A DNA stretch of 64,000 bases, taken from Medicago truncatula. Lineage: Eukaryota > Streptophyta > Magnoliopsida > Fabales > Fabaceae. The stretch lies in NCBI RefSeq assembly GCF_003473485.1, contig NC_053042.1, positions 44,479,762 through 44,543,761 of the forward strand, given 5' to 3'. Shown here in pieces: positions 1 to 64,000 of this stretch (position 1 is its first letter; every line of letters begins with the position of its first letter). The translations under genes and the position numbers were made by a program. Below the pieces are notes generated by a model that searched no databases, was not told the origin of the DNA, and worked only from the letters and a program-made list of their open reading frames with translations.

Positions 1-503
1 TTTAACCATTGCATATTTCCAAAGTTATATTTTGGAAATTCTCCGACAACATTTACTCGCATGTGACATGTGTTGAACCCAACTTAAGGGAATGCAATCG
101 CATCCTCTTCCAATCAAAGCTGTACCTGCAACCGAGTTCTAAGTTCCCCAATTTGTCACACTTGATCTTGTGCACATATATATTTTAGCCTGTTCTTGCA
201 ATTGAACATTTGCAAACCAATAGCAAGGAAATCAATTGTTCATAATTCAGACCTTAAATCAACCAGTTCATAAAATATATAGTAGATTCTAACCAGGTAA
301 GGCAGTAGTAACGTTCATCATTTTAAAGTCGGTAGTCACAAACAGTTCATCATTTTAAAGTGTCTTACACAACCAGGTTTTACATATGCAACAAACTACT
401 AACCAAATTTCAATATTACATCATCACATTAGTTAAAGCCAAAATGGGAAGGCACACAAAAAAGACATAAGTAACAAGAACGCTTAATTACTCACCAAAC
501 ACT
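1..503. other. 3' flank of DUF4220 copy 1
   Basis: Non-coding AT-rich sequence downstream of the first DUF4220 gene. Its part from about 235 to 500 resembles the sequence at about 8865-9170 that follows the second DUF4220 gene (shared stretches such as 'cagttcataaaata' and 'ctctaaccagg'-like words). The downstream flank was therefore duplicated together with the gene. No other feature is recognised. Confidence 0.6.
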
Positions 504-2761
504 TTATGAGAGCTTCAACTTTGCCCTTACATGACCCTTAGAAATCTGGAATTGTTCAGTTATGCCTAAATGAGCCATCAAAAGCCAGACATGGGTAAGC
601 AACTCACCACCCTGGCTAAGTTGCCTAGCATGATGAAGCCCTCTACATTGACTTGCTGCATGACACAGCATCTCCACCCAAACATGACTTATCATTTCCC
701 ATTTCTGTTCTTTAGACCAATTCTCCTCTGTTTCTAAAGATTGCAATGATTTAGCAAGCCTACATGCATCAAACAGCACAGACTTGCTTCTGTCACCTTT
801 AACCTCTGATGGCGGAATAGATGTATTCACTCTAAGTATCATCTTGCAAACTTGACTTCTTTCTTTTATGTATTTTCTCTCTTTCAAAAGTTCACCCACC
901 TCCGCACATGTGTCTTCAAATCTGATCTGTCCTATTCCATTGGGCAACAAAAAAGGACATATAACAAGAAGATATATCATATAATCTGACAACAATTGAC
1001 TTGTATAGCGACTTTGGAGAGTAGCGGGGTTTAAGTTTTGAGGCTCATTATCATCGGAAGAATTACAAAGATCTGTAGCAATATGCCAAAGGAGAATGCT
1101 CTGGTCAAACTCTACCTCTCTAATGCTCCGGTTAATGTCTTGAACATGACAGTTCCATTTGTCAAGAACTTGATCACCCTTTTGAGAGCATAACTTTTTA
1201 CATGCTCTAACATCTGTTGCTTCCTTAGACTTCTCCATTAGTTGGTCAAAAATGAGTTTTCTCAATTCGGGACAGACCTCATGTGTTTTTTTGTAGTAAA
1301 ACTTCTCGAAGAAGTTATAGATGCGAAGGAATTTCTGGATTTCAATACATTTGACTGGCTCGTCTTTCAAGCAAAATCTAACGAGGTTGAATTGTGACAT
1401 AAGATTAGACCACGTGACAGTGTGTGAAAGTTTAAAAAAAATTGAAAGCATGAGATGAATTTGTAGAGAAGATGAATTCTCCGACTATTATGGTTGCTGA
1501 ACCAAAACATTGCCCGACTTGAAGAAAGTAAAACAATGACTGCATATATCTCCAAAATAATAGCCCCAGTAAAAAGCAAAATGGTGATAATGTGGTCATA
1601 ATTTAAGTGTAGGTCATGTTGGTTTACGTCTCCTTTATATATCAGAAAAGAAAAGCTAATCAGTGCAAAGAGCGTACAGAAAAAGCTCACAGATTTAAGG
1701 AAGATTCCGCGTTTGGAGTATGTTAACACTGCCTTTGTATATAGCATATCATACACCAATCCTAGCTCAACTGCAATTACTTCAAAAGCATGTTCCCAAT
1801 CCATGTTCTGAAAAAATAATTGGCTGGTTTTGTGGTCTTGAAAACTAAGGATGAGATCTGCAAATAGGCACTCAGGAATTTTGTAGAATTTTAATCCATC
1901 GTGTAAAGCTCGCGCATGTGGAATATTTGGATTTGGAATTTTGGTTTCCCCTTGATAATTATGTTCCAATAATGAGGGAGTAGTTTCATCAACTTCTTCT
2001 AATGTAACATGATATCCTTCATCTTTTTTAGCAGTGTAATCGTCCATGAACTTGGCATAATTTGGTCCTGGGTCCGGAGGAGGTAGAATGGATTCCCTGA
2101 ATCCTTTGCTGCTTCCAGACCACAAAGACCAACTCCTTTCACCATATTTGACTATTCCGGCCACAAAAATTGGAATGTTGACATAATTAAGGGGGCTTCC
2201 GTTCCATGACCGGTAAACAACATAAACTGCAACTGTTAGCTGGGAGAGTAACACAAGCATATGTCGATACCAAAGCTCATTGTCCTCAAGAGAGTAGGCG
2301 GTAATTGTGTCAGGACCACCAAGATGCACAAGGAGAAATGGTGCCCAAATGGCCATAATTACGAAGTTAGGGTCTGTCTTATGATCTTTGGAAAGAACTC
2401 CTAGAGCAAGGGTAGCAGTCCAATCAGCTGACAAATAGGTGAGCCAGTTCAACAATTGCAGCCATATATTAGCTATATACTTCCTTCTGTTACCCAAAAA
2501 GATGAGTACTATTTGCATGTAGAGACTAAGGGCAACCAGAATCCGAACTTCCAATACGTTCCACACTTTTGCAAGACTTGGAGTATTCTGAATCTGATTA
2601 TCTGTTACTGTTTCTCTTGAATATACAATCAAACTAGCAACACCTGAAGAAAACAAAAAACATATGTATGTCAATTGTTTGCTTAGAAAGGAAAGGAGGA
2701 CCAATATTGAAATGAATAAATAAATACTGAAACAAACATCTGTCTTACCAGCGAGTAACAT
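504..2761 (-). pseudogene. DUF4220/DUF594 membrane protein, copy 1, frameshifted
   Basis: Family of plant polytopic membrane proteins of unknown biochemical function. Exon 1 is tiny (2749-2761, MLLAG) with a GTAAG donor, and exon 2 starts at 2643 after TTCTTCAG. The reading frame then encodes the hydrophobic DUF4220 region, including 'LLVHLGGPDTITAYSLEDN' and 'ILPPPDPGPNYAKFMDDY'. Compared with the intact tandem copy at 9173-11447, one base is missing around an A8 run at 1434-1441. Translation leaves frame there and stops at 1367, giving about 429 residues. The C-terminal half, with the DUF594 signature 'LLWHIATDLC' and the end '...GHVRAKLKLS', continues in another frame at 504-1451. All membrane segments survive but the soluble DUF594 tail is lost. 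The defect could be a real recent mutation or a homopolymer sequencing error. Both halves otherwise remain very similar to copy 2, so decay is recent or apparent. Confidence 0.85.
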
Positions 2762-3340
2762 TGCTTGATTTTGTGCTTCTACTTGATTGCTATTTAGTTT
2801 TGAGCAATGCCAAAACTATATGATTAATTAGGAAATAGTGACATTAATTTAAAAGTGACTTGTTAATGCCTGACAGAGCAATACCTTCAGGCTTTGAAAG
2901 ATAGGATTGTTTTGACTATGTTACCCTACCCAAGGTGAACTTTATGCCTGCATCTTTTGTTATGTTCACAACAAAGAAGTAACATATCATATGTTAAAAG
3001 TAAAAAATCAATAATAAGAATTTAAAAGTCACTTTCTTTTATTTTGTAATACTTATCTGGTCTTTCCATAAAGTAAGTCAAATGCTTAGTGGAAAAAATA
3101 TGAATCACTTATCTGGTCTTTCCAGTAATATTCGTACGTTATTTAAAATTTTATATTTGTGTAAGGTGTTAAAACTAGTAATATGCAAACACCACCCACA
3201 AATATCTCCGTCCACTTATTCCCAAATCATGTCAATTGTCAGGTCATGCCATTAACAAAAAGTGCAGAAATTATAGTAGACGAAACAAAACGACGTTCAT
3301 ATGATTTGTAGACTGTCTCATTAGTAGGACAAACGTCTTC
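2762..3340. other. upstream region of DUF4220 copy 1
   Basis: Non-coding. The part near 3190-3335 (for example 'acaaatatctccgtccac' and 'gatttgtagactgtctcatt') resembles the upstream block of copy 2 at about 11670-11860, in rearranged order. This supports duplication of the promoter region along with the gene. Confidence 0.5.
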
Positions 3341-3357
3341 AATAATAGAGATAATAT

Positions 3358-3860
3358 AAATCCTCCCTCTCCAACAAGCCGGCCCTAGTTTTCTCTCTCT
3401 AGGTTTTCTCTTACAATTTCTTCATTGAGGGGTGGTTTTGGGTCAATTCTTGACCTAAAATCACTCATCTTCATCTTTTTCTATTTATTTCAATCTAAAT
3501 AAGTGATTTTCACGTAGATCTAGGTTTTTTTTCTTTGTAATTTCATCATCTAAGTGTGTTGGGGGGGCGTTGTTTGATTTCCCGTCTTCGTGCGGTGTTT
3601 ATTTGATTCATATTGAAAGATCGATCGATTGTTCAATCAAAGATTTGGGCGTCAACGTTGCAGATCCGGAGGCAATGGATATTCTGGTCACTATAATTTC
3701 ATCATATATTTTTGTAGGCATTATGTCGTTATATGCTATTATCTTGGATGTTGTGAGTTTTGTTCGCAGATTCATCCTTTACGTTTTTAGCGGTGTTGAA
3801 TGTTAATCTCTCGATTTGAATGAATGAATATCATTTTTATGTTTTTGTCAAAATAATAAT
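3358..3860 (+). mobile_element. short LINE-like retroposon with 17-bp target duplication
   Basis: A 503-bp insert flanked by perfect 17-bp direct repeats AATAATAGAGATAATAT at 3341-3357 and 3861-3877. It starts with a pyrimidine-rich leader ('ctagttttctctctctagg') and ends with an (AAT)n tail directly before the right repeat. These are the hallmarks of target-primed reverse transcription of a non-LTR element. It carries only a 78-codon open frame (3570-3806) with no recognisable domain, so it is a non-autonomous or internally deleted LINE derivative. Confidence 0.75.
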
Positions 3861-3981
3861 AATAATAGAGATAATATCGGCACATGCTAAAACAATACAT
3901 CACAAAACAAACTAAGAGGGGATAAGTTTTCAAGATATTGAACAATTTTTCGTCGGTTATGATTTTGAGGGATAAAATATT

Positions 3982-4155
3982 GGAGAAAACTTAGTTACAA
4001 TTCCTTAGCTGCTTTTCGTGTGGTTCTTAACTAAAAATACATATTTTTTTTTTATATAACAAACTTTGAGAAAATTATGGATTTGAGGAAATCATGGTGA
4101 ATTTAGTTAAAAATCATACGAAAAGCACCTAAGGAATTGTACCTAAGTTTTCTCC
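3982..4155. mobile_element. Mutator-type MITE, 174 bp
   Basis: Long terminal inverted repeats of about 55 bp beginning GGAGAAAACTTAG and containing 'ACAATTCCTTAG(C/G)TGCTTTTCGT'-type sequence on both arms. It is flanked by a perfect 9-bp target duplication TAAAATATT (3973-3981 and 4156-4164). A 9-bp duplication is typical of Mutator-like elements. It has no coding capacity. Confidence 0.8.
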
Positions 4156-4460
4156 TAAAATATTAATTTTGCATTTTAAATAACTTGTATTCAGGACAAA
4201 ATGTTTGAGTTTCCCTAAAAAAAAGAACAACATGTTTGAGTGAAGAACATGAATTTCAGTTTTTGTCATGTTTTTGCCCCTCTCCCCATTTGTCGTGTTC
4301 CTGATACAATTTTATAATCAATTAGAGTTGTTATGTCCGTTATTTTTAAGTACATTTCAAATACGCTTTCATACTTTTCTTAATGATTAAGCCTCTGGTT
4401 TTCTTTAGTTTCCCTTCACTTGTAAGTTGTAACTATGATACTGTCCTCTATATAGTTTAT

Positions 4461-5726
4461 GGGTGAGGTTTAGTATGGGAAATGAAAGTTGTTTCTTATG
4501 ATGGGAAAGTTTATGCATGATATATTCATTTTATATGAGATTGGTTACTTGTCAACTGCAATATATTTTTTATGGCATTTATCAAACAAAAATAATGACC
4601 CCATCACAAGATTATATAACCTTATCTCATTTCTATGAAGTGCTCATTTTACCCTCACACACTAAACTCTTTCAATTTTTCATTTTTCATATTTTTTTTT
4701 GGAAAATTTTCTAATAACATTATGTGTTTAATATTCGTTTACCTGAAAATGGAAAACACTTTTTTTTTTCCGATAGAATTTAGAGGATAGAAAACACTTT
4801 TCTCATATTTATTTATTCATAATTTTAACTTTAGTAACAATACTAAACAAATAAAAAAATAAAGGAAAACACTTCATTTTATTAGTATCTCCGTTGCCTT
4901 CTCTTTCCATGCTTCTTCCACCTACCCAAAAACTCACCCACGTTTCTTCTTCATTTCTCATATACAACCTTAATCATGGCTGCAAATACCCCATGCACCA
5001 TCAAAGAAGATTCAATTGTTCTTTCAATTTTTAATTCTTTATTTTCCTAAATCCAATTTCTCACTCAGATCCAAACATTTATCACCATTCAATTTGATTC
5101 ATACTCTCCAATTTTAAATTTTCGGATTATTATCAAGTTTTGGATTTTTTGATGTTGTGATTTGTTTTTTGTGTGTACCTGAGAAGCGTTGGAATCAATT
5201 GATATTGATATGTTGTTCGTTTTCCTTCTCTCTAAAAGGTACAAAAATGGTGGTTATGAAGAATGTGCTTGATCACCATTCTCATGAACAATAGTAGCAT
5301 AGGTTAAAGCTTTTTTTTTCCCTTTACTGAGTACCGTTTGGCCAGGCTTTTTTACCGTTTAAAAGCTCCTTTAAAACAAAGTTCAAATAAAGCTCTTTAA
5401 GAAAGAAGCTAAAGTTGTTTGGTTTCGTTATTGTACAAAATTTACTTCTCGACAATTTATTTCACAAGCACATCTCTTCAAATCACGCTGGTAACCTTAA
5501 ACAACATAGAACAATCACCTTAAACAACATAGGAGTACTTGAAATGGATTAGAAAGGGGAGGTACACTAGTAAAAGTGAGGTACGTTAAAGACAAATAAT
5601 ATTAAAAAATAAAAGCCAAATTGTTTTTTGTTTGGCCACATCAAGTTTAACAACCGCCACCTGTCCTGAAAAATGGGACTTTCCCATGATAGGAAAAACT
5701 CTCATTTCCTAGGCTAAACGCCACCT
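4461..5726. mobile_element. non-autonomous Mutator-like element A, about 1.27 kb
   Basis: The ends form an imperfect inverted repeat of about 60 bp: left 'gggtgaggtttagtatggg', and the reverse complement of the right end 'aggtggcgtttagcctagg', both leading into 'GATGGGAAAG'/'CATGGGAAAG'. They are related to the ends of the neighbouring element at 5781-6482. No clear 9-bp duplication was found. The interior has no usable frame but contains UTR-like pyrimidine-rich sequence (about 4900-5100) that could be captured host DNA. It also holds a segment beginning 'accgtttggcc' at about 5332 that looks like the end of a further nested element. Confidence 0.55.
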
Positions 5727-5780
5727 AATTTCTGTTCTTTACTAGTACTTTCTCCACATATGCTCGTACCATTTAAGACA

Positions 5781-6482
5781 TGTGGGGTTTAGTATGGGTA
5801 AGTTGAGTTTTTTCCCACCATGGGAAAGTTTATTTTGGATCATTAGATTAAAAAGGAGCATAGATGTTTTCATAGTCTGCCTACACTGTATCTTCTTCCA
5901 CTTTGTCTTCAACCTATCTTCCTCCTTTCACCACTACCGGTAAACTCAAGTCTTTGTTGCCACCAACACTCCAATAGACCCACCTTATTACACCTCCAAA
6001 AAAACTCTAATGGGCATGCATTGCTTAGAAGCTTCAGTTGTCATAATCGCTTGTCCATATTCAATCAGTTCAAACAGACTAATTGCATAAAGACAAGATA
6101 ATTAACCCATACAAAAACCCATAACTAAATCACACCAAAGAAGAACATAAAAATTTTTGGATCGGAAATTTCTTAAATGGTGGATTTTAGTTTTGAGAAC
6201 ATATTCACCAAAGAAGAACATATTAAATCGTTTGTCCATATTCACCGTGATGTCATGGTTATTGATACTGAAACAACCTTTTTCAACATTAATGGTAGAT
6301 TTTAGTTTTTTCATGTCTAAATATTGAAAATTGGTTTTCATTTTGGAACCTGTTACAATCGTAAGAAATGGATGGTGTATGGAGAGAGTAGTATAAGAAT
6401 GTGTTCCACATTTAATCTAATGGACATTATCAACTTTCCCATGGTGAAAAAAAAACTCCACTAACCCATGCTAAATGCCACC
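5781..6482. mobile_element. non-autonomous Mutator-like element B, 702 bp
   Basis: The terminal inverted repeats are about 70 bp. The left end is 'tgtggggtttagtatggg' and the reverse complement of the right end is 'ggtggcatttagcatggg'; both continue into a 'CACCATGGGAAAGTT' block and 'CATTAGATT'. The flanks tttaagaca (5772-5780) and tttaggaca (6483-6491) match at 8 of 9 positions, as expected for an aged Mutator-type duplication. The interior is non-coding. It belongs to the same family as element A and lies only 54 bp from it. Confidence 0.7.
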
Positions 6483-6621
6483 TTTAGGACAAGACTTTAT
6501 CATCTTTTTCCAGTAAGTTATGCTACAACTTCACTCCTAATCTTTTCTTGTATTATATGACCACTCGTTCATCCATCGTGGCACATCTCTACAAAATTAA
6601 GTTTGTTATATTATTAGCTAA

Positions 6622-7001
6622 GTAAATCATCAAATTGTTCTCTGTCTTTGTAAGTGATTCTCAAATTAGTTCTTAATTCTATTAATATTTCAAAATGGTA
6701 CATGTCTTTGTTAAAAGTTTCTCAATTAAGTCCCTCGTCATGTGAAAAAAACATAGAAACATGAGTCTAATTAAGAAACTTTTGACAAAGACAATGACTA
6801 TTTTGAAATATTGTCAAAAGTTTATCAATTAGACTCATGTTTCTATGTTTTTTTCACATGACGAGAGATTCAATTGAGAAACCATTGACAAAGACATATA
6901 TTATTTTGAAATATTAATGGAGTTAGGACTAATTTGAGAATCACTTACAAAGACATGGACCAAATTGGTGATTTAAGACATGAACCAAATTGGTGATTTA
7001 C
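6622..7001. mobile_element. long-hairpin MITE
   Basis: Two arms of about 180 bp (6622-6805 and 6812-7001) are inverted copies. For example 'gtaagtgattctcaaatta' pairs with 'taatttgagaatcacttac', and 'catgtgaaaaaaacatagaa' pairs with 'ttctatgtttttttcacatg'. The right end carries a short direct duplication of 'gaaccaaattggtgattta'-like sequence. There is no coding potential. A transcript through it would fold into a near-perfect hairpin. Confidence 0.75.
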
Positions 7002-7013
7002 TCATTACTTTGA

Positions 7014-7852
7014 GACTATTACTTTTCCCACCCTATGACCTTCTCCCGCGCCATGTAAAATTTCCGAAAATGCCTGGTGCATTTCGGATTTTAAAATCCG
7101 GATTCATGTTTACTATTTCGGATTTTATAATCCAGACAATTCTTATGTTTAATCAGCAATCAGACTCTCTCACATTTCAGCAATTTTGAGTTTTGCTTTT
7201 AAAAACAACAAAAAAACTAAGTAAAAATGCTAAAAATCTGTCAAATAAAATCATAAAAATAGCACCAAAAAAATTCTAAAAATCAAATAAAACTAATGCA
7301 ATTTTTTTCGGATTTTTCTAAGAATATGAGAAATTAAAAAAAAATGAAAAATGGGTCTAAACGATGGAATTTTGGATTTTGAGGGGCGGAGTCCCTTCTA
7401 TGGTCCTTGAATTTTTTCTGAGGAAGTTTCGGAGCAATCCGATCAAGTAGCCCGAAAACTCGGTTTTTAACTAAGAACAGGTAACAATGACCCAAACGAG
7501 AAGGATGAGAGTTAGGAAGATTAATATTGTCCCTAAAATGATTATCCATGTTACAAACATGGTTATAATTTGTGCTGATACAGTTCAGATCATATAATCC
7601 GAACTGTTTTACCTTGAAAAATGGTGTTTAAGGGGTTTCCGGATTATGTAATCCAGAAACATCATGTAACACGCCCTATTTTTTGAAGTTTCCGGATTAC
7701 AAATTCCGAAAAAATCCGTTACTCATTTTTTTCACGCTTTAACAAAAGAAAACACCATTCCGGATTATATAATTCGGAATGCTCCGAAGGTAATTTTGGA
7801 AAAAAAAAATAGGGCGCGCGAGGATAGACATAGGGTGGGAAAAGTAACTCTC
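7014..7852. mobile_element. Mutator-like non-autonomous element, 839 bp
   Basis: Flanked by a perfect 9-bp duplication TTACTTTGA (7005-7013 and 7853-7861). The ends are inverted repeats: GACTATTACTTTTCCCACCC on the left and GAGAGTTACTTTTCCCACCC as the reverse complement of the right end. The interior repeats 'CGGATT...AATCCG' words many times on both strands, so it is internally palindromic, and it encodes no recognisable protein. The left target repeat abuts the hairpin MITE at 6622-7001. Confidence 0.85.
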
Positions 7853-7861
7853 TTACTTTGA

Positions 7862-8440
7862 TGCCTAACATTTAAGCTTTGTTAGTTTGGAGGGGAGGGC
7901 AAGACTAAAGATCAATACAATCAATGAATCAAATCTATCCCACTCCAATATTAAGATCCATCAACATGACAATCGGAAATATTTGAGATTGCTTTTATTT
8001 ACACCCAGAGGTGGCCATGAGGGTGGACGAGAGGGGGCGCCAGCCCATGGCACAATTTCTTAAAAGGCACTAAAAATATTATTTTACTTAATAGTAATAT
8101 TAAATAGATATAGTCCTTTTTAACTCCCTTTGATAAAATACCTTTTTAGAGAATGTTGATTATGAATGAATCTTTACAACAAAATATATAAGAAGAAAGA
8201 CATTTGAATAATTAGAAAATATAACTTTATTGATCCACTCATGACACCAAAAATCTACCGGCCCTGGTTACACTCTTTTGGAACGAATTTGTATGTGTCA
8301 CTACTCACTACCTGTGCTTTACGGGTGAAGATTGTCTATTTGTCTGTTTTTTATTTTTTGCTTTTTGATTTTAGCGGCTGCTGGACATACATTTTTTACA
8401 CTTCTTTTACTACACAAATTCTAAAATACTAGATTTGGTT
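7862..8440. other. gene-free spacer
   Basis: AT-rich sequence without a convincing frame. A G-rich patch at about 8005-8055 resembles the end of a degenerate transposon but could not be assigned. Confidence 0.4.
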
Positions 8441-8650
8441 GGTTAACAAGTGCTCCTCTTGTTGCCATACAATGCCAATGACCTCTCTGTGCAACCTCGC
8501 GGTAGTTATTTGGCCTAAGTTTGTAAGTACCACATTGACGAACAATTCGGACATTCATGCAGGTGTCCTTTTCTTTATGTTCAAATGGTCCAAGCCGTAC
8601 AATTGAGTTTCGTAAGATGGTTCAGGTAAGATTTCAATGTTTTTTTTAGC
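8440..8650 (+). pseudogene. pullulanase fragment (exon 8 and exon 11 remnants with intron)
   Basis: About 210 bp resembling three separate pieces of the pullulanase gene at 19184-31076. These are exon 8 with its acceptor ('ttgttgccatacaatgccaa'), a piece of intron 10 ('gacgaacaattcggacattc'), and the end of exon 11 with its donor ('gagtttcgtaagatggttca' then ggtaag). Because intron sequence is retained, the copy arose at DNA level rather than by retroposition. It has since lost the material in between and is far too short to function. Its position between the two DUF4220 genes is the main evidence that a larger block including pullulanase was duplicated in tandem. Confidence 0.85.
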
Positions 8651-9172
8651 TACAAGTCCCAAAACTAAAGTGTATTCTAGAACAAAGTTAGCATGTTATT
8701 TTTAATAGTGGAAATTGCTGTAACTGTTTCTAACTGATGTATTCAAAAGGAAGGGGATTCAATTGTAGATATCCTGTTTGAATAAAATGTTTCGGTTGGA
8801 TTTCTCTAATAGTGGGTAAAGGTCATATCTCAAGAGTAGAATTTCAATACTTGAATATGATTAATCGTTCATAATCCAGAACTTTAATCATCAATCAGTT
8901 CATAAAATACATAATAAACTCTAACCAGGTTAGGAAAATAAGACAGTGTAACATTCTTTTTCATAACTCACGGTCAAAGCTGTCGCAAACAAATCACCAT
9001 TATACATTATCATGCAGTACCAAGTGGTACATATGGAACAAACTTATAACCAAATTTCAACATTACATCATTAGATTACTCACAAAATAGACGGCACACT
9101 CCTATACGCTGTCTGAAGCTGCAAAAAAGACATATGTAATGTAACTGATTGATTAACTACCCACCAAACATT
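8651..9172. other. 3' flank of DUF4220 copy 2
   Basis: Non-coding. From about 8865 it resembles the downstream flank of copy 1 (about 235-500). No other feature is seen. Confidence 0.5.
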
Positions 9173-11447
9173 TTATGAGAGCTTTAACTTTGCCCTTACA
9201 TGACCTTTAGAAATCTGAAATTGTTCGGTTATACCTAAATGAGCCATCAAAAGCCAGACATGGGTAAGCAACTCACCACCTTGGGTGAGTTGCTTAGCAT
9301 GTTGAAGTCCTCTACACTGGCTTGCGGCATGACACAACATCTCCACCCAAACATGACTTATCATTTCCCATTTCCTTTCTTTCGACCAATTCTCCTCCGT
9401 TTCTAAAGACTGCAGTGATTTGGCAAGCCTACATGCATCAAACAACACAGATTTGCTTCTATCACCTTTAACCTCTGATGGTAGAATATCTGTATTCACT
9501 CTAAGTATCATCTTGCAAACTTGACTTCTCTCTTTTATGTATTTTCTCTCTTTCAAAAGTTCATCCACCTCTGCACACGTGTCTTCAAATCTGATCTGTC
9601 CTATTCCATTGGGCAGCAAAAAAGGGCATACAACAAGAAGATATATCATATAATCCGACAACAATTGGCTTTTTTCACGACTTTGAAGGGCAATGTGATT
9701 TATGTTTTGAGACTCATCATCATCTGAAGAATAACAAAGATCTGTAGCAATATGCCAAAGCAGAATACTCTGATCAAACTCTACCTCCTTAATGCTCTGG
9801 TTAATCTCACAAACATTATCACACCTCCATCTGTTAAGAACTCGATCACCCCTGTGAGCGCATAATGTTTTACATGCTTCAATATCTTCTGCTTCCTTAG
9901 ACTTATCCTTAAGCTGGTCAAAAATGAGTTCCTTCAATCCCTCAGAGACTTGTTTTGTTTTTTGGTAGTAAGACTTCTCGAAAAACTCATAGATGCGTAA
10001 GAGTTTCTGTAATTTGATACATTTTACGGGCTCATCTTTCAAGCAGAATCTTATGAGGTTGAATTGTGACATTTGATTAGACCACCTGATAGTGTGTGAG
10101 AGTTTGAAACAAATTTGACAAAACGAGATGAACCTGTAGAGAAGATCCACTCTCCGATTCGTATGCTTGCTCAGCCAATTCATTACCCAACTTGAAGAAA
10201 GTAAAACAATGACTGCATATATCTCAAGAAGAATAGCCCCGACGAAAAGCACAAAAGTGATAACCAGGTCATAATACCTGTGTTTGTATCCTTCATCATC
10301 AAGTTCATATACATTATGTTTATGTAGAAAACAAAATGCGATTAATGCAGAGAGTGTACAGAAAAAGCTCACAGATTTCAGGAAGATGCCGCGGTAGGAA
10401 TATGTTATCACTGCCTTTGTATATAAAATATCATATATTAATCCTAGCTCAACCTCAATTGCTTTAAAAGCATCTTTCCAGTTAGAATCTTGAAAAAAAT
10501 ATTGGCTGCTTTTGTGGTCTTGAAAACTGAAGATGAGATCTGCAAATAGGCACTCAGGAATGTTGTAGAATTTGAATCCATCACGTAAAGCTTGACAATC
10601 TGGAATTTTTGTATTTGGTATTTTGGTTCCCCCTTGAGAATTAGGATCCAATACTAAGGGAGTAGTTTCATTAATTTCATCTAAGGTAACATGATACCCT
10701 TCTTCTTTTTTAGCAGTGTAATCATCCATGAATTTAGCATAGTTTGGTCCTGGGTCTGGAGGAGGGAGAATTGATTCTCTGAATCCATCGCTGCTTCCGG
10801 ACCGCAGTGACCAAGTCCTCTCACCATATTTGATTATTCCTGCCATGACAATAGGAACGGTGACATACTTAAGGGGATTGGTGTTCCATGACCGATAAAC
10901 AACATAAACTGCAACTGCTAATTGGTAGAGTAATTCAAGCATATGTCGTGGCCACAGTTGGTTGTCTTCAAGAGAGTAGGCAGTGATTGTGTCAGGACCA
11001 CCAAGATGCACAAGGAGAAATGGTGCCCAGATGGCCATAATTACAAAGTTGGTGTCTGTCTTATGATCTTTAGTGTCTTTGGAAAGAATTCCCAGAGCAA
11101 CGGTAGCAACCCAATCAGCTGACAGATAAGTGAACCATATCAACAATTTTAGCCTTTTATCAACTATATGCTTCCTTCGGTTACCCAAAAAGATGAGTAC
11201 CATTTGTAAGAAGAGACTAACAGCTACCAAAATCCGAAGTTCCAATACATTCCACTCTTTTTCCAGACTTGGAGTATTGTGATTATCTGATTTTGATTCT
11301 CTTGAATATACCATCAAACTGAAAACAACTGAAAAAACATATCTATGTCAATGGTTTTCTTAGCCTTTTTAGAAAGGAAATCAGGACCACTGTTGAATTG
11401 AATAAATAAATACTGAAACAAACGTCCAACTTACCAGCGAGTAACAT
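9173..11447 (-). CDS. DUF4220/DUF594 polytopic membrane protein, copy 2
   Basis: Intact gene of two coding exons: 11435-11447 (13 nt, MLLA plus one base) and 9173-11328. The spliced product is about 722 residues. The start is chosen because the same mini-exon, with a GTAAG donor, precedes copy 1 and a third remnant; translation could instead begin at the internal Met near 11314. Hydrophobic segments lie at about 33-53, 65-86, 98-113, 135-150, 158-172, 319-338 and 357-381, consistent with a DUF4220 integral membrane region. Conserved words include 'LGGPDTITAYSLEDN' and 'ILPPPDPGPNYAKFMDDY'. The cytosolic-looking C-terminus holds 'LLWHIATDLC' and the DUF594 block around 660-710 (SHVWVEMLCHAASQCRG, THVWLLMAHLGI). 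The biochemical role of the family is unknown. The gene diverges from the NLR at 12810 across a 1.4-kb region that contains remnants of both promoters. Confidence 0.9.
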
Positions 11448-12055
11448 TGCTTGCTTTTGTGCTTCTACTTGATTGCTATTCTGTTTTGAGAAATGCCACA
11501 ACTATATGACTTGTTATGCCTGACTGAGCAATGCCTTCAGGTTTCCTATCTTACTGAAGTACCTCTGTTAGCTTAATGCATATATCAATATATCACTCTT
11601 TTTAAAATTTTATATTTAAGGTAGCATGTAATAATCGTAAAAAAAAAAATAGAAAACAAATTTTCAACATGTCACATTATGCCATTAATGAAAAATGCCA
11701 AACATTAATAATTGATAGACATGAAACAAAATTATGTCCATTTGATTTGTGGACTATCTTGTTAGTAGGGAAGACATGTTTTGCCAATTGGCTGGACTAG
11801 TCAATAATATACAGCCATCACTCACAAATATCTTTGTCGTCTTCTTCCCATCTTATGCAGATTCCAAAATATTTCCTTCTCATCCTCCTCCAAGTCCAAA
11901 CAAAGAAACAAAAAAAATTTACTTACTTTCATTATAAAAAAATTGTGCAAATTACATTCCAAAAGGAGGGTTGGAAGCAAAGCAAGAGTACATTCCTTAG
12001 GCAGAACAGAGGTCTCTTGAATATATCTATGTGAATTATTTGATCAGCCTTAGGA
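11448..12055. promoter_or_regulatory. upstream region of DUF4220 copy 2 with NLR-promoter-like block
   Basis: Non-coding. The part at about 11670-11910 resembles the region just upstream of the NLR (about 12530-12740): 'tcaataatatacagccatca' versus 'tcaatagtatacaaccacca', and 'ttctcatcctcctccaagtc' versus 'cttggtcctcttccaactga'. It therefore looks like a truncated second copy of the NLR promoter, facing away from the DUF4220 gene. Regulatory function is inferred only from position. Confidence 0.5.
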
Positions 12056-12195
12056 AGCAAAGTAGGACCACTATTGAATTGAATAGATAAAGTCCTGAAA
12101 CAAACATTTTTCTTACCAGCTAGTAACATTGTTTGTTTTAGTGCTTCTACTTGATTTCTATTCTGTTTGGAGCAATGCCTTTAGGCTTCCTTCTT
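12056..12195 (-). pseudogene. 5'-end remnant of a third DUF4220 gene
   Basis: About 140 bp resembling the 5' end of the two DUF4220 genes. It has the mini-exon complement 'ttaccagctagtaacattg' (first ATG complement at about 12127-12129) with its GTAAG donor, the following intron start, and upstream leader sequence ('gtgcttctacttgatt'). The rest of the gene is absent. It lies between DUF4220 copy 2 and the NLR on the minus strand, so it is the remnant of another divergent DUF4220/NLR pair. Confidence 0.75.
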
Positions 12196-12809
12196 TTGTT
12201 GATAGTGTAATTCTATTGTTAGGTTTAAACATATCATTATTATTACCACACTTTGAAAATTTACATTTAATTTAAATTTTGAATCAAAATAAAGAAAGAA
12301 TGAGCTATTTGATTGCATTTTCGCTGTACATTTAATTATTTTACAGCGATGCTATTTCTTACAAGATACAGAATCACGAAATACACGATACAGTGCAATA
12401 CGGTTATCACTAGTATTATTTTAATTAGGTGTTTGGTGGAAAACACGGTGGTGTCGCTGTTATTCTTGTTTTTTGTGGATTTAGTCTTCGTGGTAACAGG
12501 CATTTCCCATTATAACACAAATTATCACCATGACATGTCATGTCATGAATGAAAAATGGCAGACAATTGTGTTATCAATAAGTTGAGGCCTAAACCTATC
12601 AATAGTATACAACCACCAATAATAACGTTGGTTGTTTTCCCACTCATGTAGTGCAGTTAAGTCACACACCTCTCATTGCTTCCAAAGCTTAAAATATCTC
12701 CTATCTTGGTCCTCTTCCAACTGAGTCCAAAGAAAGCAAATTAGAATTGAAAAAGCATGAGAAAATATTCACTAAATAATAGAGCTTACATCATTAATAT
12801 TACTTGAGC

Positions 12810-15800
12810 ATGGCCGACATTGGAATTTCATTAGCTTTATCAGCCGCCAACGTCGCAAACGGTCTATCCAAAATCCTGATTGAAGAGTATGCAGTGTTGG
12901 GTGGTGGGACAATTAGGCACGTAGAATGGATTGAAAGAGAGCTGAGGTCAATGCAGGGATTGTTGGAACAGGCCGGGCAGCGTGCGTACGGAGAACAAGA
13001 ACAAGAGTTTAATGAGTGGGAAGAGAAGTTGAAGGAAGTTGCTGGTGATGCAGAGGATGTGATAGAAACGTTTGTGATCAAATCGGTGAAAAGGAGGAGA
13101 TGGGGAGTTCTGTATTGGATTGACAAACACAAGGTTGGGAAAGAGTTGCAGAAGATCCGCAGGAGGATGAGAGACATCTCTCAGACTGGAATGAACTTGA
13201 ACACAAATGTCGTCAGTGTCTCTGTTGAAACTCCAGGAAGAGAAGCACCGTCATCAACAACTACCTCAGTTGTGGCCCCGGCAATGGAGAAGCTTGATCA
13301 CATTCTGAGTCAAACTACTATAGTTACGGGTGATGAGGTGGTCGAGATGGTGGAACAAGTAAAAGGCGAACTTGTTGAGCTGCAAAATATTGTGTATAGT
13401 TTGCGGTCAGCAAGTGAAAGAGAATATGTGTGGTTGGAAGAGGTGAAGGAACTTTGCAATTATACTGAAAGTGTTGCAGGTAATTTCATCCTTGTCAAGG
13501 AAAGACGGTCTAAAATGGGTATGCTTAAGAAGCTCCTTTATCTTTCAGCCGATTATGCTTCTGAAAATGAATTTAAAAAACAGATGAAGTATATTGGGAC
13601 TCGAATTGGAGATGCAGTTCACATAAGTTTGACTTACGAAGTTGGTGGACAGTTAGACATGGGAGTGGGATTCAAAAAAACATCCCCTGTACCAGACTTG
13701 TCAATAGAGAGCTGGATAATTCTCCACATCCTATTCCTTTTTGTTTGCCCTGTTATTGTTCTTTCCAAATTCTCAGAACCATCCTTGTTTTTATTGTTAG
13801 TAATCATCTCTCCCGCTTACAAAATTGTTCATGATCGAGGAAGAAAAACATCTAAATCCAGTATGGTGAAGAAGAAGAAGAAGAAGAAGAAGAAATGGAT
13901 GGGAAAGATAAGACGGTTTCTGCGCTTCTTTTTTTCCACTGTTATTTATATCATAATTTTCATCCTGTTTCAGTCTTACCCTGTCATGGGAACGTTCCTT
14001 TTCATCTTGAGTTTTTCACTTACTGAAGTTATTGCGTGGAGTATAAACAAGAATAAGAGATGGAAGAGAAGGGAAATAATAAGGCGGTTTACGCGCTTCT
14101 TGTTTTCCACTGTAATTTATTTACCGATATTTTTCTTGTTTAAGTTTTACCCGGTCCTGGCAATGATCCTTTTCATCTTGGGTTATTCACTTAATAAATT
14201 TATTGCGCGGAGTCTGAAGAAGAAGAAATGGAAGGTGAGGGAAAAAATAAGACAGTCTCCGCAACTTTTTTTTACCACTGTAAGTTATACAGCGATTTCC
14301 AGCCTGATTCTGTTTCACCCTGTCCTGGGAGTGTTCCTTTTCATATTGAGTAATTTACTTTATGAAGTTATTGTATGGACTGTGAATTTATGGAGGTCTA
14401 CAGCCAATAATTTGAAGTGTACGGAAAGATATTTAGCTGTAATGCGTGTGTTTTTGAATGATACAGCCGAAAGTGCGGAAGGCCTAAATACAAGGCAGAG
14501 AGCCTGGGTGGATCAACTGAGAGTCGTGTCTCAAAATGGTGAATTTTTTATTGATGGAGATGCAAAAGGCAAGGGTGGTTGTTTGAGCAGAATTAAGTTT
14601 GCCAAGGATATCAACTGTTTGTTGAAAGAGATTCTTGATATATCAGATAGGAAGGCCATTTATTGCATTGCAAATGTTCAAAGAAATCAACAAGACCTTG
14701 TACCTTTATTGGGCATACAAGAAAGAGATATTGATAATGAAATCATTGTTGAACACGCAGAAAATTCTAGTGCCATGCCAGCAGCAGCCGCCTCCTCCTC
14801 CTCCTCGTATCGGCCTGTCATGGGGCTCAAAGAGAAAGTCCAATCAATCAGAAGGGAAAAGGAATTGATGGATGCGCTGCTTCTGGATGCACAAGAGATG
14901 GGAGAATTGGAGGGAAGATCCAGAATCTGGGTGGAGCAACTGAGAGATATTTCCCTTGAAGCTCAATCTGTCATTAACAAATATGATGCCAAACTGAAGC
15001 ATAAGCCAAATGTCATCTACATTTTTAAGTACTGGACCCGATGTGTTCTTAATAAGAAGGTAGATGGTATCAAAAACAAAATTGAAGAAGCTTCTAGGAG
15101 AAGAAAAGCATATCGTTTGGTGCAAATTCAAAGCCGAGCCGTATCCATGTTTCAAATATTACGTGCAAGGAAGCAACTGCCTTTCGTTGCCAATGACTCC
15201 AGTGTGGTTGGATTTCACGATGACAGACAAGCTCTGATGGCTGAGTTACTGTCAGACGAGAAACGTCGCTGCATTACTTGGATTGTTGGAATCGAAGGCA
15301 CGGGTAAGACAGCACTAGCAAAGTTGATATTTGAAGATAACACTGTTGTAGATCATTTTCAGCATCGCGTATGGGTGTCACTGCCTTCAAATTGTACGAC
15401 AAACCAGTTTGTTGCAGAAATTGGCAAGGAAGCCGCCGAACAAATTACTGTAGAAGAAGAAGTCTTGTCAACTGATTACGTACTCACAACCTTGGCGCAT
15501 ACAAAGTACCTCGTAATTGTTGATGGCATAAAAGAAACTTCTCAAGTATACTTGGATACCTTGAACAGGGCCATACCCGATAGGTCAACGGGAAGCAGAG
15601 TTCTTTTTACAACTCGCAATGCAAATGTATCCCAACATGCAGCAGGTACGATCTTTGTTCACCCACTGCAGTTACTAGATGATGAAACTAGTTGGCTGTT
15701 GTTCACAAGACATTTGAAGGTGGACATTCACCCCGAGTCAGAAACAGAACTTATCAAGGTTGGAAAAGAAATTGTAATGAAATGTGGGGGGCTGCCATCA

Positions 15801-17477
15801 CAAATATTGAAAATGAGTGATTTTCTTTCGCATAAAGATGTTACACATGAGGAGTGGTCAAGAGTATTGCGGGGTGAGCAGCTCAATGAATATCAAATAC
15901 AAAGTTGGTCTGGAATGCTCGACACAATTAATAATAACTTACCTTCTTATCTGAGAAGATGTCTATTTTACTTTGTGATATTCCCTGCTGAATTTGGGAT
16001 CCCTGTCAGAAGGTTGGTTGTTTTGTGGGTTGCCGAGAGTCTGGTTCATCAGACAGAAGATGACGAAATGCCGCCAGAGCTAGTTGCAGAAAGGTACTTG
16101 ACAGAGTTGATAGATCGGAACATGGTCCAAGTTTCCAAGAGAAAGCGCAATGGAAAGGTGAAAACATGTCGTCTCCCTAGTGCTTTGCGACAACTCTGGT
16201 TGACAAAGGCTAATGAGTCTAGATTTCTACATGGCCGTCAATCTTCCACGGATTCGAATGAAGATCCAAAGAAGTCCATTATTCGCCGGGTTGCAGATCA
16301 TCTTGATAAAGATGATATCTGGAATGATCATATTCATGGCGACATTACTGATTCAACTTCCCTTAAAACCTACTACAAGGACGTTCTCTCCTTTCTTTCC
16401 TTTGATACTCAAGAGGGGAGTAAACCTGGGCATCAAGTAGGTAGCTTTCTCAAGGGATGTATTTCAAGTGATTGCTTCTTGCTCCTTCGTGTGCTTGATC
16501 TTGAACGCGTTTACAAGCCTAAGTTGCCTAATCGCATAGCAAGACTTTCACGGCTAAGGTATCTTGGCTTGAGATGGACTTACTTAGAGTCACTTCCATC
16601 ATCTATAAGCAAGTTGTTGAAGCTACAGACTCTTGATCTCAAACATACTTATATTCATACTCTACCTAGCTCAATATGGAAGATGGAACTCAGACACTTG
16701 TTCTTGAGCGAGACTTTCCGAAGCAGATTTCCACCTCAACCAAAAGGTAATTCTCTATCTGACCTCCAAACTTTGTGGGGACTGTTTGTAGATGAGAAGA
16801 CTCCAGTGAAGGATGGCTTGGACAGATTGGTCAATATCACAAAATTGGGATTAGCATGCCAATCAATGTCACTAAACCAAGAGGCAATGATAGCTCAACT
16901 TGACACGGTAGCAGACTGGATTACGAAACTAGAACACCTTCAATCGTTGAGACTGAAATCAAGAGATGAAGAAGGTCGACCTTGGAATTTACACTTGAAG
17001 TCCTTGGAAAATAACATAAATCTCACAGACATGTATTTGCTGGGAAGATTGAGCAGTTCATCTATTCTGTCTCAATTCCCTCTGAGCCTCGTTGAACTTA
17101 CCCTATCACATTCGGAACTAGAGGATGATCCCATGATACTTTTGAAAGATTTTCCACATCTTCGAACACTGTGTTTACTCGCAGAGTCATACGTGGGCAC
17201 AACTGTGGTTTGCGAATCTCAAAGCTTTCCTCAGCTTCATGTCTTAAAATTTTGGAAGCTGCAGCATTTGGAGGAAATTAAGATAGATCCAGGAGCACTC
17301 CCATGTCTAAGACAACTGGAAATCAGATCGTGTCCAAACATGCAAATGCTTCCTGATGGACTAAAGCATGTCAACACTCTGCTTGAATTGAAGTTAACAA
17401 ACATGCCAATGAAAATCAATGTTGAGGCGCATAACATCCCAACCAATTGTCAAGTCGTCCAAACTAAATTTCAGTAG
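12810..17477 (+). CDS. coiled-coil NLR with four CC-like blocks and a tandem membrane-hairpin region
   Basis: Intracellular immune-receptor family protein of 1555 residues in one uninterrupted exon. The start is the ATG of MADIGISLALSAAN; a further 3'-UTR intron is likely after the stop (donor near 17509, 'catggtgagt'). Order: Rx-N-like CC1 at about 1-128 with 'GDAEDVIETF'; CC2 at about 160-275; a hydrophobic hairpin at 301-337; a lysine run encoded by (GAA)n; three repeated hydrophobic hairpins at about 363-417, 418-473 and 474-528; CC3 at about 535-640; CC4 at about 668-775; NB-ARC at about 800-1130; LRRs from about 1215 to the end. NB-ARC motifs are P-loop GIEGTGKT (827-834), kinase-2 LVIVDGI (901-907, second Asp replaced by Gly), RNBS-B GSRVLFTTR, GLPL CGGLPSQIL (992-1000) and RNBS-D CLFYFVIFP. 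The MHD position reads LPS in 'TCRLPSALRQLW'. NLRs are usually 850-1100 residues. The length, the CC multiplication and the polytopic segment are all unusual. Membrane insertion is inferred from hydrophobicity. Confidence 0.92.
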   Translation: MADIGISLALSAANVANGLSKILIEEYAVLGGGTIRHVEWIERELRSMQGLLEQAGQRAYGEQEQEFNEWEEKLKEVAGDAEDVIETFVIKSVKRRRWGVLYWIDKHKVGKELQKIRRRMRDISQTGMNLNTNVVSVSVETPGREAPSSTTTSVVAPAMEKLDHILSQTTIVTGDEVVEMVEQVKGELVELQNIVYSLRSASEREYVWLEEVKELCNYTESVAGNFILVKERRSKMGMLKKLLYLSADYASENEFKKQMKYIGTRIGDAVHISLTYEVGGQLDMGVGFKKTSPVPDLSIESWIILHILFLFVCPVIVLSKFSEPSLFLLLVIISPAYKIVHDRGRKTSKSSMVKKKKKKKKKWMGKIRRFLRFFFSTVIYIIIFILFQSYPVMGTFLFILSFSLTEVIAWSINKNKRWKRREIIRRFTRFLFSTVIYLPIFFLFKFYPVLAMILFILGYSLNKFIARSLKKKKWKVREKIRQSPQLFFTTVSYTAISSLILFHPVLGVFLFILSNLLYEVIVWTVNLWRSTANNLKCTERYLAVMRVFLNDTAESAEGLNTRQRAWVDQLRVVSQNGEFFIDGDAKGKGGCLSRIKFAKDINCLLKEILDISDRKAIYCIANVQRNQQDLVPLLGIQERDIDNEIIVEHAENSSAMPAAAASSSSSYRPVMGLKEKVQSIRREKELMDALLLDAQEMGELEGRSRIWVEQLRDISLEAQSVINKYDAKLKHKPNVIYIFKYWTRCVLNKKVDGIKNKIEEASRRRKAYRLVQIQSRAVSMFQILRARKQLPFVANDSSVVGFHDDRQALMAELLSDEKRRCITWIVGIEGTGKTALAKLIFEDNTVVDHFQHRVWVSLPSNCTTNQFVAEIGKEAAEQITVEEEVLSTDYVLTTLAHTKYLVIVDGIKETSQVYLDTLNRAIPDRSTGSRVLFTTRNANVSQHAAGTIFVHPLQLLDDETSWLLFTRHLKVDIHPESETELIKVGKEIVMKCGGLPSQILKMSDFLSHKDVTHEEWSRVLRGEQLNEYQIQSWSGMLDTINNNLPSYLRRCLFYFVIFPAEFGIPVRRLVVLWVAESLVHQTEDDEMPPELVAERYLTELIDRNMVQVSKRKRNGKVKTCRLPSALRQLWLTKANESRFLHGRQSSTDSNEDPKKSIIRRVADHLDKDDIWNDHIHGDITDSTSLKTYYKDVLSFLSFDTQEGSKPGHQVGSFLKGCISSDCFLLLRVLDLERVYKPKLPNRIARLSRLRYLGLRWTYLESLPSSISKLLKLQTLDLKHTYIHTLPSSIWKMELRHLFLSETFRSRFPPQPKGNSLSDLQTLWGLFVDEKTPVKDGLDRLVNITKLGLACQSMSLNQEAMIAQLDTVADWITKLEHLQSLRLKSRDEEGRPWNLHLKSLENNINLTDMYLLGRLSSSSILSQFPLSLVELTLSHSELEDDPMILLKDFPHLRTLCLLAESYVGTTVVCESQSFPQLHVLKFWKLQHLEEIKIDPGALPCLRQLEIRSCPNMQMLPDGLKHVNTLLELKLTNMPMKINVEAHNIPTNCQVVQTKFQ
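13867..13894 (+). repeat. (GAA)n trinucleotide run coding for polylysine
   Basis: A run of AAG/GAA triplets inside the NLR reading frame gives about ten lysines just before the first hairpin repeat. It is in frame, and the positive charge next to a hydrophobic segment would favour a cytosolic side by the positive-inside rule. Confidence 0.85.
13896..14393 (+). repeat. three in-frame tandem repeats encoding membrane hairpins
   Basis: Three coding units of about 165-168 bp start at 13896, 14061 and 14229 inside the NLR. Each encodes a basic lead (W + K/R-rich), a first hydrophobic stretch ('FSTVIYIIIFILF', 'FSTVIYLPIFFLF', 'FTTVSYTAISSLI'), a turn with YPV/HPV, a second hydrophobic stretch containing 'LFILS/G', and an end near 'I(A/V)(W/R)(S/T)'. 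A more divergent hairpin precedes them at about 13704-13823. The repeats are diverged at DNA level but keep frame and hydrophobicity. Confidence 0.85.
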
Positions 17478-19183
17478 AATAATATATTTCCATCATTGCA
17501 CAGCATGGTGAGTACTCAGTTGCCTCGTTTTTTATATGTTTGCTCTCTTTATCCTTCACTCTCAATTGACACCCAATACTGTAGTTTAATTATGTAAAAT
17601 ACTCTTGGCGTGGCAGTGAGCTGTGGTCATATATCTACTGTGGATTGGTCTGAAGGAAGCCTCAATTGGATTCAACAAACTTCGTCAACTTAATTGCTTA
17701 TAGTGCAAATGAAACTACTATTCACATGTTGCTGTGGAACAATAAAGGATGGTTTTGAGTTTGGTTCTTTGTTTGAAGTGTGTGTGAATTGTAAATTTTG
17801 TTTATGGACTTATAATTTGTATTTTGACATTGTGTTGTGGAATCATAATATTGTGTTGTGTGTGAAGAATATTTGTATTTGAAAAAGTTATTTTCCTAGA
17901 CTGTTATTATTAATGGAGCTGTTGTCCTGATTTCTGTGTGGAGTTTTAAATACTGATTGATGAGTGAAGGAACTCAAATTTTGAATTGAGCATTTCTTTA
18001 TCTACATTATGTCAATTTTTTGATCTGCATGAACCGTGCAATCAAATGTGTAGAGGCTGCCTGTAGTGGATGACCACTTTGGTTTGTTGGTGCCTTAAAG
18101 AAAAATAACCTGCTTGCTGCAGCAGCTTAAAAAGGCATTGGTTTCTAGCATACCATAATGCATTATTATCTTAACGCATTTAATACTATTCTCTTTAAAT
18201 TATGAGCAGGTCCTCTATATATTCTTTGTTACTATTTACCAGTGCTTCTATTCTATGGACCTTCACCACATATTTTCAACTTTCAGTATCATACAATCAG
18301 TTTCGTTAAAAGTTCATTGATACTTTTCTATCACAAATCATACCAGAAGCATTCCTCTATTTCCTTAAGCTTAAACCATGGGATATGTTGCATGTTCACC
18401 ACTAAATTGATTTTACAGTTCATTGATAAAATATAATGGACAAACAAACCGGTAAATATTTATGTAGTCGAAATTGGTCAGAGAATTCTCAGCTGGAAGA
18501 TTTTCAGGATGTGTATAGCAAATGCCTTGTCCTTCCATTGTTGTTACCACTCGTCGATAAACATGTGCGGCTTTGTGCTCTCAACACCACATTTGTGCAT
18601 CTTCTTTTTTTGTGGTGGCCGGGTTCGAACCCCGACCTTGCATATATTATGCTTTGTCCATACCAACTAAACTAGGCTCACGAGAACCACATTTGTGCAT
18701 CTAAAAATGCCCGAAAAATAAAATTTACATAAAATATATTTTGAAAAAATATTAATTTTTAAAAATGTCACATTCTTAAAGTTCGCTTTAAGTTTTAGTA
18801 TTGGTTGAAAACGGACTTGGACAAAGAATCATATCATTAACTAAGTACTTAAAGAACTAAAAGCCTTAAAATGTTTTACGTATAAACTATAAACTATCTT
18901 TGAGAACTTAGGAAAATAAACTAAAAAAAACTTTATGAACATGTTAAAATTTGTTTTCATAAGTTGTGACAAACAATCTTGTAAATATTTGGCAATATAT
19001 AAATTCAAATAAATCAATTCAAATTCACCCTAAAACTTAATGAAAATACTTTTATAAGCTTAGTTTGAAAGGTTTTTGACTTTTTGTGAATGAGTAGATA
19101 TTTTGATTACACGCAAAGACAACAAAGAGAAATGAAAGTACATGCTTCACTCACTCATCTCACAACAAACACAAGAAAGAAAA
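17478..19183. other. NLR 3' region and pullulanase upstream region
   Basis: Contains the probable 3' UTR of the NLR (with an intron beginning near 17509), a SINE at 18603-18685, and AT-rich sequence up to the pullulanase start. No further gene is supported. The frames at 17694-17882 and 18242-18675 lack recognisable domains. Confidence 0.5.
18603..18685 (-). mobile_element. short tRNA-derived SINE
   Basis: Perfect 17-bp target duplication ACCACATTTGTGCATCT at 18586-18602 and 18686-18702. Read on the minus strand, the insert begins 'cgtgagcctagtttagttgg' (A-box region), has B-box 'ggttcgaaccc' and ends with an A-rich tail. It is only about 83 bp, essentially a tRNA-like head plus tail. Confidence 0.88.
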
Positions 19184-22100
19184 ATGCTTCGTTTAACATC
19201 ATCACCATTTTCACTTTCTTTCCCTTCAATTTCCAACCTCAATCTTCTTCCATCATTCCCTCCTACTTCACTGTTCTACCTTCCTTCTTCATCTACTACT
19301 TTCCACACTACTTCACTTCGCATTCACACCCCACCCCCTCTTTCTTCTTCCCTTTCTTCTTTCTCTGTCGATCAAACTACTTCCATCTCTCAGGTTTATT
19401 CAAACACACACTTTTTTGCCTCTGCATTTATCATTGTTTCTTTCATTCCTGAATACAAATCCTTTTTTTAATTGGGATTTCTAACTTTTGTTTTAATTAT
19501 GATGGCCCAGATGCAGGATAATTTGTTATTGTACTCAAGAGCTTATTGGCTCACTCAATCGCTTATTGCTTGGAATGTTGATCATCATCAAAATGGGATT
19601 TGTTACCTACTTTCCAGTAAAGATGCTTCTTTGAACATTTCTAATTCTCAAATTCAAGGTTATATTTTCTGAATTTCTACTTTCTTTTCAGCTTGTAGTG
19701 TATGTATGTAGCACCGATACTTTAGATTGAAGGCCGGTCATATGTGGTTGCATTTAGTGTATGTTTGGTTCTGTTTTGACAAGAATTAATTTTGAGTGAA
19801 TTGATTCTGACTTATAGTTAGTTGCAAAAAAAAGTGATTTGTGTTTGGGTACATTAAGTTGAATTATAAATTTGTGTGTTAATCAATTCTTGAATCAAAA
19901 GCTACAAATACTAGCTTTAAGTAGAATTGTTTTTAGTCTATAAAATTGATTTCTCAAAAAAATGTCAAATATAATTTTATAGAGTGTAAATTGCTTTTGA
20001 CATTTGAAAAGCACTTTTATGGCATCTAAAAGTGAAAACAAACACCCTCTTAATCCATTTCCATCATCTCAAACTATTACGAGCGTCCATTTGTCTCTGT
20101 TAGTGATTCATAATTTCTAGTTTTTTTGGTGCGTGACAAAAGATATTCTATTTTTTTTCATTTATAATTGATTACAAATGTTCATTGACTCTTTCTATCT
20201 GTAATTGATAGGCGAGGATTTGAAAATCAAGCTTCAAGAGGATAAGGCTGGCCTTCCTGCAAATGTAATACACGCTTTTTAGTCTGTATCATCTCTATGA
20301 TTTTTCAAAATAGCAAGCACTGCTAAATACCTCTGATTGCTTTTAGGAATAGACAGTCAATTTAGTCCATAAACTATCGCTCTCTCACCAATTTGGTTCC
20401 TAAACTATTAAAATCAACTAAAAAGTCCCTAAAATATATTCCCATGGTTTAATACCTCAAATAACCCCTATAAGTTGGGAAAGGTATGAAAGTAGCCCCT
20501 GTAAAATAAAAAACACAAATTTCACCCTGTAATTTTGGATTCTTCATATTTTAACCCTTTATGGGGGATATTTTCAGACCTCACCCAAATTACAGGGGCT
20601 ATTTGAGGCATTAACCTGATTCTCGTCCATCAATTTGGTCGCTCAGTTAACTGGTTTAGGGACCAAATTGATGGAGAGGAGAATAGTATAAGGACCTTTT
20701 AGTCGATTTTAATAATTTAGTGACCAAATTGGTGAAACAATGATAGTTTAGGGACTAATTGTTTATTCTTCTTTTTGACAATGTGGTGGCTTTTGAACAA
20801 GCACTATTTAGTTACTTCTGCAAACTTTGTGTTTATAGGTGGTGGAGAAATTTCCACACATTCGAGGTTACAAAGCTTTCAATCTGCCTCCCGGTTCCGA
20901 TATTAAATCTCTTCTTAAATCCCAGTTGGCGGTTGTTATTTATGATTGTAAGTACTGGCTGTCTTCAATAACACATAGGAGTATATTTAAAAGTTATAGG
21001 ATAGCATATTGTTAGTAATCCCACCTTAAGTGCAATCTGCCCCTAGTTGCCTTGTGTTGGCTTGACTTTGAGGGGGTGGATTTAGTCTCACATCGGTTAG
21101 ATAGGACTCTTGATAAGAGTTTATAAAGAGGAGGCACTCCTCGCCTTACAAGCCGGTTTTGTAAGGATGTGTTAGACCCCAAATTTCTACACATATATTT
21201 GTGTTCAGAAGCACTTTTATTAGCATAGTTTAGTTAATTTCTAAACTATGCTGCACTAGATTGTGTAGAATGAAAACTCTATGCGGCATGTGCTTTGCAC
21301 TATATTTGATGATATTTAGGCTTATATCATTGTATTCTTGTGTAAATGTGGGACGAAGAAGTGCCTTGTAGTCATTAGTTTCTACTAACAACATTTCCTT
21401 TCATGATTTTGCTCAGCTGATGAGAAATGCAGAGACTGTACTGGTTTGCAGTTACCTGGTGTTTTAGATGAGCTTTTTTCATATAATGGTCCACTCGGTG
21501 CACTTTTCTCAGAGGAAGCTGTATCACTTTACTTGTGGGCGCCTACCGCTCAAGTATATTTTCTTCCACTGAAATAACATAAAATTCCTATGGACACTCT
21601 CTTCAACCTTATCTTAATATTAAGATAGATCTTTGCACATTATTTTTGGGTGAAAACAGTCGGTGCGTGCTTACATCTATAAGCACCCATCAGGAGATGA
21701 TCCCATAGAAATTGTTCCTCTTGAGGAGGAACACGGTGTTTGGAGAACTAAAGGGCCAAAAAGTTGGGAGGGTTGTTACTATGTTTATGAAGTATGTGTA
21801 TACCACCCGAGCACTTCGCGGGTTGAAAAATGCTATGCTAATGATCCATATGCTAGAGGGTATGCTTAGTTTTCCTTCAATTGTCTATTCCAAATTATTT
21901 CTATAATCTAGATCTTAAGTGATTAAATACAAAATTCAATTTCCCAAATGATTTGTTGTTTTAACCTCTTCTTTTTGTGTATTAAGCAGACTTTCATCAG
22001 ATGGCAGGCGGACTTTTCTGCTTAATCTTGACTCCAATGAGTTGAAACCTGATAGATGGGAAAATCTGGCAGATGAGAAACCCATTTTACATTCTTTCTC

Positions 22101-24079
22101 TGATATAAGCATATATGAATTGCATATAAGGGATTTCAGGTAACTATTCACATCTTTAATTTTATCATAGTTATCTTGGTGACCTTTGAAAAACATGTGT
22201 ATGCCTTAAGCACTAAAATTAAAATAATGTTTTATAAATAAATAATGTTATTTTTTTATGCTTCTCATTTGAATTTGTCTAATTTTTAGTTCTCCTGGTT
22301 TCTCCAGATATCTTTAGGCTTATATTGCTTGCCAGTCTGTAGTTGTCGATACACATTAGCCAATTTCCATAATCATTAAAGTAGTTAATTATTGTGCTTA
22401 CTGCTTTGTTTTTAGAAGTATCACTTGGGATTGTTGCTTGCTCTAAAGTAATATTTTCTTTCTCGCTCTAAACGCTTATCACCTTTGCTTGTTGCCATAT
22501 AGTGCCAATGATCTCTCTGTGCAACCTGAATTTCGCGGTGGTTATCTTGCCTTTACTTTGACGGTAATCCTTACATCTTAGTCTTTCTAAATTCTAACTA
22601 TAGAGTTCGATAAGAATAAAAATTTCCATCTTTTATGAATAGATATGGACATAATTCACTTTTTGTTTGTTTTGCTGCCTATTATCTTATTTGAATTATC
22701 TACATGCATATTTTTGAAGGATTCAGCAGGTGTACTTCATCTAAAGAAATTATCAAGTGCGGGTATCACCCATGTCCATCTATTGCCAACATTTCAATTT
22801 GCTGGGGTTGATGATCAAAAGGAGAACTGGAGAAATGTTGGTAAGATTTATAACATATTATCCACTGAATAAAACCTTTTTCGCAATTAAACTCCCTCCT
22901 TTAAACATCTTTCATGGAACTTCTAGTTTTTGAATGAGTCATATTTGGGCTTTTACTCTTATAATTTTTTTTTCCAATGTTTTTAATTAACTCATTTGCA
23001 AATTAAAAATTGGTAATATAAATTTAAAAGGTTAAAGGGAATTTTATGTATATCTAGTTTTAGTTTAAGCTATGCTTTCCAGTCTTCAGGGAAACTTTCT
23101 CTTAGTCTCAGTTACTACTGTGTCGTCAATTGAATGAATACCTATGTCTATGTAGGCAATTCTAATGTCCATTTAACATTTGTTTCATCTTTCTATCATG
23201 CAGTTTTTTATATGTCCTTTTGTATATATCTGACTTCACCATTTTGATAGATACGTCGGTACTGGAAAGCTTTCCACCTGATTCAGATCAGCAACAAGCT
23301 CTTATTACAGCCATCCAAAACTTTGATGGATATAACTGGGGGTAAGTTTCTAATACCACGGTGATGGACAATTCAGACACTCATATATGGGAAAGTTTTC
23401 TTATTTATGTTCTCGTCTTAAAAAGGTACAACCCTGTTCTTTGGGGTGTCCCTAAAGGCAGCTATGCAAGTAACCCAAATGGTCCAAACCGTACAATTGA
23501 GTTTCGTAAGATGGTTCAGGTATGAATTCGATGTTTCTTAACCCTGATGTTAAATTCATCGATATATAAGTTGTAGTTAATTTTGTTATGTGGAAGAGTA
23601 ATGCCATTGTCTATTGTGGGTTAAATAAGTTCTTTTGTTGTTCTGTCTCTTGGAATTTATGTACATCGCAGGCTCTTAGTCATATTGGCCTTCGTGTTGT
23701 GTTGGATACTGTCTACAATCATTTGCAGGGAAATGGACCCTTTGATGAACATTCTGTCCTTGATAAGGTCAGGAATTATCAAGAATTTTTCTTCAGTTGA
23801 CTTTTAATTATTTTATTTAGATACGTATATATGTAGCTGTCCTATTGAGTATTTCTCCATTATTTTGTTAGCATATCTACTTCTGTGGTCTGAAAAAATG
23901 TATCTTATAGATTGTTCCAGGTTACTATCTAAGAAGGAACACAGATGGTTTCATTGAGAACAGTACTTGTATGAATAATACTGCGAGTGAGCACTCTATG
24001 GTTGAGCGTTTGATCCTCGATGATCTTTTACACTGGGCAGTCAATTATAAGGTGATTGTTTATATCTTCACTCGCTGTG

Positions 24080-24110
<31 letters not shown>

Positions 24111-27100
24111 TCTTCACTCGTGCTTACTTGTTTCCTCTTTGATATATATGATTTTGAACATTGCTGTTTTTCTGTTAATGGAATGGACCTTCTAAATTCC
24201 TAAATAGTACATCATTGATTTTATGCGCAGCGTTCATTTTATTTTATAATTTTTATAGAATTTATTCCCGCTCATGAAATCTTTATTGGAGATTCTTTAT
24301 CTGATTTGTAGAGAGATTAAGCAGTCTGCAGCTTTGTATTTTTGTTGTTCTTTGATGTTTAAGTTATCCTGATTTGAAGGATTTTTTATCCTCACCTTAA
24401 TTATACTTTCCCTTCAATTTTCTAAAAAATATGTATTGAGATTCCATAGATTGATTTTCATTCATCATAATATTATTTTTTCTTTCCAGGTTGATGGGTT
24501 CAGATTTGACCTTATGGGTCATATAATGAAGAGTACAATGGTATGTAATGTAACTCACTTTGGCATTTTACTGACTTAATATGAAATTATATTATAAGAA
24601 AATGCAAGATATGGATAGACAAAAAGTAAGAGCTAACAAATATGCTATAATGTTATTTCACTCGGTTATGGGTCACACAGAAAAGAACTTCAGCAGTTTC
24701 TGGCCCTCTGATTTTGGATTATGGGTTGAATCCAATTTTTTTTTTTTTTAATAAAAGATGAATCTGATATCATAAATCAATGTATGTTTATAGGAATTCT
24801 TAAATGAATGTGTGACAAGGAAATAAAATAAATGAATGCATGACAAGGCTAATATGGTTGGTCATAACCTGGCTAAGGTGGCCATATACAACACCAGTTC
24901 TCAGCTTTATTTTGACACTCCCCCTTGTATTGATTCTTTGATTTTTAATGAAATGCATTAGTTTTCTCTTGTTAAAAAAAAAGGAAATAAAATAAATGAA
25001 ATATGATTTCGTGACATGGGTGCAGGTGAAAGCAAAAAATGCTCTCCAACGTTTAACAAAAGAAAAGGATGGAGTTGATGGTTCAAGCATCTACATGTAA
25101 TTGTTCTCAAATGTTGTTTTTTTATTGAGGTTCACACATTGATGAATTTCTTTATGATCTTCATCCCTCTTCATTCGCATGTTGTATTTTTTCCTCATAT
25201 TAATTTCTTTATTTTTATTTAATTGAAAAACAGATATGGTGAAGGATGGGACTTTGGTGAAGTTGCCAAAAATGGGCGTGGGATAAACGCTTCTCAGTTC
25301 AATCTTGCTGGAACACAAATTGGGAGGTTGGCTTTGCCTTTTTCCACCACATGCTGCTTAATAATCATTCAAAACGTTTTTTCTTTCTAAATGTACAAGA
25401 TAGAACTTCTGGTTTAAATGTTCTTTTTTTTTTTGTATTTTTTTTTATTAAGAAAGAAGTCAATTCAAACATGCATCTGCGGATGCAAGTTCAACTGATA
25501 TGGCTGTCACGTTCTAATTTTTAATAATTGTGCATCATTGCTTAAACTTCTGTGTTGAATTTCAAACTACTCTATTTTTTTGTTGTTGATTTGTCTTGCT
25601 GGAATGTAATATTCAGCTTTAACGATCGAATTCGCGATTCCGTGCTTGGTGGATCTCCATTTGGCCACCCTCTTCAACAGGGTTTTGTGACTGGTCTACT
25701 TTTGCAGGTGTTTATTTTCTTTCTTATATAACTTAATTCCTACTCCTTCTCCTCCCTTCTCAAGCTTCTTGATAATATATTTAGAGGAATGCTAGCAACA
25801 CACATTTTAACACACTCTCTTTGATTGGTTAAAACTCACATGGGTCTCACAAAATTATGTGGGACCCATATAAATTTGGTGGAACCCGTGTGAATTTTAA
25901 CCAATCAAAGAGAGTGTGTTGAAAAGTGTGTTAAAATGTGTGTTGCTAGCATTTCTCATATATTTATATAACTTTTTTTATTAAAAAAAGACTATTTTGC
26001 AATTTGGCCTACATATAATTATTCATGTCACAGATTGTATATTTTTGGCCTCTTCCTTAGATGTTTTCTGTATCCATTCCTATCTGCTATTAGTTGCCCA
26101 TTTACCACTTCATAATGAACATCTTTCGCTCCACTGGCAGAAATTTAATATGAGTTGTTGCCACAAATTAACATGGAAAAAATATGCACAGCAATCCCTT
26201 TTAGTGCTTGCATGCAAGTTTAATTCAAAAACTTGTTTGTTGCGTTTTATCCTATTTCTGCAGCCTAATGGCCATGATCATGGAACAGAAGCTAATATGA
26301 AATCCATGCTTGCTGCATCAATGGATCACATCCAGGTTTTGGCTTTATGAAATTTTGTATTATATTTCAAGTTTAAAATATTGGAACACACTGGAAATTA
26401 TTGAATATTGCAGTGCCTGCTGGCGAACTTGACATTTTCATGGTTGGATTTCATGTAAATTTTGATGTTTTATGTTTTTGACTCGCATCCTTTCTTCTGT
26501 CTGTTTCAGCTTTTGAATAGGTGTGTCGTTTTATACCTATATCCAGATAGTAAGCATTAAGAACCGGGGAGATGATTAAAAAATTCTCTTTACAAAATTT
26601 TGGAGAGAAATTAGCTCACAATATTTTGACATGATTTTGCATAGATGAAGTTAATTTCTTTGTCTTCTCGATTAGTTAAATTCAAAATAATTAGAACTTA
26701 ATTTATACTGTTTAATTTGCTTACTTACATAGTCCCCTTAAGATGGATACTTGGTAGCTGTAGCAGCCACAAATTTTATCGTTTATCTATCTAATATGTG
26801 ATCTGCATTTGCATTTGATGGGACACAACTTTTTGATCATATAAACTTAACAAATTACTCAATTTCTCTTACTTTCTCTTTGACCCTTCTCTCTGTGAGT
26901 TAGTGTGCTTGTGGTTCTCTGTAACTGAATCAATGCAATACAAAAAACAGACATGCATTATTGACTGCTAGAATGCTAGAGCTCTGTAACATCCTGTTAT
27001 CACTATTCCGATCAATTTGTTCTTTCATGTTTATTAGATTGGAATGGCTGGAAACTTGAAAGACTTTGTACTAACCAACTCCGAAGGAGAAGAGGTATTG

Positions 27101-27680
27101 ACATTGGTCCACTTGCTATGTCTATTGGAATTAAATTTGTACTGTGTGCATAATGTTTAAAAAATATCACCGTGTCTGTTTCATTTGAATAGTTGAATTG
27201 CCCTAGTAATTGTGAAATAATATTGAAATTATGATTTAATTCTTATTTTGATGTATGATCTAGTGTTTTCTTGTTTTTAGGAAGAAAAAAAAAATGTGTA
27301 TTCAAAAATTGAGATATAAATAATTTAATATTATTTTATTCTGCTGGGAATGGATGGTTGTTGGGGAAGTAGCTGATGGAAACTGGTACCAAACATAGAG
27401 ATTTAATAGTAATAATTTACTTTTATTGTTGACAGAATAAGATTATACGATAAATTTCCAAGAAATTCATGGTTCTCTCCCGTCCAAGAATTTGAGAGCT
27501 TGGCCTCTCCCTCCCAAATAACCACTTTCTAATTTTCAAAAGTAACCCACAACAGCCTGTGGTTTCCCTTTTATTCACACACAATACATAACTAACTTAA
27601 TAACTACTTACTACATAATAACTTACAGAATAACTACCATAACTGCTATTGTAAAATATAATAGTATTTATTTAATAATG

Positions 27681-27750
<70 letters not shown>

Positions 27751-30700
27751 GAACAACAACAACAACAATAATAATAATAATAAAAAATAGTCCAACAGTA
27801 GCCTTCAAATTGTGGGCTCTGCAATGTAAATTAAAAAGACGTGAAAATGTACATTGGTGATAGCAGGGTGAAAGAATATTCGATCATCGATCCTTAAAAT
27901 TAAAATATGCTAGTATTATATTATCCAAGTTAAAAGCAACATGGAATGGGTGAGAGTATTGGTAATCTCCCAAGTCAGATTGCTAATATTTGAATAAGAG
28001 AATTATAATGACTGTTATGAATAAGTGGCTAAGGCCTAAGATGATCATGGAGAGTGGTAGTCGCGAGTCGCGACTCATGACTCTTGGAGTTTGTAGTGGA
28101 GGGCGGCAATGGTTGGCGTGGCGAGTGATGACAATGTTAGGAACAGGATTAGTTGCTGCTGAGGTCTCACCTCGACTAGAGATATGGCCAAATTAATCAT
28201 CGATTCCTTATAAGGCTTGGACAATCCTCATCTCTTGAGATAGCTTTAAGAGTTGAGCAAGACCTAAAACCTAAATTCTAAGCTGGGTTTAGAGGTTATC
28301 CTAAATCTGTTATTGGGCCACCCATATTCCACCACACTCTAGATGTTCAGTCCTAAGGGCGAGACAATGTTGTTGAGGACCACCTGTTTATGTCCATGCT
28401 CCAGATCTGTGTATGGAAGTATTGACGGTAGCTGGAGAGAGCGGCCTTATTGTTTTTTAGAATCAGAACTCTTAAAAAGAAAATTTACAGCTAGGAAGTT
28501 AGGACCAGGACTAAATATATTGGAAATAGTATGCAGATAACTGCTTGCAGCTTTGGTTGGTTTGTTATTCTGCATACATGCAACAAATTTGTGAACTTAA
28601 TATGCACAATAATGAAAATGTTGGTGCATTTCCTCTGATATATGATATCATCAAAATATTGATACCTGTAGGCAGAATGAGAACTCTTTTTATGAGAAAT
28701 TGCCAAATAACTTATTATGATTATATCAGGTGAAAGGGTCGGAAGTATTAACATATGGTGGGACACCGGTTGCATTTGCCTCATACCCTATAGAGACTGT
28801 AAGTGTATTCCATAGTATATCCCCTGTCCCCACTTTTCCACTTCTATAATTCTCTGTATTTTTGAGAAATGATCAAGATTTTAAATTATCAATATTGAAC
28901 ATTGACCATCTTTTTAAACAATGTGGTTGTGAAAGGGGATAAAAACATTTTGAACATTTTAGTTGTTTACTTTTTCAGGTCAATTATGTTTCTGCTCATG
29001 ATAATGAAACCCTCTTTGACATTGTGAGCTTAAAGGTAATGTGATATCATCAATATTCTTAACATTTTATTTTGCACATGCAATTTTTTTTTCTTTCTGG
29101 GTCTCTGATAAAAGTTCATTATTTACTTTCAGACTCCGATGGATATCGGTGTAGCTGAGAGATGCAGGATAAACCATTTGGCAACAAGTGTTATAGCATT
29201 ATCACAGGTAAAATGTTTGCTGCTTAAGTCACGAGATTTTGTATTTCTTTTATTTATACTGATCTTATGTTGGAGGCTTCAGTAAGTGCAACAAATAGGA
29301 TAGGGTAGGATAAGACAATCTAGAATAAGAAGTAATTTTTTGACAAAATATAGGATAAGTTAATAGACTTGCAAAAGTATAATCTGATTGTTCAGCATAT
29401 TGTAACTGTCAATTTCTTATAGCGAGACTATTATGGTACTAAAGAATTTCTGTTCTTAGGGCATACCATTTTTTCACTCCGGTGATGAGATACTCCGCTC
29501 AAAATCACTGGATCGAGATTCATACAACTCTGGGGATTGGTTCAACAGGTATTCTCTACACAATCAACTTCTGCTATGCGTATTAACTATCATTGTCACT
29601 GCATTAAATTTGCCAAAACTAGTAACATCTGTATCATTATAATGGTCTAATATTTATAGTTGTTGCTTTGTTATTTTATACAGATATAGTGTCACTTATA
29701 ATGTGCTTCTTTCTCCTAACTTCACTTTTAATCTCGCAATTTCAGGCTTGACTTTACATACAATTCCAATAATTGGGGTGTTGGTCTTCCTCCACAGGAG
29801 AAAAATGAAAAACACTGGTCACTGTAAGCATTCTAATACTTCATTATCACCATTTAGTGAACGGTCTTCAAATGCATGCATTAATGGTACAGATTAAGGA
29901 ATTATTATTTTTTTATTAAAAAGTATAACATTCAATATATTAGTAATATCAACTATCAAGTATTACACTTTTATATGGATAATTTCTAAGCGCACTTGTT
30001 GGCGCTTCGTAAAATATGCCAACACTAGGACACCGACTTACCCAGCATTACATTGATAAAACTTATTATCTGTTGGGTTGTTGCAATTGTGATTTAAGGG
30101 AATCATTTTGTTTGTTTACCACTTCTATTGAATTTGTTTACTACTTGATGATCTTGAGTATCCTTTGACTTTTCAGAATGAAACCAAGACTGGCAGACCC
30201 ATCCTTCAGGCCTCAAAGGATTGACATCCTAGCTACCATGGATAATTTCTTAAACCTGTTGCGTATAAGGTATTCTTCAGCACTTTTCCGCCTGAGGACG
30301 GCAAATGCTATACAGGTGAGATATTTTACATTTCATCATTATGTAAAATTACTTCATCAATTAGTACATAGATACTGAAGTTCTTAATCAGCTTAAGAAA
30401 TATTCTTTTTCAGCAACTAATTATTTTCATCATGCTAATCAACTTGAATTCTGAAGTATCAAATTCTGCAGTGTTAATAATTAAAATGCTAATGATTATA
30501 ATCATCACCATTGGCAACTGTCATTGTTATCGATCTGAGTAATAGTTTTTCAAGCTTTAATATTTTGATTTCCGGTGTCATTTGCAGCAACGAGTACGCT
30601 TTCACAACACTGGACCATCGCTGGTTTCTGGAGTCATAGTGATGAGCATTGAAGATGGTCATGATGGCTTTCCTGGGTTGTCTCAGCTGGATCCCATGTA

Positions 30701-31076
30701 TGTTAAAACATATTGCAATTTTTTTTTTTATGACTAGGACATGCTTTAGTTTTGTTGACAATTGTGTTGGGCAGATATTCATTCATTGTTGTCGTTTTCA
30801 ACGCGAGTCCACAAGAAGTATCATTTGTTAGCCCTTCCCTGCAATCAAGAAATCTTCAATTGCATCCCATTCAGGTACAATCACTTTCATCTTCAATTGG
30901 TTGAATTTTATCTACTTATAATTTCAAATGAGGCATTCAATTCCATGGTGTGTACTGTGTTGTAGGAAATGTCATCTGATGAGCTTGTTAAGAGTTCAAA
31001 ATATGAGGCTTCTTCTGGTTGTTTTGTTGTGTCTCGAAGGACGACAGCTGTGTTCGTCGAGCCAAGGAAAATGTAA
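19184..31076 (+). CDS. PU1: pullulanase 1 / limit dextrinase, chloroplastic
   Basis: Starch-debranching enzyme of the plastid stroma that hydrolyses alpha-1,6 branches. Twenty-eight exons can be spliced in frame into 957 residues: 19184-19393, 19511-19658, 20212-20264, 20839-20947, 21417-21553, 21660-21859, 21990-22139, 22503-22563, 22720-22840, 23251-23341, 23426-23519, 23672-23767, 23911-24051, 24490-24540, 25026-25096, 25234-25326, 25617-25707, 26264-26335, 27038-27094, 28730-28798, 28979-29035, 29133-29207, 29460-29548, 29746-29823, 30177-30315, 30588-30697, 30775-30874, 30966-31076. The Ser/Thr-rich first 65 residues look like a transit peptide. GH13 signatures are YNWGYNP (about 424-430), VVLDTVYNH (467-475), [11 protein letters not shown] with nucleophile Asp544, YGEGWDFGE with acid/base Glu581, and [10 protein letters not shown] with Asp713. 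The length fits the family. All splice sites used are GT-AG. Several introns carry transposon insertions. Confidence 0.96.
19695..20052. mobile_element. MITE debris in pullulanase intron 2
   Basis: Two pieces. At 19695-19750, 'gtagcaccgatactttagat' resembles one end of the hAT-like MITE family seen at 43549 and 50591. At about 19754-20052 an AT-rich element has related ends: 'agtgtatgtttggttct', and 'agagggtgtttgttttcac' as the reverse complement of the right end. Target duplications were not resolved. Confidence 0.45.
20350..20765. mobile_element. nested pair of inverted-repeat MITEs in pullulanase intron 3
   Basis: The outer element (about 20350-20765) has arms that are inverted copies, for example 'caccaatttggttcctaaac' against 'caccaatttggtcactaaat' read on the other strand, ending in 'gaatagaca'/'gaataaaca'. 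A second element of about 155 bp sits inside it at about 20454-20615, with ends 'cctcaaataacccct' and 'aggggctatttgagg'. The inner element is therefore the younger insertion. Both are non-coding. Confidence 0.7.
21020..21185 (+). mobile_element. LTR-derived fossil fragment in pullulanase intron 4
   Basis: Short stretch with LTR-like features found widely in legumes ('tctcacatcggttagatagg' followed by 'ttacaagccggttttgtaag'). It is a degraded fragment without coding sequence. Family assignment below the LTR class is not possible from this window; related debris lies at about 28180-28400 and 40140-40530. Confidence 0.5.
24078..24106 (+). repeat. (TTG)n microsatellite
   Basis: About nine TTG/GTT triplets in pullulanase intron 13, just after the exon 13 donor. 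Confidence 0.9.
24837..24980 (+). mobile_element. 5'-truncated LINE 3' end in pullulanase intron 14
   Basis: A 144-bp insert flanked by a perfect 20-bp duplication AAGGAAATAAAATAAATGAA (24817-24836 and 24981-25000). It ends in an A-rich tail after 'tttttaatgaaatgcattag', as expected for a severely 5'-truncated L1-type insertion on the plus strand. It lies in an intron and ends only 25 bp before the exon 15 acceptor. Confidence 0.8.
25784..25957. mobile_element. Mutator-type MITE, 174 bp, in pullulanase intron 17
   Basis: A nearly perfect palindrome with arms starting GAGGAATGCTAGCAACACAC and GAGAAATGCTAGCAACACAC (right arm read as reverse complement). It is flanked by a perfect 9-bp duplication ATATATTTA (25775-25783 and 25958-25966). 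The high arm identity suggests a fairly recent insertion. Confidence 0.88.
27681..27782 (+). repeat. (AAT)n microsatellite with (AAC)n patch
   Basis: More than twenty AAT triplets at 27681-27747, then AAC and AAT triplets to 27782, inside pullulanase intron 19. The apparent poly-isoleucine frame here is an artefact of the repeat. Confidence 0.95.
28180..28400 (+). mobile_element. LTR-derived fossil fragment in pullulanase intron 19
   Basis: Degraded non-coding stretch with words typical of legume LTR debris ('tgggccacccatattccac', 'agatgttcagtcctaaggg'). It is broken and partial; the family is not resolved. It is probably the same family as the fragments at 21020-21185 and 40140-40530. Confidence 0.45.
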
Positions 31077-32489
31077 AGTGAATGTGAATGCTTTCTTTCG
31101 GGTGTGGATATTAAGCCGATAATGTAATAATTACAAGTGATTATGATGCTAGTTTTGGTTCATCAGGGATGGTTGTTGTGTGACCTTTGCAGTCACACCT
31201 CAAACACTTTTTTGACATGTCGTGTAATTTCACACATAAATTTTTCGTCTTTTTTCTCTACATCCATACAACTAGTACAAAATCTTTATTAGTATAGCGT
31301 TACAACTGATACATCTAGATTCAACAAAGAAACATACAGTAAAATGACACTAATACATCCAGGCAAAAAAAAAGAACCATACACGCTCTAATATTATGGC
31401 ATCCAAAGCTTGTAGTTTACTACTAGGTTTGGTAACTTCAATGCTGAAAATGAGTTTTGAGTGAATTTCTAATGAGTTACCCTGTTCTATATTCACCCTA
31501 AATTCTGAGTAAGATACTTCTGCTATTTTGCTATTGAGTTCTCTTTACATTTTCAAAAGCCTCCCAAAATTCTAATTTCACTCGTAGATTACAAAAACCG
31601 GATGGAATTTGTTTGGATTGTACAATCCAGACACGTATATATTAAAAAAAAAAAAATTACGACCTTTTATACATCCAGATTGTACAATTTAGATTTGTAA
31701 AATACACATTTTAGGACTGTTTACACATCCAGATTATACAATTTAGATGTGTGAAAGGCATTTTTCAGAACATAAGAGTCATTTATAAATTGTGGTAGTA
31801 TGACAACTATGCCACAAGTTATATTTAGGATTGGAGACATCATTTCCTCTATATCTAGATCAGGTCCAATTTTACCTTGAAGAAGGGTCTTCAACTGTTT
31901 GCTATTGATTATTCAAAAAAAAACTGTTTGCTATTGAGGTTTTGTTATTATAGATAAGCCGGAAAATCCTCTCTGGTAGAGAATGGTCGGTCATAGATTG
32001 ATCATATTTGCATATTATGTAATTTTCATTTGATGGTGTATGATTGTTGGGGGGAACAACCTCATCCTGATGCATTTTACACGAGGTTATCAAAATCGTC
32101 GCAAAAGTTTTTAACAAAAGCTGGATTTTCACAATAACAGCTTGGACTTTGAATGCTTGAGATTGATATTGCTCTTCAATATTTTAGTATTTAGGTGAAA
32201 CGAAATCTCTTCAATATTTTGCACCTTTTCATAGTTGTTACAGTTTTCAGCATGGTTTTTCGACATGTGACGTGTAGTTAGGTATTTTCTTTGGAGAGTA
32301 TGGATGTACGGAGGCCGGTGGATGTTTAAGAGTAGTCTTTATGTGTTGTAAAAATTTGTAGTGTTATTTTTTTGGTTTTCTTCTCTTTGGAGTTTTTACG
32401 TTGTATTCTTGCATTTCTATTTCACGTTATATTTTCACTAGTCAAATTTTCCCAACAGTTTTTTTTGTTTGTTTTTTGTTTTTTTACTC
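31077..32489. other. 3' UTR of pullulanase and gene-free spacer
   Basis: The first few hundred bases are the likely pullulanase 3' UTR. At about 31640-31775 there is a two-copy repeat of about 55 bp ('catccagattgtacaattta' / 'catccagattatacaattta') whose 'ggattgtacaatcc' words recall the element at 7014-7852. No gene is supported. Confidence 0.5.
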
Positions 32490-32581
32490 GTCTTTTTTTA
32501 TGTGGTAGTCAGAGTTTGAAATTCGAATCTTGTATATATTATGTATTGTCTATACTAACTGAGTTAATTAAGCTCACTCTA
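32490..32581 (-). mobile_element. degenerate short tRNA-derived SINE
   Basis: On the minus strand it reads 'agagtgagcttaattaactc', then a B-box-like 'gattcgaatttc' and an A-rich tail. It matches the layout of the SINE at 18603-18685 but is more diverged. No target duplication was resolved. Confidence 0.6.
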
Positions 32582-33656
32582 AATAAATAAGAGAATATTT
32601 ATTCATATCACAATATAATATATATCTATAGATGAATGAGCACCAGAATATTTATAGCTTGTTGTATTGTTAATTTATTCATAAAAGTATGATCAAGCTT
32701 TTAGCTTTTGATCACGTTAAATGAAAGACATCACAGCCTAAATTCTTCATATTGAGTTGAATTGGGACAACGAGTTATTGCGAATCACTTTTTTTTTTCT
32801 TTTCTCACAGCCCAATTGTTGTGGATTATAAAAAAAATAAAAAATTGATACTCAACAATTTAAAAATGAATTTTTAGAGATTTGAAAAAGAAAAAAAAAA
32901 AACATAATGTTTTGTGTCCTCTTCAGAATATACACTTTGTTTACAACTATTTTATTTAAACATCAAATGATTTCATATTTGTTTATCTTTGTCTCTCTTA
33001 CTTTTATCTTCTAAATTTACACATTTAAAAAAATAAAACATCGACTTTGGCATCAAAATTTTGATATTAGCAAATCCTTTATCTTTTGACTAGCCTCTTT
33101 ACTCTACAATTAACAATAACTAGTATCTACAATAAAACATAACTCAGCTAACACATTTATGCATTAGTTGATGGTGCTCATGTTGTTAATCAACTTCTAA
33201 TGGGATCTATTCAAAAAAGATTCTCATAACACTCCTTAATGTAGGTTTTTTTTGTTACTTTTGTCTTTTTCTCTTTTTTTAGGTTATAGGTTGATGTCTT
33301 AAAATTATAGAAAACCTTATTAAATCCGATAATAAAACTCATAATAAAACCTTAAAACTAATGTAACTCAACTAACGTTTTTTTCTACAAAATACTTATT
33401 GTAAAATTAGAACAATATTGTTTTATGTTTTAATTAAGATACTAATGTTGGAATAAATTAATATTCTTATTACTTTAAAGTATCGAATTCAAAAAGGATC
33501 TCTTCATAGAAGAATTACAAAGACAAGGTTTATAACAACAATCCATGAATTTTATTTTGATGACCTAATGAAAGAGACATCACAATGCTCTCAGAGCAAC
33601 AATCAAAATTGCAATTTAAATAACATCAAAACAACAATAAATAGCTTAAAATAATA

Positions 33657-33783
33657 GTTCATCCGGTCTTATTTATAAGAAACATTTTGGTCAACAAAAA
33701 TGGATGTATTTAGTCCAATTTGTTAATCATATACATTAACTTTTGTTGACTGAAATTTTTGTTATAAATAGGATCGAATGGAG
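33657..33783. mobile_element. Stowaway-like MITE just after the MADS stop codon
   Basis: Short element flanked by TA. The right arm (reverse complement 'ctccattcgatcctatttat') and left arm ('catccggtcttatttataag') are inverted copies, both leading to 'gtcaacaaaa'. It sits about 8 bp beyond the stop codon of the MADS gene at 33791-34261. It is absent from the equivalent place after the other MADS copy (62650), so it was inserted after the duplication. Confidence 0.75.
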
Positions 33784-33790
33784 TAGTTCA

Positions 33791-34261
33791 TCAATCAAGT
33801 GTATCAATCTTGCCATCAACCTCCTTCAACTTCTTATCAACACGCTTAGCAAGATCTTTCAGTTCTTCAGCAGTTAGGTCTTCATACAAATTGTTGTTTT
33901 TCAAGTTCCGTAGCATAGAAAGATTCAGCTCTTGCTCACGATTGTCATGCTTCAACTTTTTTAGTTTATCCCTTCCTTTAGCAATCATCTGCATAATGTA
34001 TCTTTCATGGCTCACATTCTTGTTTTCGTCTATCAAAGAATAACTTTGATACCTCTCAATTACCTTCTTGGCTTCTTCTGGATTCGGCCAAACCTCCATC
34101 TGAGAACCAAAAGGACTGGAAATTATAGCACAAGCCGGAATATCACAAAGTGTTGTCAGTTCAGTTACCTTCTTTATGAGACCCTTCTTTCTTTTATTGA
34201 AGCTTGCCTTCCTTGCCGCGTTATCAGAGATAAAGGCAAGTTTCACCTTCCTTCTCGTCAT
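33791..34261 (-). CDS. type I M-gamma MADS-box transcription factor, AGL80-like (copy 1)
   Basis: Single-exon nuclear DNA-binding protein of 156 residues. The MADS domain is at 1-60 (MTRRKVKLAFISDNAARK, then FNKRKKGLIKKVTELTTLCD and ACAIISSPFGSQMEVWP). A charged, probably helical region continues to the end (KIDTLD). The start is the ATG of MTRRKV, as in the second copy; the open frame continues upstream but that part is promoter. A TATA-like TATAAAA lies at 34340-34346 on the minus strand, about 80 bp upstream. M-gamma proteins such as AGL80 and PHERES act in the central cell and endosperm, so a reproductive role is likely by family. It is much shorter at the C-terminus than Arabidopsis AGL80. 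A closely related inverted copy lies at 62177-62650. Confidence 0.92.
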   Translation of the reverse strand: MTRRKVKLAFISDNAARKASFNKRKKGLIKKVTELTTLCDIPACAIISSPFGSQMEVWPNPEEAKKVIERYQSYSLIDENKNVSHERYIMQMIAKGRDKLKKLKHDNREQELNLSMLRNLKNNNLYEDLTAEELKDLAKRVDKKLKEVDGKIDTLD

Positions 34262-34445
34262 GGTTGCAAAACAACTGCAAAAAAAATTACAAGAAACTAG
34301 AAAGAAAAAAATGTGCGTTAATTTTCCGTGACTTACGGGTTTTATAACGATCCATATCACCTACCCCATTTTAAAATATGACAAGTCATCGTGTGAATGA
34401 TGTATATTTCCTTTGGTTTGAAATAGAATCATATATTATTTCCAT

Positions 34446-35662
34446 ATTTTAGAATGTCTACATTAGTGTATTATAACAAAAACAATTTAATTTTGTAAAA
34501 AAAAAATATATATATATATATAGAATGTCACTATAAAAAAAATTATATTGTAAAATAATCATAATTACATATCATTAAAAATATTTGACTTTAATCGAAA
34601 CTATTTGTAAACACACATATGATTGGTTATGATATTTTTTTTTGTAAGATAGTATATCAAAATTAAGTTTACTAAAATATAATTAAAAGTCTTGTGTCGT
34701 AAATTATTACACCTGATTCAAAAAAAAACATATTATCCCACCTTAATCATCTGGTATTAACTACTTCCTTTAAAAGATTTAAGGCGTTGCTATTGTCGCA
34801 TAATACGATATTTGAAATATGTAATTTTTATTTGGGGTGCACGAGTGCATTGTGATTTTGTGTGAGTTGTCATATTATTTGAATTATAATATGTTTATGT
34901 CATTATTGTTTGTATACATTGAATATCTCTACGCGTAAGTTTAAAATAGTAATTATTTTATTTTATTTTCATTCAAACTTTCATTTATTATGACTATAAT
35001 TATTTTCAATATTTTCTCATTGAACATTATAACCACATTTGTTTTCTACTAATTATTTTCAATATTTCCTCCTTTAATTTTATAACCACATTTGTTTTCT
35101 ACTTTTCCAAGTATTTGTATTTTTTCTTATTTATCAAATAAAATTTCATCGGTCAAACTAATATTCTCTTTAATACTTTGAATTAGGATTTTAATTTGTT
35201 ATTATCATAATTACAATCATTAATTTTTATCTTATTTTTCATTAAAAACCATGTCTTTTATTTTATTTTATTTTTAAAAAAATATCAATATTTTCTTTCT
35301 TTTTCAAGAATATTTCTTGAAATATATATTTTTATTTTGGTTTAAATTTATATTTCAGGAATATGATTTGTTAATGTTTCCTTAACAATATTACAACCGC
35401 ATAGTTTGAAATTTAAATGTCTTAAGATTTGGATGACAGTTTGTATCGTAATTTATAGGTGGAGACTGTCCTATTATGAGCCTCAGATGTGTAAAAAAAT
35501 TTCCAAGTGCTGATGGGTAAGGGAGAAAGTCCCATGAGGGAGGTTCGGGGAAGGGGAGGGGATCTTACCCGTCCTTGAGCACTTTCTTAAAAAAACTTTT
35601 ATAAGTGATATTCAATTGCTTTATATGTTATTTTGATTTTTATTGTCATAAAGCATGTGTAT
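34446..35662. other. gene-free spacer
   Basis: Very AT-rich sequence with a short (TA)n at about 34507-34522 and two partly repeated segments near 34995-35100 ('attattttcaatatt' and 'ataaccacatttgttttcta' occur twice). No gene or clear transposon end was seen. Confidence 0.5.
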
Positions 35663-35679
35663 AAATTTTGTTTATATGT

Positions 35680-35818
35680 TGTCCCCGTGAGCATAGCTCA
35701 GTTGGCAGGGACAATGCATTATTATATGCAGGGGCCGGGGTTCGAACCCCGGACACCCCACTTATTCACTTTAAAAGTGAATTTCTAGCCACTAGGCTAC
35801 CTGACCAAAAAAAAATAA
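35680..35818 (+). mobile_element. tRNA-derived SINE, long form
   Basis: Perfect 17-bp duplication AAATTTTGTTTATATGT (35663-35679 and 35819-35835). The head has A-box 'tagctcagttggcaggg' and B-box 'ggttcgaacccc'. A body of about 55 bp follows with a small hairpin ('cactttaaaagtg') and 'ccactaggctacctgacc', then an A-rich tail. It looks tRNA-like but has no proper acceptor stem and ends in a tail, so it is a SINE and not a tRNA gene. Confidence 0.9.
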
Positions 35819-35925
35819 AAATTTTGTTTATATGTGATGTTTATTGTTGTCACGGCTCACAAAAGTGTCTTAATTTTTTTTTATTAATTTTATGATTAAA
35901 CTCTAATTGTTTTCTATTGTTATTT

Positions 35926-36192
35926 ATCTTTAGAGAGGGAAATGTTTGTGCCGACAGTCTTGTAAATATTGGTCTTTCATTAACTTCTTCTGACTTATTT
36001 TGTCTGACAACTTACCTGACTCTATTAGAGGAGATTATAATAGGAACAGGTTGGGTATGCCCAACTTTAGATTTTCTACCTTTTGAAAAGGTTTTGGTTT
36101 GGTCCCCCTTTTCTTTTTTGTAATCTTTTTTTGTTTTAATCTAATGGTATGATGCTTTTGCATCAGTTTATAAAAATAAAAAATAAAAAAAA
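35926..36192 (+). mobile_element. 5'-truncated L1-type LINE, 3' end
   Basis: A 267-bp insert flanked by a perfect 13-bp duplication TCTATTGTTATTT (35913-35925 and 36193-36205). It encodes the end of a LINE reverse-transcriptase polyprotein, with the RNase H-type 'REGNVCADSLVNIG' motif, and stops at 36121-36123. A short 3' UTR and an A-rich tail follow. The truncation leaves no functional domain. Confidence 0.88.
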
Positions 36193-36649
36193 TCTATTGT
36201 TATTTCGATTGAAAATAATATAAATTTGGTACTTTTTAAATGTTGATTGGGTCTCTGCGGGAGCTTCACGATCCATGGGGATGGGGATGGGGACGGGATT
36301 GGAAAACTACTCCCCACACCCACCACGCTTTGTTGACATCCCTACTTAATATGGATATTGTTCTCTCAATATCTCTTGGAGCCACAATTTAGTTGAATAT
36401 GCTATGACAAAAATTCTGATTTTGGTTTGTAAAAAAATATATAATTGTATTTTGTTCGACGAGTTGGTCTGATGGCATAGACATAAAATTTATAGTGTGC
36501 TCTACTAAGAGACTATGTTCAAATTCTCTTTATGCTAATTTCTTTAGTCTTATCTATATTAATTTTGAACGGACTCTCCGCTAATGGATTATCGGATTGA
36601 TCTCCTCAAATTAATCAATCATTTGATCGGATATAAGGTTTTAAAAGGG

Positions 36650-36778
36650 GTCTCCATGAGCATAGTTCAGTTAGCAGGGACATGCATTGTTAGGGGCCGG
36701 GGTTCGAACTTCGGACACCCCACTTATTCTCCTTAAAAAAGGAGAATTCTAACCTCTAAACTACCTGACAAAAAAAAA
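36650..36778 (+). mobile_element. tRNA-derived SINE, long form
   Basis: Same structure as 35680-35818: 'gagcatagttcagttagcag', B-box 'ggttcgaact', hairpin body with 'ctccttaaaaaaggag', 'ctaaactacctgac' and an A-rich tail. Target duplication was not resolved. Confidence 0.8.
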
Positions 36779-37342
36779 TGGACCAAGAATAATCAATCAC
36801 ACATTACCAACGTAATCCAATCAAAAAAACGTTACTAATAAATTCAATCGTCAACCGTCACTTTTTTTTTTAAGAATCATTTACTATCACTTATTTATCA
36901 TCCATTATAAACTCGTCCATAAATCAGATAATTACTTCTTCTTTTTTTGAGCAAAAATCAGATAATTACTTATTCGTAGTTTTTTACCACAAAGAATAAC
37001 ACTCTTTCATTATTATTTTATTTGGGAAACCCCTATATGTTCCTCAAAAATAAAGTCCATCGGCAGACCTGTCATAATGACTTGCTGCAAGCGGTTACCT
37101 CACTTAAACCCCTAATTTTTGTATTTTTTTTTTTTAGGCAAAAAAGAGATGGAGATGGTGAACCAACTGCAACACCCTAATTTTTGTATATTTCAAATCA
37201 TTTTTATATTTTATTTATATTTTCTTTGTAATTTTTTTGTTGGGAATTGGAAGAAAAAAAAATTGTCAATTCTTAATCCCTTTATATATTTTTTTCCATT
37301 ATACTGATATTAAAAGACTTTAATCGTATATTTATATATATT

Positions 37343-37436
37343 GTTCTTGTAAACTTAGCTTAGTTGGTAATGACAATATATAAAATATGCAAGGTCCGGG
37401 GTTAAAACCCCGACTATCACAAAAAAAGAAAAAAAC
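37343..37436 (+). mobile_element. tRNA-derived SINE, short form
   Basis: An 11-bp duplication TTATATATATT (37332-37342 and 37437-37447) flanks a head reading 'gtaaacttagcttagttgg', a mutated B-box 'ggttaaaaccc' and an A-rich tail. Short form, as at 18603-18685. Confidence 0.75.
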
Positions 37437-38227
37437 TTATATATATTATTTAAAATGAGGGAAAAATACAAAAGAACAAATTTGATGGAATTTTAAAAAT
37501 GACAGTTAAATAGAAACAAAAAATTTCTCCCAAAAAAACACTAAAAAAGGAACTGAGGGAGTATCACTTATCGGTCAATCTATAAACTCATCCATGATAA
37601 GCTTGATGATTACTTTTTTTTAGGGAAAGCTAGATAAAAAAAAAAAAGAGAAATGATATTTAAAAAGTCATTTTTTTGACAATTTTTATGACAACTTTAT
37701 TTCTCATACTCACATTATGTTTTTACCTTCTCTCTATATTACTTTGGTTTTTTTTTTGATAAGTGTTACTTTGGTTTTTGTGCCTATACTTTTTTTTTTT
37801 GGTAAGTGTTACTTTAGTTTTTGTACCAATACTTATTTTTTTTGTATATTTAAGTTATCCCAAAAGATTATCAAATAAATGAATGTTCAAATACACTTCT
37901 AAAAAAAAAATATCTAAGGAAAAAGAAATATATATGTTTTTTTTAGAAGAGCTGGATAATTACTTTATTCGTTGTTTTTACCACAAAGAACCTAACACTC
38001 TTTTATTATTATTATTTTTGTCGCATCGCAATTTCACTTCCTCTCTTAAATCAACAAATTTGAACAAATTGAAACCCTAAATCAACAAATTGGACTCGCA
38101 TTCATCTTGACGCCGCCGGATTCGGTCACCGGCCGCCACAACCATCGTCAGTTTCTCTTTCTTTTTAATTTTCCATAATTTTTCTCATTTTCTGGCATTG
38201 TTAGGAAGCTGAATTGCATTGGAATCA

Positions 38228-38536
38228 ATGGAGGCTAAATTTTTCCGCTTTTTAAAGATTGTGGGTGTTGGATACAAAGCTAGAGCTGAATCTGCAGGGA
38301 GGTTACTGTATCTCAAATTGGGTTACAGTCATGAGGTGGAACTATCCGCGCCTCCAGCTGTTCGTGTTTTCTGCTTCAAAAACAATGTAATTTGTTGTAC
38401 TGGAATCGACAAGCAAAGGGTTCATCAGTTTGCAGCTACCGTTCGCAATTGTAAGCCGCCTGAAGTTTACAAAGGTAAGGGGATAATGTATACTGATGAA
38501 GTTATCAAGAAAAAACAAGGAAAGAAATCTAAATAA
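38228..38536 (+). CDS. mitochondrial ribosomal protein L6 (uL6m), nuclear-encoded
   Basis: Structural protein of the mitochondrial large ribosomal subunit, 102 residues in one exon. The start is the ATG of MEAKFFRFLKIVGVGYKARA; no ATG precedes it in frame. The protein matches the C-terminal half of bacterial L6, as is usual for plant uL6m, with the family signature 'PEVYKGKGIMYTDEVIKKKQ' near the end. The conserved GVGYKA and GIDKQRVHQFAATVR stretches agree with rRNA-binding uL6. The basic C-terminus KKKQGKKSK ends the protein. No cleavable presequence is evident. The GC-rich leader at about 38100-38150 contrasts with the AT-rich surroundings and probably belongs to the 5' UTR. Confidence 0.93.
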   Translation: MEAKFFRFLKIVGVGYKARAESAGRLLYLKLGYSHEVELSAPPAVRVFCFKNNVICCTGIDKQRVHQFAATVRNCKPPEVYKGKGIMYTDEVIKKKQGKKSK

Positions 38537-39029
38537 TTGTATAATCTTCGTGATTTCATGAAGTCTGCAAATCAAATCAGGTGCACACTGGCTTGACTCT
38601 GCACAATTTTTTCAGTGTTAGAATTCTTAAAAAGAGCATGGATTATCATGTTTCAAGTAACAAAATGTTTTTGCTTCAATGCGATTGATATGTATCATTT
38701 TGAGTTTATCTTTGTTGAGACATTTTATCTAATTAATAACCAGTCCAAGAGTTGAAATATTATTACATGGTTGATTTTGAATTTTACCTCACATCTTCAT
38801 TTTAATTCTCTCCATGAAGTTCTAATTTACTTGATCTAGTTGGATTTTTCCTGATGAATGCACCAAGAGTTTTGATTAAAGAATAAATAAAATGAAAGTT
38901 TTCAGAATATAAGTTAACCACTTTTCAATTGCTTTTTGATCATATTGTGCTTCCAATGGAAGATGTGCTCCCTCTTTCACAAGTGTGTAATGATGTAGCA
39001 ATTGCTTTCGAAAGGTAAGTGGAGTGGCA

Positions 39030-40025
39030 AAAAATCTAATGCTTCTACCTTTTAAAAGTTTGTGTGAGCAAAGAAAGTGCATGTTAGCATGTAGATGTTT
39101 TAGTGATTGAATCAGATGATGTAGCAATTGCAATAGCAGAGGAAGTAGCTAAGGATGCTATAACCAAACTTGTCCTTGGAGCTTCATCTTCTGGTATATT
39201 TAAAAGTAAAAACATAAGCGTATCTGCGAAATTCTCAGTATGCACTCCAAGATATTGTACAGTTTATGTTGTTTTCCAAGGAAAATTGTCCATACAACCG
39301 TCAAACATGTATATTGATGGAAGCGTTATTGGATGATACCAGTGAAACCAGTTTTTCCTCCAGCAGCTCATCAAACTGTACTTACGCCAGTCAGACAGAT
39401 TCTGGCTCAGTTGCATCATGTTCTGTTTTACATTCTTCTTCCCTGACAACACGACGACTTAAAACATACCCTTCTAAGACCAGTCCTAGTTTAAATGATA
39501 GTAATCATTCTGAAGGCCAGTCTATAGATCTTGGGAATGCTGCTACATGTACTTCTAGAAACTTAGATATTGATCATGCTCTAAGTCAGGCCTCTAGTTG
39601 CAGAAACATTTCAGATACTGAATCTTGCATTAATGATCGAAAGTATGCCAAGTATGTGCCCCAAGTTACTAAACTTCCATCACCAATTAGGCAGGAAAAC
39701 TTTAACCCCGATCACCAAATGGGCAGGAAAACTTTAACCCCGATCTCCAAATAGGCAGGAAAACTTTAACCCCGAGCTGGAAAAGTTGAGAATTGAACGA
39801 AGACATGCTAGGAATGCATGCAGTAACTCAAACTCAGAACTTTGATACATCATAAAAGCTGAATGTACTAAACATTGATGCATCAACTCTTTCCTTTCTT
39901 CGCAGCTCAAAGCCACAACCTATCATCCATCACAATTTGACATCTGCAAACATCTTGGTGGTAATCTTGTCAGCGAGATTGGTGATATTGGTCTAAGGAC
40001 ACAACGCTTGTTGGAACACTCAGCT
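39030..40025 (+). pseudogene. decayed U-box/USP-type receptor-like kinase (PUB33/35/51-like)
   Basis: Remnants in the order expected for plant USP-kinase-U-box proteins. First is the universal-stress-protein domain (39107-39270: ESDDVAIAIAEEVAKDAITK, LVLGASSSGIF, SVCTPRYCTVY). Next is the Ser-rich linker at about 39336-39670 (TSFSSSSSSN, QTDSGSVASC). A piece of the coiled-coil part follows near 39770-39830 (ELEKLRIE-like). Last is part of the kinase catalytic loop at about 39910-40010 (QPIIHHNLTSANIL, where HRDLKPANIL is expected). The frames shift several times, the HRD Asp is gone, the ATP-binding lobe is missing and no U-box is seen. It also contains a triplicated 32-bp unit. It cannot encode a working kinase. 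Confidence 0.85.
39691..39780 (+). repeat. 32-bp tandem triplication inside the kinase pseudogene
   Basis: Units start at 39691, 39723 and 39755 and share 'caggaaaactttaacccc'. The period of 32 is not a multiple of three, so each extra copy changes frame. Confidence 0.9.
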
Positions 40026-40139
40026 ATATTGATCTATAGTATGAAATGAGTGGTTTAATTTTTATGAAATCTGTTGTTTACGCTTTTGATCATTGGTCCT
40101 ACAATTATTTACTGCAACAACCAGTTTGTAATGTTAGAA

Positions 40140-40530
40140 CTTCCCCCACTTATAAATTTATGTTTAGAACTTATTTTCTATTGTATGTGAGACTTGAGTT
40201 TTTTTCGATACTAACATGTTTGTAAGGTTGGGGTGTCTGACAGTCCTCACCTTACAAGCCGGTTTTGTAGAGGTTGAGCTAGGCATAACCAAAATTTTAA
40301 AATGGTAATGGAGCCTATTCATTTAGTGTCACCCACTATTTATGTCCATGCTTCAAGCCCAATAGTGTTGGGTGCGAGAGGGTGTATTGAATAAACTCAA
40401 GTCTCGTGTAGAATAGAGATAAAACCTAAACATACGTTTGTAGGTGGCAACATTCCTCACCTTATAAATTAGTTTTGTAATGATGAGTGAGACTCAATAT
40501 AAGAAATACACAATTTTCTTATACAAACTC
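40140..40530 (+). mobile_element. LTR-derived fossil fragment
   Basis: Non-coding debris with 'cctcaccttacaagccggtt' near 40245 and a more diverged version ('cctcaccttataaattagtt') near 40460. These suggest remnants of related legume LTR sequences. Broken, no coding parts, family unresolved. Confidence 0.45.
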
Positions 40531-42391
40531 ATCTCTTTTGATTTCATGATACTACCTCCATCCTTAAATAGAAGACTCTCTTGAACTTTTTCCTTGTCTT
40601 TTTTTACAAGCCCTCTTTCAAATTTTTAACTATATTATTTATTTACCAACATACCCATTATTATGTTACATCTGTTTCTGCAACTTGAATAAATATTATG
40701 ATTAAAACGTAAACAAATTCTCTCTTCTAATGTGTAAACTTGTAAAATAATATAATTGTCAACAAATTTAATATTACTATCAACTTTCTTAATTTTCTTG
40801 TTTTGGTTCACTTTGTTACTTAACTAAAGCCTATATGCTCATCTCTAAAATTTGGATGTTATTGCAAACTTCAGTTTGATATTGTTCTTCTCAAAGCTTC
40901 CTTCATTTTGATGTTAAGAACCTTGTCTCATTATGCTTTTGAAGTTTTGGGCGTACATATACGTAAATCTACCTCATAAACATAATTTTTAATGAATCCG
41001 AGTGATATTTTTGTGGTTGTTAATTTTCATATTCTTGGGTTTTTTTTTATCTAAATTACAAGTCAAACAAAAACTCGCTGCTAATTTCATTTATATGAAT
41101 TCAAGTGGAAAAGTCTGAGTCCCATTCACACATTGAAGTTCATTGAACAAGTAATTTATACCCAAGAGGGTATTATTGTACTATATGACTTAGGAATAAT
41201 CTGTTTTTTAGTATTTTTTTTGTTTGGTTTTCTAAGTTGAGACAGTTCCTTTTTGAGTGTCTGAGCAGCCACCAAAGAATTCTCTAATCGATGACTTCCT
41301 CAAGTACAAACAGCATAATAATAATACTGATATAAAGTATTTGTAATCCAGCTACACTAACTGGAGTAGCATACTCCACAATCTTTCAGATGCAAGAGCA
41401 TATAAGATAGTTTTTAGTTTCCAGATATTAATTTTTAATATTTAACATGAAACTATTTCTTTATTATGATTCCGTGTCTCAATAATATCATGTTTCTTTG
41501 CTGAAGATAGAGTGTGAGTTGTGGATATACAGAAGAATTGGAAGACATATGCTAGAGGAGTTCATTTAGGGAGAATTATTTCTTCCTTCAAAGAATTATT
41601 TCTTTGGTTTTGGTTTTGTTTTGCGTGCTACACACAACAAGCTACAAAAAAACAATCCAAATGTCAATAATTAGGCCTCATTACCTGAGTCATTTCAATG
41701 ATTACCTAGGCTGCTGGGCACAAAAATTTTAAATGGAAAAAACAAACCTCCAATATTGTCAACGCATGCATGTTCTCAAGAATGTATGCAGATAGATTTT
41801 TTTGTGTGAAGTTCATTGAAAATTTGTAACAGTTTAATCACAATATAAAAAGAGTACGAATATTAGTTGCACAATGAAATTTGAAAGTTAAACTTTAGCT
41901 GATGTTGAAGTAGATGTTGAGATGTATTTTTTTTACAGTGAATTTGATATTTATTGTATTTAAAGAGTGGACCGTCGTCATTCAATCTTAAAAGTAGGGG
42001 GTGAGTTAACTTACGCTGAAAAATACACCTACGCAAGTTACCTTATGCTTGGTTATTTTTTATGGGAACGAGTAAAAACAGATGGGAGAAGAACAATAAC
42101 CAAGTAGTTGTACCCTGTCAAAAAAAAATTAGACGAGTAGTTCTAAGTGGACTTTTAGATCGTGATGCATGACAGAATTAATGGTCTACTTAGTATACTA
42201 TCATCAATTTGATGATATAAGTAGTGATATTAAGGATACAATTGACAGAGAATTTATGTTAGAAAATGAGCATGGAATAATAAAATATATTTGATCTGAG
42301 AAATTTAGTGATAACTGAATGAAGGACAAAATACTTTTTTAAAAAACATCATTAATTAGTGGCAGTAGTAAGGTAAAGAAATGTTCATTGT
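40531..42391. other. gene-free spacer
   Basis: AT-rich. 'ctacctccatccttaaatag' at about 40553 looks like one end of a Stowaway-type MITE. No other end, frame or RNA gene could be supported. Confidence 0.45.
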
Positions 42392-42532
42392 ATCCAGAAG
42401 TCCTAGCTCAACTGGCAAAATGTCGAAATTGTTAGGTCGGATGTCATGACCGGGGTTCGAACTCCGATACCTCCATTTGTGTGTGAGAGTTTATAATGGC
42501 TTTGCCATTTCGTCTATCTAAAAAAAAAAAAA
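42392..42532 (+). mobile_element. tRNA-derived SINE, second family
   Basis: A 13-bp duplication AAATGTTCATTGT (42379-42391 and 42533-42545). The head is 'agtcctagctcaactggcaa' and the B-box 'ggttcgaactcc'. The body ('atggctttgccatttcgtct') differs from the other SINEs here and ends in a poly(A) tail of about 15. The tail and clean duplication suggest a fairly young insertion. Confidence 0.85.
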
Positions 42533-42545
42533 AAATGTTCATTGT

Positions 42546-43548
42546 TATAGAAAATTGCTCTATTATATGTAGTCAAGCTATGGAATTGATATGGTCGAAG
42601 TATGCTAGATAAACAAGTGGAGAGGGTGGATACTCCTTAAAATGGAGGTCCCTACTTTGATCCCTTTTAAAAAAATAAACTTCTTTAAGAGATGTTCTAT
42701 CCATGTTGATCTGTTGGCCTTAAAATTTAAAACAAACTTCTAAGAGATGTCATATCCATGTTGATCTGTTGGCCTTAAACATAAATGCTTGGATTTCATC
42801 CCATAAAAGTTAAAAGAAAAGAGTGCTTAAGTGAATTCTAGTACCACTTGCATAACTAACTGGATCCACTCACACACTAGGAGTTAAGCAAATAATATTG
42901 CTAGTACGAAAAAGTTTAGACAACTTTGTTTGAGTCTCAAATTTGTCATCCTACACTAAATTGATACATGTAAATCTTTGGCATACTTTATGATTTAATT
43001 TGGACTTTGGATAATCTCTTATATGAAATTGATGAGTAGGTTTTGGTTATTAATCATATACAATAGGAGAATAGGTGTCAGGTTATAGTTTACAAAATTA
43101 GATCTACATACAAGTAAGTGAACTCACATGAACCCAATGATTGAGTACATTTTTTGCTTCAAATGTTCCACATGGTTGGGGATGAAAGAGATAGGAGGTA
43201 AAGATAATCATTAGTCTTTTGGTATATAAACGAATATTAAGCAGATAAAGCAAAGTTTACATCAAGCAACTTTGCTTTTCTGAAGTGTTGAAATTAAACA
43301 CTGAGATCAAATACTGGATCCATGTTGAAGTTTTCCCTTCTCAATCAAATAGAAAAACATAAATCTTTAAGAAAAAAGTTGCTTGATGTAAACTTTGATG
43401 TAATGAAGCAGAGATAAATTCCATAAGAATTCAGAAATCTAAGTAATAAATATTTTCAATGATGTGATTAACTAATAATGTAAAGTATCAAAATGGGGAA
43501 ATGGAGCCTGAATATGGTGATTTACCATTTGTTGTTGTTAATTTAATC
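42546..43548. other. gene-free spacer
   Basis: AT-rich. A short near-duplicate ('tgttgatctgttggcctta' occurs near 42702 and 42757) and a distant inverted pair ('gtttacatcaagcaactttg' at 43255 and 'gttgcttgatgtaaactttg' at 43379) are the only structures noted. No gene. Confidence 0.45.
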
Positions 43549-43730
43549 TATGTTGTACGGACACTTCTGATTGAAGGCGTGTTCCGTGTCTGACACATGT
43601 CGTGTCTAACACGATACGATATGATACCGACACTTATGATTACATTGAATTATATCATTTTATCAAAATTTTATCGATGTCGACGTGTCAGTGTCATGTC
43701 CGATGTCGGTGTCTATATTTGTGCTTCATA
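43549..43730. mobile_element. hAT-like MITE, 182 bp
   Basis: Ends 'tatgttgtacggacact' and, as reverse complement, 'tatgaagcacaaatatagac'. The interior is rich in GTGTC/GACAC and cgata words, as in subterminal repeats. Flanks aatttaat and attttaat are an imperfect 8-bp duplication. It appears related to the larger insert at 50591-51198. Confidence 0.6.
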
Positions 43731-44664
43731 AATTTTAATTTACTATTTACTACACTTGGGACATAAAATTAAGAGGAGAAAAAGAGAGTGGGAAGGTAGC
43801 ACAAGAAGTCCATGGAACGAATGTAAAATGTGTGGTGATGCAGACATGACAGAGTACATACAAAATAAAGGTAGCATAATAGAAGGGAAGGGATCACCGC
43901 AGATTCCGTGGTTCCAGGCTTGCACTCCAATTAATCATCTCGTGCACAAATCGTTGAGCCAAAGTAATGGCTACCTAGCTTATTGCTTCCTATACTTTCC
44001 TTTAATTAATCTCTCTCTAAAGATAGTGTATACTACCCTCTATCTTACACTCTACATGATCTATTATGTCATTCTTCAACCATAACGTGTTAGCAACTAT
44101 ACTACTACAAAAATAATTCGGTTGTAACTCATCACTTATTCATTAAAATATTCCATAAAACTAGAACAATCATTAGGTTCATTGATGAGAACTTGAATTT
44201 AAGGTATAGCTAGTAACAAACAAGATTAATTGTGGGCGGGCATAAATTCTAGAATTGAACATGTCACACATTATGTGTGTGTGGTCTAGAGCACAAAGTA
44301 GAGAGAGTGAGGGGATTTGAAGAAAGCTTCATGTTTCTCCACATCTCTTTATTTTGAGTAAACTATGTTGGTAAAAATGTAATCATTGTTGGCCTTTCCT
44401 TTGTCTTTTGAACTACTACTCTTGACATGATTATGATCACATTAAACTTCATTCTCATGATCCTTTTTGTTATTTTGGTACTTCACTCCAACATATAGAG
44501 TGGTTGTTTTCTCACTCTAACAAAACCCATAAAATTCAATAATTTAATTTACAAAATACTTTATACTAAAATTTACAAGGCCTAACATTCATATTAAAAT
44601 TTTTCACATTTTACATTTCATTTATTTGTTATATGTTGCACTTCAAAAAAATATCATTCTTTTA
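43731..44664. other. gene-free spacer
   Basis: A 109-codon frame at 43756-44085 starts well but has no recognisable domain and overlaps an opposing frame. It is not accepted as a gene. Nothing else was seen. Confidence 0.4.
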
Positions 44665-44804
44665 TTATTGTTTTGGGTCAAGTAGCTTAGTGGTGAGATT
44701 CAATCCTTTTAAAGTGAATAAGTGGAGAATCAGGGTTCGAACTCCGTCTTTGCATATATAATGCAATGTTCCTATCATATCAACTAAGATAAGCTCACAT
44801 GGAC
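44665..44804 (-). mobile_element. tRNA-derived SINE, long form
   Basis: Perfect 18-bp duplication AAAAATATCATTCTTTTA (44647-44664 and 44805-44822). On the minus strand it reads 'gtgagcttatcttagttgat', B-box 'gttcgaaccc', 'cttattcactttaaaagg', 'ccactaagctacttgaccc'. This is the same body as at 35680-35818. Confidence 0.88.
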
Positions 44805-44822
44805 AAAAATATCATTCTTTTA

Positions 44823-45941
44823 ACAAATTCAAAATATATCAATTAATAATAAATTTGTATATATGCATATGTCTGTGCATAACTTTTTACAATTTTTTAA
44901 GATTTTGTGCATCGTATAATAGACGCATCTTTGATTAGAACACTTATCGTTTTGAGCGTAGCTTATTAACAACGTGTTTGGTATCATGATTGAAACTCGT
45001 CCACCACGTGATTCACCTCTCACATGTATAGTTTCATGTTCATCAAACAGTGTCATCACGAAAATCAGACTTTTTCGTACAGACATCCGTGAATGTCACA
45101 CTTTACAATCATCTTAAAAATTGTATCATATGAGAATAAATTCCATATCTCGTGCCTCTAAAGTGAATTAATCATTTTGTTCATATCTTTTTTTAACCTC
45201 TTTCATTTTCGAATCTACTAGAGTCAATTTTACACATTTCTGTTATTGAAAAGAATAAAATTCATCTTTAAAAACATAATTGACATTGAAAAGTGTATCT
45301 TAAGTGAATAATTCATATTTGATCATTAAATTAAATACAATTGAAATAATTAAAAAAGTTTTTGGAATCAAAATGATTTAGTTTTCCATGCATTATTCAC
45401 CCAAAAATAAATGGTGCAAACTTACAACCTACTAAACCTTGTGTGGTTTAGATATGAAAAGGCAGTGAAGTGATAAAAAAGATTGAGGGGTTGGTGTGAG
45501 ATGCAAGCAATCTATATATAGCCTAATTGATTCACCCCATGAATGTGATAGGTGGTTAATAGTAATTACTAATTACTAATTACTGATTAATAAGAATGCA
45601 AATATGGTGCCACCAAGCTTTGGTTGGAGCAGTTTTGTTTTCATTTGGTGAAGTGCGTTGGCAAAGTGTGAGAAAGAGAGTGTGAGACGGACTCTCTCTA
45701 TATATGTCCACTCTGCCACACTCCCCATTTTTGGTCACTTTCTGTTAATTTTCTCATTATTTTTGGTCTCTTTTTTCTTTGCTATATTCTCTCTCAAATT
45801 TTTCTATATTTTCCCTTTCCTTAATTTAGCTATAAATAAACCACTTTGTTGTGTTCACAAATCAATCACAGTTACTGTGTATTGGGTGGCTTTTGACTCC
45901 CCTAACCCAACTTAAATTTTATCCCTTTATTAATCTCTATT
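44823..45941. other. upstream region of the C2H2 gene
   Basis: AT-rich, no coding feature accepted. The last part is the promoter side of the zinc-finger gene. The open frame at 45658-45915 has no domain and lies in this promoter. Confidence 0.45.
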
Positions 45942-45954
45942 CTATATATAAATA
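45942..45954 (+). promoter_or_regulatory. TATA box of the C2H2 gene
   Basis: 'ctatatataaata' lies 126 bp before the ATG at 46080. A pyrimidine-rich (CT)n leader at about 46006-46027, usual in plant 5' UTRs, follows. Confidence 0.65.
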
Positions 45955-46079
45955 ACCACTCTTCTTTCTTTGCTACCTTAACCTTACATTACAATCACAA
46001 AACCCCTCTCTCTCTCTTTTTCTCTCTGAATAACTTTTAAGGTTAAGGTTCAATCTCTCTCTCTTAATCCAAATCAAAC

Positions 46080-47147
46080 ATGGAACCTGCCCCTGAACAA
46101 CCAGAACAACAAATCTCTTTAGCCTCTAGAGAAATCACCAATATCATCAAAGGCAAAAGAACCAAAAGGGTTAGGCCACAATCTCCTATACCTTTCTCCA
46201 TCACTGCTAATTCTTCAACTGGTGAAGGAGGAGGAGGAGGAGGAGAAAGAGAAGATTGCAACAATGTTGATGATGTTAACAATAATACCATCATTAACAC
46301 CAACAACAATAATACATCTCCAACAACTTCTTATGTTGAAGAAAAACAAGACAGTACTGTTGTTATTGATGAAGAATATGATATGGCAAATTGTTTGATT
46401 CTATTGGCACAAGGACAAGCAAAGGAATCATCAACAAAGAACACTGATGATTTAGATGGTGGAATGATGAACTACACAAAATATAGCAGTAGAAAATTCA
46501 TGGAAGCTGCTACTTTGGATTCTGGAAGAGCTGGTTTCTATGTTTATGAATGCAAAACATGCAACAGAACATTCCCTTCATTTCAAGCCCTTGGTGGCCA
46601 TAGAGCAAGTCACAAGAAACCAAAAGCTTTAGCAATTGCTCAAGAGAAAAAGCACTTATATGATGATGATCAAGAGTTTCAATTCAAACCCAATCATAAA
46701 TCAATTTCTCTTCAATTGAATAACAATGGTAAGGGAAATCTACATGGTGGAAGCAACAATAACAACAAGTCTAAGGTTCATGAGTGTTCCATTTGTGGTT
46801 CTGAATTCACATCTGGTCAAGCACTAGGTGGCCATATGAGGCGCCACCGTGCACCGGTGGGAACTTCTGCAGCCAACACCACACTCTCTTTGACAACAAT
46901 GGCTTTGGAACCTGATGAAGATCATCCTAGAAAGAAAAGGAATGTTTTGTCTTTGGATTTGGATCTCAACCTTCCTGCACCTGAAGATGATCATAGAGAA
47001 TCTAAGTTTGCCTTTGCTTCCAAGCAACATCAACAACAACAACAACAAAATGGCCAAAAACAACAACAGCAGCAGCAGCAACAACAACAAAAGCAACAAA
47101 CAAATCTTGTCTTCTCTGCACCAGCTTTGGTGGATTGTCATTACTGA
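46080..47147 (+). CDS. C2H2 zinc-finger transcriptional repressor, ZAT5-like
   Basis: Nuclear DNA-binding protein of 355 residues in one exon, of the plant C1-2i class with two QALGGH fingers. Features in order: basic nuclear-localisation-type B-box 'IIKGKRTKRVR' at 22-32; Asn/Gly-rich linker at 49-80; L-box 'EEYDMANCLILLAQG' at 98-112; finger 1 at 156-178 (YECKTC...QALGGHRASH); finger 2 at 234-256 (HECSIC...QALGGHMRRH); EAR/DLN repression motif 'LDLDLNLPAPED' at 292-303; Gln-rich tract at 317-340. The N-terminal KGKRTKR together with the L-box resembles Arabidopsis ZAT5. The class represses transcription in stress and hormone responses through EAR co-repressor recruitment; targets here are unknown. 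The polyQ tract, coded mainly by CAA/CAG, is a likely site of length variation. Confidence 0.93.
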   Translation: MEPAPEQPEQQISLASREITNIIKGKRTKRVRPQSPIPFSITANSSTGEGGGGGGEREDCNNVDDVNNNTIINTNNNNTSPTTSYVEEKQDSTVVIDEEYDMANCLILLAQGQAKESSTKNTDDLDGGMMNYTKYSSRKFMEAATLDSGRAGFYVYECKTCNRTFPSFQALGGHRASHKKPKALAIAQEKKHLYDDDQEFQFKPNHKSISLQLNNNGKGNLHGGSNNNNKSKVHECSICGSEFTSGQALGGHMRRHRAPVGTSAANTTLSLTTMALEPDEDHPRKKRNVLSLDLDLNLPAPEDDHRESKFAFASKQHQQQQQQNGQKQQQQQQQQQQKQQTNLVFSAPALVDCHY

Positions 47148-49460
47148 GACAAGTAACAAGGTTTTGGTTTTGGATTCAACATGATGATGATCAACAAACA
47201 AATTTGTCTTGATCATCAACATTCAAATCTAGAAATATATTTGTTGTAAGATATTATATTCTTTTGATTCATTATCAACTTGAACAAGCACCTGATAATT
47301 TTTACAAAATTCAGTTGTTTATTGAAGAATTTTTTTAATTTTGTTCTATGAAAAGGCCTACACAACAACTCATGTATAGCTCATGTTGTGTATCTTTTTC
47401 ATATTAATTTTTTCTATTTGCTCTTTTTTTTCTGTGCCAAAGAATGTGATGATGTATTATGAGTACAGAGAGAAAGAGAGACATAAGGGGGTTATAGTTA
47501 TTGGTACAATCTTAAAAATCTTTGTTTAAGTTTCCATTGTTTTGTTGTCTACAAAAAAGGTTGCCTCCTCTCTCTATCTAAATGTTCTGTCTTTGTCTCT
47601 CTCTCTCTCTCTCTGTGTGTCCCCTCATATTGGTCATGGATATAGAATAAAAGTATGTAACTGCTATTCCCATATGAATTCTCATGGTGTCCTTTTTTTC
47701 CTTTACTAATATATGTTGTCATTTAATATAGATTATGATTGAAATCTAAAGAGATGATTAGATTTTTTCTGTTTTAATTAATTTAGATTAAGGGAGGCAC
47801 ACTTGATACAAGTGAAAGATAATCATACTTTTCCAAGATTTAGAATGAAATTGAAATATAATCTACCGAGGACAAAATTTCGGTCTTGAACCTAAGTTAC
47901 AGTAAGCGATGTCAACGGGGCAAGGAAGGGGAGTATCCCCCCCCCCCCCCCCCCTCCCGTCCCTAGCACCCAAAATGCTCCATCCATGTCCTCTCCGTCT
48001 CGGGGAGTTTTTCTCTCTATCCTCATCGTTGTGGATTCCGGTCCATGTAGGAATCCATCAATATATAAAATAATAATCAATTTTTTTTAGTAAATGTACG
48101 TATGAAGCTTATTTTAGTAAACTGTATGGGACCATATAATTTTTGTCTCTAAACTATTCTCTGGTTAACTTTCTTACTCGAAAAAACTCTTCGACAGTTC
48201 TCACATATATCACGACTTCCGGATACAAACTGACATCTTTGATTACTACGAATGCGAGCGAAATGTTCAACCATATACATCATCCACAATTATCAGCTCT
48301 ATAGTTGTCTCTTGTAAATAAAATGTACCAGTTTTATTTTTAAAATATAGAATCTATGTCACATTAGTTGTTTTTAGAATAATTAAAAGAGAAATTTCAA
48401 TATAAATTAGAACTACCTTTACTCTCAAAACAAAAATATCACTATTCAGCCAGTTTTGTTACTTTCTTGGCTTGTTGCATCTCTGTGCTAGTTAATTGCT
48501 TACTCATTACACCTAAGCAAAGCAACTCAAGAAATCATTTATAGTACTTCGTTATTCACAACTCGATCTCAAATTTCTTTAGTGATCCTCAAACTTGATA
48601 GAGACGTACAGCTAATAAATACCAAAATTAGAACAACAATTCCACAAAGGAAAGTGAGTACACTAATATTGAATTAAGCTATTAGATTAACACATAACTA
48701 AACTACAAATAATTTTGATTTGTATATTCTTTTCTTTTAGATGAAGTGAAAACTTAGAGGCGTTGAAGAAAACTCACTTCCTCTACAAATATAGGTTTAC
48801 ACTCAACCTATTATTAGTAGAGTAGGGTCATTGTATTTTATTATATGATTAAATAATTAACATAACAACCAAAGTTTGTTGAGTATAAAAAAAAAAGTCA
48901 AAAGTCTAAATAATGCAACTTGATATTATGTGAATACAAGTTGAGGATGCATTTAATTACTCAAAAATAGTAAAATAAAATGATTAAAAGGAAGAGAAAA
49001 GGAGTGTATGATGGTGCTAATTTAGGGCCAATTTATTGTTAAATGGTCATGAAAAGAAGAGTGAAATTGGATCAATTTTTTAGTAGAAATTGTTTGGTGG
49101 AAAATGAATTGAATCAAACGGAGTAAGATCAACTGAACTTGGTTCAGTAGTTATTTTCATTAGAGGTAAATGGATCAGTTCCTAGCATTCAGAAAATAGA
49201 TCACTGACTTTTTTCTTTTAAAATTGAAGTATATAAATTTCTGTGACAGATTTAATTGGTGTCATGTGGTCCACTTGATTCATGAAGAATACTACACTCT
49301 ACACAATACACTTGACATGAAACAATGTCTTTAAACGAATATAATCAAAGAATACTGTTATTCTAGTGACATCATACTATACTAGTAGATAATGCTAGAG
49401 ACTTACTCACACAAAAAAAAAAAAAAAAAAAAAAATTCTTCTACTCTTTTTCCTAAACCG
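47148..49460. other. 3' region of the C2H2 gene and spacer
   Basis: Starts with the 3' UTR. Contains a (CT)n at about 47598-47614, the transposon-end-like GC-rich segment at 47912-48060, and otherwise AT-rich sequence. A run of 21 or more A's lies at about 49413-49434. No gene supported. Confidence 0.45.
47912..48060. mobile_element. G/C-rich transposon remnant with C18 tract
   Basis: 'gtcaacggggcaaggaagg' followed by 18 C's (47937-47954), 'cgtccctagcacccaaaa' and 'tccggtccatgtaggaatcc'. A similar 'ggggatggggatggggac' segment lies at about 36240-36345. Both resemble ends of a GC-rich plant DNA transposon family, but no boundaries could be fixed. Confidence 0.4.
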
Positions 49461-49463
49461 TAT

Positions 49464-49553
49464 ATTTTTTTTAAGCGGCGTGTCCGGGTTCGAACCTCAG
49501 CCTCTGCATATAACAATATGTATGTCTCTGCAACTGAGTTATGTTCACGGAGA
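49464..49553 (-). mobile_element. tRNA-derived SINE, short form
   Basis: Minus strand 'ctccgtgaacataactcagt', B-box 'ggttcgaaccc', then an A-rich tail toward the left. Target duplication not resolved. Confidence 0.75.
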
Positions 49554-50531
49554 TTTCATCAACCATATTTAACCTCTTGTTTTATTTAAAAATAATACAT
49601 ACATGCATATTTCTTGGTTCACAGTATCATATATATCTTTTTCAAATTTTGATCTCATTAAAAAAAAAAAACCTCTTTGTAGTGTCATTATAGAGAGCTT
49701 GCTTGTGTAGCTACTGCCATACTTGCAGTTGAAAAATGCTTTCTGTTGAAGCACTCTTTGCTTTTAGATTATACATACCTATAGTTTTTATTTTATAGTA
49801 CACAGAAGTTTAGGTTATACGCAGAGTATACGCAAATACACCATACTTGAATATACCTTGCCTCTACCCCACCCTTTGGTACCCACCTCTTTTATCCGTT
49901 TCTTCAAGGTGTACGTATATGTAACGTGATACTTCAAATACTAACCGGTCTTTTTCTCAACTATATTCACCAGATTGTTTTTAATTTCTACTTTAAATAT
50001 GAATGAAATACGAACTTGTGGTGTATTTATGATTTGATTTAATCCCATTTAAATTTTAAATCAAATTTAATCTACTTTTTAAATCAATCTTAACAAATCT
50101 AATTTAAACTAATATATATTTTTAATTAAAAATATAGTGGATTAAATATATTGACAAGCACATCACTTGTCTGCATGCCAGTTTTTAACGATTACTTCCT
50201 CCGTCTCATTCAAGCCATAACTTACCTTTCTCATATGATAAATGGAGTACGATGTTATAAAATAACTGACAATTTCTCTTTTTCATACATATTAGCTTAT
50301 ATTTCTTAATATATATATAAAATTGTTGAAATGACTTATAATTTGGTGAAAACGTTATATTATAGCTTTTGTAAAATTTCAAAAACTATACAGCGAACTC
50401 TTGGAAAGAGAAACGTTGTTTGTGTATACTTCGAACAAGCATCTCTCAAAAAAGTTCGATATTTGAGAAAATATAAATTATTGAATATTGTTAATTTTAT
50501 ATTTTTGAATAAGCAAGATATGTTGATAGAT
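49554..50531. other. gene-free spacer
   Basis: AT-rich. 'cttcctccgtctcattcaag' at about 50195 resembles a Stowaway MITE end. The 71-codon frame at 50331-50546 has no domain and was not accepted. Confidence 0.45.
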
Positions 50532-50543
50532 CTAATCAAAAGC

Positions 50544-51249
50544 TAGTCCTCGTGAGTTTAGCTCAGTTGGTAAGGACAATGCATTAATATCTATGAAGCC
50601 CAGATACTTTAAAACAGAGACGTACCTGTACCGGATACGTATCGGATACCGATACTCCACGGATACTCGCGGATACGTATCCACGAAGTATTGGAATTAA
50701 TTATTTTAATTTTTAATAAATATTTTATCGGATACATATGTGATACTCCACGGATACACAAGAATACTTCTAAGATACTTCACAGAAACGTATTCTAGAA
50801 AAATATGAAGGAGTAAAAAAGTGAGACAATGTTGTAAAAATTCATTATTGATGTATATGACTCAATATTAGATATGCATCAATAGAATTGTTTTTCGATG
50901 AAACACTTAAAATTATACTTCTTTTGGATGAATGCAGCGAGAGATGTCATTCAGTTAATCAATATTAGATAAAATTTATGTTGAGTAATCATATGTATTA
51001 TTTTAAAAAAAAATTGTAAATTTTATAATAATACAATAATGAAGAGTAATCAATATTAATTTTCTTCAAGTATTTTACATAAATATAAGTTTCATTATAA
51101 ATTTTTGTTAACGTATCCTAAATTTTTAAAAAAATTTGTGTATCCGCGTACCTGTATCGTATCTTATCCGCACCCATATCCATATCAAAGTTTTATAGAT
51201 TAATATATACAAGGTCTAGGATTCAAATCATGTCGACTGTAAAAAAAAA
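50544..51249 (+). mobile_element. SINE split by a nested transposon
   Basis: Left part 50544-50590 ('cgtgagtttagctcagttgg') and right part 51199-51249 (degenerate B-box 'ggattcaaatc', A tail) are the two halves of a short-form SINE. The outer flanks 'ctaatcaaaagc' (50532-50543) and 'ctaatcaaagc' (51250-51260) are its target duplication. The 608 bp between the halves are a later hAT-like insertion. Confidence 0.82.
50591..51198. mobile_element. hAT-like non-autonomous element, 608 bp, inside a SINE
   Basis: Flanked by a perfect 8-bp duplication ATTAATAT (50583-50590 and 51199-51206), the size made by hAT transposases. Ends are imperfect inverted repeats CTATGAAGCCCAGATAC and CTATAAAACTTTGATAT. 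Near both ends the motif GGATAC/GTATCC recurs many times, as expected for subterminal transposase-binding repeats. There is no coding sequence. Confidence 0.82.
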
Positions 51250-51260
51250 CTAATCAAAGC

Positions 51261-52617
51261 ACAAGTTGTGCAAAAAAAAATAGCAAAGACGCAGTCAAAC
51301 ATACAAGTAGTTGAGACAACACTTGCTGCCCATCATCAACTAACCACCAGGCATCACACTCCTTTTAGCCTAAGTGATTGTTTTATAGGTCTCTCAAATT
51401 GCTCAACCCTTTAAAATAAATCGATTAAAAGTTACGTTTGTTCCAAAAACAACAATAAAATTGTAACTCGGAAAAATTGATGAAATTGGGAGTTGTAATC
51501 CAATAAATCAGAGGGGGTGTTTGAGTAATGTGAAGAGTTAGCTAGTAACAAACTATCAATAACATATTTTCAGCACAATTAACCTTGTGAATCCTTTTGC
51601 TAAAAAAAAAACTTGTGAATCCTGGAAAACTTGACGAGAAAATCATCAAAATGGTAATAAATAAGATTTGGAGTGTAATTATGGTTTCATTGGAAGTATT
51701 TGTAAATATAGCTGCAGCCAGCAGTTGTGTTAATTCCAGCAGTTGTGTTAATGAGACCAAATAGAAGGAGCAGGGGAGCAACAACTGATTTTTGTTTTGT
51801 TTTTGAGAGAAGATTATTAGTTGTTATGTCACCAGAAAGAGTGGACACTCATAGAATCTACCAAACAAAATGGAAACATGACAATTTAATTATTTAATCG
51901 TACAAATTGGGAGGACTATCCATGAAAGAAAGGCCGATCCAAGGGTAAGGCTACTAAAGCTCTTGCTTTAATTCTACCAACAAAATTATTTTTATCAAAT
52001 TTTATAAACAAAAAGACTTCATATGCAAACAAAAAATGCATCATATTAAAACTTGTTTAAGACCTCATTTGTGATTAAAAATTAACGCACATTCTTTTTC
52101 ATTTTATTGAGTTTTTCGCACACCTTATGTTAACACCTTATAAAATCCTCTAAAACACACTTAAAACATTTCAAATTTCAGAATCCGAATATCTTGATTT
52201 TTTGCATAAATTAATGATCGGGCCCGGCATGAAAGCATGAAATTAAGTTGTAAAAAGTATGTACTAGTAATCATATTGCAATCAAGACGACCTTGCAATT
52301 GCATGATGTTGACACTAAAACATGCATCATTTTCAACCTTTCTATGGTTAAAGCGACATGCATCAAATGTGGCTGAAAATTGACATTTGCAAACTTTAAC
52401 TTGTATCCAATAAAAATTAAACCGACAATGTATCGTAGTAACTACTACTAGTAAGTAACCAATGTTATTGCCTATATATAGCTTTCATACTTGGCATAAA
52501 TAATTTGTTTTAAAGAAAAAGAATATAGGGAATTATTGCTTTCATCTTGATATTACAACTCAATGTCTTTGTCACAATCTACATATCTCCAATCTCCTTA
52601 ACAAAAGGTGCATCTTT
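51261..52617. other. gene-free spacer
   Basis: Contains a 16-bp direct repeat ('ccagcagttgtgttaat') near 51717-51750 and AT-rich sequence. No gene supported before the end of the SKU5-like gene. Confidence 0.5.
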
Positions 52618-55381
52618 TCAATGGAAACCAATGCAGATGAAACACATGGCAGTGGTGATCATAGCAAGTAGAGACCTGTTGTTAAATATTTACAAAGAAA
52701 AACACAAAATGAATAACTCATATTAGCTTATAAGCATTATTTCAAATAAATTATGTCACAACTCAAAACAAGTTAATCATAATACCTTGTTGTATGTGGA
52801 TTGTATGCCTTGGATGATGGAACGTTTGGCGGTGGTGGGGGTGGAGGTGACAGTGATGGAGGAAGAGGAGGAGTAGGAGGTGGAGCTGAAGGTTGATACT
52901 TGCCTTTAATCATGTAAACAATTCAATGACATCAATCACATAACCCTAGTACGTAGCATCAATAAGATAAATTTTTCACATGAAGTATATAATAAGTAAC
53001 TAACCACATAAAAGTAGATTCTGTGGAGGAGGTTTCTCTTTGGCAGGGTTAGGATTAGGATCAAAAACTCTCACATAAAGCTCTTCACCTAAATACCAAC
53101 TTTTCAAATTCTGTGATCTCAAGTTCCACATTCCTGGATTGTCAGGATACACATAAACTGCACTCCATCCTCCAGGGAACACTTGCACAGTTGAGCGAAC
53201 GACGGGGTCAAATAGGTTATAACTTGACCTTGACTCTTCTTTCCATTCTCCTTCTCCATATCCAACAACAAAGAAACTATATCCATCCAAATGCCAAGAA
53301 TCAATGTTGGTTAAAGTGTTCTTAACCACTATCTCTGCCCACTCTTTATGCAATGCACTTGCTACAAAAACATCGCGAACCGCTTTAACATTTGAAGTGT
53401 TCTTGGAATAAGCATCAAGTTCATACACACCAGATCCATTGGAAAAGTGATCAGCTAACTTCAGTGGTGTTTTTGGTGTCGAGTATGACACATTGTTGAC
53501 AGTGTGGAAAGATACTTGATCAATCGTCGCAGTTGATGCTTCTAGAATAAAAGTCTGAGATATTGTTACATTTGTTACATTGAATGTTCCTTGTGGATTA
53601 GGCCTTGCAGCTCCTGCTGTTAGATTCCACCTTCAATTGAAATAGAACCATGATGTGAATATTTGTAATTTTCTATATATATGATTTGATTAATTGTTCA
53701 TAACTATGGAGAGGCATTGCTATTGCTAACATCTTAATATAATGACATTAGATAAACAAACAGAAATAGGATACCGGAGAACCTCTTCTTTTTTAGTATA
53801 CTAGGCCCGTTTGTATAAACAACTTAATTAAGCGCTTATAGCGGAGTAATTGTTTAATCATATAAGTCCTTTTTGTATAAGTTACTTTTATAACAAAAAG
53901 ATAAAATAAGTTGTTTCCATAAACCCTTCGATACAGTCCCGCAAGTGCTTATGTCAGTGTATAAATTTAAACAAGTCATTCCAAATAATATAGGCTCTTA
54001 GCACAATTATGTGACATGCAATTTACCTAATGGATTTAGCTTGGTTGATGGAGAATTCCAAATCAAATGGATCTGGACCAATTGGGAGAGGTCCATTAGC
54101 CTGTGTTGTGGAATTATCATAATGAAGCACAGCAATGCCAACAAGACTGTTGTTAAGACTCATTTTAGGAGAAGCCACTATGTAATAATCAGCAGGATTT
54201 TGATTTGCTGTGACAAGAACTGAATAGGATTGGCCTACATGAACATCAAGAGAATCCAAATCTATCTGATTCACATAAGATCCTTCAGTTTCAACCAAAA
54301 GTAATTTATGGTTTTGAATCCTGAAATTGAAGCTCCAAGCTGTCCCTACATTTGATATCCTAAGCAAATATGTTTGTCCTTTTGACATATTATCATAAAA
54401 GGAGTTAGTTATATTAATCCATGAAATGAAATTTTCATAAAAAGTTGAAGTCAGTAACACTTTTATTCACTTCTTCTTACCTTGTGTAACATTGAAGGTC
54501 TCATATGTTTTTGAAAAATTGTTCATATATGGACCTTTTCCGTTTATTAACATCCAACTTGGGGAAACAATATCCATAGTGTCCAACCTGTCCCTAACAT
54601 CCTAGTTCAAATTATATAAAAAACAGAATTAGCAAATCCAAAACAAATAACTTGTATGATAAGAAAGCATTAAACTAAACTACCATGTAGCTCCTATTGT
54701 ACCAGTCACCAATTAAAAGATCAAACTCCGCTTCCGGTTTTGGAAAAGGAACACTTATCACTGCGCGATTGTTAACTCGAATCGGACCAAACCCTCCACC
54801 GGCTTTAAGGAAATTGATGGAAGGGAAATAGAAGAATGTACCAATCTGGTCTTTAGTTTCAAAAACATAAGTCCAATTTGTTTGAGGTTGGATAGGGCAA
54901 TTTGTACCAGACACTCCATCTTGCCAAGAATTTTGCCTTTGTTGTATGCCATTCCTATGCATAACAAAACCATAATTCTGCATGTTTAGTTCAAGCACCA
55001 TTTCTAAATCTAAAACAAAAACATTGAAAACATAAAGCACCATGTACCATGTAAATAGCACAGGTTCAATATAACCATTGAAAACATTGACATGAATAAT
55101 ATCATTTGTTGTTGCATTTATAAGAGGTCCAGGAAACATGCCATTGATTGCTATAACCTTCAAATCAGATCAGCAACAAGATTAACCAACAATTTGTATG
55201 AAATGAATCATAAAAATTAAAAGATTAATAGATTAAAAGCAATAATCTCTACCAGTTTATTTTCAGACACTAGATCATCATTGAGGCCCAAGGAAACGTG
55301 CCACTCAAGGAATATATCAGCACTAGTAGCTGTTGTAGCAAAGAATACTAGAAGTACAATTGAACGTGTAATAAAATCCAT
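52618..55381 (-). CDS. SKU5-similar (SKS) monocopper-oxidase-like cupredoxin, probably GPI-anchored
   Basis: Secreted or cell-surface multicopper-oxidase-like protein linked by family to cell-wall expansion. Eight exons splice in frame into 594 residues: 55253-55381, 55048-55157, 54684-54954, 54481-54601, 54027-54378, 53005-53630, 52786-52903, 52618-52675. The signal peptide is at about 1-21. Cupredoxin 1 carries NGIQQRQNSWQDGVSGTNCP and GTFFYFPS. Cupredoxin 2 includes TYLLRISNVGTAWSFNFRIQ. Cupredoxin 3 includes SWHLDGYSFFVVG and NPGMWNLRSQNLKSWYLGEE. The His and Cys copper ligands of true ascorbate oxidases are absent (HLDG in place of HLHG, no HCH triad), as in SKU5. The tail has a Pro-rich stretch (about 539-567) and a C-terminal hydrophobic segment (about 577-594, LLAMITTAMCFICIGF), consistent with a GPI signal. 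The start is the ATG of MDFITRSIVL; open sequence upstream lacks another ATG. Intron 5 holds a degenerate MITE-like piece near 53805-53990. Confidence 0.93.
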
Positions 55382-58300
55382 TTGAGGACCAGTAGAAGCC
55401 AATATGACAAGACCTTAACTTCTGCCTCTTGAAATTGTGACAGCCATTACCTCTTATTTGTTGGTACATTTTAAGGGCTAGATGTTAAATTGTTTAAATA
55501 GCTTTGGATTTATCAATTGCTAAGTGCAAGGTAGATAAGTACAAGAAGTTCGGTTAAATTCATAGAGTGTAGCCGGCCAAACTACAATACTAGACCTCAA
55601 ATTTGGACTAATGTTGACTTTTGTTTTTCTTTCATTGAAAATTACTAATACTGTGACACCCCTTTTAGTCCATTCTTAAATAATATATTTGCAAATGGAA
55701 TTTAAAATATATGATAATTTATTCATGGTATAATGAGAATGACGATGTATTTTCAATTAATGTGTTTGATATTCGGTGGGCTAAATTTAAATAGGGTAGT
55801 GCAATTGAATAGTGGTGATTAGATTCTTCGAATTAGTCAATTCTTAAGTTGGATATTGAGTTTAAAAAAAAAAAATAATATCATTGATGGATTAGAGTAT
55901 CAATGTTTCCCTTTAAGAAGGAAAATTAGATATAATGTAGGTCAAAACCTCCATATCCGTCAAGATAAACAAAATGAAATATTATTAAATCGAAAATATT
56001 ACTACATACAATTTTTTTTTTATTATTTTTTTTTTTTACGTTTACATGCAAGTTAAACAAGTATCACTGTATAAAGTAGTTCAATTATTTTATGGAGAAT
56101 GTTAACTAATGCTTCGAGGGCATCGGTTAAAACAAACAAGTTTTCATAAAAAAATTGTGTAATTATTACTCGATCAAAAGTAAAATCTTATGTTTCCAAG
56201 ACAAAAAATGTATTTGTAGATTCCTTAACCATTGTTGGTTAATTAGCAAGGCCCTTATTTTATTTGTTAGAAAATTAAAATATAAAATTGAAAAAAAGAG
56301 TAAGATATTTCTAGATATAACGTTCTCCAACTAAAACCTTGTTGTTTTGTCCGACGGAAAAGAAAATAGCTTTGTGCTCCATAATATATCATTTTGTAAG
56401 CATAACAAAAATAAATTGAATGTTGCGTACAAATTCTAACTCATGTGAGAAGTGTTAACTTTGTACAAAAAAACTAGAAGAATGATAACGAATTTGTACA
56501 AAATCGTTATCCGTGCGTATAAATTCAAAATCCGTTAATAACGGAACCTAATGAGAGAAAAATATCAAAGATATGGACAATACACAGTATATATAAGGTT
56601 GGGGTTTAAGCATTTAGTTGATAACTTATTAGACAACCATAAATTTACAAAGAAAATATATGTATTGACACGAAAATTAAAGCAACAGAGAGATAAAGTA
56701 AAATATAACTTGAATATGAGAGATAAAATTGTCACAAAAATAAATATTTGTACAAATATCATTTCTTTAATTGACAACATAATTTTCTCTTTGCATACTC
56801 CTTATGATAAACAGGAACTCCTTGTTTTAGGATGTTGAATAGACCACCCACCAGTATAACCAAGTTCGAACAAAAAAATTTCGAAATAAATTGACTTTAA
56901 CTGAAGATCGATAATGTCAATGATCATAATATTTAAACATGTGCAATATACATTAATATCTCTTCATCCCTTGTTATCTTTATCTTTATTATATATATTT
57001 GCGCTATTTTTTTTTAAAAGTACACGTGTCATTCTAGAATTCTAAGGAACATTTAATGTTGTTCTGATTCAATGCATTTAATGTTTTTTTTATTCAAATT
57101 GTTTTTGCTATTTAATATCATTATTAAATTAAGGGCAAAATTGATGCAATTTACTTGCTTCTTTTTTTCTATAAATATTGTTTGCGGGTCTCAACATTTT
57201 CACGTCATTCAGAATTCAATTTTGAAATTCTTCTCTAAAATCTCTCTTATATTTTATTGAAACACTTTTCTTCTTAGCATATTTTTTTTCATCACTTTAA
57301 TTTCAAAAATTGATTCAATTTATGATATCAATCCACTAAATGTTGTGGATATCCATGTATTTTGTCCAAATTCACATATTCGCCCTATGATAATTTCAAG
57401 TTCTAACGGTTTATGGCATGGACATCATAGATCTACCCAAGAGAAAATTAGATAATGTAATTTTTTTTTTTTGTGGAAAATGTCCATTTGTTGGGTTTTT
57501 TTTCATCTATAATATATGTTATGTTCGGTTTCATATTCTATTGAAATTTTTTCTTTAGATTGTTAGTTAGTCCTGTTTGAATATTTTTGTAAGATTTTGT
57601 TTTGTTTGTGTCTGCTTCCTATCTGTACTTATTCCATAAAAGATTTTGATTTATTGTGTTATTTCCTTTTGGTTGCCATTGTAACACTAAGGTCAATTAT
57701 TTTCGTATCTATGTTTTGTTTAATTTATTCATGTTTTGATGTGTATATACGTTTGTAATCATTTTGTATATAATCAATTCATTTCTTAGACATATAATTC
57801 ATAGGTACCTAAATTAGAGTGATTTTATTTGCCAATATACAACGAATGTGATTCGGTGGATGCTATCAAAATGAGATTGATTTCGTCAATAATATAATAT
57901 TAATTTATTTCTCCTAAAAACATTTATTCATTTTACATTTTTATAATTTAATTGGGAATAATTATACTCCAAGCAATAATTATTCTAAAAGATATTTAAA
58001 CATAAATTGTTACGAATCAAAAAAATAGAAACTTCTTTTTTATACAAACAAAAAAAATTAGAAACTATTAACCGTCAATTGCCAAAGTATGTCTGACATA
58101 TATATATTAGCATATATTCCTTGGAGTAAGCATCAATTTTCCTCATAGAACCGCTTGGCCAAATATTACAAAACAAAACACGATATAATGATCCATTTTA
58201 ATATTGGTCTGATCTCTACAAAAAAAAAATATATATATTGGTTTGATCTTAATTGCTTTAATGGAACTTAAATGAAATATAATGTAATTGATTCATTTTA

Positions 58301-59240
58301 ATATTGTTAAAGTAAACATAAATGATTGCAATTAAAAAAAAATAAACGAAAATGTCACACAATCATCCAAGAGCGTTTAGATGAGATGACACAAGTCTCT
58401 TCTAGCTTAATCAGGTCCTTGGGCAAGCAACAATATTAACTTTTGTCACACATTTAGGTCCCACAAGACTCGAAAGATTAGTCTCCACGGTTACGCGCAC
58501 GGAGGATATCTGATTTCCAAAAAACAAATGTCACACAGTTTCCATTTCTAAAATTGTCCTTAGCGAAATTCCTAACAACGGCGATACAATATGACCACAA
58601 ATAAATGCAATTAATTCTTATTAATACCTTTTCAATTTGGTACTAAATGGAAATGGTCATTTTTTTCACCCACGGATTCAACTCCTGATGCACATAAGGA
58701 CCTATTTAGTAGATGATTTGTAAGTACATTGCTCATTAAGCCTTGAGGCATCCTCTCGCCCGGAAAAAACAAGTAATTGTTTAAATTTATTTATTTCATT
58801 CAAACCCTACAAAAATGCATCATTTTAGGTAAATTTATTAGAAAAAGTAGGTAAAAGAGAACAGATGTGTTTCATTCTAATTTTGGACCAAAATATCAAT
58901 TTTCTATAATATACTTTTATCAATTTTCTATAATATACTTTTCTATCAATTTAGGTAAATCTTTCAAAAAAAAAAACAAGACTCATGTCTCCGTTATTAA
59001 TTTTAGTCATCCGTGTAAAATATTCCGACATTAAATACTAACATTTCGACGTTACATCCGTTAAACAATTCATGTTTAACGATGCGAAAATCCAAATAAC
59101 TATATACACGTTGATATTTGTATATAATATGCAATTGAAAATACGATAAATATGCGTTTTATTGATATATTGTGTATAAAATAATGAATTTGTCGTTTAA
59201 TTAGATTTTATATAAAAATAATAATAATAGTTGGAATTCT
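55382..59240. other. gene-poor interval
   Basis: AT-rich upstream region of the SKU5-like gene and beyond. No accepted gene. A 25-bp tandem duplication ('atcaattttctataatatac' twice) lies at about 58897-58945. Open frames at 55856, 56551 and 57072 have no domains. Confidence 0.5.
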
Positions 59241-59271
59241 AGCCCGTGCTTGGCACGGGTTTCCAAGCTAG
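59241..59271 (+). mobile_element. Helitron 3' terminus
   Basis: The perfect hairpin CCCGTGC-TTG-GCACGGG (59243-59259) is followed nine bases later by CTAG (59268-59271) and then T. This is the classic 3' end of a plant Helitron (stem-loop then CTRR, inserted before T). The element would extend to the left; its 5' TC end was not located with confidence (a candidate 'tctctac' occurs near 58213). Confidence 0.7.
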
Positions 59272-59732
59272 TAAGTCTAATTTCACACATATTAAGAAAA
59301 ATTAAAAGTGTAGTTAATGTGTCTATTTTATGCGTGAATATTATTAAATTGTTTTTTGTTTATATGTGTATTGAATTTGAATTTTTATATTCCAATACAA
59401 TTTTTTTCAAGGATATTCGAATACAAGTTAGTATTGGTTAAGGGTATGTTGTCGCCCACCTTTGATGGGTCGGAAACCGGTGCGAAAGCAAAAAAAAAAT
59501 GTGTGTTTTGAAAAAAATAATAATAAATGCATTTAGTAATTTGTATAGGGGTTTATATTCAAGGACAAGAATTTTTATCATATTATTGGTAAAAGATAAA
59601 TATGGTTTGTTACTATTTAAACGTCAAAAGTATTTATACATAAAACTTTAATCAAAATCAAGACTTCATAAAAATATTGCTTATAAATGTTGTCGGTCTG
59701 AACACTAATAGATTATAAAATATATTTTTTAA
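59272..59732. other. gene-free spacer
   Basis: AT-rich sequence between the Helitron end and the following MITE. The small open frame at 59250-59441 overlaps the Helitron terminus and is not a gene. Confidence 0.4.
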
Positions 59733-60122
59733 AGGCTAAATTATGTTTTTGGTCCCTTAACTATTTAATTAGTATCACGGTCCCTAAATTAAAATTTGAT
59801 TTATTTTGGTATCTTAACTTCTCTGAGTTACACATTTTGATCTTTTTCGTTAGTTTTAATTCAAAAATGTTAGGTTTTCTTCCTTTTCTTCTGGAATTTT
59901 TCTCGGATTTTTGTTGTTGAAGGTTGACGGAGATGATATGAAGATGAAGAAGAGGAGAACATGATGAAGAAAATCTAACGTTTTTAAATTAAAACTAACG
60001 AAAAGGACCAAAATGTGTAAGGAGAGAAAGTTAAGATGCCAAAATAAATCAAATTTTAACTAAGGGACCAAAGCGATACTAATTAAATAGTTAAGGGACC
60101 AAAAATGCAATTTTGCCTTTTT
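59733..60122. mobile_element. long-inverted-repeat MITE, about 390 bp
   Basis: The arms are inverted copies: 'ggtcccttaactatttaatt' pairs with 'aattaaatagttaagggacc', and 'cgttagttttaattcaaaaa' pairs with 'tttttaaattaaaactaacg'. Ends are 'aaaggctaaatta' and, as reverse complement, 'aaaggcaaaattg'. No coding sequence. The target duplication was not resolved. Confidence 0.75.
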
Positions 60123-60778
60123 AAATGAAAACTAGAAAAGGAATAAAAAAAAACATGGAAACAAATTTATTCAAAAATGGAAACAAATTATATACCAAGT
60201 CTTTCTGTCAAAAAAAAGTTATATACCAATTTTTTTATATTAGATAAATGAGTAGATATTGTAGGAAATAACATAATGGTATAACCGAACAGTGAGATTT
60301 CATTAAATGTCTATATAAAGCAAAAATCATAAGGATATAAATAAAATATATATAACAAAAAAATTAAAACATATATTTAAGGAAATATTCCCGAAAAATA
60401 AAATATTGATATTTTTCATAAAATAGAAATCAGGCTTAATTGCATATTTTCCCAGACTAATTTCACTCACTTATGGAAATAGTTTCCCCAATTTACCGTT
60501 GGTCTCTTCTAAGATTTTTTAACTTAAAAATAATGACGTGGTAGATTTTCAATTGTGTAACATTCGATATGATGATGTAGAATCGTTCATATGGATTAAT
60601 TATATACATTTATTAATTAATTAGATCATAAATATTTAATGAAGTTGAAATTAAAGTTTTTGGAGTGTTTTGTTGTAATTTTATGGGTGTTGATCATTAT
60701 ACATCATTAGATTGTATGATATATCATTTAAAATATGTAACATAATCATTTTTTTTTTGTCTATAAATCCATGGGAGG
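60123..60778. other. gene-free spacer
   Basis: AT-rich sequence with no supported feature. Confidence 0.4.
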
Positions 60779-61015
60779 TTTTTTTTTTTTTTTAACAAAC
60801 AAAAATGGATTATATTAACACTGCTAAAACAATCTTCTCAGTACAAGGTGTGTACCAAGAAGACCGTTAAGAAAACCAGCAGTTCACACAACATACAACA
60901 AAAGTCTAGCTAATGCCTAACACGACAATGGACTCGACCATCACAAATGTTCACCAATAACAAAGATAGCCTTATTGACTTTCAACCACCACAAAGAATA
61001 ATATTTTTACTTTGT
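60779..61015 (-). mobile_element. LINE 3' end fragment
   Basis: Begins on the plus strand with a poly-T run. Read on the minus strand it has non-LTR 3' UTR-like sequence ('cttggtacacaccttgtact', 'gagaagattgttttagcagt') followed by the A-rich tail. It is 5'-truncated; the left boundary is set by the tail and the right boundary is approximate. Confidence 0.6.
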
Positions 61016-61979
61016 CTAGTAGATGAACTATTCAACATTCCTTCTGTTTAAATAGTCTATATTTCTCTCGGTCCATAAAACTCAGACGCTAAGGAGCCAA
61101 ACACCGAAAAAATTGAGGGATTAAGTAATTTTAAAATTAAGGAACCAATTTTATAAATGGGTTAAAATATGATGATCAAGCTGTAAAGTAATTAAGCCTA
61201 AAAAGATAAAGACCTGTGTCTGATAGTGAAAAATAAGATAAAAATTAACGAGATTAATCATGATTATAGAAAATAAAAATTTCTTCTAGAAAAAATGCAA
61301 ATACAAATTTAAATCTAAATACTGAGGAGAATAATAGTTTGACTCAGTAAAAATTATTTGAAAAGATATCACATAAATGTGGTTATTATTATACTAAAAA
61401 AGGAAATATGGAAACAAAATAAATTATATACGATTTTAGAAGATTCTTTTAGACTCGAGTAATTAATCTTTAAAGTTTTGTTGGAGATACTCAATGTATT
61501 AAAAAAAAAATACCATAACCATATCATAACTTGCATAATACATGATAATATATGACAACTCATACAAAACCACAATGCAGTTGTACGCCTCAATGTAGAA
61601 CAGTAGAAGTTACATATTTCAAATGTTTTATCATGTGACAATATCAAAGCCTTAGACAATAAAAAACAAATAATAATAATTTCTTTAGAATAATAATAAT
61701 AATAGAAATTATGCGATGATTTTTTTTTTAAGAAGTTATGCGATGATTTATGACACGCTACTTCTTTCTTTTTTAATAAATTAAATTTTGATATATTTTC
61801 GGTATAAAAAATTATGTTACAACGTATATTTATGTATTTACAGATAGTTATGATTAAATTCAAACGTTTTTAATGATAATATGATTATGAATATTATATC
61901 ACAGTGAATGTTTTTTCTACAGTGACATGCATGTAAATTAAATTCTTTTTGATATAATATACAAATTTAAACATTTTAA
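61016..61979. other. gene-free spacer before MADS copy 2
   Basis: AT-rich. The 164-codon minus-strand frame at 61369-61863 is low in complexity and has no domain, so it was not accepted. Confidence 0.45.
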
Positions 61980-62081
61980 AAATTTGGAAATAATATATTT
62001 TACGTATGTTTCTATTTGGAACATAAGGTGATATATACATTACCCAAACAATGACGTGTTGTAATTTCAAATGAGGTAGTA

Positions 62082-62091
62082 GATATAAATA
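62082..62091 (+). promoter_or_regulatory. TATA box of MADS copy 2
   Basis: 'gatataaata' 95 bp upstream of the ATG at 62177, at a position comparable to the TATA-like element of copy 1. Confidence 0.6.
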
Positions 62092-62176
62092 CCGGACGGC
62101 ACGACATTGAACAAATAACGCACTTTTTTTCTTCTTCTCATTTCTCGTAACTTTCTTTGAAATTCTGTTGCAACCA

Positions 62177-62650
62177 ATGGCAAGAAGAAAGGTGAAGCTG
62201 GCCTTAATTCCCGATGACTCGGCAAGGAAGGCGAGCTACAACAAAAGAAAGAAGGGTCTCTTAAAGAAGGTAAGTGAACTCACCATTCTTTGTGATGTTC
62301 CAGCTTGTGCTATAATTTCCAGTCCTTTTGATTCTCGGACAGAGGTCTGGCCGCATCCAGAAGGAGCCAATAAGATAATTGAGAGGTTTCAAAATTTATC
62401 TGTGAAAGATGAAACTAGAAATGTGAGCCATGAAAGGTTTATCATGCAGACGATTGCCAAAGCCAGGGACAAACTAAGAAAGTTGAAATATGAGAATCAT
62501 GAGCAAGAGTGGGATCTTTTTATGCTCATGAAATTGCAAGCCAACAACAATATTCTTGATGGACTGACTACTGAAGAAGTGAAGGATCTTGGAAAGCGTG
62601 CTGAGAAGAAGTTGAAGGAGGTTGATGAGAAGATTGATACACTTGATTGA
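62177..62650 (+). CDS. type I M-gamma MADS-box transcription factor, AGL80-like (copy 2)
   Basis: Single-exon nuclear DNA-binding protein of 157 residues, closely similar along its whole length to the product of 33791-34261. The MADS domain is at 1-60 (MARRKVKLALIPDDSARK, YNKRKKGLLKKVSELTILCD, ACAIISSPFDSRTEVWP). The remaining part is charged and helical (HERFIMQTIAKARDKLRKLK) and ends KIDTLD like copy 1. Differences are spread over the protein rather than clustered, and both copies keep the frame, so both may function. By family (AGL80, PHERES) a role in central cell, endosperm or other reproductive tissue is likely. The start is the ATG of MARRKV; the sequence upstream is leader. Confidence 0.93.
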   Translation: MARRKVKLALIPDDSARKASYNKRKKGLLKKVSELTILCDVPACAIISSPFDSRTEVWPHPEGANKIIERFQNLSVKDETRNVSHERFIMQTIAKARDKLRKLKYENHEQEWDLFMLMKLQANNNILDGLTTEEVKDLGKRAEKKLKEVDEKIDTLD

Positions 62651-64000
62651 TGAAATGTTTTTTTAATTTATTTGTTGTTCTTTTGATTTATTTAAATTGC
62701 ATGCAATTTTGGTTTCTGCTCTGAGAGCATTGTGATGCATCTATCATTAGGTCATCTAAATAAAATTCATGGACTTCAATTATATGTGTTATAAACCTTG
62801 TCTTTGAAATTCTTCCATAAAGATATCCTCCTTGAATTTGGTACTTCAAAGTTATAAGAGTAAGAATTTATTGCAACATTAGTATCTTAGTTAAAAGGTA
62901 ATGACAATATGGTTCTAATTTTACAAGAAGTCCTTGTAGAAATAAAAAAAATACTTGTATAGGATTTAATTACATTAATTTAAGGTTTTACTTTCTATAA
63001 ACAAAAACATGGAAGGACATAGATCTAACCAAGGTTTTCAAATCGAGTGTTAATACATAAATTCGTCCGAGTTTCATTTTTAGGTATCAAAATCGTGTAA
63101 ACTCGGACATAAACTCATTTTTTGGTAAAATTGAAAAGTTGATCGAGTTAACAAGTGCTCGTGAAAGGGAAAAAACAAATTAAGAATAAGGAGTGTTATG
63201 ATAATCAACCCTAGAACAAATTTTAGAAACATCGTGTGTTCTATTTTCTTTGTTTTTTCTCCATCGATTTCGAGATAACTTTAGTGAAACTTTGATTATC
63301 TAAATGATTCATCTGTCACCGTTATTATTTTAAAGGCTTTTCAAGAGACCCAATATCATGAGCGACTTTCAAATTACGAATCTAGCAAACAAGGTTTCGA
63401 TGAACTTTGAGGATTTCATCATCCACCATTGTATCACTCTAAAGACCAAAAATAAATGAGAAATGATATTTGTACCTAAAATATCATTTACATGTTGTTC
63501 CTCTCTTTGTATCATGTAAGCTCTTGATTAGAAATATATTATAAGCGACAACCTTTTTATTTATTTTTTGCATTTTAGTACTCTACTAGAGAGTTGATTA
63601 ACAATATTAGCATCATCTACTAACTGCAGAGATGTGTCAGCTAAGTCGGGTTTTATGGTGGCCATTTGTTAATTGTAGAGTGAAGAACCTATACTTGGAC
63701 AAAGAAGACATGATTTGCTAACATCAAAATTTTGATGTCAAATATGATATCTTTGTTTTTTTTCTGTATATTATTGAAATGTGTGGAAATTGTAGAAAAT
63801 AATAAGATAGATAAAGATAAACACATAAGATATCATTTGATGTGCAAATCACATAACTGCAACCAAAACGTCAAACCCTCATCCTTTGACATAAGGGAAT
63901 TAGGAGATTTAGGCTTTGTTTAGGAGTTTGGAGGGTTGGAAATATATAGAAAAATGGATAAAAAATTAACATTTTTTAAAAGAACAGTTTTTTAGAGAAT
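62651..64000. other. 3' flank of MADS copy 2
   Basis: Non-coding continuation of the inverted duplication to about 63870, then AT-rich sequence to the window end. The 63-codon frame at 63732-63923 has no domain. Confidence 0.5.

Follow-up and report, generated by a model that had tools for sequence, protein, structure and literature searches.

The CC-NLR resistosomes described so far probably move to membranes once activated, and flax L6 and Arabidopsis RPP1 bear N-terminal anchors. RPS4/RRS1 and RGA4/RGA5 are divergently paired NLRs, arranged head-to-head, in which one member is switch-degenerate. Several Cucurbita NLRs with transmembrane signatures, mostly TNLs, are described in the available part of one study (PMC8463517), and RefPlantNLR lists non-canonical NLR domains, the word "transmembrane" being absent from its main text (PMC8559963). 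DUF4220/DUF594 genes have been encountered in resistance work: Bradi4g24336, a DUF4220 gene, is a Yrr1 candidate (PMC6161853), the rice Pi54 locus carries a duplicated DUF594 gene (PMC6281543), and work on resistance in wheat, rice and peanut mentions DUF594 genes, in passages that draw no link to the architecture described below (PMC6039772, PMC1261165, PMC9657016, PMC9845939).

We analysed a 64,000-nucleotide stretch of Medicago truncatula DNA (the window, in which all unprefixed positions are given) that contains an NLR frame, here called W, and searched its own genome (429.9 Mb, 42 contigs) for relatives; A and B denote the two cluster paralogues of W. W is a real CC-NLR variant common to a small lineage, and its sequence predicts that it is membrane-resident. 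Our preferred reading, to which we give a probability of about 0.4, is that it acts as a membrane-resident, switch-degenerate sensor or guard NLR working with its DUF4220 neighbour.

Reading frame and domain layout

The original observation of a single uninterrupted frame of 1555 codons plus stop was confirmed, positions 12810-17477 (+) being open throughout (Table 1). The domain order is CC1-CC2-hydrophobic region-CC3-CC4-NB-ARC-LRR, and Pfam matched NB-ARC (5.2e-35), WH_DRP (1.5e-12), LRR_14 (1.6e-32) and, in three stretches, Rx_N, which gives the CNL order of Rx_N-type CC, NB-ARC, winged helix and LRR. The two paralogues lie on C1 within 31 kb, A at 44.462-44.466 Mb (-) and B at 44.472-44.476 Mb (+). 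Both keep the order seen in W but have only about two hairpins, and this common order around a shorter hydrophobic region indicates that the architecture is not an accident of one frame. Queries of the genome with CC1-CC2 and with CC3-CC4 each returned the three cluster copies at the top, followed by ordinary NLR coiled coils at 1.2e-6 and 7e-5, respectively. The openness of the frame had also been taken as a sign that the product is maintained, which holds for W only, as A has one in-frame TAG, which is codon 882 when the frame is read as here, and B is frameshifted near its start.

Table 1. Positions of the NLR, its domains and the DUF4220/DUF594 genes in the window
Feature	Positions	Strand	Basis
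NLR frame, whole (1555 codons + stop)	12810..17477	+	Open frame, Pfam
CC1, full Rx_N block; EDVIE motif 13047-13073; sole block keeping the helix-1 position	12810..13214	+	Rx_N, MLA10 CC alignment
CC2, weakly Rx_N-like	13257..13685	+	Rx_N E 0.012; hhalign 9% vs CC1
Hydrophobic region, predicted four hairpins, residues 299-528, basic loops between	13704..14393	+	Insertion energies, K/R counts
Three direct repeats (13875-14045, 14046-14216, 14214-14384) encoding hairpins 2-4; absent from A and B	13875..14384	+	DNA repeat comparison
CC3, Rx_N-like without helix 1	14421..14759	+	Rx_N, profile-profile
CC4, Rx_N-like but lacking helix 1, contiguous with NB-ARC	14772..15209	+	Rx_N 1.6e-11; NRC2 alignment
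NB-ARC; intact P-loop GIEGTGKT 15288-15311; Walker B YLVIVDGI 15507-15530, second Asp replaced by Gly	15231..15911	+	Pfam, motif reading
Winged helix; MHD position LPS in CRLPSALR (16167-16190)	15978..16190	+	Pfam, motif reading
LRR region (LRR_14), residues 1218-1534	16461..17411	+	Pfam
DUF4220/DUF594 gene for a polytopic membrane protein, oriented divergently from the NLR, ~1.5 kb between frames	9173..11347	-	Pfam, intact frame
Second DUF4220/DUF594 gene, two overlapping frames (frameshift)	504..2815	-	Pfam, frames

Four Rx-N-like coiled-coil blocks had been proposed. When the blocks were cut out of W, their Rx_N E-values were 2e-15 (CC1), 1.6e-11 (CC4), 0.0051 (CC3) and 0.012 (CC2); in paralogue A, CC3 matched clearly (1.5e-7) and CC2 reached 0.073. 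Profile-profile comparison with hhalign, using profiles of three rows each, gave 95.8% for CC3-CC4, 52% for CC1-CC4, 12% for CC2-CC3, 9% for CC1-CC2, 5% for CC1-CC3 and 4% for CC2-CC4. The proposal therefore stands for CC1, for CC4 and, through CC4, for CC3, and is weak for CC2. In a PDB profile search, the MLA10 CC aligned with W residues 15-90, and the N-terminus of CC1 reads MADIGISLAL. The best PDB match was NRC2 (8xuq; query 671-1542, E 6.5e-55), and because this alignment starts at query 671 with NRC2 residue 25, helix 1 is apparently missing from the NB-ARC-adjacent CC. The Rx_N match begins at profile position 33 in CC3 and 15 in CC4, and a MADA-type helix 1, as expected of a ZAR1-like executor, was not found in CC4 by the Rx_N or NRC2 alignments.

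The hydrophobic region is T-rich, with a GC content of 0.36 versus 0.38-0.46 in the other blocks, as might be expected if it were intronic, or if CC1-CC2 and CC3-LRR belonged to separate mRNAs of a spliced or split gene. However, no stop was found from CC1 to NB-ARC in any of the three paralogues, with 3.8-5.1 expected per pair for the hydrophobic part (P 0.005-0.024), and in the protein-level alignment its length differences are whole codons. In addition, only two GTRAG donor-like sites occur in 13501-14700, both within the last repeat, and GC at codon position 3 (0.46) exceeds that at positions 1 and 2, so that we consider a spliced or split gene highly improbable.

Hydrophobic hairpins and selection among the cluster copies

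The four hydrophobic hairpins anticipated between CC2 and CC3 were borne out as eight hydrophobic arms. Their best apparent insertion energies were, in order, -1.3, 1.5, -2.0, 0.5, -1.35, -0.06, 1.6 and 0.9 kcal/mol, on an approximate scale (glycophorin A control, -1.65) that over-calls, giving 0.45 kcal/mol for the winged-helix stretch 1047-1069, surely no membrane helix, so that scores near 0-1 prove little alone. The three inter-hairpin loops hold 14, 6 and 8 K/R residues and the four turns, as cut here, hold none. On this approximate scale, the hydrophobicity and loop charges of W fit transmembrane segments with positive-inside loops; with an even number of crossings and the basic loops on one side, CC1-CC2 would face the same side as CC3-LRR, presumably the cytosol. 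Insertion through the hairpins, with both protein ends cytosolic, is thus predicted from the sequence. Permanent membrane insertion, as originally proposed, holds as a prediction, supported by the hydrophobic arms, the one-sided basic loops, the domain order in all three cluster copies and a predicted anchor in two distant clade members (see below). In B, the hydrophobic segments are weaker and fewer in number.

Hairpins 2-4 of W are direct DNA repeats spaced 171 and 168 nt, forming a 57-aa tandem unit that was found only in W among the cluster copies, with 24-31 of 57 residues identical between units. An AAG run at 13867-13895, likely a length-variable microsatellite, encodes nine lysines directly before these repeats. 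Pfam yielded no known membrane family for the hairpins (best E 2.2 for W and 0.2 for B), and the match of the A region to DUF2391 (0.0013) was below the family cut-off (18.6 vs 22 bits). A PDB profile search with the hairpin region gave no matches at E up to 5, and a search of the own genome gave nine rows at E up to 10, the region itself among them. The paralogues A and B scored no better than 0.26 and 1.1 there, and of the remaining sites the best, which contains a stop, reached 0.059. The region is therefore unrecognisable by sequence beyond the cluster, and paralogy of the hairpins rests on position and flanks. Derivation of the hairpins from the DUF4220 neighbour was also considered and rejected (best blastp E 0.69).

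In pairwise comparisons of W, A and B, dN/dS was lowest in CC1 (0.19-0.27), the winged helix (0.16-0.38) and the LRR (0.24-0.30); it was 0.66-1.68 in CC2, and near neutral in the hydrophobic region (W-A 0.70, W-B 0.82, A-B 0.96). In many NLRs, the LRR is the variable part. Since CC1, the winged helix and the LRR of this cluster are conserved while CC2 and the hairpins change, we infer that the CC2-hairpin region may be the variable surface. In the hydrophobic region (127-135 aligned codons), the fraction of strictly hydrophobic residues retained was 0.75-0.83, versus 0.62-0.71 in a neutral simulation. Retention exceeded the neutral level in five of six directed comparisons (each with P at most 0.032), the exception being A to B (P 0.24). 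The six are not mutually independent, and in only two of them was mean hydropathy conserved more than expected by chance. Among the three repeats of W, hydrophobic retention was no better than neutral (P 0.30-0.67).

A five-member clade with altered switch motifs

The next relatives after A and B were located at C8:7.28 Mb (1167 aa, open; hereafter C8) and at C1:6.88 Mb, where the frame breaks. The five members form one NB-ARC clade (bootstrap 96-100), with support pairs of 99/98, 100/99 and 96/94 in trees of 13, 10 and 11 rows, whose rows are a subset of this genome's NLRs and which came with a long-branch warning. Anchors are predicted in W, A, B, C8 and C1:6.88 Mb. In C8 and C1:6.88 Mb, the anchor is a predicted N-terminal transmembrane helix (-1.51 and -1.83, the latter in a broken frame) that directly precedes VEWIERK and VNWIKRK, respectively, a stretch aligning with CC1; it thus occupies the helix-1 position. 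At the same cut-off, none of six non-clade NLR N-termini (L008, L030, L031, L037, L039 and L040) had such a segment, that of L031 having been read from an inner Met and possibly being without helix 1. L005 is a clade member whose open frame shows no segment, since the anchor sits in another frame.

Three of the five members are broken (A, B and C1:6.88 Mb), and this, together with the neutral-like change among the repeats and the dN/dS of 0.70-0.96 in the hydrophobic region, would be expected of an old extended-CC NLR under relaxed constraint, a relic with little present function whose hairpins drift or expand by slippage or unequal exchange. However, W and C8 are open over their full length, dN/dS in the LRR, winged helix and CC1 is about 0.16-0.38, and hydrophobic residues persist between paralogues more often than the simulation predicts. 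A relic is therefore, in our view, rather unlikely.

The NB-ARC had been described as normal, a description that does not fit two of its switch motifs. The P-loop is intact in W, as in CNLs, and across the clade. The second Walker B Asp, in contrast, is replaced by Gly or Asn in all five members (VDG in three, including W, and LDN in two), against DD in all 10 other NLRs read, so that W lacks the two Asp residues of CNLs. The MHD motif of CNLs is likewise not present in W: the site reads LPS in W, C8 and C1:6.88 Mb and LPY in A and B, while HD is kept in all five non-clade NLRs that reach it (L008, L031, L039, L040 and L042). Changes of this kind in MHD and Walker B impair the nucleotide switch of NLRs. 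The loss of MHD lowers the case for canonical CNL switching by W, not the case for CNL descent.

These replacements, and the absence of helix 1 from the NB-ARC-adjacent CC, tell against the earlier idea of a receptor that acts without relocation as its own executor, and a sensor or scaffold fits them better. An autonomous executor anchored in the membrane might still oligomerise there on activation, with the CC1 helix forming the pore; CC1 is a full Rx_N block (2e-15) under purifying selection, it begins with MADIGISLAL, and W keeps its P-loop. However, CC1 lies some 690 residues from the NB-ARC, with the hairpins in between, and its helix matches the MADA consensus at the first residues only. 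Given also the missing helix 1 of CC4 and the replaced MHD and Walker B residues, we regard such an executor as quite unlikely.

DUF4220 neighbours and comparison with known systems

A PF13968 search of the own genome found five DUF4220 places (five candidates, all scored), four of them near clade NLRs: two in the window and one each next to the NLRs of C8 and C1:6.88 Mb. Around the fifth, on C2, the 17 kb covered matched neither the W nor the C8 protein. At all three clade loci, the DUF4220 gene (-) and the NLR (+) are divergent, their frames lying about 1.5, 2.2 and 12 kb apart, and the divergent linkage is thus conserved within this genome. The second cluster DUF4220 gene (504-2815) lies 3' of paralogue B and is convergent rather than divergent, with a further DUF fragment alongside; dN/dS between DUF1 and DUF2 was 0.43 and 0.27. 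In the C8 DUF4220 frame, stops fall across 24 nt at a site that is likewise interrupted in the C1:6.86 Mb copy, which has one further break, and this common interruption (L015, L049, L050) is perhaps an intron without counterpart in the window copy. With these interruptions elsewhere, the pair at 9-17 kb of the window is the one with both frames fully open. The NB-ARC (36% between W and C8) and DUF4220 (39-40%) have diverged similarly, which indicates that the linkage is old. The three loci may descend from one ancestral linked pair, so that linkage alone is no proof of joint function, although it suggests that the NLR and the adjoining DUF4220 protein may work together.

Other features were recorded in and around these loci. 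Shortly upstream of the window, at L014:3087-3299, is a further fragment of a DUF4220 C-terminus, and a frame beside the broken C1:6.88 Mb NLR (L016:6104-6940, +) resembles copia gag by eye. The window also holds two similar MADS-box (SRF-TF) genes at 33794-34360 (-) and 62111-62650 (+), a C2H2 zinc-finger gene containing runs rich in Asn and Gln at 46068-47147 (+), and a multi-exon multicopper-oxidase gene at 53000-55169 (-; Pfam on the 53003-53632 piece).

Under our preferred reading of a membrane-resident sensor or guard, this genome would contain a small five-member NLR lineage that is membrane-anchored from the start, by the hairpins between CC2 and CC3 in the cluster copies and by a predicted transmembrane helix replacing CC helix 1 in the two distant members. 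With a P-loop but neither the MHD His-Asp nor the second Walker B Asp, and with an adjacent CC lacking helix 1, W would most likely be no cycling, oligomerising executor of the ZAR1 type but a membrane-tethered sensor or guard. The CC2-hairpin region would provide a fast-changing membrane-level surface that may serve in sensing, and the C-terminal half would be a conserved, switch-degenerate body in need of a partner, for which the DUF4220 protein is the simplest candidate; the signal would pass to another NLR or to the DUF4220/DUF594 partner. More broadly, we tentatively propose a distinct, constitutively membrane-resident NLR lineage that acquired its anchors by two routes (conversion of helix 1 to a transmembrane anchor, and internal hairpins multiplied by tandem duplication), lost the switch residues of MHD and Walker B, and has an old divergent pairing with DUF4220/DUF594 as obligate partner, guardee or output channel. 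If true, a lineage pre-fixed in the membrane, whose switch is degenerate and whose neighbour is a membrane protein, would represent a different layout for intracellular immunity, and would offer the first testable role for the large DUF4220/DUF594 family, which recurs at resistance loci as a name without function.

In titles, abstract openings and available passages of the open-licence literature, we recognised no description of a W-like architecture or of NLR-DUF4220 pairing. W resembles NRC/RPP13/ZAR1-type CC-NLRs (NRC2 8xuq; RPP13-like protein 4, 6j5t) in the alignment of its CC4-NB-ARC-winged helix-LRR part, but has CC1-CC2-hairpins-CC3 added in front, lacks helix 1 in the adjacent CC and has other residues in place of MHD and of the second Asp in Walker B. 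It has in common with SD-CNLs such as Sw-5b (R1/Solanaceae domain, PF12061) a long N-terminal extension before CC-NB-ARC, as far as the consulted portion describes them (PMC8559963); the extension of W, however, consists of Rx_N-like blocks and hairpins, and PF12061 was not matched at E up to 1 (Pfam, 13 families listed). A membrane anchor is likewise predicted in the Cucurbita NLRs (PMC8463517, available part), L6 and RPP1, whereas W is of the CC type with an internal polytopic region, N-terminal anchors being confined to the two distant clade members. The Yrr1 and Pi54 loci also place DUF4220/DUF594 genes at resistance loci, and their available descriptions state no divergent pairing with a membrane NLR (PMC6161853, PMC6281543). 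Among the new leads, the divergent DUF4220 pair combined with the lost switch motifs is the strongest: as at RPS4/RRS1 and RGA4/RGA5, a head-to-head pair includes a switch-degenerate member, but the partner at the W locus is a DUF4220/DUF594 membrane protein rather than an NLR.
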